This document shows positions 1 through 64,000 of a stretch of 64,000 nucleotides of DNA, piece after piece. The notes below the pieces were generated by a model that saw only the letters and a program-made list of their open reading frames with translations, did not search any database and was not told where the DNA came from. A program made the position numbers and the translations under genes. Each line of letters opens with the position of its first letter. The first letter of the stretch is position 1. Source of the stretch: Lentisphaera profundi (GTDB taxonomy: Bacteria; Verrucomicrobiota; Lentisphaeria; Lentisphaerales; Lentisphaeraceae); NCBI RefSeq assembly GCF_028728065.1, contig NZ_CP117811.1, positions 2,542,001-2,606,000 of the forward strand. The letters run 5' to 3'.

Positions 1-2
1 GG

Positions 3-284
3 ATTTTTGCTAATGCCATCCTGATGCATATTGAACCTCAGGATAGAATAAACTTTTTAGATCAAGTTTTTTGCGGACTTTGCAAAAATGGGGTTTTTTA
101 TGCTCATTATCCAAAAGGCTCCGAAAGTACACTTGCAGATGACGGACGACTTTTACACCTTACACCAGATTGGCCACTCTTAGCTAAGACTTATAACTGG
201 AACTTAGAACTTCACGAAGGAAGACCACAATTCTTACTGCCCGAAGATCAAAATTGGGAAGTCATTCGGTTTCGTAAAAATTAA
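3..284 (+). CDS. C-terminal part of a probable SAM-dependent methyltransferase (cut by window edge)
   Basis: The frame is open from the left edge (first full codon at base 3) and stops at 282-284, so only about 93 C-terminal residues are present. They begin FANAILMHIEPQDR, followed about 15 residues later by a 'L-C-K-N-G-V-F' strand. That pattern, a hydrophobic strand ending in HI/HL and then a 'LkpGG.f' turn, is typical of motif IV and the next strand in class I methyltransferases. The SAM-binding motif I lies outside the window, so the function is an inference. ATG at 24 is the first internal Met, but nothing suggests it is the true start. An LPS-transport permease follows after 50 bp on the same strand. 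Confidence 0.5.
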   Translation: MFANAILMHIEPQDRINFLDQVFCGLCKNGVFYAHYPKGSESTLADDGRLLHLTPDWPLLAKTYNWNLELHEGRPQFLLPEDQNWEVIRFRKN

Positions 285-334
285 ATTAGAGATTACCTTT
301 CCAAACATTCAACATTTTATTAAGTCCAAAAAAT

Positions 335-1483
335 ATGAACATACTCAATAGACACATACTAAAGAATCTACTTTACATCTTTGTAGCGTCCTTACTCGTC
401 CTCACCTTCATACTTGTCCTTGGATTAATGATTAAGATTTTAAGCCGATTAGATACTTCTATTTCTCAGCTATTTATCTTAAAAATGTTTCTCATGTTAC
501 TCCCAAAAGTACTCGCTTATGCGATACCTATTGCCAGCTTAGTCAGCGTGACTTTAGTATTTAGTCGTATGTCGGCAGAAAATGAAATTACCGCAATGCG
601 CGCCTCTGGCATCAGCCTCTGGCAAATTGTCAACCCAGCTATCCTTTTAGCTCTCGCCTCCTCAGGCTGTCTACTCTACCTAAATATGTTCGCAGTGCCC
701 CACTTAGAAGCCACCCGAAAATCAATGATGAAAGGTGAATTACTTTCGAACCCTTCCAATTTTTTACGAGGTGGATCCACTATTGAATTAGGCAAACTCA
801 CCGTGAATATTGGAGAAAAAGAAGCTGATGGTACGCTAAAAGACCTAAGAGTAATTGAACTCGATCATTCTAAAGGAATTGTGGCTAATCAACTCCTCGC
901 TCAAAAGGGACGCATTATTGATGCTAATGAAACTTCTTTTACCATCGAGTTTATTGATGTCATCATTCTCGATAATAACTGGGAGTTCACTGACAATAAA
1001 GATGATGACAAGCAAATCCTCAATGGCGTAAAAGTAACTCGCCTACCGAATGCTAATACTACCTATACTTTTTATACTAACGAAGAGCTTAATAGTGGTG
1101 ATTTGCGTAAACGCGCCAAATACCTTAACCTTTGGGAAATGATTGCGAGACTAGCCGTTTTGGAAAAGAAAGAGCAAAGCAAAACTGTACGTCGAGAACA
1201 CACTGACCTACTTTACAATTTAAACAAAAACCTCGCTCTAGCCTTTTCTCCTCTCGCTTTCTTACTAATGGCCTTGCCTTTCGGCCTCCGCTCTAGTCGC
1301 TCAGAAACAAGTATTGGTTTACTCATTAGTCTTATCGTTATGATGGTTTATTACGCCACTATTTTATTGACGGGAGCCTTTGATAAACATACTGCACTAC
1401 ACCCCGAAATATTGGTTTGGTTACCAAATATTATTTTTCAGAGCTTAGGCTTAGGCATGATTGCATTTAAAGTGAGTCATTAA
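335..1483 (+). CDS. LptF/LptG-family LPS export permease (YjgP/YjgQ)
   Basis: This is an inner-membrane subunit of the ABC machine that extracts lipopolysaccharide and pushes it onto the periplasmic Lpt bridge. The 382 residues have the LptF/G layout. Two N-terminal membrane segments (about 10-35 and 50-75) are followed by the conserved cytoplasmic stretch 'SAENEITAMRASGIS' that contacts LptB and by a third segment (about 100-120). A beta-rich periplasmic domain (about 130-265) and three C-terminal membrane segments follow, including 'ALAFSPLAFLLMALPFGLR'. Whether it is LptF or LptG cannot be decided without a tree. No partner lptF/G or lptB is seen in the window. The stop overlaps the stop of the convergent gene by 4 bp and no terminator lies between them. 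Confidence 0.85.
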   Translation: MNILNRHILKNLLYIFVASLLVLTFILVLGLMIKILSRLDTSISQLFILKMFLMLLPKVLAYAIPIASLVSVTLVFSRMSAENEITAMRASGISLWQIVNPAILLALASSGCLLYLNMFAVPHLEATRKSMMKGELLSNPSNFLRGGSTIELGKLTVNIGEKEADGTLKDLRVIELDHSKGIVANQLLAQKGRIIDANETSFTIEFIDVIILDNNWEFTDNKDDDKQILNGVKVTRLPNANTTYTFYTNEELNSGDLRKRAKYLNLWEMIARLAVLEKKEQSKTVRREHTDLLYNLNKNLALAFSPLAFLLMALPFGLRSSRSETSIGLLISLIVMMVYYATILLTGAFDKHTALHPEILVWLPNIIFQSLGLGMIAFKVSH

Positions 1484-4221
1484 CTCGGTTTTGCTTCCAT
1501 CCTGACTTCCGTTCTAAAGCACCTAGGTCTCATATTATATTTACTCTCTTTGAGCTTTTGGATAACTGCTTTTGTTTGCGGAATTCGCATACTATAGACC
1601 TTTGTCTTTCCTACGTATTCCTGCCAATACTTATTAATAATCAATAAGTCAGCTTTAGTTTTAAAGATATCAGGAATCGCATAAGCAGATTCATTGACAT
1701 CACCTAGATGCTCTTTTTTAAACATACTCTTCTCTTTGTGCCCATAATATAAGCTCATAGTTAAAAGGTAAAACTGCATCTTAAATGGTGCAAAAAGCTG
1801 TTCCACCATTTCGATGAAATCCTCCGCTAGTTCACCGTTCACAAGTAATCGATGGGCTAAATTATTACGTCGAAGAATCTCAAAATCTACTAATTCTTTA
1901 GTTAACTTTTTTTTCCCTTTCATTTCACAGAGTGAATGAGCGAGTGCCGTATATATTGACTCTAATACTTTATGAAAATTACCCATCTCATATTTGTACT
2001 CATTTTTCTTAACGAGTACTTCACGACTAATATCTTTAGCTAGATGAAGGTCATTTTCAAAATATACTTCCAAAGCTAGAAAACGATCTTCTCCATCACC
2101 CATCTTGCGCCAGCTAGCCGCCACAGACTTACGTTTGGAAATGAGTAATTCCTGCTGAGCGTTAACTCTTTCAAAGATCTCCATGGACTTCTGTTCATCC
2201 CCACCTAAATCAGATGAGATCGCCCCTAAGCCCAACTCAAATTTGCCATCATCGCAAATTGCCCAACGTTGCTCCCTTAGTTTTTCATAAATATAATAAG
2301 GGCTCAAGCCCCCTTGGACCTCGGGCATAACAGAAATAATATCCCATAAATGTGCAGCAGGAACACCCATATCCTCTGTATCACCTAATCTATGACCTAA
2401 GCGCGCGCGCAATATTTCTGAATTTGTGACTGTTAAATTAAACACGGTATTAACGCCTAAACCATTCCACTCATCTAGCAGGACTTCACGATTTGCGAGA
2501 ATACACAAAGTCGACCCATCTGCTAAGAGACTATTGACCATCCAAGTCCAAAAAGCTTGGGTAAAACCCTTGCCTTTAATTTTAAAATAACAATAAACAC
2601 CATCATCGTTTCTCGTCATGTGGAGTGCTTGACCATAGAGATCTATATAGTGACTGATACTCTTTTCCATTCTACTGGCAAATCGTGGATTACAGTACAG
2701 CATATTTTCCCACACCACTACAGGGTTCATTTGTACTGTTACTAAATTCTCCTGGCACTTCCAAAATACACTCATCAGCCCACATGAATCCGCATTAGGC
2801 AAACCTGCATCTAAGGCATCTTGTGAACTATCAGTAAAATCGGCAATAACTAAGCCTCGAAATTTATCTCCAGTCGCCTCCCATTCTTTTTCCATTAAAC
2901 TGAGCAGACGATCTTCTTTGGCACTTGTACGACCCAACAAATTATTACTCAATGACGAGTAAGGTCGTATATCATATTGTGTGAGTAAAAAACCTACTTT
3001 CTTTAGCCTTGAGATAAATTGTTCCGCATACTTGTGGTCATTCTCATCTTTAGATTCAAGTAAAACATTAAAAATGTATTCGCGATAAACGAGTAATTTT
3101 CCCTGGGGTTGTTCTTCTGGCACCTTTCTTAAATAAACTTCCCAGTCAGCACCATCAATTAAGTCGTGCTCACGTCCATAATATAAGACCGAAGTCGTCC
3201 ACTCTTGCCGACGCGCCCAATTGGCTAACATATCCTTTGCTAAATGACCCAACTCTGATTTTATATACTGATTTAAAGTCAACTTGGTGCGATGCCCATA
3301 GTTGATCTCTTGAATCAAATCATGAAGATTATCAATGACTTCTTCTATCGCTTTCGCTGATTTTCGATCGGGCTCAACAAAACTAATAAGTTCACGCCAA
3401 GGACGACAAGCTCCATCAACAGAAAGGCTCGTTAAACTTAATTCCGTAAATCTTGTACCAAAAAAGTTTTGCCTTTGTTGCTGCGCGAGTTTAGTCCCAA
3501 AAGCTTCTTCTGGGCGAAAGGTACTGAAACCAACGAATGGGCAAGGCATCTTGCTATCCATTTCTCTCAAAAGGGTCATCCATGCACCACCTAAACGAGC
3601 CGCGCCATCCGCAATGACTAAATCAAATTTCTGTTCGGCTAAAATTTCTATTGCCTGATCTAACTCTTCGTGAATTATTTGTACATTGCCTTCCATCAAA
3701 GGACTCAGTGCCGTTATGTATTCGTCAAAATTCACTTTCTCTAAATTACGTAAAACTTTGTCCATTTCTAATGACGCATCAATATCACCAGAACTCAATT
3801 CATCTCCCTCATAGGCGCTAATTGAGGAAACCTCCCTTAAATGTAATCGGCGAGATTCCACCTGCTGGCTAGAGGTGATCTTAAAACAAGGTCCAAAATA
3901 ATTATAGGGAATCAACGGCATCAATGGGAAACCTAAGTCATTGGGCTCACCAAATATTTTTCTTTCATCCACATCATCTTTAAGCCGTTTACGAAAAACT
4001 CTTTCCCATGAACTACTAGCGACTGAATCAGTAACTAAAATCAATGGCCGTAAATGCTTACTTCTACAATATTCAATAATCGCGTTGATGATTTTTTCAT
4101 GCATAGGTGTTACAACTAAGCGATGCTTACTCGTCGCCATTATTTCATCTAACGTACCACCTACCACTCCCAAGACATGATCTGCTTTACTGGGATTTAT
4201 GTTTTTCCATAAATCTAACAT
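1480..4221 (-). CDS. Degenerate SF2 (DEAD/DEAH-like) helicase homologue, probably without ATPase activity
   Basis: The 913-residue protein has no intact nucleotide-binding motif but follows the order of a large SF2 helicase family. Residues 33-44 (HRLVVTPMHEKI) sit where Walker A is expected but lack GxGKT. PLILVTDS (59-66) resembles motif Ia. DLVIADGAARLGGAW (200-214) matches a 'vilDEcHrLg..W' motif II with only D205 kept. PFVGFSTF (228-235) resembles motif III. The second half keeps 'DKFRGLVIADF' (about 452-462), 'ILANREVLLDEWN' (about 574-586, motif V) and a motif VI region (about 598-617) in which the Q, R and R of QxxGRxxR appear as A, H and G. A 'N-X13-WRKMG' element farther on also matches the family. 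Function is unknown; a structural or DNA/RNA-binding pseudoenzyme is possible. Active homologues were recalled, not searched. The gene stands alone, convergent with the lpt gene and divergent from lipA. Start is ATG at 4221. Confidence 0.6.
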   Translation of the reverse strand: MLDLWKNINPSKADHVLGVVGGTLDEIMATSKHRLVVTPMHEKIINAIIEYCRSKHLRPLILVTDSVASSSWERVFRKRLKDDVDERKIFGEPNDLGFPLMPLIPYNYFGPCFKITSSQQVESRRLHLREVSSISAYEGDELSSGDIDASLEMDKVLRNLEKVNFDEYITALSPLMEGNVQIIHEELDQAIEILAEQKFDLVIADGAARLGGAWMTLLREMDSKMPCPFVGFSTFRPEEAFGTKLAQQQRQNFFGTRFTELSLTSLSVDGACRPWRELISFVEPDRKSAKAIEEVIDNLHDLIQEINYGHRTKLTLNQYIKSELGHLAKDMLANWARRQEWTTSVLYYGREHDLIDGADWEVYLRKVPEEQPQGKLLVYREYIFNVLLESKDENDHKYAEQFISRLKKVGFLLTQYDIRPYSSLSNNLLGRTSAKEDRLLSLMEKEWEATGDKFRGLVIADFTDSSQDALDAGLPNADSCGLMSVFWKCQENLVTVQMNPVVVWENMLYCNPRFASRMEKSISHYIDLYGQALHMTRNDDGVYCYFKIKGKGFTQAFWTWMVNSLLADGSTLCILANREVLLDEWNGLGVNTVFNLTVTNSEILRARLGHRLGDTEDMGVPAAHLWDIISVMPEVQGGLSPYYIYEKLREQRWAICDDGKFELGLGAISSDLGGDEQKSMEIFERVNAQQELLISKRKSVAASWRKMGDGEDRFLALEVYFENDLHLAKDISREVLVKKNEYKYEMGNFHKVLESIYTALAHSLCEMKGKKKLTKELVDFEILRRNNLAHRLLVNGELAEDFIEMVEQLFAPFKMQFYLLTMSLYYGHKEKSMFKKEHLGDVNESAYAIPDIFKTKADLLIINKYWQEYVGKTKVYSMRIPQTKAVIQKLKESKYNMRPRCFRTEVRMEAKPS

Positions 4222-4308
4222 TTGTATCTCTCTTTTATATTATATGCTTATAAGATACGGTGGCAAAAAAAGCTTGGCAAGAATCCTCGCGAGCTTCATT
4301 TAAGATAT

Positions 4309-4329
4309 AATGAGAAATACCTTCTCATT
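4309..4329. promoter_or_regulatory. Hairpin in the divergent intergenic region before lipA
   Basis: AATGAGAA and TTCTCATT form a perfect 8-bp stem with a 5-nt loop. It lies in the 225-bp gap between the start of the helicase-like gene (minus) and lipA (plus). No T-run follows, so it could be an operator or a leader stem rather than a terminator. Function is unknown. Confidence 0.35.
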
Positions 4330-4446
4330 TATTCAAGAAAGGCTTTTTCTACGCACAAATAAATCAACTTATAAAAAAGCTGTTAAAAAATGTGAAAAAT
4401 CAAAAACCTGATTCATAGTACCAAAAATTAATTCAGGATTTCAATC

Positions 4447-5346
4447 ATGGCAGATAAAAATCAAAAACGCTTACCGGAATGGATTCGGGTCAAAGTTAAC
4501 CGCGGTGGAAACCGTAACGAGCTGAGCACCGAATTACGTGACCGCAAGCTTAACACCGTTTGTGAAGAAGCTAAATGTCCAAATTTGGCTGAGTGCTGGC
4601 ATGAACGCACAGCCACTTTTATGTTATTAGGGGTCAACTGTACGCGCGCTTGTCGTTTCTGTGCTATTGGCTACGATAAACCTCTACCTCCTGATCCCGA
4701 AGAACCTGCTAATGTAGCAGAGACTGCCGCAAAAATGGATTTACAGTACGTTGTGATCACTTCTGTAGCCCGAGATGACCTTGACGATGAAGGTTCCGAC
4801 CAATTTGCAAAAACAATTCGCGCTGTTCGCGAAAAGTTGCCCGATGCTGGCATCGAAGTTTTGACTCCTGATTTCAATGGTAAAGAAGATCTGATTCGCA
4901 TGACTCTTGATGCCATGCCTACCGTATTTAACCACAACCTTGAAACATGTGAGCGCTTATCTCCCCCCATCCGTGGGCGTGCCAAATATAAACGTAGCCT
5001 AGAAGTACTTAAGAATGCTAAAGCATGGAGCAAGGGAAAAGTATTAACAAAATCGGGGATCATGGTAGGTTTAGGCGAAACAGACGAAGAAGTTATAGAC
5101 TGCATTAACGATCTCTTTGCTGCTAATGTTGACATTTTAACCATTGGTCAATATTTGCCACCTTCACGTAAACACTGGAAATTAGATCGCTACGTTCGTC
5201 CTGAACAATTTGAAGAATGGAAAGAATACGCAGAAAAACTAGGTTTCAACGCTGTTGCGAGTGGCCCGATGGTCCGTTCTTCGTATAAAGCGGGCCAGCT
5301 TATTACAGCAAAACTTGAAGAACAGCAGTTAAATTTTAAAATTTAG
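4447..5346 (+). CDS. lipA: Lipoyl synthase (radical SAM)
   Basis: LipA inserts two sulfurs into protein-bound octanoyl chains to make the lipoyl cofactor of 2-oxoacid dehydrogenases and the glycine cleavage system. The 299 residues show both [4Fe-4S] cysteine sets. CEEAKCPNLAEC (about 39-50) is the auxiliary, sulfur-donating cluster, and CTRACRFC (about 65-72) is the radical-SAM CxxxCxxC. The family's C-terminal region follows (GQYLPPSRKHWKLDRYV and a late 'GPMVRSSYKAG'). Length is normal for LipA. The ATG at 4447 follows a weak AGGA. No lipB or lplA lies nearby. The promoter of the next gene overlaps the 3' end of lipA. Confidence 0.97.
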   Translation: MADKNQKRLPEWIRVKVNRGGNRNELSTELRDRKLNTVCEEAKCPNLAECWHERTATFMLLGVNCTRACRFCAIGYDKPLPPDPEEPANVAETAAKMDLQYVVITSVARDDLDDEGSDQFAKTIRAVREKLPDAGIEVLTPDFNGKEDLIRMTLDAMPTVFNHNLETCERLSPPIRGRAKYKRSLEVLKNAKAWSKGKVLTKSGIMVGLGETDEEVIDCINDLFAANVDILTIGQYLPPSRKHWKLDRYVRPEQFEEWKEYAEKLGFNAVASGPMVRSSYKAGQLITAKLEEQQLNFKI

Positions 5347-5347
5347 T

Positions 5348-5375
5348 TTGACAAAAATTCAAGCTACGATACTTT
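5348..5375 (+). promoter_or_regulatory. Predicted sigma-70-type promoter for the small basic protein
   Basis: A perfect -35 TTGACA (5348-5353) and a -10-like TACTTT (5370-5375) are separated by 16 bp, starting just after the lipA stop codon. It lies about 85 bp before the start of the next gene, a distance that leaves room for a leader. The -10 is imperfect, so the call rests mainly on the -35 box. Confidence 0.5.
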
Positions 5376-5458
5376 CAACACTCATCTAATTTCCACTCAG
5401 GTTTGGATACTCTTTTCGATACACCTGTAAATGAAAAATTTAATATGGAGACACACAA

Positions 5459-5614
5459 ATGTCTATTCACAGAAGTTTAAAAGTTAAAGGCAATACTGCC
5501 GGTAAAAAGAACGTACTCAAACGTTTCGAACGCGTTGACCAACTTATTGAAGAAGGTCGTCTTAAGCCAGGTGATCCAGTTCTAGGTCTTCCTAAAACTA
5601 AAGTTAACATCTAA
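5459..5614 (+). CDS. Small basic protein of the PVC type (TIGR04137-like)
   Basis: This 51-residue, Lys/Arg-rich protein runs MSIHRSLKVKGNTAGKKNVL at the N-terminus, then KRFERVDQLIEEGR and GLPKTKV near the end. The pattern 'S-x-H-x-S ... K.NVLkR.ERvd.L...GRwk.gd...GLPKtK' matches the small basic protein family I recall from Chlamydiae, Verrucomicrobia and Lentisphaerae. The molecular function is not established; its charge fits RNA or ribosome binding, which is inference. It is a single-gene unit: strong -35 box upstream, GGAG at 5448-5451 before the ATG, and a tight terminator downstream. That layout suggests high expression. Confidence 0.85.
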   Translation: MSIHRSLKVKGNTAGKKNVLKRFERVDQLIEEGRLKPGDPVLGLPKTKVNI

Positions 5615-5642
5615 GACTTTATTCAAAAGACTTTATTCAAAA
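5615..5642. repeat. 14-bp direct tandem duplication
   Basis: GACTTTATTCAAAA occurs twice back to back (5615-5628 and 5629-5642), starting right after the stop codon of the small basic protein and ending next to its terminator stem. It is probably a replication-slippage duplication in the 3' untranslated region. Confidence 0.9.
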
Positions 5643-5643
5643 A

Positions 5644-5671
5644 GACAGGTAACTTAACCTGTCTTTTTTTT
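5644..5671 (+). terminator. Rho-independent terminator after the small basic protein
   Basis: GACAGGT and ACCTGTC form a 7-bp stem (5644-5663) with a 6-nt loop, followed directly by an uninterrupted T-run. It ends 13 bp before the pssA start, so pssA must be read through or have a promoter inside this segment. Confidence 0.9.
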
Positions 5672-5684
5672 ATGTGAGATATAT

Positions 5685-6626
5685 ATGAGCACTGAACACA
5701 CAATTAAGCATACTCAGCTTTACAAGAAGATTCCTACTCTCCTGACTCTAGGGAATTCGATCTGTGGCTTTACAGCTATACTTTTAGCCCTGCAAGCTTA
5801 CGAAAAAATACTCACAAAAAATCCTAATGGCCATTTTGAGATCATTACCCAAAATGCCGACACGACTATTATGCCCTATGTCTTTGCCGCCTGTGCTTGG
5901 CTTATAATAGGCGCCATGATATTTGACGCTCTCGATGGTTGGAGTGCTCGCAAATTAAATGCGACGTCATTACACGGAATCGAAATGGACTCCCTGGCCG
6001 ACATGGTGACTTTTGGAGTAGCCCCTGCCGTACTGGTTTACATCTACGCTCACGTTACCGTTTTTCTTGGTTTTGCTGAAGTCAAGGATCTCGGCTTCAT
6101 CAGGCAAGATCGTCTTTTTTGGCTAGCCGGCGCGATGTACATGGGCTGCGCGGCATTGCGCTTAGCCCTCTACAACGCCATGGAAATGGAAAGTAAGTTC
6201 AATCCAAAAAACAATAAATTAAAAGAACACGGCTTTAGAGGAATCCCCTCACCCGGAGCCGCATCAGCCGTCTGCTCAATCGTCATAATGGGAACAACCG
6301 AAGCTAATCTCCCCGAATGGCTAATGACCTTCTTCCTCCCCCTCTACACCGCTTTTCTAGGCCTCTTAATGATCAGCCCCATTCCATATCCACACATGGC
6401 AAAATGGTTAGTCTCACCAGTGAACCGCTCACGTAAACTTATTGTACTACTTGTCATATTACTTGTAGGGGGATCAGAAATGATTCGTTATGGTAGTGGA
6501 CCAAAAATGACCGCAGCGGCACTTATAAACCTTTATGTTTTATCTGGACCTATAATGTTGATACTGAGTAAAATCAAAGGTCATAATATATCTGAAGATG
6601 AAGACTTGATTAGTAACAAGCTTTAA
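5685..6626 (+). CDS. pssA: CDP-alcohol phosphatidyltransferase, probable phosphatidylserine synthase
   Basis: This is an integral membrane enzyme that transfers a phosphatidyl group from CDP-diacylglycerol to an alcohol, probably L-serine, as the first step to phosphatidylethanolamine. The full signature D-x2-D-G-x2-A-R-x8-G-x3-D-x3-D is present at residues 81-106. It includes the catalytic and metal-binding aspartates D81, D84, D102 and D106. The 313 residues carry several hydrophobic segments (about 20-36, 63-80, 110-128, 140-160, 200-225, 250-262, 270-290). An extra hydrophilic stretch (about 40-62) precedes the signature. Serine specificity is inferred from overall similarity; other CDP-alcohol transferases share the motif. 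No psd is adjacent. Confidence 0.85.
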   Translation: MSTEHTIKHTQLYKKIPTLLTLGNSICGFTAILLALQAYEKILTKNPNGHFEIITQNADTTIMPYVFAACAWLIIGAMIFDALDGWSARKLNATSLHGIEMDSLADMVTFGVAPAVLVYIYAHVTVFLGFAEVKDLGFIRQDRLFWLAGAMYMGCAALRLALYNAMEMESKFNPKNNKLKEHGFRGIPSPGAASAVCSIVIMGTTEANLPEWLMTFFLPLYTAFLGLLMISPIPYPHMAKWLVSPVNRSRKLIVLLVILLVGGSEMIRYGSGPKMTAAALINLYVLSGPIMLILSKIKGHNISEDEDLISNKL

Positions 6627-6652
6627 AAAATCACAGTCCTAGATATTAATCA

Positions 6653-7057
6653 ATGGCACGCAAAAAACCTACATGGAAAATGCTTAGCTATGGCATTCAT
6701 ACTAACTGGGAAAAAGGTAGCAAAGAGCTACCTAAATTAAAAAAATTCTCTTGGGAAATCCCCGCACGACTCGATATTGAATTCGGCTACGTACTTAATA
6801 TAAAACAGGCACGCGGAAAAAAACTTGAATTCACCATTGAGCACCCCAATTTCATCGATCTGAAAACTGGAGAAATCGCCCCCTCCTTTTGCGGTGAAAT
6901 ATTTGTTCGATCCAATGATTGGGACTTTTTTCTAGGCGACACCTTATGGGCTCCCGTAGAAGACAAAATAGGGACTTGGACTTTAACCACCAAATTAGAC
7001 GGCGAACTATTAGTCAAAAAACGTTTTACCATAAGCCCTGATAATAACCTTTCTTAG
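6653..7057 (+). CDS. DUF3859-like protein
   Basis: A 134-residue soluble protein without a signal peptide. It shows the pattern I recall for DUF3859: 'SYGIHTNW', 'FSWEIPARLDIEFGYVLNIKQ', 'FTIEHPNFID', and a closing 'GTWTLTTKLDGELLVKKRF'. Such proteins look like a single beta-sandwich; no reaction is known. It begins 26 bp after pssA on the same strand and may be co-transcribed. The family assignment is from memory. Confidence 0.65.
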   Translation: MARKKPTWKMLSYGIHTNWEKGSKELPKLKKFSWEIPARLDIEFGYVLNIKQARGKKLEFTIEHPNFIDLKTGEIAPSFCGEIFVRSNDWDFFLGDTLWAPVEDKIGTWTLTTKLDGELLVKKRFTISPDNNLS

Positions 7058-7069
7058 AAGCGAATACTC

Positions 7070-7101
7070 AAGAGCCTCATTGAAAAAACAAGGAGGCTCT
7101 T
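7070..7101. terminator. Hairpin between convergent genes
   Basis: AAGAGCCTC and GAGGCTCTT form a perfect 9-bp stem around a 14-nt A-rich loop, lying between the DUF3859 gene (plus) and def (minus), which end 48 bp apart. Neither side has a proper T-run, so it is an imperfect bidirectional terminator or an mRNA 3'-end stabiliser. Confidence 0.55.
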
Positions 7102-7105
7102 AAAA

Positions 7106-7699
7106 TCACTTACGCTTTTTGGGCTTGCGTTTCTTCAACGCTTTCTCGGTCTTCATCCTCAACTGCTCTAATTTCTTAGCCACGAGCTTTAGATCTTCCT
7201 TTTCTGCTCGATCAGTAAAGAGCACACCATCTAAATGATCGATCTCATGCTGCATACATCTAGCTGTTAAGCCTCCAAAATCCGCTTCTATCAACTCTCC
7301 ATCTAATGTCTTAGCACGTAAAACTATATTACTAGGCCTAATCACCGATGCGTTAATTAAGGGAATAGATAAACACCCCTCTTCAAAGGGGATATTTTCA
7401 CCCGAACTTGAAACAATCTCTGGATTAATTAAAGCCATGGGCATCTTGGGGCAAAATAATTTCTCCCCCTCAGACCCATACTCTTCATCATCAAAATGAG
7501 TATCTATTACAAAGAGACGTATACTTTGACCTACCTGAGGTGCGGCCAAACCAATACCATTCTCTTCGTACATTGTATCAACCATTTCTTCTACAAGCTC
7601 ACGTATCTCATCGCTAATTTCGGTAATGGGCTCAGCTATTTTCCTGAGCACAGGATTACCAAATTTTTTGACTTCAAGTATATGACCTTCTTCGGACAT
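7106..7699 (-). CDS. def: Peptide deformylase
   Basis: Def removes the formyl group from the N-terminal fMet of nascent proteins at the ribosome. All three metal-site motifs are visible in the 197 residues: GIGLAAPQVG (about 49-58), EGCLSIP (about 106-112, metal-binding Cys) and HEIDH (about 151-155, two metal-binding His and the catalytic Glu). The C-terminus is unusually basic (KKRKPKKRK), which may help binding at the ribosomal exit. It starts 2 bp after the rng stop, so it is the last gene of fmt-rng-def; fmt installs the formyl group this enzyme removes. Confidence 0.97.
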   Translation of the reverse strand: MSEEGHILEVKKFGNPVLRKIAEPITEISDEIRELVEEMVDTMYEENGIGLAAPQVGQSIRLFVIDTHFDDEEYGSEGEKLFCPKMPMALINPEIVSSSGENIPFEEGCLSIPLINASVIRPSNIVLRAKTLDGELIEADFGGLTARCMQHEIDHLDGVLFTDRAEKEDLKLVAKKLEQLRMKTEKALKKRKPKKRK

Positions 7700-7701
7700 G
7701 G

Positions 7702-9309
7702 TTAACGGTACTCCTTCATAGTATTAGGATTAACCACTTTAAATTCTTCAACATGCAGACTATCATCAGCTCGGAAAGAAAGATTCCCACCTAATGATTT
7801 TTCCATGTTGCGCAAAATACGTGCATCTTCCGCACGTAAACGATGTAAAATATCAGGGTGGCAAATCACACGCACTTCCATCTTATCTTTAGATCTTTTC
7901 AATAAAGCCTGAAGCTTTCTCTGAATCTCAACTGATACAGAAACCATCGATTTTACGACACCTTTACCTTCACAGTTGGAACAAGGCGTGTACAAAGAAT
8001 CTTTCAAAGACTGATGCTCACGCTGACGAGTCATCTCTAAAAGTCCCAATTGTGAAATTGGCGAGATTTTCGTTTTGGCCTTATCGTGCTGAACACCTTT
8101 TTTCAAGGCACGGTAGACTTGCATCTGATCCTTCTTGGAACGCATATCAATAAAGTCAATCACTACTAAGCCACCAATATCACGTAAACGTAACTGGCGA
8201 GCTATCGACTCAGCCGCTTCAAGATTAGTCATAAGAATAGTTTCTGGATGATCTTTACCTTGACGGGCTTTACCTGAGTTAATATCAATAGCAATCAATG
8301 CTTCTGTTTCATCAATACAGATATATCCACCAGAGGGCAAGCTCACTTGACGCTCAAAGATCGAATCGATCTGCTTAGCAATACCAAAGTGCTGAAAGAG
8401 AGGCTTATGCTGATTATGATGCTTTAATTTGCTAATGTTCACATCAGAAATTTTAACAATAGTTTTTCTGAATTTGGTGTAAGCTTCATGATTATCAATC
8501 CAAACGTCATCAACCGAATCAGTCAAAAAATAGCGCGTCGAACGAGACATAAGATCAGGCTCTCTATAAAGACAATAAGGCGCTCTCTGAGTCTGGCGAT
8601 TGCGCTCCATTGTATCCCATATATCTAGCAACATCTCAATATCATTATGGAAATACTCTTCTGGTTTGCCATCGCCTAAAGTACGACAGATACAGCCCAT
8701 TCTCTCTGGAAGGCTCATTTTACGCAATACACTGCGTAAACGATCTCTTTCTTTATGATTTTGAATTCTTTTAGATACACCAATATGACTCGTATGGGGC
8801 AATAAAACCAAATAACGCCCGGGGATACTCAAGTTTGTTGTTACGCGTGGTCCTTTAGTGCCAATTGGGCCTTTTGTTACCTGTACAATAACTTCTGAAC
8901 CAACAGGAAAAAGCTCCGGTATACGCTCAATTTCTTTACGCATTCTATCCTGATCATCACCATCTTTAGATCTTCCAGGCTTCTTTTTAAGCGTACTTGA
9001 AAAAGAATCTCCTATATTCGCATCCATTGATGCTACCGTATCTTTGGACATAGCATCTTGCTCAAAGAGACCATCATTGTAAGCCGCAGGGATCATATCC
9101 CAGTAATGTAAAAAAGCATTTTTCTGAAAGCCGATATCGACAAAAGCCGCCTGTAGAGAATTCTCTAAATTCTTGATACGACCCTTGAAAATTGAGCCGA
9201 CAAGACGTTCTTGGTCATAGCGTTCGACTTCGTACTCTGTGAGAATGTTATTCTCAACCATCGCAACTCGTGTCTCGAGTTGTTCTTTGTTTATAAAAAT
9301 TTGTTTCAT
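7702..9309 (-). CDS. rng: Ribonuclease G/E family endoribonuclease
   Basis: An endoribonuclease for rRNA maturation and mRNA decay. The 535 residues begin with the RNase G/E core and an S1-like domain ('VGSIFKGRIKNLENSLQAAF'). A charged insert (about residues 80-125, rich in K, D and S) interrupts this domain. The catalytic region has the two metal-binding aspartates in 'AIDINSG' and 'VIDFIDM', and a CSNC 'Zn-link' (C-x2-C) lies near 418-421. The length fits RNase G; the long C-terminal scaffold of E. coli RNase E is absent. It sits between fmt (16 bp upstream) and def (2 bp downstream). Confidence 0.93.
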   Translation of the reverse strand: MKQIFINKEQLETRVAMVENNILTEYEVERYDQERLVGSIFKGRIKNLENSLQAAFVDIGFQKNAFLHYWDMIPAAYNDGLFEQDAMSKDTVASMDANIGDSFSSTLKKKPGRSKDGDDQDRMRKEIERIPELFPVGSEVIVQVTKGPIGTKGPRVTTNLSIPGRYLVLLPHTSHIGVSKRIQNHKERDRLRSVLRKMSLPERMGCICRTLGDGKPEEYFHNDIEMLLDIWDTMERNRQTQRAPYCLYREPDLMSRSTRYFLTDSVDDVWIDNHEAYTKFRKTIVKISDVNISKLKHHNQHKPLFQHFGIAKQIDSIFERQVSLPSGGYICIDETEALIAIDINSGKARQGKDHPETILMTNLEAAESIARQLRLRDIGGLVVIDFIDMRSKKDQMQVYRALKKGVQHDKAKTKISPISQLGLLEMTRQREHQSLKDSLYTPCSNCEGKGVVKSMVSVSVEIQRKLQALLKRSKDKMEVRVICHPDILHRLRAEDARILRNMEKSLGGNLSFRADDSLHVEEFKVVNPNTMKEYR

Positions 9310-9325
9310 AATTTATCCTAAAATT

Positions 9326-10300
9326 TTAATGGTTTACTGAAGTAAGGCAATCTCCATTAGTGAGCCCTGCTCCAAGTAAAAAATCTTTTATATCCATTTC
9401 TCGTTTTCCTTCCGGTTTCACCCGATGGACTTCTAAAAAGTCTAAGGAACCACAGGCCACCTGTAAACAAGAATCTTCTACAACAATCTCACCAGGAGTT
9501 AGTTTAGAGGATGAAGAGTTCACTAAACTCGCCTTACAGATTGCAAGGCGCTTTAGCTTGTCTCCCACTTGGTAGTAAGTCCAAGTCCCTGGCCACGGCT
9601 GGCAGGCAAAGATTTTTCTGAGATTTGACTTAGCTGATTTCGACCAATCAAGAAGGCCGAAGCTTTTGTCAATTTTTGAACAACTTGTTGCGAGATCGTG
9701 GTTTTGTTCTATGGCTTCTAAACCATTATGGACCACGTCCTGAATATCTTTTACAAGCTGTTTTCCAGCTACATCTGCGAGCTTCAACTCAAGTGATCCC
9801 GTAGTTTCTTGATCTTCCAAGACTACTTTATGAGTGCGATACACTGCTCCCGTATCCATACCTTTCGCCATTTTCATAATCGCCACACCACTTTCTTTCT
9901 CGCCACCTAAAACAGCTGAGAAAATCGGTGAAGCGCCTCGATAAAAAGGTAAAATTGAAGCATGGACATTAAGGCATGAAAAAGGGGCTAAATGAAGCAG
10001 ATTTTCGCGGAGTAACTGACCATAAGCAATGACAACAACAATATCGGGCTTCAATGATCCAACATAATCGACAAACTCTTGGGAACTTACCTTTTCCGGC
10101 TTGTGTACGGAAAAGCCCTCAGATTCAGCCCAGGTGGCTAATGGAGAGGGAGTGAGCCGTCTTTTTCGTCCCGCAGGTCGATCAGGTTGTGAAGCCACAC
10201 CAAGCAGATCAATTTCAACAGACTCTTGCAATGCCATTACAGCAGGAATGCCGATAGCGCCAGAACCTATGAAAAATACTTTAATTGGTGCTTGTTTCAT
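9326..10300 (-). CDS. fmt: Methionyl-tRNA formyltransferase
   Basis: Fmt transfers a formyl group from 10-formyl-tetrahydrofolate to Met-tRNAi. The start at 10300 (MKQAPIKVFFIG) is chosen over an in-frame start at 10366 because AAGGAAA lies about 13 nt upstream and the Rossmann fold begins at once, as in the family. This gives 324 residues. Visible motifs are 'FFIGSGAIGIPAVMAL', 'QPDRPAGRKRRLTPSPLATWAE', and the catalytic 'NVHASILPFYRGASPI' (Asn, His and the SLLP-type motif, here SILP). The C-terminal OB domain contains 'PWPGTWTYY'. First gene of fmt-rng-def. Confidence 0.97.
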   Translation of the reverse strand: MKQAPIKVFFIGSGAIGIPAVMALQESVEIDLLGVASQPDRPAGRKRRLTPSPLATWAESEGFSVHKPEKVSSQEFVDYVGSLKPDIVVVIAYGQLLRENLLHLAPFSCLNVHASILPFYRGASPIFSAVLGGEKESGVAIMKMAKGMDTGAVYRTHKVVLEDQETTGSLELKLADVAGKQLVKDIQDVVHNGLEAIEQNHDLATSCSKIDKSFGLLDWSKSAKSNLRKIFACQPWPGTWTYYQVGDKLKRLAICKASLVNSSSSKLTPGEIVVEDSCLQVACGSLDFLEVHRVKPEGKREMDIKDFLLGAGLTNGDCLTSVNH

Positions 10301-10428
10301 CTGAAAAATTGTTTCCTTTTTAAATACTTCTTTGTAGTAGGGGTGAAATTTGCCATAAATGAGCATTTTAACAAACTGCCCGATGGGCGATACATCTTAA
10401 ACTCTAGCTTTTTCTTACTAAATAAGTC

Positions 10429-10492
10429 AAAAAAAGCCTCGATTTCAAGGCCTTTGATTTATTTTAATTGTTTTCATCCTTTTCTTGAGGCT
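10429..10492 (-). terminator. Possible terminator after the YaiI-like gene
   Basis: On the minus strand AGCCTC (10492-10487) pairs with GAGGCT (10440-10435), which is followed by a run of Ts. The loop is long (about 46 nt) and partly self-complementary (AAGG/CCTT), so the structure is weaker than the other terminators here. Confidence 0.4.
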
Positions 10493-10520
10493 ACTACTCC
10501 CTCTTGTACACGAGATAAAA

Positions 10521-10967
10521 CTAAGTATTTTTAGTTAAAAAACGGTCGAGAGCATTAGCAAACAACTCACCATCACGCTGTGAAAAAGGCGGAGGCCCAC
10601 CGGTCTCCACTCCAAGCTGACGTAAATCAGTCATGAAATCTCGAACTGAAAGGCGCTGGCGAATATTAGCTTCCGTGTAAAGCTCTCCTCGTGGGTTGAG
10701 CGCAAAGGCATTTTTCTTAACGCATAAGTCAGCCAAAGGTATGTCCGCGGTTATAACTAAATCACCCTCTTCAAGCAATTCAACAATTTTCAAGTCCGCC
10801 ACATCAGCTCCTTGTCCCACTAAAACAGACGAAATTAACTTGGAATTCGAAGGTCGAATATACTGATTTGCTACTTGTATCAAATAAATCTTACGCCTTT
10901 CTACTGCACGAAAGATGTGTGTTTTAACTAATTGTGGACAGGCATCCGCATCAATATAAATTTTCAT
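10521..10967 (-). CDS. YaiI/YqxD family protein (DUF188, PIN-like)
   Basis: A 148-residue soluble protein with the family's hallmarks: 'MKIYIDADACPQLVK' at the start, 'GADVADLKIVELLEEGDLVITADIPLAD' in the middle, and 'TGGPPPFSQRDGELFANALDR' at the end. The acidic residues in IDADACP and TADIPLAD resemble a PIN-type metal site, so a nuclease-like function has been proposed; none is proven. The start at 10967 is preferred to 10997 because GAGG stands just before it and the conserved strand starts there. It is divergent from the next gene. Confidence 0.85.
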   Translation of the reverse strand: MKIYIDADACPQLVKTHIFRAVERRKIYLIQVANQYIRPSNSKLISSVLVGQGADVADLKIVELLEEGDLVITADIPLADLCVKKNAFALNPRGELYTEANIRQRLSVRDFMTDLRQLGVETGGPPPFSQRDGELFANALDRFLTKNT

Positions 10968-11111
10968 TTTGCCTCTATTAATCCTCATAATGAACACTAT
11001 TAAAAATCAAAAAAGTTTAACTTTTTTTCAAATAAACCTTGCCTCGGAATGTATATTCATTGTATAATAGCACTGGCAAAGGAGAATGAAGTTTACAGAC
11101 AGGAGATAGAT

Positions 11112-11714
11112 ATGATTTTTTCTAAAACTTACCCAAAACATTTTTTATTAATAGTTTCTTGTGCCCCCCTATTACTCATTATCAGTGGCTTAATCATACT
11201 AACCTTCGCAGGATTTAGTTGGTTCTACGCTCTCGGCATAAGCCTTCTTTTTTTAGGAATAAGGTTCCCCGTAACTGCCATAAGCAGTTTCGTCATGCGC
11301 AATATTTTCAAAGAGGAATTGAAAAACTTAAGCGACAGCAACTGGATGGGATTATTTATCGAAGACAACGCCACTTCCGATAATCTAAAGCTAATTCCTG
11401 ACGACTTCGCTGTGCTGACAAAAGAAGGCGACCAATACTTCATCATAAGATCAAACAAACAAAAAAGTTTATTCCCACTTCAGCAAATAAGCTTTGCTGA
11501 AGAAAGTCAAAATGATTTTTTCTGTAACATCTCCTGTACAGATCAATACCAACAAAGCATCTTTCCTTATACTATCTCACCGGTCTATAGTGGAGATAAC
11601 TGGTATATCTCCAGCTCTGGACAAAAGCGCTTTGAATGGTTTTTATCTTGGCTAGAGATCGAGACCGAAGAAGTACATTTTCACTCTGATGATGAAGTAC
11701 TACATAATTCCTAA
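11112..11714 (+). CDS. Unknown membrane protein with two N-terminal helices
   Basis: I do not recognise this 200-residue protein. Two hydrophobic segments (about 11-31 and 36-57) form a helical hairpin, and the rest is a soluble domain of about 140 residues that should lie in the cytoplasm. That domain contains 'FAVLTKEGDQYFIIRSNKQKSLFPLQQI', which could be a small beta-sheet. It has two or three Cys but no obvious catalytic motif. The ATG at 11112 has AGGAGA 6 nt upstream, which decides it over an upstream in-frame start. It stands alone between divergent yaiI and a lipoprotein gene. Confidence 0.65.
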   Translation: MIFSKTYPKHFLLIVSCAPLLLIISGLIILTFAGFSWFYALGISLLFLGIRFPVTAISSFVMRNIFKEELKNLSDSNWMGLFIEDNATSDNLKLIPDDFAVLTKEGDQYFIIRSNKQKSLFPLQQISFAEESQNDFFCNISCTDQYQQSIFPYTISPVYSGDNWYISSSGQKRFEWFLSWLEIETEEVHFHSDDEVLHNS

Positions 11715-11863
11715 GGCCTAGCCAAGATCCACTTGTAGCACTACAAAACCTGATTTTTTAATAAAAACCGCTATTAGTCTGAACTTTAAGCCTAGGTTTT
11801 TAGTTGAATTACAAGATCTTAGCCACTAGATTCTGATAATTAACTTTGAGGAGTCATTCAATA

Positions 11864-12154
11864 ATGAAAAATTTAATCTTACTTTTTGCTGTCGTCTTTC
11901 TTTCTGGCTGCTGTGCTACTAATGAATTTATAGAAACTGAAAAAACGGATGCTTCCAATAATTATAGCGCTATAAAAAATAAAACTCCTCTTTATATCGA
12001 AAAAGAAACTAGCGAAGTCGACAAGAAAATCCGCGATTGGACTGTCCGCGTTAATGAACACGGAAGAGATCATAGCCATAAATTCTGGACGCGCCTTAGC
12101 AACTTCGTTGAACGCGAAAGCTTAAAGGCTACTGAACTTAGTCACTGCGACTAA
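11864..12154 (+). CDS. Small predicted lipoprotein
   Basis: A 96-residue protein starts with a lipoprotein signal peptide (MKNLILLFAVVFLSGC). The lipobox Leu-Ser-Gly-Cys puts the lipidated Cys at residue 16, and a second Cys follows it. The mature part (about 80 residues) is charged, with a likely helix 'VDKKIRDWTVRVNEHG', and ends in HCD. No family recognised. GAGGAG 9-14 nt upstream supports the ATG at 11864. A strong terminator follows 22 bp after the stop. Confidence 0.7.
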   Translation: MKNLILLFAVVFLSGCCATNEFIETEKTDASNNYSAIKNKTPLYIEKETSEVDKKIRDWTVRVNEHGRDHSHKFWTRLSNFVERESLKATELSHCD

Positions 12155-12175
12155 ATTGTTTACAGACTGAATAAC

Positions 12176-12200
12176 AAGCCGAGTTTAGCTCGGCTTTTTT
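12176..12200 (+). terminator. Rho-independent terminator after the small lipoprotein
   Basis: AGCCGAG and CTCGGCT form a perfect 7-bp stem with a 5-nt loop followed by TTTTTT. Confidence 0.92.
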
Positions 12201-12363
12201 ATTGCCTCACTTATAAGTCAGGCCTTTTAATTTTCTAAATATTTTCACAAGTGCTTTCTATGGTAAAAAAGCATTCTTGTGATATGTATGCGCACAATAT
12301 TATTTAGCTAAGGGCTTCACGCCCTTCTATTTTCAACTCAAAACTTAATTGACGAGAACTAAA

Positions 12364-13947
12364 ATGAGTGAAGTTAGAGTTCGATTTGCCCCTTCTCCCA
12401 CGGGCAATGTTCACATAGGCAATATCCGTGCCGCAATTTTCAATTACCTCTTTGCAAGAAATAACGGTGGTAAATTCCTCCTGCGCATAGAAGATACTGA
12501 CAAAGAAAGAAGTACACAAGAAGCTGTTGACGCCTTGTTAGATTGCATGCAATGGCTCAACTTAGACTACGACGAAGCTCCTCTTTACCAAAGTACACAA
12601 GAGCAACATCATCTAGAAGTCGCCAAAAATCTACAAGACAAAGGCCATGCCTACCGTTTTATCAAAGGCGAAAATGAAGTCACACTCTTCCGTATGCCTT
12701 GGGACCTAGAGAACTATGACTGCATCCGTGAGATCGACCAACAAGAGCTTCCTCTGCATGCTGATGTTGAGCTCGAAATTGACGCTGGCGGAGTACGCTT
12801 TGCAACGATTTCACGTAAACAAAAAGCTGTACCCATGGAAGCTTGTCATGCAGGCTACAAAGATTTAAAAGTTTTCGATGCTGATGGCAAGGAAATCTTT
12901 GACCTTAACTCTAACTATGCGTCCATCATCTCTGGCGACACTACAGTTAAAATTGCGAATGGTGCAAAAATCACGTGGACTCGACATAGTGTTTTCTTTA
13001 CCGACCTCATTAAAGGCGAACTCAGCAAACCTTTAGATAGTATGAAAGATTTAGTCATTGTTAAGTCCAATGGCTCACCACTCTTTCATTTGGCGAATAT
13101 TTGTGATGACATCACACAAAACATGAGCCACATCATCCGTGGAGATGATCATGTAGAAAATACATATCGCCATGTTTTAATCTATGCAGCTCTAGGCGAA
13201 AAAACTCCTCAATACGCTCACCTTCCGATGATCGTTAATAAACAAGGAAAGCCCTACTCAAAACGTGATGGCGATGCTTTTGTTGGCGACTTTCGCACCA
13301 AAGGTTACACCTCCGATTGCCTATTCAATTACCTCTTACTCCTCGGCTGGTCTCCTGGCGACGAAGAAAAATGTAGCCGTGAAGATGCAATTAAACTTTT
13401 TCAGTTAGAAAAAGTTAAAAGCACAGCCGCCCAAATGGACATGGACAAGCTATATAATCTTAACGGCCAGTATCTTGAAGTACTCAGTGACGAAAATTTT
13501 ATCACCTTGGTAACTCCCTTCGTACAATCATACTCATGGTATAATGGCAATGAAGAACTGCTCCAAACCGTTGCGAAACTAATGAAAAGTCGCACAAAAC
13601 TAGTTACACAATCAGAATCATGGGAGTACTACTTCCAACTAGTCGAACCAAATGACGAAAAGCTCATCAAAAAAATCTTAGGTAAAGAAGGCATGAAGCA
13701 AGCACTATTAGCCTGTGCCGACCTCCTTAATGAAACTGATTTTAATGATCCAGACGCCCTTGGCAACACACTGAAATCTGCAGCAGAAAATGCTGGCCTC
13801 AATCCAGGCAAACTCAATCAGCCCGTACGTTTCTGCGTTACATCTGCCAATGGCGGCGCTGACCTGATGGATACACTCGCACTCATTGGCAAAGAAGAAA
13901 GCGTTAAACGCTTAAAGCATAATGCAGAGAAATTCTGCCTCGCTTAA
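12364..13947 (+). CDS. gltX: Glutamyl-tRNA synthetase
   Basis: A class I synthetase that charges tRNA with glutamate; two tRNA-Glu genes lie in this window at 50.5-50.7 kb. The 527 residues begin with 'RVRFAPSPTGNVHIGNIRAA', where HIGN is the HIGH-type motif. 'FLLRIEDTD' and 'IRGDDHVENTYRH' follow. The KMSKS-type loop reads KPYSKRDG, a variant known in a GltX subgroup. The start at ATG 12364 is chosen because the catalytic strand begins a few residues later. Whether it discriminates tRNA-Gln cannot be told; no glnS or gatCAB is in the window. It is 12 bp upstream of der. Confidence 0.95.
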   Translation: MSEVRVRFAPSPTGNVHIGNIRAAIFNYLFARNNGGKFLLRIEDTDKERSTQEAVDALLDCMQWLNLDYDEAPLYQSTQEQHHLEVAKNLQDKGHAYRFIKGENEVTLFRMPWDLENYDCIREIDQQELPLHADVELEIDAGGVRFATISRKQKAVPMEACHAGYKDLKVFDADGKEIFDLNSNYASIISGDTTVKIANGAKITWTRHSVFFTDLIKGELSKPLDSMKDLVIVKSNGSPLFHLANICDDITQNMSHIIRGDDHVENTYRHVLIYAALGEKTPQYAHLPMIVNKQGKPYSKRDGDAFVGDFRTKGYTSDCLFNYLLLLGWSPGDEEKCSREDAIKLFQLEKVKSTAAQMDMDKLYNLNGQYLEVLSDENFITLVTPFVQSYSWYNGNEELLQTVAKLMKSRTKLVTQSESWEYYFQLVEPNDEKLIKKILGKEGMKQALLACADLLNETDFNDPDALGNTLKSAAENAGLNPGKLNQPVRFCVTSANGGADLMDTLALIGKEESVKRLKHNAEKFCLA

Positions 13948-13959
13948 AGGAGATTCAAA

Positions 13960-15423
13960 ATGAGAATGCAAACCAAAACTAGCAAACTTCCTACCGTCAC
14001 TATCGTGGGACGTCCAAATGTAGGTAAATCCTCGCTATTTAATACTTTATTAAGAAAGCGTATCGCTATTGTCCACGAACAGTGCGGCGTAACTCGCGAC
14101 CGTGTAGCCCAACCCGTAAGCTGGGATGGCTATCGCTATCAACTAGTCGACACTGGTGGACTAGGCGTACTCAGCGATGAAAAAAATGTCGACTTCATGG
14201 ATGACCAAATCCGTACGCAGCTCAAAGTTGCCGTAGAAAGTTCAGATATTATGATAATGCTTACGGATGTTAAAGCTGGCCTCACTGAACTCGACCGAGA
14301 AGTCTGTGACTTTTTACGCAAGCATGATAAACCTATTGTTCTTGCTGTAAATAAATGCGATAACTTAGACCTCGAAGAAGAAGCTCAAGCCTTTTCTGCC
14401 TTAGGCTTTAAGCACGTTCATGCTATTTCATGTAACCATAAATCAAATCTCGACACCCTACGTGAAGAGATATGTTCCTACTTCCCTCCAAACGAGGAAG
14501 ATGATGAAGCGCTTCCTGAACTTAGAATCACACTTGCCGGACGACCAAATGTCGGCAAATCATCTATTGCGAACCGCCTCCTTGGCGAAGAACGCGTCAT
14601 CGTTTCTGATATAGCAGGCACAACTCGCGACGCAGTCGACATCCCTTTTTCTTTCGATGACGAAGGCGAAAGTAAAAATGGCCTTTTAGTTGATACTGCC
14701 GGAGTCAAAAAACTCAGAAAAATCGATAATCTTGTCGAAAAATTTTCAATGATGAGAACTGAGGACGCCATTAAACGCGCTACCGTTGTTCTCTTTGTGA
14801 TTGACGTTTCTCAAGGTGTTACCAATGGCGATAAAAAAATTGCCAACACCATAAAAGAAGAAGGTAAACCCTGCATTGTCATTGCTAACAAATGGGATTT
14901 AGTTAAATCTGAAGCTCCTAAGCAGAAGTTTTTAGATGATCTAGATCACGACCTACCCTTCATGCGTTACTGCCCCATTATTTTTACTTCCGCTGTTGAT
15001 GGCAACGGCTTCCGTGAATTACTTCCTGCAAGTCTACGTATTTTTGAGCAATCTTTGATTGATATCCCCACTGCTCTACTCAATCAAGTCTTACACGATA
15101 TGGTTTTGCGTACTCCGCCACCTTCTACTGGCAAAGGCTTCTTTAAAGTTTATTACGCCACAATGGTGAAAAATCCTCCGGCTCATTTTATTCTTTTTTG
15201 TAATAAGAAAGATTATTGCCAGGATCACTACAAACGCTTCATTGAGAAAACTCTCCGTAATGCGTTTGGCCTCTCCGGAATCCCCATAGAAATCGAATAT
15301 CGCGAAAGAACTCACTTACAAGAAAAATTTCGCGAAAACGGCGGTCTCCCTGGTGAGATTAAAGAGAAACTAGCTAAAGACCGTAAGAAAGCTTGGCGTC
15401 GTTCAAAAAAACACCGCGGTTAA
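13960..15423 (+). CDS. der: Ribosome-assembly GTPase Der (EngA)
   Basis: An essential GTPase for 50S subunit assembly with two tandem G domains and a C-terminal KH-like domain. Both P-loops are visible (GRPNVGKSS at residues 17-25 and again near 194). DTGG and DTAG are the G3 motifs, and NKCD and NKWD the G4 motifs. The C-terminal part has the Der-type 'PPSTGKGFFKVYY' and a basic tail. An AAAGGAG just upstream supports the start at 13960. A terminator follows, so it closes a gltX-der unit. Confidence 0.97.
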   Translation: MRMQTKTSKLPTVTIVGRPNVGKSSLFNTLLRKRIAIVHEQCGVTRDRVAQPVSWDGYRYQLVDTGGLGVLSDEKNVDFMDDQIRTQLKVAVESSDIMIMLTDVKAGLTELDREVCDFLRKHDKPIVLAVNKCDNLDLEEEAQAFSALGFKHVHAISCNHKSNLDTLREEICSYFPPNEEDDEALPELRITLAGRPNVGKSSIANRLLGEERVIVSDIAGTTRDAVDIPFSFDDEGESKNGLLVDTAGVKKLRKIDNLVEKFSMMRTEDAIKRATVVLFVIDVSQGVTNGDKKIANTIKEEGKPCIVIANKWDLVKSEAPKQKFLDDLDHDLPFMRYCPIIFTSAVDGNGFRELLPASLRIFEQSLIDIPTALLNQVLHDMVLRTPPPSTGKGFFKVYYATMVKNPPAHFILFCNKKDYCQDHYKRFIEKTLRNAFGLSGIPIEIEYRERTHLQEKFRENGGLPGEIKEKLAKDRKKAWRRSKKHRG

Positions 15424-15430
15424 TATTATA

Positions 15431-15460
15431 AAGCACTAGCTAATCACTAGTGCTTTTTTT
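15431..15460 (+). terminator. Rho-independent terminator after der
   Basis: AAGCACTAG and CTAGTGCTT-type arms form an 8-9-bp stem with a 7-nt loop, followed by seven Ts. Confidence 0.93.
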
Positions 15461-15557
15461 CTGTCACTTACTATTTTTGCTTTTTCATTCAATCAAAAGT
15501 GTTTTCAGTTATAGCTCGAATATAATAAGCCATCCATTAAAGATATAGGTAGAGATA

Positions 15558-16235
15558 ATGAGCCAACCCATCCTTAGAGTAAAAGAACTCAGTAAAAGTT
15601 ATTTTTTAAATAAAAAAGAACTCAAGGTTCTCGACTGTGTGAGTTTTTCTATCGAAGAAGGGGAGTCCATCGCTATCACTGGTCCATCAGGCAGTGGCAA
15701 GTCTACCCTCATGGGCCTTTGCGCAGGCTTAGATAGCCCTGACTCAGGTGAAATCATTCTCTGCGGGCAAGACTTAGCTAAAATGAGCGAAGATCAACGT
15801 GCCTTTTTGCGACTTCAGCAAAGTTCGTTTATCTTTCAGTCATTCCATCTCATGCCTACCTTAACTGCTCTAGAAAATGTAATGGTCCCCCTTGAGCTCC
15901 AAGGGCAAGTCAATAAAAGTAATAAGTCACGAGCGATTGAATTGCTTACGCAAGTCGGATTACAAGATCGCATCAAGCACTTCCCTAACCAACTTTCTGG
16001 AGGGGAACAACAGCGTGTTGCCATTGCTCGTGCTTTTATAAATCAACCGAAGATACTCTTTGCTGATGAACCCACTGGCAACTTAGATAGCCATACGGCT
16101 GAAACTATCCAAGATTTACTTTTTGAACTCAATAAACAACACTCTACCAGCTTAGTTATTGTCACTCATGATCTTGAACTAGCAGCCAAAACCCAGCGCA
16201 CCTTAAAAATGAATGCCGGGCAAATCACTGCATGA
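15558..16235 (+). CDS. ybbA: ABC transporter ATP-binding protein (YbbA/LolD type)
   Basis: The ATPase of a MacB/LolCDE-type ABC system. The 225 residues hold Walker A GPSGSGKST (42-50), the Q-loop 'FIFQSFHLMPTLTALENVMVP', signature LSGGEQQR, and Walker B with D-loop 'ILFADEPTGNLDS'. The H-loop is 'VIVTHDLELA'. The partner permease gene overlaps it by 4 bp (ATGA) and has the size and two-FtsX layout of E. coli YbbP, which suggests the YbbAP pair rather than LolD or FtsE. The exact substrate is unknown; a role in lipid or envelope homeostasis is only inference. Confidence 0.85.
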   Translation: MSQPILRVKELSKSYFLNKKELKVLDCVSFSIEEGESIAITGPSGSGKSTLMGLCAGLDSPDSGEIILCGQDLAKMSEDQRAFLRLQQSSFIFQSFHLMPTLTALENVMVPLELQGQVNKSNKSRAIELLTQVGLQDRIKHFPNQLSGGEQQRVAIARAFINQPKILFADEPTGNLDSHTAETIQDLLFELNKQHSTSLVIVTHDLELAAKTQRTLKMNAGQITA

Positions 16236-18799
16236 TTATATCTGTTTTAAAAAATCTTTTTAGTTCTTGGACTTGGACTATGGCCAAGCGAGAATGGCAT
16301 AGTGAAAAAAAACATTTAAAGCTCTATCTAATATGTATCTCTATCGGCATTGCTTCATTAGTCTCTATCCACTCATTTTCAACAACCGTCCGAGCTTCTA
16401 TTGATGAACAATCACGTTCTCTACTCGGAGCCGACCTCACACTCAAATCCCGTTTCCCTTTTGACCCCCAATGGTTAGATGAGCTCGACTCAAAAATGAG
16501 TACTCCTTTGCAGGAATGGCGCTTTGCGGGAATGGCAAAGTTTTTAAACTCATCACAAGCCCCTCGGCTCATTCAAGTACGTGCCCTACCCAAGAACTAC
16601 CCACTCTACGGAGAAATGAAAAGTACTCCATCTGGAGGCGCCAATTTCCTGAACGATAAGCAATGTTTAGTTGAAGCTTCTTTACTACTCCAGTATCAAG
16701 CAAAAATTGGAGATGAAATACGTTTAGGCCAAAGTACTTTTACAATCGCGGCCCAACTCGACTCACTCCCAGGAGAGAGCGGCGCACTTTCCGAGCTCGC
16801 ACCCAGAATAATTATTCCCTTCAGCGACATAGAAAGCACTCAACTCATTGCATTTGGTAGTCGGGTTCAATACCTTCGACACTTTGTCTTTAAAGAAGAA
16901 GGACCCAATGAAAAGTTAGTTGCGGACATCAAAGCACAGGCAGACCTCAATGCCGTCCGGGTCGAAACCTCGGTAAGTCGACAAGAACGCATACGTAAAA
17001 TTAGTTCCAATCTTTTTTCTTTTTTAAATATCAGCGCAATTTTATCCCTTGTCTTAGGGGCTATAGGCGTGGGCAGTGCCATTCACGTCTATGTCAGCAA
17101 GCAACTAAAAAATGCAGCTATCCTAAAGTGCCTTGGAGCGCAAAGTAGTCAGGTCTTCTCGGTATATCTACTACAAGTATTACTCTTGGGAATCCTAGGT
17201 TCCTCCTTAGGTGTATGCCTAGGTATCGCCATTCAATTCCTACTCCCTCAGGTTATAGGCCAATTTTTACCCTTTGAAATCGCGGTAAGCATCAATCCCT
17301 TCAGTATGCTGCTCGGCTTGGTTTCTGGAACTCTGATTACCGCACTCGCCGCATTGCCATCTCTACAAAAACTTATTGAACTAAACCCTTCTCAAGGCTT
17401 ACGTCCGGAAACTATCTCCTACCAGACAAACAATAAGTTTAAAATTATTTTCTACCTACTCTGCACGCTCTCACTTATGGGCCTTTCGATCATCTCATCC
17501 ACTAATCCAAAAACCGGCTTTCTTAGCGCCTGTGTACTCTTAGTAATTATTCTTAGTCTCTCTGTTTGCGCAAAAGGCTTTCTACTTTCAATAAAAAAAC
17601 TATTCCCTCACTTCCTGCCATTCACGCTTCGCCAAGGTCTCAAAAATCTCTACCGTCCGAATAATCAAAGTCACATCCTAATTATCTCTTTAGGTGCTGG
17701 TGTTTTTGTCATCTCCCTACTCTTCTTGCTCCGAGAAAACTTGCTCTACCAAGTCAATAAAACTAGCAAGGAAACCGCACCGAATTTCGTATTATTTGAT
17801 ATCCAGCATGACCAAAGTAAGGATTTAAAACAGCTCCTAGAAAAATCGGGCGTTCCCATCATCCAAGATGTTCCCATCATTGATTTACGCTTAAGAAAAA
17901 TTAATGGTCTGAAAATCAAAGAAATCATTGCCAATCGCGATAAGCTACCAAAAGATCAACGGAGCCCTCTATGGACCCTCACACGCACCTATCGCTGTAC
18001 CTACCAAAACAAAATCCTTGATACAGAGAAACTCATCCAAGGCAACTTTGTCCCCCATTTTAGTGGTGATTTTGAAAGCGAACGCATCCCCGTCTCCATT
18101 GAAGAAGGGATGATGGAAAGACTTAATTTAAAAATTGGCGACACCGTGGACTTTGAACTATCAGGCATCGAATTACCCTGTACCATTAGCTCTGTACGCG
18201 AAGTCGAATGGATGCAAATGCGCCCAAACTTCTTTTTTGTTTTTCCCGAAGGCCCACTCAACGACGCACCTCAAATGCAAGTGATCGTTTCTCGTTCAAG
18301 TGACCCCATATTAACGAACAAGCTTCAATCTTCTATTAATACAAAATTTCCTAACATCTCTTTTTTAGATTTAAGCTTAGTGATACAAACTCTTACAAGC
18401 CTCCTGGATAAGCTCAGCCTCACCATACGTTTCATGGCAGGCTTCAGTATTTTAACAGGTTTTGTCATCTTAATCTCAACCTTAAAACTCAGTCAAAATC
18501 AACGTCAAAAAGAATCGGTCTTACTCAAAATCATGGGGGCGAGCCAGCGACAAATACGTAAAATTTTAATTGCCGAATTCCTTTCTTTAGCCATTTTAAG
18601 CGCCAACATCGGATGCTTCATCGCCTATGCCTGCAATCACCTCATTGGCCATTTTGTTTTTGATAACACCCCTCCCTTCAATATAAATATCCTATTACTG
18701 GCTAACCTCAGCCTCATGATAATTACACTCTGTATTGGCTACCTTAGCTCTAAAGAGATATTTAATGCGCCTTCCCTAGAAACTCTGCGTCAAAATTAA
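16232..18799 (+). CDS. ybbP: ABC transporter permease with two FtsX domains (YbbP-like)
   Basis: An 855-residue inner-membrane protein. A first membrane helix (about 30-52) precedes a periplasmic domain (about 55-250). Three helices of an FtsX domain follow ('SAILSLVLGAIGVGSAIHVYVSKQLKNAAILKCLGA', about 262-380). A middle membrane pair (about 395-440) leads to a second periplasmic domain and a second FtsX domain near the C-terminus ('VLLKIMGASQRQIRKILIAEFLSLAIL'). The duplicated FtsX arrangement and length match YbbP-type permeases; it is translationally coupled to the ATPase through an ATGA overlap. Confidence 0.82.
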   Translation: MIISVLKNLFSSWTWTMAKREWHSEKKHLKLYLICISIGIASLVSIHSFSTTVRASIDEQSRSLLGADLTLKSRFPFDPQWLDELDSKMSTPLQEWRFAGMAKFLNSSQAPRLIQVRALPKNYPLYGEMKSTPSGGANFLNDKQCLVEASLLLQYQAKIGDEIRLGQSTFTIAAQLDSLPGESGALSELAPRIIIPFSDIESTQLIAFGSRVQYLRHFVFKEEGPNEKLVADIKAQADLNAVRVETSVSRQERIRKISSNLFSFLNISAILSLVLGAIGVGSAIHVYVSKQLKNAAILKCLGAQSSQVFSVYLLQVLLLGILGSSLGVCLGIAIQFLLPQVIGQFLPFEIAVSINPFSMLLGLVSGTLITALAALPSLQKLIELNPSQGLRPETISYQTNNKFKIIFYLLCTLSLMGLSIISSTNPKTGFLSACVLLVIILSLSVCAKGFLLSIKKLFPHFLPFTLRQGLKNLYRPNNQSHILIISLGAGVFVISLLFLLRENLLYQVNKTSKETAPNFVLFDIQHDQSKDLKQLLEKSGVPIIQDVPIIDLRLRKINGLKIKEIIANRDKLPKDQRSPLWTLTRTYRCTYQNKILDTEKLIQGNFVPHFSGDFESERIPVSIEEGMMERLNLKIGDTVDFELSGIELPCTISSVREVEWMQMRPNFFFVFPEGPLNDAPQMQVIVSRSSDPILTNKLQSSINTKFPNISFLDLSLVIQTLTSLLDKLSLTIRFMAGFSILTGFVILISTLKLSQNQRQKESVLLKIMGASQRQIRKILIAEFLSLAILSANIGCFIAYACNHLIGHFVFDNTPPFNINILLLANLSLMIITLCIGYLSSKEIFNAPSLETLRQN

Positions 18800-18982
18800 A
18801 GGTACATGCTTTAATTATGTGTTTATCCAAAAAGTGAAGTAACCGTATCTCTCCTTTTCACTTCTAAAGACTTAGTCCTTCTAAAGCTATACCTTAGCTA
18901 AAATTAACTTCTTTTTAATCGAAAAAAATGAGGATTTGAACGTCCTTAGCTTTATCGTGTAGGCATATAAGGAGTATTTGTT

Positions 18983-19474
18983 TTGAAGAAATATCTTAGT
19001 TTACTTGCTTTACCCCTATTCTTAAGCAGTTGCATGGGCACTATGGGCTTAACGGGAAAAGTAAAAAAATTCAATCTTGAAACGACAGAGAATCGTTGGG
19101 GCCGTGAAGGCTGGTTCCTAGGCCTAAATATATTTTGGGTCTATAGAATATGCGGTGTTCTCGACCTACTTATTTTTAACTCGATTGAATTTTGGTCAGG
19201 AGAAAATCCGATTAATGGCAACAGTCCCTTAGTAGATATACCCATGGAAAAAGTTAAAAAGATGGGTTTTAAGGAAGTTGACATGGCTCAAGTTGAGCGT
19301 ATCAACCCCACTCTAGCTAAACTTCACATCAATTTCCCCAACGGAGATCATGTCACCTTTGATGTCATACGCGATGGTAATCACTACACCGTAAGCTTAA
19401 TGGGAAAACAGTTCTTTGAAGGACAAGTCGGACAAAATATGCAGCCACCGCACTACGCAGGAGTTCGCAAATGA
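18983..19474 (+). CDS. DUF3332-like lipoprotein, first of a tandem pair
   Basis: A 163-residue lipoprotein. The signal peptide 'MKKYLSLLALPLFLSSC' ends in a lipobox with Cys17. The only start that keeps it is TTG at 18983, with AAGGAG at 18969-18974; the first in-frame ATG falls after the lipobox. The mature part has 'RWGREGWFLGL', a hydrophobic segment, and 'LIFNSIEFWSGENPINGNSP', which matches my memory of DUF3332. A small beta domain follows ('NGDHVTFDVIRDGNHYTVS'). Function unknown. The second copy overlaps it by 4 bp (ATGA). Confidence 0.75.
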   Translation: MKKYLSLLALPLFLSSCMGTMGLTGKVKKFNLETTENRWGREGWFLGLNIFWVYRICGVLDLLIFNSIEFWSGENPINGNSPLVDIPMEKVKKMGFKEVDMAQVERINPTLAKLHINFPNGDHVTFDVIRDGNHYTVSLMGKQFFEGQVGQNMQPPHYAGVRK

Positions 19475-19929
19475 TCAAAAAAATCACCTATACATTTTTA
19501 GCTGCTTTAACACTATGTGGTTGCATGGGTCACAATGGCATGACTTCGAATGTTGTACGCTTCAACTTAGAAGCTACTGAACACCGCTGGGGTCGCGAAG
19601 GTTGGTTCTTAGGTTTATGGCTAACGCTCATATATCCCGTTTCCATCATCCTTGACTTACTTATTTTTAACTCGGTTGAGTTTTGGACTGGAGAGAACCC
19701 CATTAACGGACGAAGCCCTTTAGTTGATATCCCCATGGAACAAGTCAAAAAAATGGGTTTTGAAAATATCGACAAAGCGCAAATTGAACGCATCAGTTCA
19801 ACTGAAGCCAAACTGCATCTCGAATTCGAAAATGGCGATGCCATCACTTTTGATGTCAATAGAACTGATTTAAACTATATTGTCAGTTACCGTGGCGTAG
19901 AGTTCTACACTGGTACTATACAAGAATAA
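19471..19929 (+). CDS. DUF3332-like lipoprotein, second of a tandem pair
   Basis: A 152-residue paralogue of the preceding gene, lined up along its whole length (RWGREGWFLGL, LIFNSVEFWTGENPING, SPLVDIPMEQVKKMGF). The signal peptide ends 'LTLCGC', giving lipidated Cys18. The biggest differences are in the hydrophobic segment before 'LLIFNS' and at the C-terminus, where this copy is shorter. The ATGA overlap suggests equal dosage and perhaps a hetero-oligomer. Function unknown. Confidence 0.75.
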   Translation: MIKKITYTFLAALTLCGCMGHNGMTSNVVRFNLEATEHRWGREGWFLGLWLTLIYPVSIILDLLIFNSVEFWTGENPINGRSPLVDIPMEQVKKMGFENIDKAQIERISSTEAKLHLEFENGDAITFDVNRTDLNYIVSYRGVEFYTGTIQE

Positions 19930-19956
19930 TCCTCTATTTTCACAAGTATATTGAGC

Positions 19957-19984
19957 TGCCTTAAATATTTAAGGCACGTTTTTT
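19957..19984. terminator. Perfect-palindrome terminator between convergent genes
   Basis: TGCCTTAAATATTTAAGGCA is a perfect 20-nt palindrome (19957-19976), followed by CG and six Ts. It terminates the twin lipoprotein genes and may also act on transcripts arriving from the minus strand. Confidence 0.8.
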
Positions 19985-20147
19985 CTGAAGTCCTCCAAGT
20001 AAAAAATACCCAGATTTAATGACAATTCTTACTTAATAATATAACAGCAATAAAAGTTGAGAGATATAACTTGATGGAGACAGACCCCCCTCCCAGATAC
20101 TTAGCATCACGATATTTCTTTTGCGGAGCGAGACTTTATGTCCTACT

Positions 20148-22262
20148 CTATGATTCGATTAGCGCTCGCAGCTTTGTAAGTATTTTGGGTTCTCCTATTA
20201 TAATAAGTCGGTCTGTTTCTTTTAAAATAGTACTTCCACTTGGCACTAACCTCTGTCCACCACGTTGAATCATAGCAACTAAACTACCCTCTGGCAAACC
20301 TAATTCTTTTATTGCTTTACCTATAAACTTTTGTGACCCATTATTGCTTTTCAAAGATAAAGTCATGTAGTGACCATCATTTAACAATAGCTGTTTGAGG
20401 TGGGCTGAATTAGGCTCTTCATTCCAACGAGAGAGAAAGTCATCCTGATCAATACGATTAGCAAGTTCTGCAAGCATTCGCAAATGTAAGCCTGGATTAC
20501 CTTCAGGACTTACTAAAAGAAAAATAGCGAAAGTTTCTTGTTCCATTTCATCGCCCATGACATCAAAAATATCGACTTGCATCCCCGACTTAGAGCGCGC
20601 TATCACCATTTCTGGTCTATCAATACCCATTAGATGCATATGTGGTAATGCCACTCCTCTCGTAACCGGAGTCCTACCTGTACGTGTTCCTTCCAGAAAA
20701 CTCTCTTCCAGCTTTGCCGCATCTACGTTTAATCTCTCCGCCAACATTTTTGAAGCTTCCTTAATCACTAACTCAAAAGTTTCAGCTTTATCAATCTCTA
20801 AAAATTGAGCCCGTGCTACAACTTCATTAAAAGGATCATCTTGCCGTAATCCTTTTTCTTTAAGTATCCCTCTAAACTCTTGATCTAATTCATCGTATTG
20901 ATTCTTGCCCAAGCGCTGAAACCAATGACAAATTGCCCCCGTACGGGACACTCTTTTTCGAGCATAACGAAAGTACCAAACCAAACACAGTGCTATCATT
21001 CCTACTGTAAAAAGAATCGCCATCCAACCCATATAAATAATTAAAACTACTGAAATCCCCATCCCCGCAATTTGCATCCAAGGATACAATGGTGATTTAT
21101 AACCAGGATCATAACTTTCAATGCGACTTTCCCTCATCACAATAACTGCCAAATTAACCAACATGAAAATAAGTAACTGAAAAGCACTCGCAAGCTTTGC
21201 GATACCTTTTGCATCCAAAAATATAATAAAACCGATCATGATCACACCAGTCAACACCACCGCCAAAGTCGGAGTTTTATACTTCCCCAACTTAGCCAAT
21301 TCATCAGGCAATAGTTTATCTCTTGCCATTGCCATAGGATAACGAGATGCGGCCATCACTCCCGCATTTCCCGTCGAGAAAAAAGCAGAAAGTGCCGCAA
21401 TAACAATAAATCCTACTAAAATATTTTGCGGAATAAAAGTATCAAATTTACTTACCGCAGTCGCCACGGGCGTTAAGTCTTGATAAAACTCTGCTGTATC
21501 AATTAAGGCCACCATGACCATAACTCCTAGGACATAAAAAATTGTTGTAGAAACTAATGATAACATCATCCCTAGGGGAATATTACGTTCTGGATTTTTT
21601 ACTTCTTCCGCTACACTCGACACTTTAGTTAAGCCTGCGTAAGAAACAAAGACAAAGCCTACGGTTGAAAGAAAACCTTCCATACCATTCGTAAAAAAAA
21701 CATCAAAACGCTCGGCAACAAGCTCCTCGGGCTGAACTGCAAGAACATCGTAGCTACCTTGAACAATAAAGTAGCTTAAAATTGTGACTAGAATCACAAC
21801 TAGAAAGCGCTGTAAACTAGCCGTTTCTTTGGCTCCTGTAATATTGATAAACACGAAACCCACCGTAAGTGCAACTGCCACAGGTTTTATAGGTAATTCG
21901 ATAAAAAATGAGGCATAAGCTCCTATCCCAATCAGGGCAAATGCTGTCTTCAAAGATAAAGATAAATAAGTGCCTAAACCACCCACTGTACCAAACATAG
22001 GACCTAAACTACGATCCAAAAAGTAATAGGTTCCACCCGCACGTGGCAATGCTGTACTCAATTCTGCTTTACTAAACATGGCGGGGAGTATTAATATCCC
22101 TGCAACTAAATAAGCTAAAGCCACTGAAGAGCCCGTCTTTGCCGCCGCTAAACCTGGCAGCAGAAAAAAACCTGACGAAAACATGGCTCCTGTACATATC
22201 GCGTAAACATCAAAAAGACCCAAATTCTTTTTTAAGCGATCATCTTTTGATAACTCTTTCAC
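20148..22262 (-). CDS. APC-family amino-acid permease fused to a PTS EIIA-like domain and an RCK_C (TrkA_C)-like domain
   Basis: A 704-residue inner-membrane transporter with a cytoplasmic regulatory tail. Residues about 15-440 form an APC permease with about 12 hydrophobic segments and the first-helix motif 'CTGAMFSSGFFLLPGLAAA'. Residues about 485-620 resemble a PTS EIIA type-2 domain, with a candidate active-site His in 'GVALPHMHL'. The last 75 residues (KFIGKAIKELGLPEGSLVAM ... GSTILKETDRLIIIGE) look like a TrkA_C/RCK_C domain. Such fusions are known among APC-type proteins of several phyla. The substrate is unknown. Start is GTG or ATG at 22262, facing rpsO divergently. Confidence 0.85.
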   Translation of the reverse strand: MKELSKDDRLKKNLGLFDVYAICTGAMFSSGFFLLPGLAAAKTGSSVALAYLVAGILILPAMFSKAELSTALPRAGGTYYFLDRSLGPMFGTVGGLGTYLSLSLKTAFALIGIGAYASFFIELPIKPVAVALTVGFVFINITGAKETASLQRFLVVILVTILSYFIVQGSYDVLAVQPEELVAERFDVFFTNGMEGFLSTVGFVFVSYAGLTKVSSVAEEVKNPERNIPLGMMLSLVSTTIFYVLGVMVMVALIDTAEFYQDLTPVATAVSKFDTFIPQNILVGFIVIAALSAFFSTGNAGVMAASRYPMAMARDKLLPDELAKLGKYKTPTLAVVLTGVIMIGFIIFLDAKGIAKLASAFQLLIFMLVNLAVIVMRESRIESYDPGYKSPLYPWMQIAGMGISVVLIIYMGWMAILFTVGMIALCLVWYFRYARKRVSRTGAICHWFQRLGKNQYDELDQEFRGILKEKGLRQDDPFNEVVARAQFLEIDKAETFELVIKEASKMLAERLNVDAAKLEESFLEGTRTGRTPVTRGVALPHMHLMGIDRPEMVIARSKSGMQVDIFDVMGDEMEQETFAIFLLVSPEGNPGLHLRMLAELANRIDQDDFLSRWNEEPNSAHLKQLLLNDGHYMTLSLKSNNGSQKFIGKAIKELGLPEGSLVAMIQRGGQRLVPSGSTILKETDRLIIIGEPKILTKLRALIES

Positions 22263-22578
22263 TTTATCACCCTTAAATTGAAATTTTATAACTGCTTCCA
22301 GTAAACCTTTTAATTAAATACCTCACTTGTAAAGATCGCAAATTTTTCACTCTAAAAAAGTCGGTTTATAAAGTATTTTCACCGCACAAAGTAATCAAAA
22401 TTTTACTGTCACCATTTTGGCTAAGTTCTTAAGTGGCAATAAATCTAAGACAGATCCCTCTTCGCGGTCTACCAATACCAAGGCCTTGGCTCATATTAGA
22501 TCCTTAAAATCACATGTACCCATTTTTCTCTTCTATACTGCACTTATAGCGAATCATTTGCGATTTCCGCAATCTTAC
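22263..22578. other. Divergent intergenic region between the permease and rpsO
   Basis: No gene was found in the roughly 410 bp between the permease start and the rpsO start. It contains a perfect 12-nt palindrome, CCAAGGCCTTGG (22478-22489), and AT-rich stretches that could hold the permease promoter. No convincing RNA gene or riboswitch was seen. Confidence 0.6.
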
Positions 22579-22606
22579 TTGAAAAGATAGAAGCATGCGA
22601 TATCCT
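22579..22606 (+). promoter_or_regulatory. Candidate rpsO promoter
   Basis: TTGAAA (22579-22584) and TATCCT (22601-22606) are 16 bp apart and lie about 70 bp before the rpsO start, leaving a leader that could carry S15 autoregulation. Both boxes deviate from consensus. Confidence 0.3.
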
Positions 22607-22676
22607 AGCCGCCTCGCAAATAAACAAGAACTTATTACTGATGGGCAACAGCCTGTATAATATAGGGATATATAGA

Positions 22677-22940
22677 ATGACTAAAGAAAAAAGACAAGAA
22701 ATCATCGCAGAGTTTCAACGTAAAGAAGGCGATGTAGGTTCTCCTGAAGTGCAAGTAGCACTCCTTACTGGACGTATCACTGAGCTCACTGAGCACATGA
22801 AAAAGAACAAAAAAGATTACAGCACAAGTCGCGGACTTATTGCTATGGTTAACAACAGAAAAAAACTTCTTCGTTACCTTAACAGTGAAAACCACGCTGC
22901 TTACATCGAAATTACTGATAAATTAAAGATTCGTCGCTAA
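22677..22940 (+). CDS. rpsO: 30S ribosomal protein S15
   Basis: An 87-residue primary rRNA-binding protein of the small subunit platform. The sequence carries the S15 signature: 'GSPEVQVALLTGRITELTEHMK', then 'SRGLIAMVNNRKKLLRYL'. The start at 22677 (MTKEKRQEI) gives the usual S15 length; an upstream in-frame start would add 12 atypical residues. It is followed by a terminator and then pnp, the classic rpsO-pnp order. Confidence 0.97.
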   Translation: MTKEKRQEIIAEFQRKEGDVGSPEVQVALLTGRITELTEHMKKNKKDYSTSRGLIAMVNNRKKLLRYLNSENHAAYIEITDKLKIRR

Positions 22941-22949
22941 TTTTTCTCT

Positions 22950-22978
22950 AAGGCCTGATTATTCAGGCCTTTTTTTTT
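22950..22978 (+). terminator. Rho-independent terminator after rpsO
   Basis: AGGCCTGA and TCAGGCCT form a perfect 8-bp stem with a 4-nt loop, followed by nine Ts. Confidence 0.95.
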
Positions 22979-23155
22979 GCTCCAATCGCACTACCTTTAG
23001 CCCGAAAACCGGAACTGATCCTAGAAGCATCATTTATAGTGATGTTTTGAGTCTCTTGCAGAGTATTCCCACGGGGAGTCTTCTTCAAGAGGTTCAACAG
23101 CCCGGTTACATAAAACAAACCGCTCTTTATGAGCATAACATATAAGGATTATTAC

Positions 23156-25246
23156 ATGTCTAAAATTGGATCTGTAACTGTTGATCTCGGCGACAATCGC
23201 CCTATCACTATTGAAACCGGCAAAATGGCTTTACTCGCTAACGCTGCCGTAACTGTAACTCAAGGCGAAACTGTTGTTCTCGTAACTGCATGTTCATCTG
23301 CACCTCGCGCAGGAATTGATTTCTTCCCTCTCATGGTAGCTTACCGTGAAAAGTACTCTGCTGCAGGTAAATTCCTCGGTGGTTATCTCAAGCGTGAAGG
23401 TCGCCCTTCTGAGCACGAGATTTTGACTTCACGTATGACTGACCGTCCACTTCGCCCACTTTTCCCTAAAGGCTTCTACCACGAAGTTCAAATTCAAGCA
23501 ATCGTTCTCTCTTATGATAAAGTGAATGATCCGGATACACTCGCAATGCTTGGTTCTTCTGCAGCACTCATGCTTTCAGACATGCCTTTCAAAGGCCCAC
23601 TCGGCGCAATGCGCGTTGGTCAAGTTGACGGCGAGTTCGTTGTTAACCCAACTACTGAGCAAATGGAAGCCAGCTCACTCGAGCTTATCTACTCAGGTAC
23701 TCCTGGTAAAACAATCATGATCGAAGGTGATTGTGACGAGCTTTCAGAAGAGCGTCTTTTCGAAGCACTCAAGTATGCTGACACTAAAGTTGAAATCATG
23801 GCGAAAGCTCAGCTCGAACTCCAAGCGGAATTCGGTAAAGCTAAAAAAGAGTACGCTACTGACAAAATCGAAGAAGATGTCTTAGCTGCTGTTGCAACTG
23901 CTATCTCAGGTAAAATCGACGATGGCTGTCTTCTTGTAGACAGAACTGAACGCGGTGAAGCACTCGACGCAGTATTCGCTACTGTAGAAGAAGCACTAAA
24001 AGCTCAATTTGACGAAGCACGTCATGGCGAACTCAAAGCAGCTTACAGCCACCTCATAGAAATGAACATCCGTCGCCTCATCATCGAAGAAGGTCGTCGT
24101 GCTGATGGTCGTGCCGCTGAAGATCTCCGTGCATTGAGTGCTGAGCACAGCATCATGCCACGTACTCACGGTTCTGCACTTTTCGCACGTGGCGAGACTC
24201 AGGCTCTTGTTACAGTTACACTCGGTGATGCGAAAGCAGCTCAGATGATGGAAACTATTCGTGGTCGTAAAGACAAAACTTTCTACCTTCACTACAACTT
24301 CCCTAACTACTCAGTTGGCGAATGTGGTCGTATCATGTCTGCTGGTAACCGCGAAGTCGGTCACGGTAACCTCGCTGAGCGTTGCCTAGCTAAAATGATG
24401 CCTGCTGACTACCCTTACACTGTACGTGTTATCTCTGAAGTTATGGGCTCTAACGGTTCTACTTCAATGGCTTCAATCTGTGGTGGTTCACTCGCACTCA
24501 TGGATGCTGGCGTACCATTGAAGAAAGCTGTTGCTGGTATTTCTGTTGGTCTCGTTCAAGAGGGTGACAAATACGTAATGATTACTGATATCCTCGGTTC
24601 TGAAGATCACTACGGTGACATGGACTTTAAAGTAGCTGGTACTCGTGACGGTATCACTGGTTTCCAACTCGACCTTAAAATTGCCGGTATCCCGCTCGAT
24701 ATGATGTACGAAGCTATGATGCGCGACAAAACTGCTCGTATGGATATCCTCGACGTTATGGATTCTTGCCTAGCTAAAGCTCAAGAAGAAATCTCTGATC
24801 ACGCTCCACAAGTTCACGCTATGAAAATCAATCCTGAAAAAATTGGTGCTCTTATTGGTCCTGGTGGCAAGCACATCAAAGCAATCTGTGAAGAGACTGG
24901 CGCTGAAATCAATGTTGAAGATGACGGTACAGTCAAAGTCTTCACTGCAGACAAAATCGCACTTAAAGCTGCTATCGAACAAGTAGAGTCTTACTGCTTC
25001 GAGCCTGAAGCTGGCAAAATCTATCGCGGTACAGTTGCATCCGTGAAAGAATTTGGTGCTTTCGTTGAAATCGCTGGTGGCAACCAAGGCCTACTTCACA
25101 TTTCTGAACTTGCTGATTACCGCGTCGAAAAAGTTACTGACGTAGTAAATGAAGGCGATAAAGTATCTGTAAAAATTCTTGAGATCGATGACCGTGGTCG
25201 CATGCGCTTAAGTCGCAAAGCTGCTCTCGCGGAAATGGAAGACTAG
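23156..25246 (+). CDS. pnp: Polyribonucleotide nucleotidyltransferase (PNPase)
   Basis: A phosphorolytic 3'-5' exoribonuclease of the mRNA-decay machinery. The 696 residues contain two RNase PH domains ('FLGGYLKREGRPSEHEILTSR' in the first; the catalytic 'SEVMGSNGSTSMASICGGSLALMDAG' region in the second, given here in parts). A KH domain (GALIGPGGKHIKAI, about 564-577) and an S1 domain (GKIYRGTVASVKEFGAFVEI, about 625-644) follow. The ATG at 23156 has AAGGA upstream. Codon choice (many CTC, ACT and GCT) is more biased than in neighbours, as expected for a highly expressed gene. About 175 bp of leader precede it. Confidence 0.98.
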   Translation: MSKIGSVTVDLGDNRPITIETGKMALLANAAVTVTQGETVVLVTACSSAPRAGIDFFPLMVAYREKYSAAGKFLGGYLKREGRPSEHEILTSRMTDRPLRPLFPKGFYHEVQIQAIVLSYDKVNDPDTLAMLGSSAALMLSDMPFKGPLGAMRVGQVDGEFVVNPTTEQMEASSLELIYSGTPGKTIMIEGDCDELSEERLFEALKYADTKVEIMAKAQLELQAEFGKAKKEYATDKIEEDVLAAVATAISGKIDDGCLLVDRTERGEALDAVFATVEEALKAQFDEARHGELKAAYSHLIEMNIRRLIIEEGRRADGRAAEDLRALSAEHSIMPRTHGSALFARGETQALVTVTLGDAKAAQMMETIRGRKDKTFYLHYNFPNYSVGECGRIMSAGNREVGHGNLAERCLAKMMPADYPYTVRVISEVMGSNGSTSMASICGGSLALMDAGVPLKKAVAGISVGLVQEGDKYVMITDILGSEDHYGDMDFKVAGTRDGITGFQLDLKIAGIPLDMMYEAMMRDKTARMDILDVMDSCLAKAQEEISDHAPQVHAMKINPEKIGALIGPGGKHIKAICEETGAEINVEDDGTVKVFTADKIALKAAIEQVESYCFEPEAGKIYRGTVASVKEFGAFVEIAGGNQGLLHISELADYRVEKVTDVVNEGDKVSVKILEIDDRGRMRLSRKAALAEMED

Positions 25247-25254
25247 AAACTCAC

Positions 25255-25294
25255 TTGACCAAGAGGGATATTTTTTTATTATCCCTCTTGTCAA
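25255..25294 (+). terminator. Long hairpin between pnp and rpmE
   Basis: CAAGAGGGATA and TATCCCTCTTG form a perfect 11-bp stem, extended by TTGA/TCAA across a one-base bulge. The loop is nine bases, nearly all T. No T-run follows the stem. It may be a weak terminator or a stable 3' end or processing site for pnp mRNA. Confidence 0.55.
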
Positions 25295-25360
25295 GAAATA
25301 AACTCGCGCTATTATACGCGTCTAAATTTCACTTTTTAATAATATTCAAAGGTTATAAAC

Positions 25361-25564
25361 ATGAAAACTGATATACACCCAGAGTATACAGAAGCAACTG
25401 TAAGCTGTGCTTGCGGTACGACTTGGGACATCAAGTCTACTCGTAAAGAAGTAAAAGTTGGTATCTGCTCAAACTGTCACCCGTTTTATACTGGTACTGC
25501 TCGTAACGCGGATGTGGAAGGTCGTATTGACGCCTTCAATCGTCGTTTCGCTCAAAAGAAATAG
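25361..25564 (+). CDS. rpmE: 50S ribosomal protein L31 (zinc-binding form)
   Basis: A 67-residue large-subunit protein. 'MKTDIHPEYTEATVSCACGTT' and 'CSNCHPFYTG' are diagnostic. The CxC and CxxC pairs show the zinc-binding (C+) type, as opposed to the zinc-free paralogue used under zinc starvation. It has its own terminator. Confidence 0.97.
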   Translation: MKTDIHPEYTEATVSCACGTTWDIKSTRKEVKVGICSNCHPFYTGTARNADVEGRIDAFNRRFAQKK

Positions 25565-25584
25565 TTTTTTCTTTACACACTTTA

Positions 25585-25612
25585 AAAGCCACTCATTCGA
25601 GTGGCTTTTTTT
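25585..25612 (+). terminator. Rho-independent terminator after rpmE
   Basis: AGCCACTC and GAGTGGCT form an 8-bp stem with a 4-nt loop, followed by seven Ts. On the other strand it also lies 10 bp beyond the recF stop, with Ts supplied by the AAAA on its left. Confidence 0.93.
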
Positions 25613-25621
25613 GTGCCTCAA

Positions 25622-26713
25622 TCACTGACGCTCTACACGTCCTGCATCAACCTCGTATGTTGTATACTCATAATCCTCCAAACCTGCAGGAATATCTGTA
25701 CAAGCAATAAAAACTTGATCACCACGACTTACGCACTTTAAGAATGCTCGTCGACTAAATTCATCTAACTCACCCAAAACATCATCGATCAACAAGATCA
25801 AACACTCTGGTTTTTCTACAGGCAATAATAATTCAACTGCCGCAGCTTTTAAAATCAAAGAACTCAAACGACACTGACCTTCGGATCCATAATGTGATAA
25901 TGAGCGCCCATTTAAACTAAGCGCTAAATCATCACGATGCGGACCTTGGTGAGTTACCCGATAAAGCTTATCACGCTCTCGACTCTCTCTTAGCTTTTCA
26001 CGATAGGAGGCACGTAAATCACTCGCACCTTTAGCTACTGAATTATTATAACGTAAATCTAAGACAAAATCTTCCTTAAGCATCTTTTTGACAAGAGAGT
26101 TAACCGCATCAGACAATCTCGGCATCAACTCCAAACGCGCCTCGAGAACTTCGCAACCATGTTCCATTAAAATATCATCCCAAACATCGAGCTCAACTTC
26201 TACATTGACCCCACGCTTCAAGACTTGATTGCGACTTTTAAGGGCTTTTTGATAATGCTTTAAAGACTGCAAGTAATGAGGCGATAACTGCGAGAGAAGA
26301 ATATCTATATATTGACGACGCCAAGAAGCGCTACCCTTGACGATTTCTATATCTTCTGGCATAAAGGCCACACTTTTCACAACACCAATAAAGTCACTCG
26401 TTGTGGCAACACGATTGCCATCTAGACTTAATTGGCGCTTCTCACCATAATACACACTCAAATCTAACTCTGGCCGAGTCACACGATCAAGACAGGCTCG
26501 AAGACTAAAGAAGTCGCCTTGCCAGTTTTTTAAATGCCGCGTATTCGAACTACGAATCGAACGCAGTAATGACAAAAAACCCAAAGACTCAAGAAAAGCC
26601 GTTTTCCCCTGGCCATTACGTCCCCTAAACACACTAATCCCGGGCTCAAGGTTTAGCTCAAGCTCGGGATAGTTACGAAAGTTTTTTAACTGAATTCGGG
26701 AAATAAATCCCAT
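25622..26713 (-). CDS. recF: DNA repair/recombination protein RecF
   Basis: An SMC-like ATPase that loads RecA at gaps. The 363 residues have Walker A GRNGQGKT (31-38), the ABC-like signature region 'YGSEGQCRLSSLILKAA', and Walker B 'LILLIDDVLGELDEFSRRAF'. It starts 3 bp after the dnaN stop. The usual dnaA is not next to this dnaN-recF pair. Confidence 0.95.
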   Translation of the reverse strand: MGFISRIQLKNFRNYPELELNLEPGISVFRGRNGQGKTAFLESLGFLSLLRSIRSSNTRHLKNWQGDFFSLRACLDRVTRPELDLSVYYGEKRQLSLDGNRVATTSDFIGVVKSVAFMPEDIEIVKGSASWRRQYIDILLSQLSPHYLQSLKHYQKALKSRNQVLKRGVNVEVELDVWDDILMEHGCEVLEARLELMPRLSDAVNSLVKKMLKEDFVLDLRYNNSVAKGASDLRASYREKLRESRERDKLYRVTHQGPHRDDLALSLNGRSLSHYGSEGQCRLSSLILKAAAVELLLPVEKPECLILLIDDVLGELDEFSRRAFLKCVSRGDQVFIACTDIPAGLEDYEYTTYEVDAGRVERQ

Positions 26714-26716
26714 AAA

Positions 26717-27805
26717 TTAGTTATGACGCAAAGGCATGATCACATAAAGAAAGCCTTCGTCACCATAAAGGCCTGTAGGACTTAAACGATCATTGAAACG
26801 CAAAGTTAATTTATTGCACTCAAGATGTCTTAAAGGATCAATCAAAAAGGACGCATTAAAAGAAAGTTCTAAGCCTTCACCTTCATAAGAAGCAGGAATA
26901 GGACTCTCAGCAACTTCTGCATTATTCATTGCAGAAACCAAAACTTCTGTTGGCGTAAGTGCTAATTTCACTGCAGGATTTTTATCCAGTATCTGTGATA
27001 CACGATCAAGTGCGGCGTAAAATTCATCGCGTGGCATTGTGACATGGTTCTCAAAACCAGGAGGCATCACCATGCGGTAATTAGGGAAGTTACCTTCAAG
27101 TAATTTCGTCTGAAAAACAACATCATCAGTACTAAAAACTGCATGGGTATCACCTAAAGAAACTTTCACATCGCTACTACCCTCTAAAACTTTAGGGAGT
27201 TCTTGTGCTGCTTTCAAAGGTAAAATCGAATCACTATCAAGTGAATTATCAGAACCAATAACTGTTTCTACTAAGGCCATACGGCGACCATCAGTGGCCA
27301 CAGTCGTAAAAGTTCCGTCTGTAATAGTAAGTAATAAACCTGTCATCGGTGCTTTGGCTTCTTCAGTAGATACTGCATAAGAACACTTAGCAATATTGCC
27401 ACAAAGCTGTGAGGTACTAATCATAAATTCGCGACGACTTTCTTCACGGCCTTCAAGCGGAAATTGTAAAGGATCCAGACTCTGTAAGCTAAATGAATTA
27501 CGTGCACAAACAACATTGACCATACCACGCTCGTCTAAACTTACCGACACATCGCCATTAGGTAAACGCTGAACTAACTGCGAAAGAATTTTTGCTGATA
27601 CAGTAGCTTTACCTTCTTGCTCAACATTAGCTTCTAATGTGAGAGTGATCATTTGATCTAAACCAGTTGCAGTAATCACCAAGTGATTGGCTTGTACATC
27701 CAAAAGAAAATGGCCCATGATGGACACAGTAGGACGTGCAGAAATAACGCTACCTGCTTTTTTAACGGCATTATTTAAACGATCTCGTTCAATTGTGAAT
27801 TTCAT
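26717..27805 (-). CDS. dnaN: DNA polymerase III beta subunit (sliding clamp)
   Basis: A 362-residue clamp protein with the three-domain fold. It begins 'MKFTIERDRLNNAVKKAGSVISARPTVSIMGHF', given here only as a landmark in parts: MKFTIERDRL at 1-10 and RPTVSIMGHF near 24-33. The domain joints 'VATDGRRMALVE' and the C-terminal 'YVIMPLR' (a YxxMPLR-like end) are typical. It is the first gene of dnaN-recF; the 183 bp to cinA hold divergent promoters. No DnaA boxes were seen nearby. Confidence 0.96.
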   Translation of the reverse strand: MKFTIERDRLNNAVKKAGSVISARPTVSIMGHFLLDVQANHLVITATGLDQMITLTLEANVEQEGKATVSAKILSQLVQRLPNGDVSVSLDERGMVNVVCARNSFSLQSLDPLQFPLEGREESRREFMISTSQLCGNIAKCSYAVSTEEAKAPMTGLLLTITDGTFTTVATDGRRMALVETVIGSDNSLDSDSILPLKAAQELPKVLEGSSDVKVSLGDTHAVFSTDDVVFQTKLLEGNFPNYRMVMPPGFENHVTMPRDEFYAALDRVSQILDKNPAVKLALTPTEVLVSAMNNAEVAESPIPASYEGEGLELSFNASFLIDPLRHLECNKLTLRFNDRLSPTGLYGDEGFLYVIMPLRHN

Positions 27806-27988
27806 TGATTTACCTTAAAATTTAATCTATTTTTTTCGCGACCAAAGTACAGGAGTTACAGCCTTATTTCAAGTAATTTTTTATGCTAAATGAAATTCCT
27901 TTTGATTGTTCTTTACTAAGCAGAGGTGTATCATTCAATTAAGTCTTTTTTAGTCGCTCATAAGATACGTAAAAATAAGGAAATATTC

Positions 27989-29197
27989 TTGAAAACCCAC
28001 GCAATTTTCACTGGTAGCGAACTCCTATCAGGACAAACTCTCAATTCAAATCTTATCACGCTAGGAATGAAATGGAATGAAATGGGATGGAGACTTGAGT
28101 CAAGCAGTACCATTCCTGATGAAACTCAATTAATCAAAAAAACTCTCCTTACTGCCATGGAGAATCATGAACTCGTCATCATCTGCGGAGGCCTTGGTGC
28201 CACCAGCGATGACATCACTCGACGTGCCGTAGCAGATGCTTTAAAGCTAAAGATCAATTATTCTGAAAAAATTCGAACTGAACTAGAAGAGTTCATGGCA
28301 CAGCGCCAACGCACTCCTCAAGAACAGTGGCTCAAAAATCAATCCGAACACATCGAATCGGCCAAGCTCCTCAATAATAGTACAGGCCTCGCCTATGGCC
28401 AAATAATTAAATACGGCTCGAAACTTATCGCCCTGCTACCTGGTCCTCCCTCAGAATTCAGTCCTATGCTAAACGATGAACTTGTTGCTTTAATTAATAG
28501 TAAAAAAAGCTTCACACAACTCAACTATATTATTGCAGGCGAAACAGAATCTTCCGTTGAACGACGCTGCTCCCCCATAAAAGAAGAATACCCTCAAATA
28601 GATTTTGGCTTTTGCGCTCAACCAGGCTTAGTTAAACTCTCTTTGCGAATACCGCAAAATATTGAAGTTCAAGAAGTAGAGAAACTCTGTAAGTCTAATT
28701 TTAAACAAGAAATACTCAATAAACCAAGCCTCGCAGAAGAAATCCTCCATCTTGCACGTAGCAAAAAATGGACCTTCGCATCTGCAGAATCATGCACCGG
28801 CGGCCTTGTCAGCTCTGCTCTCACTGCTATTCCAGGTAGTTCTGATGTTGTTTCAGGAGCCATTGTTAGCTACTCGTGCGACTGGAAAAACCTTCACCTA
28901 AAAGTAAAAAAGTCTTTGCTCAAAAAATTCGGTGCGGTGAGCCATGAATGCGCTTACGCCATGGCCGAAGGCCTTCGCAACAAATACAAAGTCGATTGTG
29001 GCATTGCTATTACAGGCATCGCTGGTCCCGATGGAGGATCAGAAGAAAAACAAGTAGGACTCGTATACATCGCAAGTTTCACTCCAACGGCAATCAAGGT
29101 AGAAAAATGTGTTTTTCGCGGAGACCGCAACATGATCAGACAACACAGTGTCAGCCACTCTCTAAATCAGCTGCGCTTACAAATTAAACAGAAATAA
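27989..29197 (+). CDS. cinA: CinA family protein (nicotinamide-nucleotide amidase/competence-damage protein)
   Basis: The 402 residues carry an N-terminal MoCF-like (COG1058) domain ('AIFTGSELLSGQTLNSN', 'ICGGLGATSDDITRRAVADAL', 'LPGPPSEFSPML') and a C-terminal CinA deamidase domain ('ASAESCTGGLVSSALTAIPG', 'ITGIAGPDGGSEEKQVGLVY'). The latter hydrolyses NMN in pyridine-nucleotide recycling. Start is TTG at 27989: AAGGAAA ends 6 nt before it and the family's first strand begins at residue 2. A GTG at 27926 would add 21 atypical residues. It sits next to recA, as in several bacteria. Confidence 0.92.
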   Translation: MKTHAIFTGSELLSGQTLNSNLITLGMKWNEMGWRLESSSTIPDETQLIKKTLLTAMENHELVIICGGLGATSDDITRRAVADALKLKINYSEKIRTELEEFMAQRQRTPQEQWLKNQSEHIESAKLLNNSTGLAYGQIIKYGSKLIALLPGPPSEFSPMLNDELVALINSKKSFTQLNYIIAGETESSVERRCSPIKEEYPQIDFGFCAQPGLVKLSLRIPQNIEVQEVEKLCKSNFKQEILNKPSLAEEILHLARSKKWTFASAESCTGGLVSSALTAIPGSSDVVSGAIVSYSCDWKNLHLKVKKSLLKKFGAVSHECAYAMAEGLRNKYKVDCGIAITGIAGPDGGSEEKQVGLVYIASFTPTAIKVEKCVFRGDRNMIRQHSVSHSLNQLRLQIKQK

Positions 29198-29212
29198 TTT
29201 CACTAAAGACTA

Positions 29213-29240
29213 TTGACACTATTAAATATATGCCTATATT
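29213..29240 (+). promoter_or_regulatory. Predicted recA promoter
   Basis: TTGACA (29213-29218) and TATATT (29235-29240) are separated by 16 bp, 45 bp upstream of the recA start. Both boxes are close to the sigma-70 consensus. Confidence 0.65.
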
Positions 29241-29243
29241 TTA

Positions 29244-29265
29244 TTAGTTAGTAATTATTAATCAA
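29244..29265. promoter_or_regulatory. Imperfect palindrome next to the recA -10 box, possible SOS operator
   Basis: The 22-bp segment has outer arms TTAGTTAG and TTAATCAA around an AT-rich centre, with 16 of 22 positions symmetric. It starts 4 bp after the -10 box, where a repressor such as LexA would block transcription. No known LexA box matches exactly. Confidence 0.35.
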
Positions 29266-29284
29266 ACTTCATTAGGAGATCGTC

Positions 29285-30331
29285 ATGGCTAAAAAAGATA
29301 CAGAAAACAAAGATCGCGAACGCAACCTCAGTCTTGCTATCAGTCAAATCAACAAGGAATACGGCAGCGGCGCAATCATGAAGTTAGGCGATAAGCCACA
29401 TTCAGATGTATCCGTTATATCTACTGGCGCCCTTGCACTAGACATGGCACTAGGCGTCTACGGTATGCCACGCGGCCGTATCATCGAAATCTATGGCCCT
29501 GAATCATCAGGTAAAACAAGCGTATGCTTACATACCATTGCCAATGCACAAAAATCTGGTGGCACATGCGCTTTCATTGATACCGAACATGCTCTTGACC
29601 CCCAATATGCTCGTATGATCGGAGTCAACACTCAAGACTTGCTCGTTTCACAACCAGATTGCGGTGAAGATGCACTCAACATTGCCCAAACTTTAATCTC
29701 AAGCAACTCTGTTGACGTCCTCGTAATTGACTCCGTCGCAGCACTCACTCCACGAGCTGAACTCGACGGCCAAATTGGCGATAGCCACGTAGGTTTACAA
29801 GCACGCTTAATGTCATCTGCACTTAGAAGCTTAGCAGGTGCGATCAACAAAACTCGCACATGCCTTATTTTTACCAACCAATTGCGTGAGAAAATCGGCG
29901 TTATGTACGGTAATCCAGAAGTCACTCCAGGCGGTAAAGCACTTAAGTTTTATGCTTCAATACGCCTGGAAATCCGTCGTGCTGCAGTCATCCAAAATCC
30001 TGCTGGAGAAGTACTTGGTAACCGTGTCAAAGTTAAAGTTGTTAAAAACAAAATTGCCCCACCTTTCCGCAAAGCTGAATTTGATATCATGTACAACGAA
30101 GGTATTAGCCGCGCTGGCTCTATCCTCGATGTCGCCGTTGAGCTCGAAATCATCAGTAAAAAAGGCTCTTGGTTCTCATTCGAAGGACGCCAACTTGGCC
30201 AAGGTCGCGAGCAATCAAAAGACGCTATCAAGTCTGATGAAAAACTAGAAACCACCATTTTAGATAGAGTAAAAACTATCTTAAAAAAGGATGGTGCACC
30301 TGAAGAGGAAGAAGTTAACATCGAAGCTTAA
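29285..30331 (+). CDS. recA: Recombinase RecA
   Basis: A strand-exchange ATPase. The 348 residues show Walker A GPESSGKT (71-78), the '[18 protein letters not shown]' Walker B strand, and the DNA-binding L2 region with '[20 protein letters not shown]'. An acidic tail (EEEEVNIEA) closes the protein. ATTAGGAG precedes the ATG. It has its own promoter and terminator. Confidence 0.98.
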
Positions 30332-30355
30332 ACACCAACAAGTTTAAGATACATT

Positions 30356-30387
30356 AAAAAGCGTAGCCATCTAGGCTGCGCTTTTTT
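30356..30387 (+). terminator. Rho-independent terminator after recA
   Basis: AAAGCGTAGCC and GGCTGCGCTTT form an 11-bp stem with one G-U pair and a short loop, followed by TTTTTT. Confidence 0.92.
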
Positions 30388-30628
30388 GCGTTTCACTTCA
30401 AGAGTACATATCACATATTGACAAAGCAGCTGTATTCAAGGAAAATTAAAGAGATCATATAACCAAGCGATGTACAATTTCTAATAGTTCAATCATACGA
30501 AGCACGCCCATTGCCTTCTCAAATAAATTCTTTATATTCAGGAAATAGAGATGAATTGCTAGAAAGTTTTATGAATAGACTTATCTTCTTCAAAATTATG
30601 ATGTTCAATAAATTCATTAGGATAACAC
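30388..30628. other. Intergenic region before hisG
   Basis: About 240 bp without a convincing gene. It contains TTGACA at 30418-30423, but no good -10 at the right distance, and an AT-rich 3' half with ATTAGGA just before hisG. I see no riboswitch-like or his-leader-peptide structure (no run of His codons). Confidence 0.5.
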
Positions 30629-31483
30629 ATGCTCAAAATAGCTCTTCCAAATAAAGGCGCTCTTTCAGAGGGCGCAATTGCCTTGGTAAAAAACGCTGGC
30701 TACAAAATTCGCCGTAGTGCAAAAGCACTAGTCTGCACCGACTATACCAACAATGTAGAATTTTATTTTCTCCGTCCAAAAGACATAACTGCTTATGTAT
30801 CAAGTGGTGTTTTTACTTTTGGCGTCACAGGTAGAGATATTGTACAAGATACAAACTTCGACAACATCGACGAGACTCTCGCCCTTGGCTTCGGAAAATC
30901 TCGCATGCGTTACATTATCCCTGGCCAAGATGAGTTCCCTGGTCTTGAGATGTTTGAAGGCAAAAAAATCGCTTGCTCATATCCTATTCTAGTGAGAAAT
31001 CACCTCAAAGCCAACAATATCAATGCCGACATTGTTAAACTTGATGGTGCTGTTGAAATCTCAATCCAACTTGGTATTGCAGACGCAGCCGCCGATGTGG
31101 TCGAAACTGGTACAACTATCAAGCAAGCCGGCCTCAAAACAGTTGGTGATGTCATCTTACACTCAGAAGCCATCCTTATTTCTGCAGACAAAAATCTGGA
31201 AGCGAATACATCCGCTAAAGCTTTTATCAAACGTCTAAGTGGCATCATTGTTGCTAGACAATACGTCATGCTTGAATATGATATACCAAGCGACAAAGTT
31301 GAAGCAGCCTGTGAAATCGTACCTGGCCTAGAGTCACCTACCATTTCTGCTCTTCATGATCCTGAATGGAAAGGCGTAAAAGCGATGATTCCTAGTGGCG
31401 AAATTAACTCCAGCATGGATCAACTAGAAGCTCTCGGCGCCAAAGGCATTATCGCAACTGATATTAGAACTTGCCGCCTTTAA
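30629..31483 (+). CDS. hisG: ATP phosphoribosyltransferase, long form
   Basis: Catalyses the first step of histidine synthesis, joining ATP and PRPP. The 284 residues have 'LKIALPNKGALSEGAIALVKNAG' (split here: LKIALPNKG at 2-10) and 'FGVTGRDIVQDT'. The PRPP-binding 'DAAADVVETGTTIKQAGL' lies near 151-168. The C-terminal regulatory ACT-like domain (about 210-284) marks the long form, which needs no HisZ. No other his genes are present. Its stop codon touches the mutS start. Confidence 0.95.
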   Translation: MLKIALPNKGALSEGAIALVKNAGYKIRRSAKALVCTDYTNNVEFYFLRPKDITAYVSSGVFTFGVTGRDIVQDTNFDNIDETLALGFGKSRMRYIIPGQDEFPGLEMFEGKKIACSYPILVRNHLKANNINADIVKLDGAVEISIQLGIADAAADVVETGTTIKQAGLKTVGDVILHSEAILISADKNLEANTSAKAFIKRLSGIIVARQYVMLEYDIPSDKVEAACEIVPGLESPTISALHDPEWKGVKAMIPSGEINSSMDQLEALGAKGIIATDIRTCRL

Positions 31484-33997
31484 ATGGCTAAAGCTTCGGC
31501 ACAAAATGTAAAGTTAACCCCGATGATGCGTCAATACCTTGACGCAAAAGAGGGATTGACGGATGATACCATACTGCTTTTCCGTTTAGGTGATTTCTAC
31601 GAAATATTTTTTGAAGATGCTGAACGTGGTTCTGAGATCATGGGCATCACTTTGACTCGTCGAAATACCATCCCAATGGCAGGCTTTCCCTATCACGCTC
31701 TAGATAATTATTTGCCACGAATACTAGAACACGGGCTCAAAGTCGCGATTGCCGAACAAATGGAAGACCCTGCGACAACTAAAGGCATTGTAAAACGAGC
31801 AGTAACCCGAGTCATTACAGCTGGCACTGTAACTGAAGATAATGTCTTACGTTCTTCTAAGGCCAATTTTTTAGCCGCCATTCATGTTGGTAAAAAAAAT
31901 ACAGGCTTAGCATTCCTAGATTTATCCACTGGCGACTTTCGTATCATAGAACACAACGACCCACATAGCTTGGAAGCTGAGCTCCATCGTGCCAATCCGT
32001 CTGAACTCATTGTAGCTGAAGATCTCAACATTCATGATCTCCCCTTCGCTCTTCCTGATGCCACAAGCATCAGCCCTATAGCTTCTTGGCAGTTTGATTC
32101 GGATTTAGCTCAACAAAACTTACTCAAACATTTTGCTGTCAAAACTCTCGAAGGCTTTGGCTGCCGGAATCAAACAAGCTCCATAACGGCCGCTGGCGCA
32201 CTCCTCGACTACGTACTCACCAATCTCAAAAGATCTGCAGATCACATTACCAGCCTAAGCTTAATCCAAAATAATGACTGCATGATCATCGATCGCGTCT
32301 CTCAACGTACTTTAGAACTCGTTGATCCTATTTTTCGAGACTCTAAAAATTCCACACTTATCTCTGTACTTGATGAATGCTCTACGCCCATGGGTAGCCG
32401 CTTATTGCGCGACTGGCTTTTGCGTCCATTAACCAATATCGAAAAAATCAGTCAACGCCAAGATACAATTAGCTCATTCTGCTCTGACCAGATGCTTCTT
32501 GAGGAACTACGAGAAAGCTTTCGTACCGTTAGGGACATTGAACGTATTCTGACTCGACTTAATCTAGGCACCGCTAACCCAAGGGAGCTTCAAACCATTA
32601 CTTGGGCATTAAAAGCCATCCCAGATATAGAAAGTATAATTGCTTATGTAGACTCAGATCTTTTAACTGACATTAAAAGTAGACTCTATAGTTTCCCTGA
32701 ATTAACCGAGCTCTTGCTTAATGCCCTTAGCGAAGAACTTCCCGCCACGCTAAAAGATGGAGGCATTATCAGTGATGGCTATAATGAGCAGCTTGATCAC
32801 TTCCGTAAGGGAAGTCGCGAAGGCAAAGCTTGGCTAGCCCGCTTTGAAGCTCAAGAAAAAGAACGTACCGGCATTAAAAAACTTAAAATTGGCTACAATC
32901 GTGTTTTTGGTTATTTTATTGAACTATCAAAAATCAATTCGGCTCAAGCCCCTGAATCCTACATTCGCAAACAGACCCTTGCAAATGCGGAACGCTACAT
33001 CACCCCCGAACTTAAAGAAATCGAAGATTCCGTTTTAGGTGCAGAGGAAAAAGCCAAAGCTCTAGAGTATGAACTATTCCAAGAATTGCGTTTAATGGTG
33101 ACTGAAAAAACTAAAGCGATCCAAATTACCGCCAAAGCTCTTGCTGAACTTGACTGCCTTGCCAATCTCTCCTACGTGGCATTAAAACACTCCTATACCC
33201 GTCCTGCTCTTTGCACTGAAAAGAAAATTGACATATCAGACGGCCGCCACCCCGTTGTCGAAGCAGCCATTGATGCTGGCACATTTGTCCCTAATGATAC
33301 TCAAATGGATGATCACCAAGCCTCTATCAATCTCGTTACGGGCCCCAATATGGCCGGTAAATCTACCTATATCCGCCAGGTCGCTTTACTCACTATCATG
33401 GCACAAATGGGCTCATTCATTCCCTGTTCTCAAGCTGAAATCGGCATCACTGATAGTATTTACACCCGCATCGGGGCCGCTGACGACCTAAGTCGTGGAC
33501 AAAGTACTTTTATGGTCGAAATGGTTGAAACCGCCAATATCCTCAATAACGCCGGCTCTCGAAGCTTAGTCATCCTAGATGAAATTGGTCGTGGCACTTC
33601 AACTTACGATGGCCTAAGTTTAGCCTGGGCAATAGCCGAACATTTACACGAGACTGGCTGCCTTACTTTATTTGCTACACACTACCACGAACTTACTAAA
33701 CTCGGAGCGAGCTTACCGAAGGTGAAAAATTGGTGTGTCGCCGTGCATGAAAACAAAGGTAAAATTATTTTCTTACATAAAATCCAAGCAGGTGCAGCTG
33801 ATAGAAGTTACGGTATTTACGTCGCTAAATTAGCTGGAATTCCAAAATCCGTTATTAAACGGGCAGACTCCATCTTAAATGATTTAGAGGACTTAACAGG
33901 CAATACCTATATCAAAAACATAAAAAAATCCTTGAAATCTAATTCAAATTCATTAAGTGATAATTCTCCAGACCTTTTCGACTGGCAAAGTAATTGA
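31484..33997 (+). CDS. mutS: DNA mismatch repair protein MutS
   Basis: Mismatch-recognition ATPase, 837 residues. The N-terminal domain has 'FRLGDFYEIFFEDA' with the Phe-x-Glu that wedges into the mismatch. The ATPase domain shows Walker A GPNMAGKST (from residue 620), 'GRGTSTYDG', and the Walker B 'LVILDEIGRG'. 'LFATHYHEL' holds the H-loop. The ATG follows the hisG TAA with no gap, so the two are probably translationally coupled. No mutL lies in the window. Confidence 0.98.
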   Translation: MAKASAQNVKLTPMMRQYLDAKEGLTDDTILLFRLGDFYEIFFEDAERGSEIMGITLTRRNTIPMAGFPYHALDNYLPRILEHGLKVAIAEQMEDPATTKGIVKRAVTRVITAGTVTEDNVLRSSKANFLAAIHVGKKNTGLAFLDLSTGDFRIIEHNDPHSLEAELHRANPSELIVAEDLNIHDLPFALPDATSISPIASWQFDSDLAQQNLLKHFAVKTLEGFGCRNQTSSITAAGALLDYVLTNLKRSADHITSLSLIQNNDCMIIDRVSQRTLELVDPIFRDSKNSTLISVLDECSTPMGSRLLRDWLLRPLTNIEKISQRQDTISSFCSDQMLLEELRESFRTVRDIERILTRLNLGTANPRELQTITWALKAIPDIESIIAYVDSDLLTDIKSRLYSFPELTELLLNALSEELPATLKDGGIISDGYNEQLDHFRKGSREGKAWLARFEAQEKERTGIKKLKIGYNRVFGYFIELSKINSAQAPESYIRKQTLANAERYITPELKEIEDSVLGAEEKAKALEYELFQELRLMVTEKTKAIQITAKALAELDCLANLSYVALKHSYTRPALCTEKKIDISDGRHPVVEAAIDAGTFVPNDTQMDDHQASINLVTGPNMAGKSTYIRQVALLTIMAQMGSFIPCSQAEIGITDSIYTRIGAADDLSRGQSTFMVEMVETANILNNAGSRSLVILDEIGRGTSTYDGLSLAWAIAEHLHETGCLTLFATHYHELTKLGASLPKVKNWCVAVHENKGKIIFLHKIQAGAADRSYGIYVAKLAGIPKSVIKRADSILNDLEDLTGNTYIKNIKKSLKSNSNSLSDNSPDLFDWQSN

Positions 33998-34052
33998 TTT
34001 TCATTTATACTTACTTATTCAATTTCTATTCTTTAATATATTCGGTTCATAC

Positions 34053-35729
34053 ATGACAAAGCACTTTCATTTAGCCCTTTTATTTTTCTCCTTCTTAACA
34101 TCTTCTACTTTCGCCTTGGAAATTATCATCAATGCAGAAAAAAGTGCGGAAATAAACCAAGCAATTTTTCTTCAATTAACTAAATTCCCTAATCAGCTGT
34201 TCGTTGAAAATCCCGCCATCATTATTGAAAAAACATTGGATGACGTTCTAGCCAATAGTCCTGGCATTGTTATTAGTGATAAAACCGCTCTTATAACAGA
34301 CATAGCCACTGAGGCCAACAAACAGGCAAGAGCTTATACTTTAAAACTCCACCCTAAACTAGACGTCAAGCAACTTAATAAAGATGCCGTAGAAACCTTC
34401 CCTATATATAATGAAGGTGATTACGTTGAATTCACCTATGACCCTTTCAGAAAAGTTGCCGTTAAAGGGAAAATCAAAAGAATCACTCGAGAATTTCTTT
34501 TTGTCGGATTCAGTGGTCAGTACGCCATTAAAAATATACTAGACCCCGCTCTTCGAGACAGTTTTTTTCCCGATAAAGTCAAAACTAACCGACAAAAATA
34601 TATCGATACTCTTATAGCCAAACAACGCTACTCATTTAATATCACTCTCAACAAAAACGTACAGCCCATTGCAGATAAACTCATTGCTCAAAATGAAAAA
34701 AATGGTTTTGTATACATAAACCATACTTGGCACCTCATTAGCGACCTCATTACTTCCAGAGTTAATGACAAGGCCCAGCTCCTTACCAAAAAGCAAAATA
34801 TAGAAAATGAAAAACTCCAAGCCGAAGCAAATGCTATACAAGCAGAAGCTAATCGTCTTAACGATGCAAAAAATGCAGAAGCTCAAAAAATCGCACAAGC
34901 TCGACTAGACAAGAAAAATGAAGAAATCGAAAATGCTAAGCGCATTGCTGAGCTACAGGGTGATGCCTTTAGTGAAGAAGATAAACTTAAAGAGCAAGAA
35001 CTAATGTTACAGAAACTTGCCGAAGAAGAAGAGGCGGCGGCAAAAATTGCGGCAGCAAAACGCGCAGCAAAAGCAGCCCTGAAAAAGCCTACTTCCTCTG
35101 ATGATTCATCTGGAGAGGGTTCTCTCGCAGGATTTCAAATTTTTGCTATTGGCGCAATTGTTTTCCTAGGTCTTTTAGTCGTTGTTTACATTCTCTTCAA
35201 AGATAAAATCAATGGGAAGTTTAAACGCAACAAAGTCACACTTGATCAGATCACTGGCGTATCTGCTCCCGCTCCCTCTACTAAAATGCCTGGGGAAGAA
35301 ACTCACATCGACCGTCCTAGCCCCAGCCTCAGTCAACAAGCTGAAGCCAGTCGTGGCGATGGCGATAGCGATGGCGATGGCGCTAAAATACAAAAGAAAA
35401 GTATCAGCTTTTCAAAAAATAAACCCGGTAATGCTTCTAATTTCTTCAGCCCCGAAGAAATTGATAAACCCGAGACCCTCTCAACTGATACGACACAAAC
35501 TGCGCGTAGCCAAACTATATCCACTAGCAATGCACGCCCAGGCAACTCTTCAAAAGCTCCTCTCACTCCTCCCGGAGGCGGTTTAACTCCTCCTGGTGGT
35601 GGCCTTGCTCCTCCTAGTGGTGGACTAACGCCCCCAGTACAGCAGAACTCTAATGCCGAAGAACCCCCTTCTAGCCTTATTACTGACCCCAACTTGAAGC
35701 CTAAACCTAAGCTTCAATTAAAAAAGTAA
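34053..35729 (+). CDS. Unknown secreted/membrane protein with coiled coil, one TM helix and proline-rich tail
   Basis: I do not recognise this 558-residue protein. The ATG at 34053 gives a signal peptide (MTKHFHLALLFFSFLTSSTFA). A globular region of about 240 residues follows, including 'EFTYDPFRKVAVKGKIKRIT', which may be a small beta-barrel. A Gln/Ala/Glu-rich coiled coil (about 255-345), a single membrane helix (about 365-387) and a low-complexity tail of about 170 residues come next. The tail has a Gly/Asp-rich patch and a tandem Pro/Gly repeat (L-x-P-P-x-G-G-G, DNA 35572-35635). Topology would put the N-terminal part outside and the tail in the cytoplasm. It begins 55 bp after mutS. Confidence 0.7.
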   Translation: MTKHFHLALLFFSFLTSSTFALEIIINAEKSAEINQAIFLQLTKFPNQLFVENPAIIIEKTLDDVLANSPGIVISDKTALITDIATEANKQARAYTLKLHPKLDVKQLNKDAVETFPIYNEGDYVEFTYDPFRKVAVKGKIKRITREFLFVGFSGQYAIKNILDPALRDSFFPDKVKTNRQKYIDTLIAKQRYSFNITLNKNVQPIADKLIAQNEKNGFVYINHTWHLISDLITSRVNDKAQLLTKKQNIENEKLQAEANAIQAEANRLNDAKNAEAQKIAQARLDKKNEEIENAKRIAELQGDAFSEEDKLKEQELMLQKLAEEEEAAAKIAAAKRAAKAALKKPTSSDDSSGEGSLAGFQIFAIGAIVFLGLLVVVYILFKDKINGKFKRNKVTLDQITGVSAPAPSTKMPGEETHIDRPSPSLSQQAEASRGDGDSDGDGAKIQKKSISFSKNKPGNASNFFSPEEIDKPETLSTDTTQTARSQTISTSNARPGNSSKAPLTPPGGGLTPPGGGLAPPSGGLTPPVQQNSNAEEPPSSLITDPNLKPKPKLQLKK

Positions 35730-35762
35730 TTAAACTCTGACATAAATTCTCGCGAATTTCTC

Positions 35763-35789
35763 TGCGCTCCCATTAGTAAGGTGAGCGCA
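35763..35789 (+). terminator. Hairpin before sucC
   Basis: TGCGCTC and GAGCGCA form a perfect 7-bp stem, extended by CC/GG across a bulge, followed by a weak TTGCTTT. It probably ends the preceding transcript. Confidence 0.5.
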
Positions 35790-35843
35790 TTGCTTTATGT
35801 TGCATTTGCGACTTTAAAATGTACATAAATTAGGAGAATAACT

Positions 35844-37007
35844 GTGCTTATTCACGAATACCAGGCTAGGGATCTTTTTAAAGAATATGGTATCCCTGTT
35901 ACTGAAAGAAAAGTTTTCGATTCAATCGAAGGTGTTAAAGAATATGCAACTGAACTCGGTCAGTGTGTAGTTAAAGCTCAGGTTCACGCTGGTGGACGCG
36001 GTAAAGGCGGCGGTGTTAAATTTGCTCCGACTCCCGAAAAAGCTGTTGAACACGCTAATAATATCCTCGGCATGGATCTTGTCACTCACCAGACTGGCCC
36101 TGAAGGCTGTCACGTAAGTACAATCATCCTCGTTCCTGGTTTAGATATTGCTAAAGAATACTACCTCGCAATTACTATCGACCGTGCGACTCAATGCCCT
36201 TTCATCATCGCTTCAACTGAAGGCGGAATGGACATCGAAGAAGTTGCTGAAAGCACTCCTGAAAAAATCGCTAAAATCAAAGTAGATCCTTCTGTAGGCT
36301 GCTGGCCTTACATCGGTCGTCAAGTTGCTGCTGCTCTCGAGCTCAAAGGCAAGAACGCACGTATCGTTGCTGGTATCGCTCAGAACCTCTATAACATGTT
36401 CATCGAAAAAGATTGCTCTATCGTAGAGATCAATCCTCTCATTGTAACAGAAGATGACAAAATCTATGCTATCGATGGTAAAGTCAACTTCGATTCAAAC
36501 GCTCTCTACCGTCAAAAAGACATCGTTGCACTTCGTGACGAAAAAGAAGAAGAGCCTTTGGAAGTTGAAGCTTCTAAGCACGACCTCGCTTACATCAAGC
36601 TCGACGGTAACGTCGCTTGTATGGTAAATGGTGCCGGCCTCGCTATGGCAACTATGGACATGATCCAAATCTCTGGCGGTTCACCTGCCAACTTCCTCGA
36701 TGTTGGCGGCACTGCTACTCCTGCACGTGTAGAAGAAGCTTTCCGTATTCTCCTCAAAGACCCCAACGTTGAAGGTATTCTCATCAACGTCTTCGGTGGT
36801 ATTGTTCGTTGCGACCTCGTTGCCGAGGGTGTTATTGAAGCTGTTAAGAACATTGGTAACATTACTTTGCCAATCGTTATCCGCCTCAGTGGTACAAACT
36901 CTACTGAAGGTAGAGCTCTACTCGCTCAGTCTGACCTCACTTTCGAGACAGCTGAATCACTCAACGAAGCTGCTGCAAAAGTTGTTGCTGCAGTAGCAAA
37001 AAAATAA
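35844..37007 (+). CDS. sucC: Succinyl-CoA synthetase beta subunit (ADP-forming)
   Basis: The ATP-grasp subunit of the TCA-cycle enzyme that makes ATP from succinyl-CoA. The 387 residues begin '[19 protein letters not shown]' and contain '[19 protein letters not shown]', '[20 protein letters not shown]', '[11 protein letters not shown]' and '[12 protein letters not shown]'. The start is GTG at 35844 with TAGGAGA upstream; no ATG lies close enough. sucD follows after 16 bp. Confidence 0.97.
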
Positions 37008-37023
37008 TCGCGGAAATTATATA

Positions 37024-37896
37024 ATGGCTATTCTAGTTACAGAAAAAACTCGCGTCGTTGTTCAGGGTATCACTGGCTCACAAGGCGCTTTCCACACAGG
37101 TCTCATGAAGGATTACATGGACAACTTTGTTGTCGCTGGTGTAACTCCTGGTAAAGGCGGACAAGATCTTGATGGCACTCCTGTTTACGACAGCGTTGCT
37201 GAAGCAGTAGAAAAGCAGCAAGTTAATACTTCTGTTATTTTCGTACCACCTCCCTTCGCAGCAGATGCGATCCTCGAAGCTGTTGCAGCTGAACTCGATC
37301 TCGTGATTTGTATCACTGAAGGTATCCCTGTTCTCGATATGATGAAAGTTAAGCACGCTATGAAAGGCAGCAAGACTCGTCTCATCGGACCTAACTGTCC
37401 TGGTGTTATCACTCCTGGTATCGGCAAAATCGGTATCATGCCTGCTGACATTCACTCAAAGGGTAAGATCGGTATCATTTCACGTTCTGGTACACTTACT
37501 TACGAAGCAGTTGATCAAATCACCAAAGCTGGCCTTGGTCAAACAACTTGTGTTGGTATCGGTGGCGACCCCATCAATGGTACTCAGCACCTTGACGTTG
37601 TAAAACTCTTCGCAGAAGACCCTGAGACTGAAGGTATCGTTCTCATCGGTGAAATCGGTGGTGACGCTGAAGAGCAAGCAGCTCTTTGGATCAAAGAAAA
37701 TTATAAGAAACCCGTAGTCGGCTTCATCGCTGGTCTTACGGCTCCTCCCGGCAAACGCATGGGCCACGCTGGCGCAATCGTTGGTGGCGGCGACCGTACG
37801 GGCGCAGAAAAAGTACAGTACCTCAAGGACTGTGGTATCAAGATGGTGCAATCACCTTCTGATATCGGCGACGCAATGAAGTCTTTCTTCAGCTAA
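37024..37896 (+). CDS. sucD: Succinyl-CoA synthetase alpha subunit
   Basis: The CoA-binding and phosphohistidine subunit. The 290 residues show the CoA site '[15 protein letters not shown]', '[11 protein letters not shown]', and the active-site His in '[14 protein letters not shown]' (about 240-253). It forms a heteromer with the preceding sucC. Codon choice is as biased as in pnp, fitting high expression. A strong terminator follows. Confidence 0.97.
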
Positions 37897-37919
37897 GCTC
37901 TTTTTATTCTAGCTCTGAG

Positions 37920-37951
37920 TCCCGCAAGTCATTGACTTGCGGGATTTTTTT
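37920..37951 (+). terminator. Rho-independent terminator after sucCD
   Basis: CCCGCAAGTC and GACTTGCGGG form a perfect 10-bp stem with a 3-nt loop, followed by seven Ts. Confidence 0.95.
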
Positions 37952-37964
37952 GTTTAAAAGGTTT

Positions 37965-38032
37965 GTAGCACAGGCTTTTTTATGCTAAATGAGAATCAGT
38001 AATTCCGTATGTAGCACAGGCTTTAGCCTGCT
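37965..38032. repeat. Pair of GTAGCACAGGCTT repeats, one forming a hairpin
   Basis: GTAGCACAGGCTT occurs at 37965-37977 and again at 38011-38023. The second copy continues into TAGCCTGCT, so CAGGCT and AGCCTG make a small hairpin (about 38016-38030). The first copy ends in Ts and 'ATGCTA' instead. This looks like a short dispersed intergenic repeat, present once intact and once degraded. Confidence 0.6.
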
Positions 38033-38056
38033 AATAATAAACTAAGAGATTAATTA

Positions 38057-38374
38057 ATGGGTACATGGAACTGCCAACGTTGTGGCAATTGTTGTCGCTG
38101 GCCCGGCATCGTCAAAGTGAATGATGCGGAAATTGCGACTATCGCAAATTTTCTCAATATCGACGAAGAAAGTTTTTTAGATAAATATACCCAACTGCGC
38201 CCTGATAGAAAAGGACTTACACTTATCTCTCGTGAAGATAACTCATGTATATTTTTAGAAGGGAAAAATCAATGTACCATTCAGCCCGTTAAACCTCAGC
38301 AATGCTCAGATTTCTTGGTCAAATGGTTTCCAAAACCGGAAGATAATTGCAATGCTATCTATAAAGATGACTAA
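38057..38374 (+). CDS. YkgJ-family cysteine-cluster protein
   Basis: A 105-residue protein with the cysteine pattern of the YkgJ/UPF0153 family: 'CQRCGNCCRWPG' at residues 6-17, then 'SCIFLEGKNQCTIQPVKPQQC' split across about 68-88, and a last Cys near the end. Such clusters are thought to bind zinc or an iron-sulfur centre; no activity is established. The length is short for the family but the full Cys set is present. It stands alone after a repeat pair. Confidence 0.75.
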   Translation: MGTWNCQRCGNCCRWPGIVKVNDAEIATIANFLNIDEESFLDKYTQLRPDRKGLTLISREDNSCIFLEGKNQCTIQPVKPQQCSDFLVKWFPKPEDNCNAIYKDD

Positions 38375-38383
38375 GTAAAAAAG

Positions 38384-38575
38384 TTAAACTAGCTTTCCAG
38401 AAAAATACGCTTTAGAAAATTTGTCGTAATATTTATCGACCCATTCAAGTAAAGCCTGTTCGCCTAAATCGGCACCCGCTTTCTCTGACTCTAACCATTT
38501 GTGTTTCTGCATTTCCACAACTTGGTGGTCTATAAAATCTCTACTCACTGAATTTTTTCCTATGTTTGTACTCAT
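38384..38575 (-). CDS. Small hypothetical protein
   Basis: A 63-residue acidic-to-neutral protein rich in aromatic residues (MSTNIGKNSVSRDFIDHQVV ... EWVDKYYDKFSKAYFSGKLV). No signal peptide, Cys or known motif. It is convergent with the YkgJ-family gene, their ends 9 bp apart. No clear ribosome-binding site precedes the ATG. I keep it because no other gene explains this stretch and its composition looks coding ('HKWLESEKAGADLGEQALLEW' pattern, given only as landmark words: HKWLESEKAG). Confidence 0.5.
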   Translation of the reverse strand: MSTNIGKNSVSRDFIDHQVVEMQKHKWLESEKAGADLGEQALLEWVDKYYDKFSKAYFSGKLV

Positions 38576-38817
38576 GATAAGCCTGCGAACTTATTAACAT
38601 TAATAGTTATTATAATAAATCTTGTAGTCCGCGAATCAAGCTCGTACAAACACATGATTACCAATTATTTACCTATATCCATAGAAAACTATTAATTTTT
38701 TTTTAATAATATTGGAAACTTTAATTTAAAAGCCTCCTTATTTCACTTATAAATCTAAAAAATGGTATTAGATTAGCGCGAAATTTTATAAACTATAGTT
38801 AAAAGAAGGATTTAAGT

Positions 38818-40134
38818 ATGAGCCCTCTCGCTGCGAAACTCAATGAGCAAATTACTGCATCAAACCCCCATGTACTTGAAATGCTTTCCGATTACGGTAA
38901 ACGCATTTTCTTCCCCTCTGCTGGAATATTAGCTCAAAGTGCTGAAGCTAAGGCAGATGCCCATCTCTATAATGCAACTATTGGTATTGCTACTGAAGGC
39001 GGCAAGGCTATGGGACTTGATTCTATTACTGAACAAGTTAACGATATCGAAAATGCGGAATACCTCCCCTATGCACCTTCTCCAGGTCTTCCTGCCCTTC
39101 GTAACAAGTGGCAAGAACTCCAGCTAGAGAAAAATCCTTCCATGGTTGGCAAAGTGGCATCTTCACCAGTTGTGACTAATGCCCTTACACATGGTATTTC
39201 TCTCGCTGGCTCACTCTTTATGAATCCAGGTGAAACGCTCGTTCTTTCAGATCACTTTTGGGGTAACTACAACCTCTATTTTAATGTGACTCTTGGCGTC
39301 AACATGGAATTCTTCACGCTCTTCAATGAAGACGGTACTTTCAATAGCCAGAGCTACAAAGAAACTCTTCTCAAAGCCGCTAAAGGCAAAGATCAGATCA
39401 CTACCATTCTCAATTTCCCAAATAACCCAACTGGCTACTCTGTTCTAAAGCAAGACGTGGATGGTATTTTAGACGCAGTTAAAGCCGTTGCTGACACAGG
39501 TACAAATGTTGTCGTCCTCTGTGATGATGCTTACTTCGGACTCTTTTTCGAAGAAGACGTCCTCAAAGAATCACTTTTTGGTTATTTTTCCGATCTTCAC
39601 GAGCGTGTACTCGCCGTAAAAGTAGATGGCGCCACTAAAGAAGATTATGTCTGGGGCTTACGTTGTGGCTTCCTTACTTATGCGGCGAAAGGTTTAGAAA
39701 CTGCTGGCCTTAAAGCACTTGAGCAAAAAACAGGTGGTGCAATTCGCGCAACTGTTTCTAATATCTCCCACCTTTCTCAACGCATTGTCCTCAAAGCTTT
39801 TAGTAATAGTGATTATGCGCGCCAGAAGCAAGAAAAATTCGATATTATGAAAGCTCGCTACGAAAAAGTAAAAGAGGTCCTTTCTGATAGTCGTTTTGCG
39901 GAATACTTCAGCCCTTACCCGTATAACTCTGGCTATTTCATGACGATGAAGCTCGAGCATGGCTTAGATGCTAATGAGTACCGTCAATACTTACTTAAAA
40001 ACAAAGGCATTGGTACTATATCTATTGGAGCTGCAAATATTCGTGTTGCCTTCTCATGTACTGAAGAAAGCCATTTAGCTGACCTCTTTGACAAGATGTA
40101 CGAAGCTGCCAGCGAAATGGTCGCTGCGAAGTAA
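38818..40134 (+). CDS. Class I/II PLP-dependent aminotransferase
   Basis: A 438-residue fold-type-I enzyme. 'YAPSPGLPALRNKWQ' begins the core. 'NFPNNPTGYS' is the PLP-phosphate and Asn motif, and 'VVLCDDAYFGLFFE' holds the Asp and Tyr that contact the pyridine ring. 'DGATKEDYVWGLRCGF' holds the Schiff-base Lys (about residue 273). The substrate cannot be named; the sequence resembles large aspartate-type aminotransferases. AAGGA upstream supports the ATG. The next gene, hslO, starts at the base after the stop codon. Confidence 0.85.
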   Translation: MSPLAAKLNEQITASNPHVLEMLSDYGKRIFFPSAGILAQSAEAKADAHLYNATIGIATEGGKAMGLDSITEQVNDIENAEYLPYAPSPGLPALRNKWQELQLEKNPSMVGKVASSPVVTNALTHGISLAGSLFMNPGETLVLSDHFWGNYNLYFNVTLGVNMEFFTLFNEDGTFNSQSYKETLLKAAKGKDQITTILNFPNNPTGYSVLKQDVDGILDAVKAVADTGTNVVVLCDDAYFGLFFEEDVLKESLFGYFSDLHERVLAVKVDGATKEDYVWGLRCGFLTYAAKGLETAGLKALEQKTGGAIRATVSNISHLSQRIVLKAFSNSDYARQKQEKFDIMKARYEKVKEVLSDSRFAEYFSPYPYNSGYFMTMKLEHGLDANEYRQYLLKNKGIGTISIGAANIRVAFSCTEESHLADLFDKMYEAASEMVAAK

Positions 40135-41025
40135 ATGAACGACTTCCTTTACAGGGGTATTGTCGAAGGCTTGAACGCGCGCTTTAGCGCCGTTCATGCC
40201 ACAAAAGCTGTTGAAACGGGCATTATCAAACATAACTGTGATCCTGTTTCAGGCTTACTCTTGTGTCGCGCCCTAGGCACTGGCTTACTCATTTCCCCTT
40301 TACTACAAGATGATCATCGTTTCACTATCAGCTGGCAATACGATGGCCCTATTGGTAAGATGGTTGTTGATGTAGGGGCAAATTCTGATGTCCGAGGCTT
40401 AATTACCAATACTAATTTAGCTACTGCTACAGCAAGTGTAGCTCAAGCTTATGGTGAAAATGGTCAAATCTCGGTAGTTCGCTCTTCTAGTAAGATCTTA
40501 ATTAGTTCATCTACCACAGAAGCACAGCTCTTAGAACTCAGTGATGATCTTGGTTTTTTCTTTTCGACTTCTGAACAAGTAGAAACTGAACTCACTGTAG
40601 CAACTAATTTTCGCCCTGATCCAGAAAATCCCGTGAGCTTATGCCAAGGATTCCTTCTTCAGGCACTTCCTGGCTGTGATCTAGAGAAACTTGACCGTGC
40701 TCGCCAAAGAATGAAATCTGCTGCATTTAGAGACTTACTTGATACTGCGCCTGAACTTGATAATCATGTTGAAAAACTCATTCAATTACTCTTTGATGAA
40801 GACGAAAGTAACCAAGAATACTCCATTCATTCCTGCCCTACACCCGTGTTCCAATGTAATTGTAGCAAAGAAAAAACTTTTGGTGCTTTACGTACCTTAA
40901 ATCTCGAGGAACTCATTGAATCGAGAGATAAGAAAGAAGAAATTGCAGTTAGCTGTCATTTTTGTTCAACGCGTTACTCCTTCGATCACAATGATCTGCA
41001 AATACTGATTGACGAAAAAAGCTGA
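40135..41025 (+). CDS. hslO: Redox-regulated chaperone Hsp33
   Basis: A holdase chaperone switched on by oxidation of a zinc-bound cysteine centre. The 296 residues have the Hsp33 N-terminal domain ('LCRALGTGLLISPLLQDDHR', 'GPIGKMVVDVGANSDVRG') and the C-terminal redox switch with CxC (QCNCSKEK) and CxxC (CHFC). It directly abuts the aminotransferase gene (stop TAA, then ATG) and is followed by a terminator, so the two form an operon. Confidence 0.95.
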   Translation: MNDFLYRGIVEGLNARFSAVHATKAVETGIIKHNCDPVSGLLLCRALGTGLLISPLLQDDHRFTISWQYDGPIGKMVVDVGANSDVRGLITNTNLATATASVAQAYGENGQISVVRSSSKILISSSTTEAQLLELSDDLGFFFSTSEQVETELTVATNFRPDPENPVSLCQGFLLQALPGCDLEKLDRARQRMKSAAFRDLLDTAPELDNHVEKLIQLLFDEDESNQEYSIHSCPTPVFQCNCSKEKTFGALRTLNLEELIESRDKKEEIAVSCHFCSTRYSFDHNDLQILIDEKS

Positions 41026-41035
41026 AGTTTACAAT

Positions 41036-41063
41036 AAAAGCGAGAATCACTTCTCGCTTTTTT
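41036..41063 (+). terminator. Rho-independent terminator after hslO
   Basis: AAAGCGAGAA and TTCTCGCTTT form a perfect 10-bp stem with a 4-nt loop, followed by more Ts. Confidence 0.95.
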
Positions 41064-41262
41064 CTTGCTCTTAATCTAAAAATTCATTCCCTTCATACCT
41101 TCTGCGTAGATAATCAACACTAACCGACTGTATGATTACGACAAATACTTGTATTACTCCTGTGTGAAAATAATAAAATCATTCCAAAAGAAATAATTTC
41201 CTGTTAGTCGCAGCGTATTATTATGTAGTATACAATTACATGATAATTTTTAACCGGATCAA

Positions 41263-44200
41263 ATGATGTTTAAATTGCTTCACACCTTTATTTTCAGCTC
41301 GCTTTGCTCAATCGTCCCTCTTTGTGCAAACGATTATAAAATGCAAGATTTCACTGGCAAAGTGAACAATCCGAAATTTACTAAAAGTGGTAAAATTGCC
41401 GCGAAGCCACTAGTCGAAAACATGACTAGCTTTGGGCTAGGACATGATGGCAGTCTTTACATCGTAGAATCTCCACGACAAAAAAATGGTCAAATTGTAG
41501 ATATTCGTGGAGCTAAGCAATTTACTCAACAAGACTTTAAAAATACTACTGTTGAAGAACGTATTGCCATGATGGAAAATGATCCAAAAACTGGTAAAGC
41601 TTATTTCAATCGTCATAGTGAACGCATCGCTAAAATAACTGATACTAACGGCGACGGTATTTTTGATAAGCGCACAGAGTTTGCCGATGGCATGATGAGA
41701 AACACCGCTGATGGAATTGCATTTTCTGCGATAGAACATGAGAACTCAATTTACCTTACTTGTATCCCTCACCTTTGGAAGTTCACAGATACCAATAACG
41801 ATGGTATCGCAGACAAGCAAGAAAAACTACTAAGTGGATTTGGACCACGCCTTAGTATGATGGGTCATGATATGCATGGCATTACAGTAGGCCCTGATGG
41901 TAGACTTTATTGGTCTGTAGGTGACCGAGGTTATAACGTTACCAGTAAAGAAGGCAAGAAATTTTCTGCTCCCAATCGAGGTGCCATTTTTCGCTGTAAT
42001 ACCGATGGAACAAATTTTGAAGTCTTCCATTTTGGCTTGCGAAATCCTCAAGAAATTGCTTTTGATAAACACGGCAACCTCTTCACCTTTGATAATACGG
42101 GTGATATCGGTGATCGTGCTCGCGCTGTATATGCCGTTGAAAGTGGTGATTCTGGCTGGTATATGGAACACCAAGGTCTTCACCAATATCGATCGCGCCT
42201 AGATCACTCCGAATTCAATGGTATGTCTCCTTGGATTGAAGACCAGATGTTCAAACCACAACAGCCCAAACAACCACTTTGGTATCTCCCCCCCTCAGTA
42301 ATTTTCAAAATGGCCCCTCTGGAATTACTTACCTCACTGGTGAAGGTATCCCCAGCGAATGGCAAGATAGCTTTCTTGTCTCAAATTTTCGTGCCAGTAC
42401 TGCACGCTCCAATATCATTCGCTTTAAGTTCTCCGAAAAGGGGGCATCATTCAAAACTGATGTGGCTGACCCAGTCATCAGTCAAATCGTTGCATCAGAT
42501 GTAAACCTAGGCATTGACGGGAAAATTTATATTGCAGATTTTGGTGGTGGCTGGTCTGTAAATGATCGTGGTAGTATACAATTCATCGAATACCCCGAGG
42601 GAACAGCAAAAGCTTCTGTGCAACAAACTAAAAAACTCTTTGCTAAGGGTTTTTCTAAAGTTCAAAATCCTGAACAACTGCTCACACACCCCGACATGCG
42701 TGTTCGCCAATATGCTCAATTTGAATTAGTCAAAAGAAAAAATATTAGTGCACTTAAAACGGCTCTCCAAAAGGGCGACAGCACCATAGAAAGATTGCAC
42801 GGCTTATGGGGCCTTGCTCAATTACAGCGAGCTAGAACTGCAGAAACTGCCCCATTTATCACTCAATTCATAAATGATAAAAAAACCATTATTCGTCAAC
42901 ATATCTGTCAAAGTCTTGGAGACTTCACGAGTTCGCCAAGTCATGAAGCTCTACTCATTCAAGCTCTATCCGACCCTTCTCAACGCGTTAAACTTAAAGC
43001 GGCTATTGCTTTGGGAAAAGTTGGCACCGAGAAAGCTAAACCCGCACTCTGGAAACTCATCGCCACTAATAAGGGCAAAGAGCATATCATCCGCCATATC
43101 AGTGTACGTGCTCTTGCGCGCCTCAAGGATCAAGATGGTGCCATTATGCAAGTAAATAATAAGGATCCCGAACTAAGACTCGCTGCGGTATTAGTCTTAC
43201 GTGAACTGGAGTCTGCGGAACTCGCAAAATTTGTCAAAGATGAAAATAAAACTATTCGCGAAGAAGCCATTCGGGCCATTTACGATAAGCAGATTATGGC
43301 AGCCATGCCCGCACTCGCGGTAGAAAGTCATAATATCGGCAATTATTCGCTTCCTCTTCAAAGAAGAATATTATTCTCTAATATGTGGCTCGGCACTGCT
43401 CAAAATGCTAGTAACACCATTGCGATTGTCAATAACCCGAAAAGTGATAAACAGATTAAAGAATTTGCTTTACGCGCTCTTAGTCGCTGGTCTAAGCCTC
43501 CTGAGAACGACCCCATTTTTTCTCTTTATAGACCGACTACAAAAAGGAATATCAATATCATCCCTACTATCAGCAAAGGCCTCACACAAGTCTTAGAAGA
43601 TAGTAATGGCAAAATTTTAGACTTAGCGCTAAAACTTGCTCAGGATATTAAATTACCCTTATCTCCAAAAACTCTCTTAGCGCAAGTTAATAATACCAAA
43701 GCACCTGCTAATATTCGTATCTCTGCCCTCAATACCCTTTTATCACAAGACCCCAAGTATATTAAATACATTCCCGTGATGCTTAAAAAAGAAAAGAATG
43801 AGATACTCCAAGGTCGCCTCATTGAACTTTCTTACGCACATAAATTAACGAACTATAACCAACTTAAATACAAGTACTTAAGTACAAAAAATATCCCTCA
43901 ATCAAGAGCTATCATCAAAGGTCTTGCCATGCACTCTGATCTTCATCCACAATTAGCTCAAATATGGGCCCAGAAGAAAGAAGTACTTCCTCCCGAAGTT
44001 TTTCTTGATCTTTACCTCGCAATGAAAACACTTGATTCATCTACCATCAAAACACTGATCGCAAAGTTTGACTCTACTGCTGACAATGCCTACAATCTCA
44101 CTACTTCTGGTGGAAATAGTGATTCGGGGAAAACTATTTTCGAAGGACAAGGTGCCTGTCTTCAGTGTCATCAAATCAATCGCAAAGGAGGTGCTCAAGG

Positions 44201-44552
44201 TCCCGCATTAGATGGTATTGGTACTCGACAAAATCCGCATACGATCATGGAATCACTCATTCATCCTAATAAATTGATCGCACCGGGTTTTGGTACTTTT
44301 ATTGTCAATACAAAAGGGGGAAAGTCGATTGCTGGCATCCTGCTTAAAGAAGATGATACATCCTACCAGATTAAAACCGCAAGTGAAAGCTTAAAAATCA
44401 TGAAAAAGGATGTGGCTAATAAACAAGGTCCTAGCTCTGGCATGCCTCCTATTGCTCGTGCCCTAAAACTGAGTGACCTGCGTGACCTCATTGCCTACCT
44501 CGAATCCATCAAAGAGAGTAAAGTTAAAAAAAGGGTCAAGTCATCTCACTAA
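41263..44552 (+). CDS. PVC-type membrane-bound dehydrogenase/HEAT/cytochrome c protein, frameshifted at a C7 tract
   Basis: The gene is read in two frames. The first runs from the ATG at 41263 to a stop at 42502-42504; the second is open from before the C7 tract (42288-42294) to 44552. Adding one C joins them as '..QPLWYLPPLSNFQNGPSG..', which restores a family motif, and gives about 1096 residues. Order: signal peptide (1-22), a beta-propeller sugar-dehydrogenase-like part with 'DTNGDGIFDKR' and 'DTNNDGIADKQ' calcium-type loops, HEAT-like repeats (about 470-900), then a cytochrome c domain with CLQCH (about 965). It resembles the large Planctomycetes/Verrucomicrobia secreted proteins (TIGR02604/TIGR02603). 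Substrate unknown. The frameshift may be real, programmed or a homopolymer sequencing error. Confidence 0.8.
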
Positions 44553-44561
44553 TTTTGTGTA

Positions 44562-44589
44562 GGTGAGTGAAGCTCGCTCACCTTATTTT
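44562..44589 (+). terminator. Probable terminator after the cytochrome protein
   Basis: AGGTGAG and CTCACCT form a 7-bp stem with a 9-nt loop, followed by TATTTTAG. Confidence 0.6.
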
Positions 44590-44718
44590 AGATACATTTA
44601 TATATGTAATTCAAATGGAACTATTGATAAAATCAATAGATGACATTCATTTTATTTTTAGAACTAATAGTAAAGCTCCCCATATTTTTAGACATGCCCT
44701 AATTAAATGGAGTCCCAC

Positions 44719-45180
44719 ATGTTCAGTATTCATAACTTTCATTTTTCATACGAACCATGTAAAGCATTAAAAGAATATTTTCCACAACAGCCAAAATATG
44801 CCTGGCATTGTCGTTTAAATACCCAGAGCCTAAATAACTCTAAGCTCACTAAAGTTATGGATATATGGATTGCCGGTGATTCAAATGGCCCTAACCAAGA
44901 ACTTTTATTTCAAGCTATTGAAATAAAAAATCAAATCAATGACTACATAGAAGAGAGCTGTATCTTTGACATCCAATGGATTAATAACATCAAGCTTTAT
45001 AGCTTTTATGCAGGTATAGAAGAAATACATGACTATCGTCAAGACAATGAATGGCTTAGTGGAATTTACCTTCTCGATGTTAATGAGCCTGAACGCTGTG
45101 TACTTACTGAAACCTATGCTTTTTTTAATTACTCTACGCTCTTCCTCAAAGGAAAGGCCTGTGACAAAATCCTAGCTTAG
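44719..45180 (+). CDS. Unknown cytosolic protein
   Basis: A 153-residue protein with no signal peptide, membrane segment or motif that I recognise. Composition is normal for a globular alpha/beta protein (MFSIHNFHFSYEPCKAL, then 'KVMDIWIAGDSNGPNQELLF', 'GIYLLDVNEPERCVLTET'). The ATG at 44719 is preferred to 44707 because GGAG sits 7 nt before it. Codon use resembles its neighbours. It might be an immunity-like or DUF protein; nothing supports a choice. Confidence 0.6.
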   Translation: MFSIHNFHFSYEPCKALKEYFPQQPKYAWHCRLNTQSLNNSKLTKVMDIWIAGDSNGPNQELLFQAIEIKNQINDYIEESCIFDIQWINNIKLYSFYAGIEEIHDYRQDNEWLSGIYLLDVNEPERCVLTETYAFFNYSTLFLKGKACDKILA

Positions 45181-45278
45181 AATACATTTAAAATATAGTA
45201 AGCAAATACACATTTCTACTTGAATAGCTTTCCTTTAATAAGCACATTGCAATAAGCAGACACAAAAGGAACATTAGT

Positions 45279-46070
45279 ATCAAGAAATTTTTCATTTATA
45301 TATTTATACTGTGTTCAAACCCCTTGTTCGCCGACTATCCCCCTGCAGTTCATTATGCGTTTGGGAATTACTTAGGTAGTGGTGTTTATGAAGTTTCGGG
45401 AGAGCAGGCTTTTTTAATGAAAATCCCCTTTTCCTATCGCTTCCAAGAAGATGGTGAGGGACTACGCTTACGCCTTCCCATCAATATCGGTATTTATAAT
45501 TGGAGCATGACTGATCACGAAGCTCCCGACTCTATTAATGTAGGGAGTTTCATTCCAGGTATAGAGTACCGTTTTCGTATTAACGAACAACTCGTCATTG
45601 CACCCTTTTTTGATCTCGGTTACGCTCATGATTTCGATAGTAGTGTGAATACACTTGTAACGGCGGTGGGTTCATCTTTCAAATATCAATTTGGCGATGA
45701 ACTCCAGCATTGGTGGGTTAATCGTATTACCTTGGCAAAAGCCCGATCCGAAGATGACAATGCTGAATCTACACTCACTTTTTGGCAGACTGGTGTCGAT
45801 CTAGAAACTCCCATTAAAGGTAGTTTTTTAGATTACGATTTTAATCTCGCTGCATACGCTATGACGCGTGTCTATTTTGATAATTTTTCCCTCGAAGCTG
45901 ATGACCCCGAGAAAGATGTCGATGTTCGCCAAACCTACGAAGGTGGCTTTTCATTAAAGCTCAAGGATCCGTGGACTTTCAGCTTCCTAGAAGTTGGCCG
46001 ACTTGGTATCGGCTACCAATTCGGCGATGGTTTTGACCTCTATAAAGTATTTATTAACCTCGCGATTTAG
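45279..46070 (+). CDS. Outer-membrane beta-barrel protein with a probable AUC start codon
   Basis: The frame reads (M/I)KKFFIYIFILCSNPLFA and then DYPPAVHYAFGNYLG, a clean Sec signal peptide with cleavage after 'LFA'. No ATG, GTG or TTG begins it. An AAAAGGA (45264-45270) lies 8 nt before an ATC at 45279, where Met is expected. The 240-residue mature part has alternating strands, aromatic girdles and a final 'YKVFINLAI' strand, typical of a barrel of about 10-12 strands. Without the signal peptide, a TTG at 45324 would give a 248-residue protein. The gene is convergent with the ferredoxin remnant. Confidence 0.7.
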   Translation: MKKFFIYIFILCSNPLFADYPPAVHYAFGNYLGSGVYEVSGEQAFLMKIPFSYRFQEDGEGLRLRLPINIGIYNWSMTDHEAPDSINVGSFIPGIEYRFRINEQLVIAPFFDLGYAHDFDSSVNTLVTAVGSSFKYQFGDELQHWWVNRITLAKARSEDDNAESTLTFWQTGVDLETPIKGSFLDYDFNLAAYAMTRVYFDNFSLEADDPEKDVDVRQTYEGGFSLKLKDPWTFSFLEVGRLGIGYQFGDGFDLYKVFINLAI

Positions 46071-46083
46071 TCCTTGTCTACAT

Positions 46084-46302
46084 CTAATTTAGAGAAATGA
46101 TATTGACTGGGCAACCCCGTACGGCTTCTTCAAGCTCAGACCTATCCATCTCAAAGGCTTCAGTCACTTGAAATACCCCTTCTTGCTTAAAGTCATGTAT
46201 TTATGCCAAACCCTCATCATCCATATAAAAATAACTTGAAGCTGTTTCTGCACATAAACAACAGCCTATACATTCAGGACGATTGTGCTTAAGTTTAGGC
46301 AT
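46084..46302 (-). pseudogene. [4Fe-4S] ferredoxin interrupted by an in-frame TAA
   Basis: Reading from ATG at 46302 gives MPKLKHNRPECIGCCLCAET and then 'FYMDDEGLA', a TAA (46203-46201), and in the same frame 'IHDFKQEGVFQVTEAFEMDR' and 'RGCPVNIISLN', ending at TAG (46086-46084). The Cys set C-x2-C-x2-C and a final CP is complete across the stop. Without the TAA this is an ordinary ferredoxin of about 72 residues. The homology beyond the stop rules out a natural end. It lies downstream of trhO on the same strand, 85 bp away. Confidence 0.75.
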
Positions 46303-46387
46303 CAATTTTTTAGAGCTTATAGAGTTCATTTGCCATTCTGGGCTGCTGCATTTAAGGAGGCGTAACACCCTATAGGAGCTAGAAGTT

Positions 46388-47404
46388 CTAACCTTCTCGA
46401 ACCTCATTGTTCTTTCCTTTGTGTTTGACGTTTTTTCTGTCCACGATCATGCTTTTTTTAGCTAGTTTTGCTTGTTGACGTGCTTCTGCCGATTGGATAA
46501 CTTCTGCACCCATATGCTCTTCCCCACGTTCCCGCGCCAAACGTACTTGTCGTTCACGCTCAGCAAAACGCTCTTTACGTTCATCCGAAAATTTTTCAAA
46601 GCAACCTGCACAACTCACACCTAATTCATAGTGTTTGTGTTGCTTATCTTCTTCAGTAATTGGATAGCGACATGCAAAACACTGATCGTACTGACCCTTC
46701 TCTAAGTTGTGATTAACCGCCACGCGCTCATCAAAAACAAAACACTCACCTTCCCACATGGTATCTTCTTTTGGTACCTCCTCAAGATATTTCAGTATAC
46801 CACCCTTGAGGTGATACACTTCTTCAAAACCTTGCTCTTTTAAGTAGGCTGTAGATTTTTCACAACGTATCCCACCAGTACAAAACATGGCCACTTTTTT
46901 ATTCTTTTCTGGATCTAAATTTTCCTTGACATATTGAGGGAATTCGCGAAAGCTCTCAGTATTAGGATTCACAGCATTTTTAAATGTCCCGATTCCGACT
47001 TCATAATCATTTCTGGTATCCACCAAAATAACATCGGGATCGGAAATGAGTTCATTCCAATCACTCGGCTTTACATATGTCCCTACTGATTGTAGAGGAT
47101 CAATTCCTTCTACTCCCATGGTCACAATTTCTTTTTTGAGCTTAACTTTAGTACGCTTAAAAGGAGCTATTTCGTTAAATGAATTCTTGTATTCGATGGG
47201 CTTGAGTTGGCAATCATTCTCTAAATAATTGAGCACCGTCTCAACGCCTTTTGCGGATCCCGCAATCGTGCCATTTATTCCTTCTAAGGCGAGTAATAAG
47301 GTTCCTCGAACTTTATTTTGTTCCATTATCTCATGAAGCGGTTCGCGTAATTCTTGATAGTTTTCTAAACGCACGAACTTATATAATGCACATACAGTAT
47401 ACAT
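46388..47404 (-). CDS. trhO: tRNA uridine(34) hydroxylase TrhO (rhodanese-like, UPF0176)
   Basis: TrhO makes 5-hydroxyuridine at position 34 of some tRNAs. The 338 residues have an N-terminal acylphosphatase-like domain ('[18 protein letters not shown]'), a rhodanese domain with the active-site Cys in '[11 protein letters not shown]' (about 174-184), and a C-terminal cysteine region (CFACRYPI and SCAGCFEKF) that may bind zinc. This is the YceA/UPF0176 layout. A short ferredoxin remnant follows on the same strand. Confidence 0.92.
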
Positions 47405-47521
47405 AGTAATTTCCTTGTGTTAGCCGAATCGTAAGTTCGGGACAGTTTGGTGATGTAAAGACCTCTTGGTCAAAAGGCTCGCACTATAAACTAAAATCTT
47501 GAATTGGCAAACCCTGTGAAA

Positions 47522-48988
47522 TTACTCACTAAAGGTAATCACGGCATCGAGTGCTTTTTGCCATTGACTATACAATTCCTTCATTTGCAGTGGACAGGCA
47601 TGAGCTGTAAAGCTTTTCTCTGCACGTGATTCCATACTAAATTCCCTCCCCGTCAAAGCCTCTAAAGCGAGTCGCGCGGCCCCTAAAACTGAGCTTTCTG
47701 TAAAGTCTGGTAAGTTTAAGCTCACACCTAAAAGATCTGCCTGAAACTGCATTAAAAAATCGCTTGCACAAGCTCCACCATCTACTCGTAAAGAATGAAT
47801 CTCACTTCCACAATCCTGCTTCATCACTTCCAGTAAATCTTTACTTTGAAATGCAATCGCCTCCAGTGCCGCGCGTGCGATATGTCGCTTATCTGTCGCT
47901 CGAGTTAGACCAAAGCAGCCACCTTTTACATGAGACTTCCAATAGGGAGTCCCTAAGCCGCTAAAACTAGGAACAAAGACAACTCCTCCATTGCCCTTCA
48001 GTTCTTCAGCCAATTCACCACTAGCTTTAGCCTCATCTATGATTTGTAAATTATCTCGCAGCCACTGTATGGCCGCTCCTGCGATAAATACCGACCCCTC
48101 CAAAGCATACTGGGGCTTCTCCAGCGATGAACAGGCTAATGTCGTTAATAAACCCGACTCAGATTGTACGGCTTTCTCACCCGTATGCATGAGCATGAAA
48201 CATCCCGTCCCATAGGTATTTTTTACCATTCCCGGCTGATCACAACCTTGACCATAAAGTGCCGCTTGTTGATCTCCAGCTACAGCCAAAATTGGCACGG
48301 ACATATTTTTAAAGGGTCCCTCGCAAGCAAAACCAAACTTATCTCGTGAAGACAGAACTTTAGGGAATAATTTTGGGGGAAGATCTAAACGAGTTAATAT
48401 TTCAGCATCCCAGTGCAGTTTATGAATGTTAAAAGCCATCGTTCGCGAAGCATTCGTCAAATCTGTTACATGAGAATTTCCACCAGTGAGTTTCCATATT
48501 AACCAAGTATCAATCGTGCCAAAACAAAGCTCCCCGGTCTCAGCCTGCTCTTGCGCATCACAATGATCTAAAACCCAACGAATCTTAGGTGCCGAAAAAT
48601 AACAATCTACCAAGAGACCTGTTTTACTTTTTACCTCTAAGTCCGCAAGTCCATCACAAATTTTTTGTGTCTGCTTTGACTGCCAAGAAATCGCATTATG
48701 TAGCGCTCGTGAACTACTGCGTTCCCATACAATGCTCGTCTCTCTTTGATTGGTAATTCCAATGGCCGAAACTTCTTGAGCTGAAATACCTGCACTTTCT
48801 AAGCATTGCTCAATTGTCTCACATACACTTAAATAAATCAATTCCGCATCTTGTTCAACCCAATCATTTTTGGGATATATTAAGGGTACTTCTTGCTGAG
48901 CCTGACTTAAACAATTTAACTCTTCATCAAACAAAAAAGCTCGTGAGCTACTCGTCCCTTGATCGATTCCTAAAATATATTGCTTCAT
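47522..48988 (-). CDS. glpK: Glycerol kinase
   Basis: Phosphorylates glycerol to glycerol-3-phosphate. The 488 residues have the FGGY-family start 'ILGIDQGTSSSRAFLFD', 'GITNQRETSIVWER', and 'GTGCFMLMHTG'. 'GLGTPYWKSHVKGGCFGLTR' and 'VDGGACASDFLMQFQADLLG' follow in the ATPase core. The second signature and the length are normal. Neither glpF nor glpD is adjacent. A 283-bp gap of unusual content separates it from ribH. Confidence 0.93.
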   Translation of the reverse strand: MKQYILGIDQGTSSSRAFLFDEELNCLSQAQQEVPLIYPKNDWVEQDAELIYLSVCETIEQCLESAGISAQEVSAIGITNQRETSIVWERSSSRALHNAISWQSKQTQKICDGLADLEVKSKTGLLVDCYFSAPKIRWVLDHCDAQEQAETGELCFGTIDTWLIWKLTGGNSHVTDLTNASRTMAFNIHKLHWDAEILTRLDLPPKLFPKVLSSRDKFGFACEGPFKNMSVPILAVAGDQQAALYGQGCDQPGMVKNTYGTGCFMLMHTGEKAVQSESGLLTTLACSSLEKPQYALEGSVFIAGAAIQWLRDNLQIIDEAKASGELAEELKGNGGVVFVPSFSGLGTPYWKSHVKGGCFGLTRATDKRHIARAALEAIAFQSKDLLEVMKQDCGSEIHSLRVDGGACASDFLMQFQADLLGVSLNLPDFTESSVLGAARLALEALTGREFSMESRAEKSFTAHACPLQMKELYSQWQKALDAVITFSE

Positions 48989-49087
48989 TGACTTCTCCCA
49001 TTTTCTATAAATTAATACTCATTTAGCTAGAGTCCTATATCGCTTTACAAAAAAATCGTCTTTAATCCCCTAAACAAATACCCACCT

Positions 49088-49219
49088 TGACATGGGGGAC
49101 TCATTAAAGTCTCATCACTTCACGATGATTCCTAAAGCCTTGCCTTTGCTAGGGTAACAGGCGGCTAGTCCTGCTACATCGCCTATTCCTTTCGCCCCAG
49201 CTTTGTTGGGCAAACACAA
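49088..49219. other. Unexplained intergenic block with protein-like minus-strand reading
   Basis: Between glpK and the ribH terminator lies a GC-richer block. On the minus strand it reads without a stop for about 35 codons: LPNKAGAKGIGDVAGLAAC, then YPSKGKALGIIVK and a TGA. It also has a GCCC-CAGC/GTTG-GGC hairpin. No start or ribosome-binding site supports a gene. It could be the remnant of a mobile element or a repeat. Confidence 0.35.
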
Positions 49220-49254
49220 AAAAGCTCGAGTCCTAAGAACTCGAGCTTTTTTGA
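49220..49254. terminator. Terminator after ribH
   Basis: AAAAAAGCTCGAGT and ACTCGAGCTTTTTT form a perfect 14-bp stem with a 7-nt loop. In the ribH direction (minus) it is followed by a run of Ts, and its other strand is equally suitable, so it could work both ways. Confidence 0.93.
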
Positions 49255-49271
49255 AAATATGTTTGAAGCTA

Positions 49272-49736
49272 TTAAATCTGGCTTAATACCGATGAGGTAT
49301 CTAAAGCACAAAGAGCTGCATCCCAGCCTTTGTTACCAGCTTTAACACCAGCACGATTTAAAGCCTGCTCAACTGTATCTGTAGTAAGGACACCATAGAT
49401 AACAGGAAGTGAGTGTTTCAAACCTAATTGAGCCACGCCAGAAGTAACTCCTGCAACGACTTGATCAAAATGAGGCGTCTCGCCTTTGATCACGGCTCCT
49501 AAACAAATTACAGCATCATATTTACCTGTTGCTGCCAATTTATCCGCGACTACCGGAATCTCAAAAGCACCTGGAATGATAACTGTATCAATGTCTGCTT
49601 CGGCTACACCGTGGCGTCTCAAGCAATCAATGGCGCCATCTTGTAACTTGAAAGTAATGAGTTCGTTAAAACGAGCAGTAACGATAGCGAATTTTTTGCC
49701 TTCTCCTGTAAGAAGACCTTCGATTTTGCGGCCCAT
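49272..49736 (-). CDS. ribH: 6,7-dimethyl-8-ribityllumazine synthase
   Basis: Condenses the ribB product with 5-amino-6-ribitylaminouracil in riboflavin synthesis. The 154 residues show 'ARFNELITFKLQDGA', 'VIIPGAFEIPVVADKLA', 'LGAVIKGETPHFDQV' (with the catalytic His) and 'PVIYGVLTTDTVEQALNRAG'. It follows ribB by 16 bp. Confidence 0.97.
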   Translation of the reverse strand: MGRKIEGLLTGEGKKFAIVTARFNELITFKLQDGAIDCLRRHGVAEADIDTVIIPGAFEIPVVADKLAATGKYDAVICLGAVIKGETPHFDQVVAGVTSGVAQLGLKHSLPVIYGVLTTDTVEQALNRAGVKAGNKGWDAALCALDTSSVLSQI

Positions 49737-49752
49737 ATTGAGCTCCTTAGTT

Positions 49753-50358
49753 TTATTGTTTCTTTAAGAACTTTACTAGATCTTCAATGGAGATCAACTT
49801 TAAGTCATGTTTTTGCGCAAAGACTTTTAGTTCTGGAAGACGTGCCATGGTGCCGTCTTCGTTTAAAATTTCACAAATGACCCCAACGGGTTCAGCACTG
49901 GCAAGCTTTGCCAAGTCTACCGCCGCTTCCGTATGACCTTCACGCTCTAGTACTCCACCGGGTTTTGCAATCAAGGGGAACATATGACCAGGACGCATAA
50001 AATCGTCTGCCGAAAACTTGGAATTTGCCAAGCCTTTGAGTGTTTTCGATCTATCACCAGCTGAAATGCCTGTAGTGGTATCATTTTTTGCATCAACAGA
50101 AACGGTAAATGCTGTACCATAAGGACAATCATTATAGTCTGCCATTAGCGATAAATGTAATTCATCCGCTCGACTCTGGGTCATGGGAGCACAAATGAGG
50201 CCACGACCATACATGGCCATAAAATTAACTGCCTGAGGATTTGCGAATTCAGCAACCATCAGTAGGTCACCTTCATTTTCTCGATTTTCATCGTCGACAA
50301 CCACAATCATTTTACCTTGCTTAAGGTCTTCGATAGCACTTTGTATTGAGTCCAACAC
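49753..50358 (-). CDS. ribB: 3,4-dihydroxy-2-butanone-4-phosphate synthase
   Basis: Makes the four-carbon unit of riboflavin from ribulose-5-phosphate. The 201 residues have the metal-binding '[11 protein letters not shown]', '[11 protein letters not shown]', 'RPGHMFPL' and '[12 protein letters not shown]' motifs. There is no GTP-cyclohydrolase II domain (RibA), so this is the monofunctional form. It starts with GTG at 50358. No FMN riboswitch was found upstream; the tRNA-Glu pair lies there instead. Confidence 0.95.
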
Positions 50359-50520
50359 GTCGATTTTCCGTTTCTAGTTTCATATTAAATAGTTGCCAAC
50401 ATAATAGGCTAATATGTCGCTTTGTCCATACAAAATCAAGCCATATACATAATGTATAAACTTCTTGTGATAATCTGAAAGAGGAGTGTAAGCAATGTCA
50501 TATTTTCTCTTGGAGAAAAA

Positions 50521-50596
50521 TGGCATCCCTAACGGGATTCGAACCCGTGTCGCCGGGATGAAAACCCGGTGTCCTAGGCCTCTGGACGATAGGGAC
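50521..50596 (-). tRNA. trnE: tRNA-Glu (TTC), copy 1
   Basis: On the minus strand a 76-nt cloverleaf with encoded CCA. The anticodon stem CCGGG/CCCGG encloses TTTTCAT, giving anticodon TTC. The T arm is ACGGG-TTCGAAT-CCCGT. The acceptor stem GTCCCTA pairs with TAGGGAT, one end being G-U, with G73. It is a near-twin of the next copy. Confidence 0.97.
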
Positions 50597-50623
50597 GCAT
50601 AAAGCATCAATCTTGAAAAAAAA

Positions 50624-50699
50624 TGGCATCCCCAACGGGATTCGAACCCGTGTCGCCGGGATGAAAACCCGGTGTCCTAGGCCTCTGGACGATGGGGAC
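50624..50699 (-). tRNA. trnE: tRNA-Glu (TTC), copy 2
   Basis: A second 76-nt tRNA-Glu, 27 bp upstream of the first in the direction of transcription. It differs only at one acceptor-stem base pair: GTCCCCA/TGGGGAT instead of GTCCCTA/TAGGGAT, a compensatory change. Anticodon TTC and the CCA end are identical. It starts 72 bp after the glycosyltransferase stop. Confidence 0.97.
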
Positions 50700-50771
50700 G
50701 CCTCAAGACGACGGAAGTATACATGAGGACTTTATTTAGTCAAATACCATTTATGAAAAAACTTTGAAATT

Positions 50772-51944
50772 TTATTTAGCGCTTTTTCCTAGGAGGATCT
50801 CGTACTCTTCTTCAAGGCGTTTCACCATACGATTTGTACTGAATAATTTCTTAACTAAATCACGTCCTGCCTGCCCCATGCTTTGACGTTTTTGAGGCGA
50901 TTCACAGAGCTCTACTAATGCAGCTTCAACATCTGCTAAATTTTCCGCCTCACAGAGATAGCCAGTTACATTGTGCTTCACCACTTCAGGTGCTCCATCC
51001 AGATTAAAGACAATTGCGGGTTTCGCAGCTGCTAAGCCTTGGACCACTGCTCGTGGCAAGCCTTCTCGCAAAGATAAATGACAAAGTATATCCGCGGCAA
51101 TAACATAACGTGGCACTTCTGTAGGAAGAACTAAGCCCGTAAAACGAAAACGATCAGTCAAACCACGCTGCTCTAAATCCGCTTCAATTTCTGAGCGTAA
51201 TAAGCCGTCGCCAACCAAAATAAAATGAAGTTGGGGATGTTTTTTACAGACTGCCTCAGCGGCATCAAGCAGAAAGTCGTGCCCTTTTAGCTCAAAAAGG
51301 CGAGCAACTTTCACCACTACTATGGCATCATCAGCTAAATTTAATTCTTCTCGAACGGCTTTGCGTACTCCGCAAACATCTGGCTCGTCTGTGTATGGCT
51401 CCAAATTCATTCCACTATGAACCGTTTTAAACTTCTCACGTGGCGCCACAGCTGCTTCCACATATTGATCTGTCATCGCATCGGCCACGCATAAAAGTTG
51501 ATGGCAACGCTTCGCTGCAAACTTTTCACTTTCAATATAAATTTTATTTTTCCACGCTTTTTCATAACGATGAAAAGGAGGACCATGCACTGTATGGATG
51601 ACCGCAGATACTTTTTCTTTCCACGCAGCTGCACGACCAATAATCCCCGCCTTTGAGGCATGAGTATGGACGACGTCAAATTTCTCGTCTTTAATAATCT
51701 GACGAAGCGCATAGTAACAGCGCAGGTCTTTTAGTGGATTAATACTGCGGATCAAATCTGGAACTTCGATTATTTTCAATCCCTCAGTGTCATGCTTCTT
51801 AAGTAATTCCCCTTCAGGACCAGAAGTCGGACCGGTTATGAGGAAAACTTCGTGACCATCTCTCACCTGTCCCATGCAGGATAGCAAAGTGTTTTCCTGA
51901 GCGCCCCCAATAATCATTCGGGTAATAATATGAGCTATTTTCAA
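50772..51944 (-). CDS. Glycosyltransferase family 4 protein
   Basis: A GT-B enzyme that transfers a sugar from a nucleotide-sugar donor. The 390 residues start MKIAHIITRMIIGGAQENTL, the usual first strand and GGAQ loop. 'VVHTHASKAGIIGR' and 'SAVIHTVHGPPFH' complete the acceptor half; 'VGDGLLRSEIEADL', 'SLREGLPRAVVQGLAAAKPAI' and the ExxxE-like donor motif mark the donor half. Start TTG at 51944 is preferred over TTG at 51956 because GGAG lies between them, 6 nt before the former. It is alone; acceptor and donor are unknown. Confidence 0.88.
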   Translation of the reverse strand: MKIAHIITRMIIGGAQENTLLSCMGQVRDGHEVFLITGPTSGPEGELLKKHDTEGLKIIEVPDLIRSINPLKDLRCYYALRQIIKDEKFDVVHTHASKAGIIGRAAAWKEKVSAVIHTVHGPPFHRYEKAWKNKIYIESEKFAAKRCHQLLCVADAMTDQYVEAAVAPREKFKTVHSGMNLEPYTDEPDVCGVRKAVREELNLADDAIVVVKVARLFELKGHDFLLDAAEAVCKKHPQLHFILVGDGLLRSEIEADLEQRGLTDRFRFTGLVLPTEVPRYVIAADILCHLSLREGLPRAVVQGLAAAKPAIVFNLDGAPEVVKHNVTGYLCEAENLADVEAALVELCESPQKRQSMGQAGRDLVKKLFSTNRMVKRLEEEYEILLGKSAK

Positions 51945-51956
51945 TTTTATCTCCAA

Positions 51957-52222
51957 GCTAAATACAGCTGGGTATTGTAAAACTTTTCTTCTCCTGTCAC
52001 AATAGCTAAATTTGAGGTGTACTCTCTTTAGAGCTATAAATCATAAAAAAAAGTTGATTTTTACCTTCTTCACCATATCATAAGGACTCATTAGCCATCA
52101 TATAGACCGCTCATCTTAATAAAAAATAAACACATATAAGTGTTAGGAATCGCCATTTCTTTCGTAATATATAAGTAGAATCAGTCATTAACATAAAACA
52201 CCGCCAATCGTAGGACTTTTAC
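51957..52222. other. Divergent intergenic region before the efflux operon
   Basis: About 265 AT-rich bp without a gene. It probably holds divergent promoters for the glycosyltransferase and the efflux operon. A candidate operon promoter has TTGATT at 52054-52059, a 16-bp spacer and TATCAT at 52076-52081; it would leave a leader of about 140 bp. Confidence 0.4.
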
Positions 52223-54778
52223 TTGCTCAGCAAATACTCACTAATATTATTCATCTTTAGCTTTTCTGTTTTTGCAGAAAAAGCTGCTTTGCGTCCATAT
52301 AGACCTTCGGTCAATCTAAGAGTCGAGACTGAGGCAAAAAGTGCCCAGAGTTTTGACGCTGGTCGGAGTACCTCCGTTATTGATTTTGTTTTACAGGATG
52401 GCGCAAGGGTTAAAAAAGGTGATGTCGTACTCAGTTTCAATAGTGAAAGTACCAAGCATCGCTACGATCAAAAAGTCCACAATAAAACAGCCTCTGAACT
52501 TACCTATAAAAATAAGATATTTGAGATCAACAATAAGATTAAAGATTTAAAAAATGAAATTAAAGATCACAAAGAAGCCGTACTCACCCAAGAGGTCACT
52601 TTAAGCGCACTCCGCAACCTACCGAAAGAAGAAGATGTGAAACTCGCAAAAAGTAGCCTGCGAGTGGCTGAAGTTGACTTTGAAGCCGCACAAGAAGAAC
52701 TTGACAAAGCCAAAATTCGTTTTGACAAAAATTATATTTCTTCCGTTGAATATGCCGCCATTGAACTCAATTATAAACTCAAAGATAATAGTCTCAAACA
52801 GCAACAAGCACTACTCTCCGTCACTCAAGAGAAGGCAGACCCGAGGTTAGTAAAAAAAGCAGAACTCAAACTTGAGAATTTGAGCCTCCAATATGAATTT
52901 TCGCAAAAAAGTTTATCGGACTCAATTAAAATTGCCGAATCAAAAATCAAAAAACAAGAAAAATACCTTGATAAACTTGATAAGGATATAGAAAAATATA
53001 AGGAACGCTTAGAAAACTTAGTCCAAAAAGCCGAGGTCGACGGTTTTGTGAAATATGCCTCTATTTCCACTCCGATTGAAGCTGGTAGCACGATTTATTG
53101 GGGTCAAACTCTAGCCTCTATTCCCGACCTTCGTTCCACTTATTTCTCTGCATATTTACCCGAAAACAAAGTTAAAAATTTTAAAGTCGGAAGTTCGGGC
53201 TATGCTCAAATCAGTGGCCGTCTTGATGAATTACTTAAAGTCAAGATTACAAAAATTTCCGCCACACCAGAAGATATTGCCTACCAAACTAAAGTCGGCT
53301 GGGGAAAAGCAGTTAAAACCACTGGTGTTAAATTTTACTTACTTACGCTCAAGACTGAGACTCTCCCTAAATGGCTACGTCCAGGAATGACGGGCATCGT
53401 AACACTCAAGGCCAAAGAAGACTCACGCCTTGCTGCTCCCGCCGCATTAGTGCATCACAAAGATAATAAGACTTATCTCGCTTATGATGGAACTATGCAC
53501 CCAGTATCAGGAGAGTTTCAAGAACAGTATTTCTTTTTCAATAATCCAGAAGAATACGCAGGTATCAACTTCCAAAAATCTGCACCTTGGCCTAAACAAG
53601 AAGATACTAAAAGTGAAGAATTTACTGGAAAATCACTTATTCTCAGCGGTGAGATGACGGCAGTTCGTGAAAACTTGGTCATTGTTCCATATATTTCAGA
53701 TAAAACGACCATTTCTTGGCTTATCCCTGAAGAAACTCGAGTCGAAGAAGGTGATGTACTCTCTCGCCTAGATGCTACCGAACTTGATGAAACACTCATT
53801 AAATCCGAAAGTACCCTTGCTGATCGTGAAGAATCCGTAGAAACCGCAAAAACAAAACTTCAAAAAACTCAAGATGAGTTCAATTTTGACAAACTGCGCC
53901 TCAACAACTCTCTTGAATCGGCACGAATCAGCAAAGATATTATTCTTAAACCTCTACTTAACAAAACACTCATCAGTAAGCGCTACAGTTACAAAGCTCT
54001 CAAACTTCAGTTAGATAATGAGCAATTCCTTTACTCTCGTCTTAAAGCTAAACCCTCTCATCTACTCTCCGCATCAGAAATGGCGAAAGCCAAGCTTTCC
54101 TATGAAGAAACCGTCCTCAAGCTCGAGAAATCAAAAATTGCTTTAGACGAAGAAGAGAAAGGTGCCAGCTCTGCGGAAATCGCAAAAGCTGAAATTGATT
54201 TTGAACTTGCTAAAGACAATATCGATCAAGTCATACAACGCATGCCCATTGATATTGAAGAAGATAAAAATTATCTTCAAAATACAGAAATCATCCTTCG
54301 TAATCACAGGACGAATCTCGATAACCTCAAGAAGGAATACGACAGTCTCGTGATCAAAGCCCCTACAAAAGGTACTGTACACTACAAAAAAATATGGTCG
54401 ACGAATGGTGTTCAAAAAGTAGAAGTTGGTACTGAAGTCCGATCATGGACACGTATACTCGCCTTACCAGAAACTGAATTCATGACGGTCAAAGTTAAAG
54501 TTCTAGAAAAATTCTTCCCCATGATACAAGAGAACTCTACTGTCAAAATCACCATCCCTTCTATTCAGGGCAAGTTCTTCACCGGCAAGCTTGGGAAACC
54601 AGGGTTTAACTTTGAACAAGAGGATGAAATTGAACAAAGTACTGACCCCTACTCTTCCCGTGAGCCCAGCGGCAAAGTCTTTGCTGTATACGAAATTAAA
54701 TTACCCTCACTCGCAAAATTTTTGATTAAACCAGGCTCCATTGCCAAAGTAGAAATACCCTTGAGCGAGGCACTATGA
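52223..54778 (+). CDS. Double-length periplasmic adaptor (membrane fusion protein) with two HlyD-like modules
   Basis: An 851-residue secreted or anchored adaptor for an efflux system. A signal peptide (about 1-18, MLSKYSLILFIFSFSVFA) leads to a first module. It has a biotinyl-lipoyl half-motif (VIDFVLQDGARVKKGDVVLSF, in part), a long helical hairpin (about 75-270), the second half-motif 'AEVDGFVKYASIST', and a beta-barrel. A second full module (about 470-850) repeats the order: 'VEEGDVLSRLDATELDETL', hairpin (about 530-710), 'IKAPTKGTVHYKKIW', barrel. One module is usual. The start is TTG at 52223. It overlaps the next adaptor gene by 4 bp (ATGA). Confidence 0.82.
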   Translation: MLSKYSLILFIFSFSVFAEKAALRPYRPSVNLRVETEAKSAQSFDAGRSTSVIDFVLQDGARVKKGDVVLSFNSESTKHRYDQKVHNKTASELTYKNKIFEINNKIKDLKNEIKDHKEAVLTQEVTLSALRNLPKEEDVKLAKSSLRVAEVDFEAAQEELDKAKIRFDKNYISSVEYAAIELNYKLKDNSLKQQQALLSVTQEKADPRLVKKAELKLENLSLQYEFSQKSLSDSIKIAESKIKKQEKYLDKLDKDIEKYKERLENLVQKAEVDGFVKYASISTPIEAGSTIYWGQTLASIPDLRSTYFSAYLPENKVKNFKVGSSGYAQISGRLDELLKVKITKISATPEDIAYQTKVGWGKAVKTTGVKFYLLTLKTETLPKWLRPGMTGIVTLKAKEDSRLAAPAALVHHKDNKTYLAYDGTMHPVSGEFQEQYFFFNNPEEYAGINFQKSAPWPKQEDTKSEEFTGKSLILSGEMTAVRENLVIVPYISDKTTISWLIPEETRVEEGDVLSRLDATELDETLIKSESTLADREESVETAKTKLQKTQDEFNFDKLRLNNSLESARISKDIILKPLLNKTLISKRYSYKALKLQLDNEQFLYSRLKAKPSHLLSASEMAKAKLSYEETVLKLEKSKIALDEEEKGASSAEIAKAEIDFELAKDNIDQVIQRMPIDIEEDKNYLQNTEIILRNHRTNLDNLKKEYDSLVIKAPTKGTVHYKKIWSTNGVQKVEVGTEVRSWTRILALPETEFMTVKVKVLEKFFPMIQENSTVKITIPSIQGKFFTGKLGKPGFNFEQEDEIEQSTDPYSSREPSGKVFAVYEIKLPSLAKFLIKPGSIAKVEIPLSEAL

Positions 54779-56196
54779 AAAAAATCATTATATTTTTAAT
54801 TTTGCTCATCACTATTGCTTTAATAATTTATCGCCCGCAAACAATGGCCTTAAAGTACGTCTCCGTACAAATGACTGAACAAGGACAAACTCTGATTGAG
54901 AACGGCAATGTGGCTCCTGCAATTAAAAAAGATGTTGTCAGTGGTAGTAGCGGTAATTTGCTCAGTATTACCGAAAATAATACCTATGTTAAAAAAGGTG
55001 AATTAATTGCCTCTATTGATAACAAACGCATGCTAGATGAAATCCGCGGGTTTGAAAATGAGGTGGCAAATTTACAGAGAGCACTCAACCTTCAAAAAAT
55101 CACTACTGAGCTCAATCTAAAAAGTTACGATGCGAGTGTGAGAACTTATCGCAACAAACTAAAAAGATCTGAGGAAATTTATAATTATGAAAAGGCTAAA
55201 CCTCATCCTCATGAAGTAAAAACTATGCAGGTAGACTTAGAACTTTCTAAACTAAAGCGTGCGGAAGCTGAACGAGTGTTAAAAATTGAAACCAAGCTCT
55301 ATGAAAAAGGCTTCATCTCTATCATGGCTTACGATAAGTATATCAAGAACCTTAAACTTGCCAAAGAAAACTTACGTCAGGTGATTACTCAAAATACTTC
55401 CTTAATGAAAGGCGTTGATCCAGATAAACTCAAAGTCCTCGATCAAAACATCCAAAATTCCCAAGTTGCCTTGGAAAAGCAAATTGAATTGCGCAAGAGA
55501 AAAGAAGCTTCATTGAAGAATCAGATTGACGAAACAAAGGCAAAAATCAACTCACTCAACACTGACCTTAAATACAAGAAAAAAATCGCTGTACAAACTC
55601 AAATCAAATCACCTTCTGAAGGCTATTTGAAAATCAAAAAAAGGCGTGACTTCAGCGCAGGCGGTATTTTCCTTGCTTACCAAGCGGGAAATAGCATTGG
55701 TCAAAACGTCATTATTGCCAATATAGTGGACCCCTCGAAAATGGAGGTCAACTGTACCGTCAATGAATCTGATTATGATAAAATTAGAGAAGGCATGGCG
55801 GTAGATATTGAATTTATAGCTTATCCTAAAAAAAATATTAAAGGCCGAGTCACTAGTATTTCTGGCCTTGGTCAAGATCGTAACACTTGGATTAAAAGCT
55901 CTGATGGTGATAGTCGTGTCTACCTCTTTGATGTCAAAATCGAGCTCAATAAAAACAACTTAAAACTCCACCCTGGAATGAGTGCCGCGGTGACTTTCAA
56001 GCTTGCAGACAAGCGCGCTTACCTCACTATCCCACGCTCAGCAATCATTCATACTGAAACTGGACTATTTGTGCAAACTCGCAATGGTCGTAAAAACATC
56101 GAAGGCCGAGTCCTTGATCACTTTAATTTCAGCATCGAAAATGGCATAAGTGAAGGAGATGAAGTTCTCCTCTATCCTGGAGGAAACCATGAGTAA
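54775..56196 (+). CDS. HlyD/MacA-like periplasmic adaptor
   Basis: A second adaptor, 473 residues, single-module. An N-terminal membrane anchor (about 3-20) precedes a lipoyl half-motif ('VSGSSGNLLSITENNTYVKK'), a long coiled-coil hairpin (about 80-265), the other half-motif 'IKSPSEGYLKIKKR', and a beta-barrel and membrane-proximal domain ending 'EGDEVLLYPGGNHE'. It couples the MacB-like permease to the TolC-like channel. It overlaps both neighbours, by 4 bp upstream and 8 bp downstream. Confidence 0.88.
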   Translation: MKKIIIFLILLITIALIIYRPQTMALKYVSVQMTEQGQTLIENGNVAPAIKKDVVSGSSGNLLSITENNTYVKKGELIASIDNKRMLDEIRGFENEVANLQRALNLQKITTELNLKSYDASVRTYRNKLKRSEEIYNYEKAKPHPHEVKTMQVDLELSKLKRAEAERVLKIETKLYEKGFISIMAYDKYIKNLKLAKENLRQVITQNTSLMKGVDPDKLKVLDQNIQNSQVALEKQIELRKRKEASLKNQIDETKAKINSLNTDLKYKKKIAVQTQIKSPSEGYLKIKKRRDFSAGGIFLAYQAGNSIGQNVIIANIVDPSKMEVNCTVNESDYDKIREGMAVDIEFIAYPKKNIKGRVTSISGLGQDRNTWIKSSDGDSRVYLFDVKIELNKNNLKLHPGMSAAVTFKLADKRAYLTIPRSAIIHTETGLFVQTRNGRKNIEGRVLDHFNFSIENGISEGDEVLLYPGGNHE

Positions 56197-58156
56197 TCAG
56201 TTAATTAAAATACGTGGACTTCAACGCCATTATCACATGGGTGAAGAAACTGTAAAAGCACTTGATGGGGTAGATTTAGATATTCAGACAGGTGAGTTTG
56301 TCATGATTATCGGAAGTTCCGGCTCTGGTAAATCTACTCTCATGCACATCCTTGGCTTACTCGACACTCCCGATGGTGGTAGCTTAGAGTATAATGGCAT
56401 TGATGTGGCCAAGATGAAGGATGAAGAACTCTCTTCATTTCGAAATCGTACCGTGGGTTTTGTTTTTCAGCAATTTAACCTCTTACCACACCTCACCATT
56501 ACAGAGAATATTGCTCTCCCCCTTGCCTATGCGGGCGGGATGAAAGACGACAATCTAGAAGTCGCAAAAGTTTACGCTTCCAAAATGGGCCTTGGTGAAC
56601 GTTTAGGGCACAAACCTACAGAGCTTTCTGGCGGTCAAAATCAACGTGTGGCTATTTCCCGTGCACTTGTTAACAACCCCGATATCCTGATGGCCGACGA
56701 ACCCACGGGTGCACTCGATTCTAAAACGGGTCAAGAAATCATGGAGATCCTGCACCAACTCAACCGCGAAGGCAAGACCATTATTATGGTTACCCACGAC
56801 CGCGAGTTAGCAGAAACTGGAACACGTAAAATAACCATGAAAGATGGTGAAGTGATTGATGATTCAGGACATTCTGTCCTTCCTCCTAACAATGATATGC
56901 CAAAAAAGCTCACAGAAAACTATGGCATACGTTTACCGCAACTTATCATGGCAGGTGTTCGCGAAGGGCTTCTCCCCCATAAAATGCGTTCATTCCTTAC
57001 CATGCTCGGCATCATCATTGGGGTGAGTTCTGTCATCTGTATGTCTTCATTTTCGCTTGGTAGTAAAAAGAAGCAAGCCGATCAAATTAGAGCTCTTGGC
57101 TCAAATTTAGTGAAGCTTACTAACCTCCCACTTAAGGACGCTGAGCTCAACCAAGCTCGCATACGTGGCTCACAGGGATTAAGTCTCAAAGATTATGAAA
57201 CTCTCATCCAGCAAGATGATATCCAAGCTTATTCTGCCGTACGAGAAACTCCTATGACCGTACTTAACGATGGCCATGCCCTGAAAGCTCGTGTTCGTGC
57301 TGTTGCTGATAATTTTCTACAGGTCAATAACCTTAAGCTTAGTGAGGGGCGTGATTTTGATCCTTTTGACCAAAACTTTGCGTCTAAAGTCTGTATTGTT
57401 GGCCCTGGAATTGCCTCTACAGTAGATTCCCCCGTCATAGGAAACACGCTCACTCTCGGTGGCATACCTTATACTATTGTGGGTATCCTCAAGAACCAGA
57501 ATATTAACCTCAAGGGTCTTGAGTCGTCTGGCTTAAAAGATTCCAGCACTGATATAATTATTCCTCTACACACGGCCTTAACCCGTATTAATCAACAAAA
57601 ATTACGCAGTCAATTAGATGAAATTCAACTTCAGGTTAAAGATGAAAATCAGCTCATTAGCTCCGGTGCTAATATTTCTAAAATCATTCAAGGACTTCAT
57701 AACGGCGTGAAAGATTTTGAAATCGTTATCCCCATTGACCTCCTTCGTCAACAAGAAGAAGCAGGAAAACTACTCGATATTTTAACAGTTATTATTTCTT
57801 CTATCTCAATGGTAGTGGGTGGCATTGGCATCATGAATATCATGCTTGCTTCTGTCCGTGAACGCGTTCGCGAGATTGGCATTCGCCGCGCGACGGGCGC
57901 ATCTCAAAACAATATCCTCATGCAATTTTTAGCTGAGTCAGTGATTCTCTCTGCAACAGGAGGTGTATTTGGTGTCTTGCTCTCCTTATTAGTGGTATTT
58001 GTAACCTGTTCAGCCTTAGATATCCCCGTTGTTTTTTCTATCCCTCTATTATTTATTTCCTTTGCTGCATCCATGTCAACCGGATTAGTTTTCGGTCTCT
58101 TTCCCGCAAAAAATGCAGCTCAACTTAACCCTGTGGAAGCCTTGAGAAGCGAATGA
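56189..58156 (+). CDS. macB: MacB-like ABC transporter, ATPase fused to permease
   Basis: A tripartite-efflux ABC exporter. The 655 residues have an N-terminal ATPase with Walker A GSSGSGKST (42-50), signature LSGGQNQR and Walker B 'ILMADEPTGALDS'. A linker leads to a first membrane helix (about 275-300), a periplasmic MacB domain (about 305-510), and three FtsX-domain helices near the C-terminus ('REIGIRRATGASQNNILMQF'). The start ATG at 56189 follows GGAGG and lies inside the previous gene's last codons. The substrate is unknown. Confidence 0.9.
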   Translation: MSNQLIKIRGLQRHYHMGEETVKALDGVDLDIQTGEFVMIIGSSGSGKSTLMHILGLLDTPDGGSLEYNGIDVAKMKDEELSSFRNRTVGFVFQQFNLLPHLTITENIALPLAYAGGMKDDNLEVAKVYASKMGLGERLGHKPTELSGGQNQRVAISRALVNNPDILMADEPTGALDSKTGQEIMEILHQLNREGKTIIMVTHDRELAETGTRKITMKDGEVIDDSGHSVLPPNNDMPKKLTENYGIRLPQLIMAGVREGLLPHKMRSFLTMLGIIIGVSSVICMSSFSLGSKKKQADQIRALGSNLVKLTNLPLKDAELNQARIRGSQGLSLKDYETLIQQDDIQAYSAVRETPMTVLNDGHALKARVRAVADNFLQVNNLKLSEGRDFDPFDQNFASKVCIVGPGIASTVDSPVIGNTLTLGGIPYTIVGILKNQNINLKGLESSGLKDSSTDIIIPLHTALTRINQQKLRSQLDEIQLQVKDENQLISSGANISKIIQGLHNGVKDFEIVIPIDLLRQQEEAGKLLDILTVIISSISMVVGGIGIMNIMLASVRERVREIGIRRATGASQNNILMQFLAESVILSATGGVFGVLLSLLVVFVTCSALDIPVVFSIPLLFISFAASMSTGLVFGLFPAKNAAQLNPVEALRSE

Positions 58157-59538
58157 AAAACTTATTATTTATCCTACTCTTTACCTGTACCCTTCATGCT
58201 CAGCAAAAAACATGGAGCATTGATACCATCATTGAATACGCTGTGAAAAATTCACAGACTATTAAAAACTCCGAGCTCAGCTTAGAAAACCGGGTTCAAA
58301 ACTCCGCCATTGCACGTTCCGCTTATGATCTAGGTATTAGTTCAACCGCGAGCTCTAAAACTGATGGTAGCTCGGATAGTCAATCCTTCCGACTCAATCA
58401 GCCTCTCCCTGCAGGTTTCGAGGCTAATGTAACTGGTGCGCACTCACAGAATGGCAATTCCGATACTGATAATACCGACCTTGCTCTCTCTATCTCAAAG
58501 CAAATACTCGGCGGAGGTAGCCTCAGTAGCTCACTCAAAAGCATTCGCAATGCACATACTGATGAACTTATTGGTCTCAACTCACTCAAGCGTTCTAAGC
58601 GTGATCTCGTCCGCGATGTTATGAATAGTTTTTATCGGCTCATCCGTATAAGCAAATCTCTCGACATTTCTCTTCGTCGTTTAGAAACTTCTAAAAAGAA
58701 TTTAGAGATGGCCATTGCCCGTGAAGATCCCTTAGATATTTCATCTGCAAAAATCAATGTCCCAAGAGATGAAATTTCAGTCATTGCAGCACGTGTCAAC
58801 TTAAAAAATGAACTTGATAATCTCCAAGTTCTTATGGGTTTAGCTCCTAAAGAAGAGTTTAAAGTCGAAACAAATTTCGAATTCTCACTCGCTAAACCCA
58901 ATAGCGCGGAAGACATGATATATGCTCAACAAAACTCAGAAGACTTTCTGAATCTTGAATTATCACGTATCAAACTCGATCGGGAACTCGAGGATAGAGA
59001 TGAAAAGAATTCAGTTGATGTCAGCCTCTTTGTTCGACATAACCTAGAGAATGACACCAACGAAAATATCAACTTAAGAGGTGATGAAGAAACTACCGTA
59101 GGGGTAAACTTAAATTGGACACTGGGCAATCGAGCCGAAATAGCTCAGCTTAAAATTGCCAAAAATAACTTGCGTGAGAATGGCTTCGATTATAAGATAT
59201 TATATAATCAGCGCCTCCAGAGTTTACGGCGCCTTGAAAGAGCACTCAACGAGCTCAATAAATCTATTCAGGTACAGATCCAAGAAATCAAATTTAATGA
59301 AGAGCAACTCGAACTTTACAAAGACCGCTGGGAAAGTGGCAAGATGGCCATTCTCGAATATCTCCGTAGTCAAAATCGTCTAGAGGACTCACGTATTCAA
59401 CTCATTAATCTTAAGACAAATTACATGGAGACACTGCAAAATTATTTATTTGATACAGGCATGTCCTACGCACCGAACCTCACCATTGTTAAAAAAGATA
59501 AGTTGACAAACTTAGATGAGATTTCAGTCTACAAATAA
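58153..59538 (+). CDS. TolC-like outer-membrane efflux protein
   Basis: A 461-residue outer-membrane factor. A signal peptide (about 1-16, MKNLLFILLFTCTLHA) is followed by two long helical and strand repeats, as in TolC: 'TIIEYAVKNSQTIKNSELSL' in the first half and a second helical region near 300-440 ('LELYKDRWESGKMAILEYLR'). Together with the adaptors and MacB it should make the full trans-envelope channel. ATGA overlap with macB. No strong terminator follows. Confidence 0.87.
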   Translation: MKNLLFILLFTCTLHAQQKTWSIDTIIEYAVKNSQTIKNSELSLENRVQNSAIARSAYDLGISSTASSKTDGSSDSQSFRLNQPLPAGFEANVTGAHSQNGNSDTDNTDLALSISKQILGGGSLSSSLKSIRNAHTDELIGLNSLKRSKRDLVRDVMNSFYRLIRISKSLDISLRRLETSKKNLEMAIAREDPLDISSAKINVPRDEISVIAARVNLKNELDNLQVLMGLAPKEEFKVETNFEFSLAKPNSAEDMIYAQQNSEDFLNLELSRIKLDRELEDRDEKNSVDVSLFVRHNLENDTNENINLRGDEETTVGVNLNWTLGNRAEIAQLKIAKNNLRENGFDYKILYNQRLQSLRRLERALNELNKSIQVQIQEIKFNEEQLELYKDRWESGKMAILEYLRSQNRLEDSRIQLINLKTNYMETLQNYLFDTGMSYAPNLTIVKKDKLTNLDEISVYK

Positions 59539-59645
59539 TCGTTTTATCCTCCGAACTCATTACGGGGCTTCTTCCCCCCCTTATGACTTTCCCACGCAGT
59601 AAGTTCGCTGAGGCTTTACCTTCTAGCATGAAAAGATCAAATTCC

Positions 59646-60428
59646 TTATAAACCATAGTTCAGATAAGCTTCTGCCATACCTGCATTGGTTTTGTTATCC
59701 AAGATTCCAACATGGCCATCGACGAAAGACACATTCATTTTTCCTTGATGCCTATCTGTTAGGACCATCGCCCCCCATGCACTACCACTTCCCAATAAGG
59801 CCCATTCTAAGATACTTGGACGATTCCCGTTTGACCAAAGTCTTGCGGTATTAGTAAATTGTACTTCTGGTTCAAAAACTGTTACTGTCTGAGAAGGATA
59901 AACCACATTGCTCAGTTCATTAGCAAAGTTCACCGTATTTTCTTGACTGTACATGGCATCATTCGTTCCAAAATTATGCTTGGCAATAAAGCCATAATAA
60001 CCTCCTAAATTTACTGAAAAAGTATCCTTCACATCGTCGTCTGCAGGACAAATAAAACCCTTCATTATACTTTCATTCAAGGTACTTTCTTCAATTGTTG
60101 CAATAGAAGTCGTATCTAGATTTACTCCCATATAAAGCGCAAGGTTTTCTATGTGCCCCACGGCTTTCCCTGCTACCATGAGAGAATTTGTAGCTTCCGC
60201 AGGATCCCATTGTCCCCCCGTCATTTTACCCCCTGGTGGCGTTTGATTATTATAATCATCCCCAAACATATATAAGGCCGTATTATACTGTTTATAATTT
60301 GAGGTACACGATGCCAATATAGCTTTTTGGCGAGCCTTGCCTAAAACGGGCATAAGTATTGAAGCTAGAATCCCGATAATGGCAATCACTACGAGTAATT
60401 CGATCAGTGTAAAAAAGTTCTTTTTCAT
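59646..60428 (-). CDS. Type II secretion/pilin-like protein with H-X9-DG motif
   Basis: A 260-residue pseudopilin-like protein. The N-terminal 'MKKNFFTLIELLVVIAIIG' is a type IV pilin cleavage/methylation signal with Glu at +5; the residue before the cleavage site is Phe, not Gly, which is common in this lineage. After the helix comes a soluble domain with four Cys, ending in 'HQGKMNVSFVDGH', the H-X9-DG signature seen in many Planctomycetes and Lentisphaerae proteins. Function is unknown; genomes of this group hold many copies. It is divergent from the sigma-factor gene. Confidence 0.88.
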   Translation of the reverse strand: MKKNFFTLIELLVVIAIIGILASILMPVLGKARQKAILASCTSNYKQYNTALYMFGDDYNNQTPPGGKMTGGQWDPAEATNSLMVAGKAVGHIENLALYMGVNLDTTSIATIEESTLNESIMKGFICPADDDVKDTFSVNLGGYYGFIAKHNFGTNDAMYSQENTVNFANELSNVVYPSQTVTVFEPEVQFTNTARLWSNGNRPSILEWALLGSGSAWGAMVLTDRHQGKMNVSFVDGHVGILDNKTNAGMAEAYLNYGL

Positions 60429-60632
60429 TTTATAATCCTTTAACTATGTTTAACTTCGTACGCTTGCGAAATATACCAAAGTGACAGAATGAGTAAAAAA
60501 AATTAAAATATCTTATAATTAAAAAATATGCGTCTCTATATATCAATCTATACCTAAGATGATTCCAAAACTATAGAATATTCAAAAAAACATTTTTCAT
60601 AACGTATTATAGATAAAGATATATGGGACAAC

Positions 60633-61235
60633 ATGAAAAACGAAAGCCTCAATACTCGCTTTACTTTACTGCAAAGACTTAGCAATCAATATGATGAAGA
60701 CTCCTGGGAAGACTTTGTCCATTATTATGAAAAGTACATTTTCATGGTCTGCTTAGGCTGCGGGTTCTCACATCACGATTCGAAAGAAATTGTCCAGTTA
60801 GTCATGCTCAAACTCTGGAAAAAACTCCCCGATTTTAATTATGATAAAAACAAACGTTTTCGCTCCTGGCTATGTCGCGTCACACGCAATACAGCTCTCG
60901 ACTACTTTCGCCAGCAGCAGCGACAAGAAAAATATCTACAAAAAGCTTTTGAGAGTGAACACTGGGCTTATTATCGCGAAGATAGTTTACCGGAAATGGA
61001 AGCTATGGCTGAACGCGAATGGCAAAACTATATCGTCAATATCGCTCTCGAAAATTTACGTTCAAAAATTTCCGACAAAATGGTTGAAGTATTTCTAGCT
61101 CTCGAAGCAGGACAATCTGCAACTGACATAGCCGAAGATATGGATTTGCCACGTAATACGGTCTATGTCTATCAAAAACGCATGCAGGCTAAATTAAGTG
61201 AAGAAGTACGTCGCTTAAGCGCCGATTTATCCTAA
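60633..61235 (+). CDS. ECF-type sigma-70 family RNA polymerase sigma factor
   Basis: A 200-residue alternative sigma factor. Region 2 ('DSKEIVQLVMLKLWKKLPDF' and 'FRSWLCRVTRNTALDYFRQQ', about 50-95) binds the -10 element and region 4 ('SATDIAEDMDLPRNTVYVYQ', about 164-183) the -35. It lacks region 3, as ECF factors do. The convergent Ser/Thr kinase overlaps it by 4 bp, and the pairing of an ECF factor with a kinase suggests control by phosphorylation. No anti-sigma gene is beside it. Confidence 0.88.
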   Translation: MKNESLNTRFTLLQRLSNQYDEDSWEDFVHYYEKYIFMVCLGCGFSHHDSKEIVQLVMLKLWKKLPDFNYDKNKRFRSWLCRVTRNTALDYFRQQQRQEKYLQKAFESEHWAYYREDSLPEMEAMAEREWQNYIVNIALENLRSKISDKMVEVFLALEAGQSATDIAEDMDLPRNTVYVYQKRMQAKLSEEVRRLSADLS

Positions 61236-63232
61236 TGGTGTTCTACTTGGATCTTTGGATATTTAGAGAAATCCCAGCCGGAGTGGTCGCCTTCACTAAG
61301 TATGAGTTTCTCCAAACTTGGCATATTAAGAATAAAACCTAATTTTTTCATCTGTGTATTCCGCATACTTAATTCTTTTAAAATTAAAATAGCAATCTCT
61401 TCACCATCCTGTAATTCACAGCCATCAAGGTTCATTTTATTTAGAGGTAGTCCACGTAAAGCCGTTAAAACACGGACCTTGGGCGTTTTTCTGAAATCAA
61501 CATCATAGCCATTAGGTAAATTTTTAATTGCGTAATCCCAGACCTTCACTTGGGGGTTTGTCTTCTCTAAAATAACTTGAATAAGCTGATGCTTTTCCCT
61601 GTTGGGCGGATGAGTCTGATGATGATCTAAGGCCAATAAATACGCCGGTCGAGTAAAAGGCATCTCATTAATTAAAGCAAGTAATTTTGTGAACTCTAAA
61701 CGATTCCTATCCCCCTTTATCTCCATATATTTCCTTGCCAAGAAAATGGTTTTACGCGAATCTTTTGTAAGGCTTGTCTTCTTACTCATATAATATAAAA
61801 AACCTTTGAAATCTTGACGAACAAACTGGGTCAAAGCTTGAAAATAGAGCGCCACCTCATTATTCCTATCCAAGTTCCTTGCTCTTTTAAAGACTCTTTG
61901 AGCTTCCATAAAATGGCCTTTATGTAAATGCACTACGCCCATATCGACTAAACGGGGTGAGGCCTCGATCCCCACCTGTTTGGACAAGGCTTTTTCCTTT
62001 ACATACATCTCCAAAGCATTCAGTGCTCTCTTTTCATTCTCTTGAGCGAGCTGAGCATTACGCTCAGCTAAAATTGCATTACTAATCGCTTCTTGTTCAT
62101 TTTTTCTAATTTCAAAAACAAAAAAACTTGTCGATACACAGAAACACCCTAGCAATAATGACACTAATTTATGTCTTTTTATCAATAGGCTGATGGCTCT
62201 GAGGAAACTTGCGTCTTCTGCATCAGTTGCAAAACCTTCTCGCCAATGAATAATCTCATCCTTAAGTTCATCCACGCTCACGTAGCGATCCTGTGGTTCT
62301 TTGGACAAGGCTTTCATACAGACGGCGACTAAACTCTCTGGTATTTGAAAATAGTCATGCGAATATTTTTTTGGAGAAATAATATTGCCTTCTAAAGTAT
62401 CTTGAATGGATTGTTTACTTGATTTCGTTTGTACCGGCTTCTCTAAACAAAGCATATTATAGAGAATTGCACCAAGTTGATAAATATCTGTCTGCTTTGA
62501 TTTCAGTCCTATTTTCGACTCAATTTGTTCAGGGGCTAAGAAACCTAAAGTCCCTTTGATCACACCATCTAAGGTATGATCATTAATGATATTGGGGTCC
62601 AAGTTATTTTGAGTATGAGAAGTTACTTCACCCTCTTCTAATAACTTGGCTATTCCCCAGTCGCATAACAAAACCTCACCATAAGTTCCCAGACGAATAT
62701 TATCTGGTTTTAAATCCAAGTGAATAACATTTCTTGAATGAGCAAAGGCAATCGCATCGCATACTTTAAGAAATATATCAATCACATGCTGGAGAGTATA
62801 ATCAGCAGCTTTTTCTTTCGCTTGCTTTATGTAATCACTTAGATTTTGTCCTTCAATCAGCTTCATGGTGAAATAAGGGCAGTGATTTTTGTCTAAGCCC
62901 GCTTCGTACAAAGGGACAATATTAGGATGCTCTAATGATGCGGTAAGAAATGCTTCACTTAAAAAACTATCATATTTTCCTTTATCACTTTCTTCCTTGA
63001 GCTTTGCCATCGCAATCGGCCGATAAGTTTGCTCATCATAAACCACGCTAATTGATTTAGTTCCCCCCTCGTCCACTTTCTCTAAGTCTTCATAACGCTT
63101 TTCATTCAGTAAAAACTTGTCATAGAGGGGACTTTCGGATTCAGATCCATCAAAAGCCTTTTCAAAATAATGGCCCAAATCATGGACCTTATTTACAAAA
63201 TCTTCAGTTTCATCCGGGGGCTCAGTCATCAT
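61232..63232 (-). CDS. Membrane Ser/Thr protein kinase with TPR/repeat extracellular domain
   Basis: A 666-residue kinase. The domain (about 45-335) has a degenerate glycine loop (EGGTKS), the ATP-anchoring K77, the alpha-C E93, a catalytic loop HLDLKPDN (171-178, D173 catalytic) and DWG (191-193) in place of DFG; all essential residues remain. A membrane helix (about 355-372) separates it from a coiled stretch, TPR-like repeats (about 425-530) and a leucine-rich C-terminal part ('ALRGLPLNKMNLDGCEL'). It is probably a membrane receptor kinase. It overlaps the sigma gene end to end by 4 bp. Confidence 0.88.
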   Translation of the reverse strand: MMTEPPDETEDFVNKVHDLGHYFEKAFDGSESESPLYDKFLLNEKRYEDLEKVDEGGTKSISVVYDEQTYRPIAMAKLKEESDKGKYDSFLSEAFLTASLEHPNIVPLYEAGLDKNHCPYFTMKLIEGQNLSDYIKQAKEKAADYTLQHVIDIFLKVCDAIAFAHSRNVIHLDLKPDNIRLGTYGEVLLCDWGIAKLLEEGEVTSHTQNNLDPNIINDHTLDGVIKGTLGFLAPEQIESKIGLKSKQTDIYQLGAILYNMLCLEKPVQTKSSKQSIQDTLEGNIISPKKYSHDYFQIPESLVAVCMKALSKEPQDRYVSVDELKDEIIHWREGFATDAEDASFLRAISLLIKRHKLVSLLLGCFCVSTSFFVFEIRKNEQEAISNAILAERNAQLAQENEKRALNALEMYVKEKALSKQVGIEASPRLVDMGVVHLHKGHFMEAQRVFKRARNLDRNNEVALYFQALTQFVRQDFKGFLYYMSKKTSLTKDSRKTIFLARKYMEIKGDRNRLEFTKLLALINEMPFTRPAYLLALDHHQTHPPNREKHQLIQVILEKTNPQVKVWDYAIKNLPNGYDVDFRKTPKVRVLTALRGLPLNKMNLDGCELQDGEEIAILILKELSMRNTQMKKLGFILNMPSLEKLILSEGDHSGWDFSKYPKIQVEHH

Positions 63233-63350
63233 CTCTCAATATTAATTCTACTTATTATAAATACGTTTTAAGCTCAATATAAGTGACAAATACTCAAAAA
63301 ACTAAGATTCCAGAAAAGGCTGACCCCTAAGATCCTTCTATGACGATAGT

Positions 63351-64000
63351 TTATTTTTCAGTTTGTGGAATGGTAATCACTTGGAAAGAATTTTCTTCTA
63401 TGAAGCAGCGCTTAAGTAAAGCTTGAATCTGCTCGGCAGTCACTGCGGCATAATCTGCTTGCAAGGTTTTGAAACGGGTCACACTATCTTTTTCAATATC
63501 TAAAGATCCCAATTTACCTGCCCAAAAACTTGGCTTCACTAATTCTTCTTCTAGAATATTTTTAATTTGCTTACGCACTTTATCCAATTCATCAGGATCA
63601 ACGCCCTCATCTCTTAATTGAGTCAATACTGCACGTGCCTCTGTTGCTGCTTGTTCAGCTTTATCCACTTGAGCGGTGAAGTAGATGTAAAATTTACTGC
63701 TCTGACGTAAAGGGCGTGAAGGTGCATAAGTACTGAAAATTGAGTAGGTTAGATTGCGCTTTTCGCGAATCTCTTTAAATAATCGTGTCGATGCTATTTT
63801 ACCGGCAAGAAAGAGGGCTAAACCATCTTTATCATTGACATCAACTATATTCCAGCCACTCAAAATCAAACATTTTTGATCCTTCGTTTCTACAGCAGTC
63901 TTCACTGAAACATCTCCGATCGGCTGAGCTATATCAAAAGATATTTCTTTGAGTTCACGACGTTTATCGATTGATCCTTGAAACTTGGCTATCAGATTTT
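63351..64000 (-). CDS. C-terminal part of an M16-family peptidase (cut by window edge)
   Basis: The minus-strand frame is open to the right edge and stops at 63351, leaving about 216 residues. They resemble the C-terminal half of a pitrilysin-type zinc peptidase: 'GLALFLAGKIASTRLFKEIR' followed by 'EKRNLTYSIFSTYAPSRP' (Arg-Tyr region that contacts the substrate), then 'VDPDELDKVRKQIKNILEEE'. The HxxEH zinc motif would be upstream, outside the window. A GTG at 63905 is internal, not the start. The kinase gene begins 119 bp downstream. Confidence 0.82.
   Translation of the reverse strand, partial: NLIAKFQGSIDKRRELKEISFDIAQPIGDVSVKTAVETKDQKCLILSGWNIVDVNDKDGLALFLAGKIASTRLFKEIREKRNLTYSIFSTYAPSRPLRQSSKFYIYFTAQVDKAEQAATEARAVLTQLRDEGVDPDELDKVRKQIKNILEEELVKPSFWAGKLGSLDIEKDSVTRFKTLQADYAAVTAEQIQALLKRCFIEENSFQVITIPQTEK

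Follow-up and report, generated by a model that had tools for sequence, protein, structure and literature searches.

In the window (the whole stretch of 64,000 nucleotides of Lentisphaera profundi DNA that was analysed), one gene raises the question of why a protein built like a large SF2 helicase has been kept after its catalytic motifs were lost, and what such a protein might do. The reading we prefer, at a probability of roughly 0.6, is that it is a pseudohelicase with a RIG-I/Hef-like fold, a core protein of the whole family that serves as an ATP-independent binding scaffold. According to this reading, the nucleotide site of an SF2 translocase would have been destroyed in the ancestor of the Lentisphaeraceae and the dead protein then retained as a family-wide core protein, in which two RecA-like lobes, a helical insert, and the C-terminal region would form a fixed, ATP-independent platform to which nucleic acid, a protein partner, or both would bind, in the manner of the inactive helicase domains of XPF, AddB, and Deinococcus PriA. 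The gene lies between a convergent and a divergent neighbour:

335 to 1483, plus strand: convergent neighbour, which we take from its sequence to be an LptF/LptG-like permease; selection control
1480 to 4221, minus strand: pseudohelicase gene (913 residues), an open frame with open-frame orthologues in 6/6 family genomes
4227 to 4233, minus strand: AGAGAGA stretch 5' of the ATG, a candidate ribosome-binding site judged from sequence
4239 to 4266, minus strand: promoter-like TTGCCA-16-TATAAT (11/12, a consensus match only), just 5' of the pseudohelicase ATG
4447 to 5346, plus strand: divergent neighbour, presumably lipoyl synthase (lipA), named from its sequence; control

The initial annotation had reported an intact frame over 2.7 kb, and the 913 residues are indeed encoded without interruption. 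The promoter-like site suggests that the gene may have its own transcript. A conserved partner, which had been thought worth looking for in the neighbourhoods of orthologues, did not emerge between genera in an all-against-all BLAST of the neighbours. In one genome (G003), a PD-(D/E)XK (Cas4-like) nuclease gene is situated directly 3' of the dead helicase (L007:8086-9477); it was rejected as a conserved neighbour, being absent beside the other dead copies.

Searches of Pfam and NCBIfam with the window protein returned no significant family (RecG_N, at an E value of 0.14, was discarded) and no catalytic domain, whether an ERCC4 nuclease or another. PADLOC and PHROGs gave no match, viral contigs gave generic helicase matches only, and a literature search found no studied member of this helicase family. 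The homology to an active SF2 family, which the initial annotation had proposed, was established with a profile (A1) built from the six orthologues and searched against genes of the same class, in which active class members matched at E values of 5e-95, 1.5e-94, and 3.4e-93. The sole PDB sequence match of this profile, a keratin, was set aside as a chance hit. An AlphaFold model based on 23 sequences (pLDDT 81.3, pTM 0.75) matched MDA5, Hef, ancestral Dicer, RIG-I, XPB, and FANCM in Foldseek (E values of 1e-10 to 1e-7; about 1e-10 to 1e-8 for MDA5, Hef, and RIG-I), the matches including Hef (1wp9), FANCM (9el5), and XPF-ERCC1 (9qec), and since the alignment contained active relatives, this fold match is not fully independent. 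With the six dead sequences alone, the model was of low quality (pLDDT 50.7), its best PDB match still being Hef (1.8e-5). A fold devoid of RecA-like domains, which would have spoken against the helicase assignment, was not seen, and we infer from the models that the window protein has the two RecA-like lobes of the SF2 helicase fold.

The window protein was aligned with 17 motif-bearing homologues (alignment A3, 23 rows), which placed the helicase motifs at the following sites, all on the minus strand:

4090 to 4113, minus strand: motif I (Walker A) site, residues 37-44, VTPMHEKI versus active SPPGSGKT; lost
3592 to 3609, minus strand: motif II site, residues 205-210, DGAARL versus active DECHHL
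3511 to 3528, minus strand: motif III site, residues 232-237, FSTFRP versus active LTATPP; lost
2464 to 2499, minus strand: motif V site, residues 575-586, LANREVLLDEWN versus active VGTRGLLGEGWD; mostly lost, with R578, L581, and W585 kept
2380 to 2406, minus strand: motif VI site, residues 606-614, ARLGHRLGD versus active NQLRGRAIR

Motifs I, II, III, and VI are lost in all six orthologues, and most of motif Ia and much of motif V have also gone from the window protein. The initial annotation had thus been right about the erosion of the catalytic motifs, about the unrecognisable Walker A, and about D205 as the sole survivor of DECH; motif V, which it had counted among the retained elements, is itself altered. 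Its account of motif VI held as to the loss of QxxGRxxR (now RLGHRLGD), and its reading of the Q, R, and R as A, H, and G was one residue out of register: in the corrected register, R607 stands in place of the Gln and D614 in place of the last Arg, and the first Arg persists as R611. An intact GKT or DExH in another part of the protein, named beforehand as evidence against erosion, was not found; a lone GKT (871-873) and a lone DExD (392-395) do not coincide with any RecA motif site and are unconserved in the other genera. Because the erosion is common to six genomes of three genera, chance or sequencing error is excluded as its cause. Judged by its sequence, with homology to active helicases and with motifs lost under selection, the protein would rank as a pseudohelicase, and it represents a new lineage of these proteins, which are themselves a known kind.

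To our knowledge, only a handful of pseudohelicases have been described in bacteria, mostly as components of well-studied machines. AddB is a precedent of a dead helicase domain, and the helicase-like domain of XPF, alongside Hef/FANCM, is an inactive, eroded SF2 domain that persists as a platform. The window protein is like XPF in its eroded SF2 domain and in its fold matches, and unlike XPF in having no associated ERCC4 nuclease. A stand-alone pseudohelicase that is kept by a whole family and has active relatives at hand opens an ATP-free role of the helicase fold to direct comparison. The PriA protein of D. radiodurans, in which ATPase activity and unwinding are lost and DNA binding is kept, offers a bacterial parallel, being likewise of SF2 type, with motifs degraded throughout the lineage and the gene kept (PMC4504706). 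PriA has, however, a known pathway and partner (DnaB), unlike the window protein, which belongs to another SF2 family and whose motif loss is shown in one family only. The pseudohelicase Utp25 also has a helicase fold without working motifs and an essential role that does not need them (PMC9539457), but it is a eukaryotic DEAD-box derivative of ribosome assembly and not a close relative of the window protein.

Active copies were found within the class in six genomes (G220, G248, G255, G260, G287, and G292). They carry intact SPPGSGKT, DECHHL, GTRGLLGEGWD, and QLRGRAIR, and have either LTATPP or a sequence close to it; their Pfam match is ResIII, at about 1e-17. The homologues at L029, L030, L031, L063, and L092, uncharacterised ResIII/DEAD proteins, share their length and order of elements with the dead copies at 16-22% identity, as profile homologues from a neighbouring clade, and differ from them in having all motifs intact and a retron RT adjacent. 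An RT gene lies directly 5' of the active helicase in five of the six genomes, a retron link that the initial annotation had not noted; in G287, the two genes lie on different contigs, and both are truncated by a contig end. The operons include the following:

L030, 7522 to 11626, minus strand: retron-like operon of an ncRNA with a1/a2-type inverted repeats and an msd-like hairpin, an RT of the retron clade, and an intact ResIII/SF2 helicase
L031, 5814 to 9895, plus strand: retron-like operon with the same three parts as L030
L063, 6836 to 10894, minus strand: retron-like operon with the same three parts as L031
L092, 1 to 3093, minus strand: retron-like operon with the same three parts as L031

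For the three RTs tested, the nearest PADLOC type was retron RT_XIII (E values of 1e-83 to 5e-89). A conserved TTTAGAT..GTGCGGTGTTTCGCCGCGC element located 5' of the RT, within long inverted repeats, folds into msr/msd-like hairpins. A covariance model of this ncRNA (R1), built from four of the six genomes, matched exactly the six active-copy genomes among 198, the matches in G255 and G287 being independent, and no Rfam family matched the ncRNA. The layout of these active sister genes is the three-part layout of retrons (RT, msr-msd ncRNA, and accessory protein), and a ResIII/SF2 helicase accessory was absent among the PADLOC retron proteins matched. Possibly, the operon is an undescribed retron type with a helicase accessory gene; if so, a motor protein would join the known retron accessories. 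In G255, the ncRNA (L129:5962-6117, contig C109) is on a different contig from the RT-helicase pair (L029:4602-8695, contig C87) and adjoins the gene found next to the intact retron of G248; the picture resembles a relocation of the protein genes that left the ncRNA in place.

The dead rows form one clade with a support of 100/100. Moreover, at seven positions that are fixed in the active members (in at least six of seven), the dead copies all carry one and the same other residue (R276, N427, R431, C480, E579, N595, and R607), the last replacing the motif VI Gln in all six. The single clade and the switched positions, including the Gln-to-Arg change, suggest a single motif loss in the family ancestor; proof is opposed by the other motif sites, which differ by genus, and by the GTRELLG that G003 keeps in motif V. 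In all trees, including those without the long-branched rows and whichever dead rows were omitted, the dead clade joined the RT-linked clade and not the RT-free members, in trees whose branches are very long and whose root was placed among the RT-free members by assumption.

This attachment, and the presence of a retron-like ncRNA and an RT of the retron clade in every genome that has an active class member, would fit an ancestor that was itself a retron's helicase accessory, the RT and ncRNA having been lost and the helicase recruited to a cellular role. The association may, however, have arisen in the sister lineage only. Besides the length of the branches, the window gene, unlike a retron, has neither an RT nor an ncRNA: model R1 found no match in the six family genomes (with the six positive genomes of the class as control), no retron RT stands beside the dead copies, and elsewhere in the family genomes only distant or RT-TIR matches were obtained. 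Such a domesticated remnant is possible but rather doubtful, and, as a question of origin, it is compatible with either binding mode. We hold still more tentatively the fuller scenario, in which a retron immune helicase gave up both its motor and the other retron components to become a core family protein with a dead-motor scaffold role, its active sisters defining a helicase-accessory retron type; if true, a defence helicase would have been domesticated into a scaffold. The RT on contig C88 of G003 was rejected as a retron of the same kind, since it is an RT-TIR fusion; an RT-TIR fusion resembling retron type XII and cut by the contig end lies at L119:1-1173 of this genome.

What the scaffold might hold was approached through the residues conserved in the active members. 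In the 23-row alignment, the dead copies retain 22-24% of these residues in the ATP motifs, 34-39% in the nucleic-acid motifs, and 32-41% elsewhere, so that the motifs, which are the best-kept part of the active members, are here no better kept than the rest, and there is no reason to prefer a helicase-like grip on DNA or RNA to a protein-only scaffold. The best-kept stretch of the window protein comes after motif VI (WD, 626-627; DG..E.G, 658-664). A protein that touches no nucleic acid, and instead holds proteins or competitively occupies the partner site of an active helicase, would also agree with the retention of only 17% in motif Ia and with a pI of 5.2-6.1, in which a basic shift is absent. 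For the inhibitor form, a target could be sought in the one related active helicase of the same genome, a distant, motif-intact paralogue on another contig (L028:8741-11383, that is, G000:C2:725740-728379), which also occurs in G002 (71% identity); it is absent from G001 and from the other genera, and thus cannot be a general target of inhibition. We consider this protein-only alternative unlikely. The paralogue was also rejected as an obligate partner of the dead protein, being missing from four of the six family genomes. Its subfamily (WRPYQ start) is present in other families of the phylum as well, without an adjacent RT.

The ATP-independence of the preferred pseudohelicase scaffold bears on a further alternative, a residual or non-canonical NTPase in which D205, R611, and other residues still bind nucleotide. 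Both are indeed among the nine positions invariant in all 23 rows (W72, Y106, D205, W214, D461, L581, W585, N591, and R611). However, the pattern [AG]....GK[ST] is found in none of the six orthologues, and each genus has its own, unrelated residues in place of Walker A (VTPMHEKI, SPRQSAVN, and APSTPLLR), so that there is no conserved phosphate loop. An NTPase is accordingly quite improbable; some residual nucleotide binding might persist, given that D205 and R611 are kept.

The dead form is present as a single copy with an open frame (897-926 residues) in all six family genomes examined, which represent three genera; decay of orthologues by frameshift, which the initial annotation had listed as contrary evidence, is absent. 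Within the genus, the pN/pS of the gene, used in place of dN/dS because synonymous sites are saturated, was 0.106-0.112, as compared with 0.107-0.114 for lptF, 0.13 for def, 0.19-0.24 for fmt, and 0.253 for the active paralogue. These results support the proposal that selection maintains the protein for a role other than ATP hydrolysis, and the gene is not decaying. A slowly decaying, still unbroken pseudogene, to which the high divergence between genera might point, is scarcely credible in view of the six open frames and a pN/pS of 0.11 with saturated synonymous sites, and is already refuted for the genus Lentisphaera.

Between genera, the dead copies share only 22-25% identity. By comparison, the nearby gene fmt, which within the genus is less conserved than the dead gene (82-83%), retains 41-43% between genera, and active class members share 51-57% across different families. 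Comparison of these identities fits a phase of fast divergence after the motif loss, presumably followed by constraint. The RecA lobes are the slow part of the dead gene; RecA2 (dN of 0.037-0.062) changes least of all parts in the comparison with G001 and about as much as RecA1 in that with G002, and the C-terminal third is the fastest part in both (0.16).
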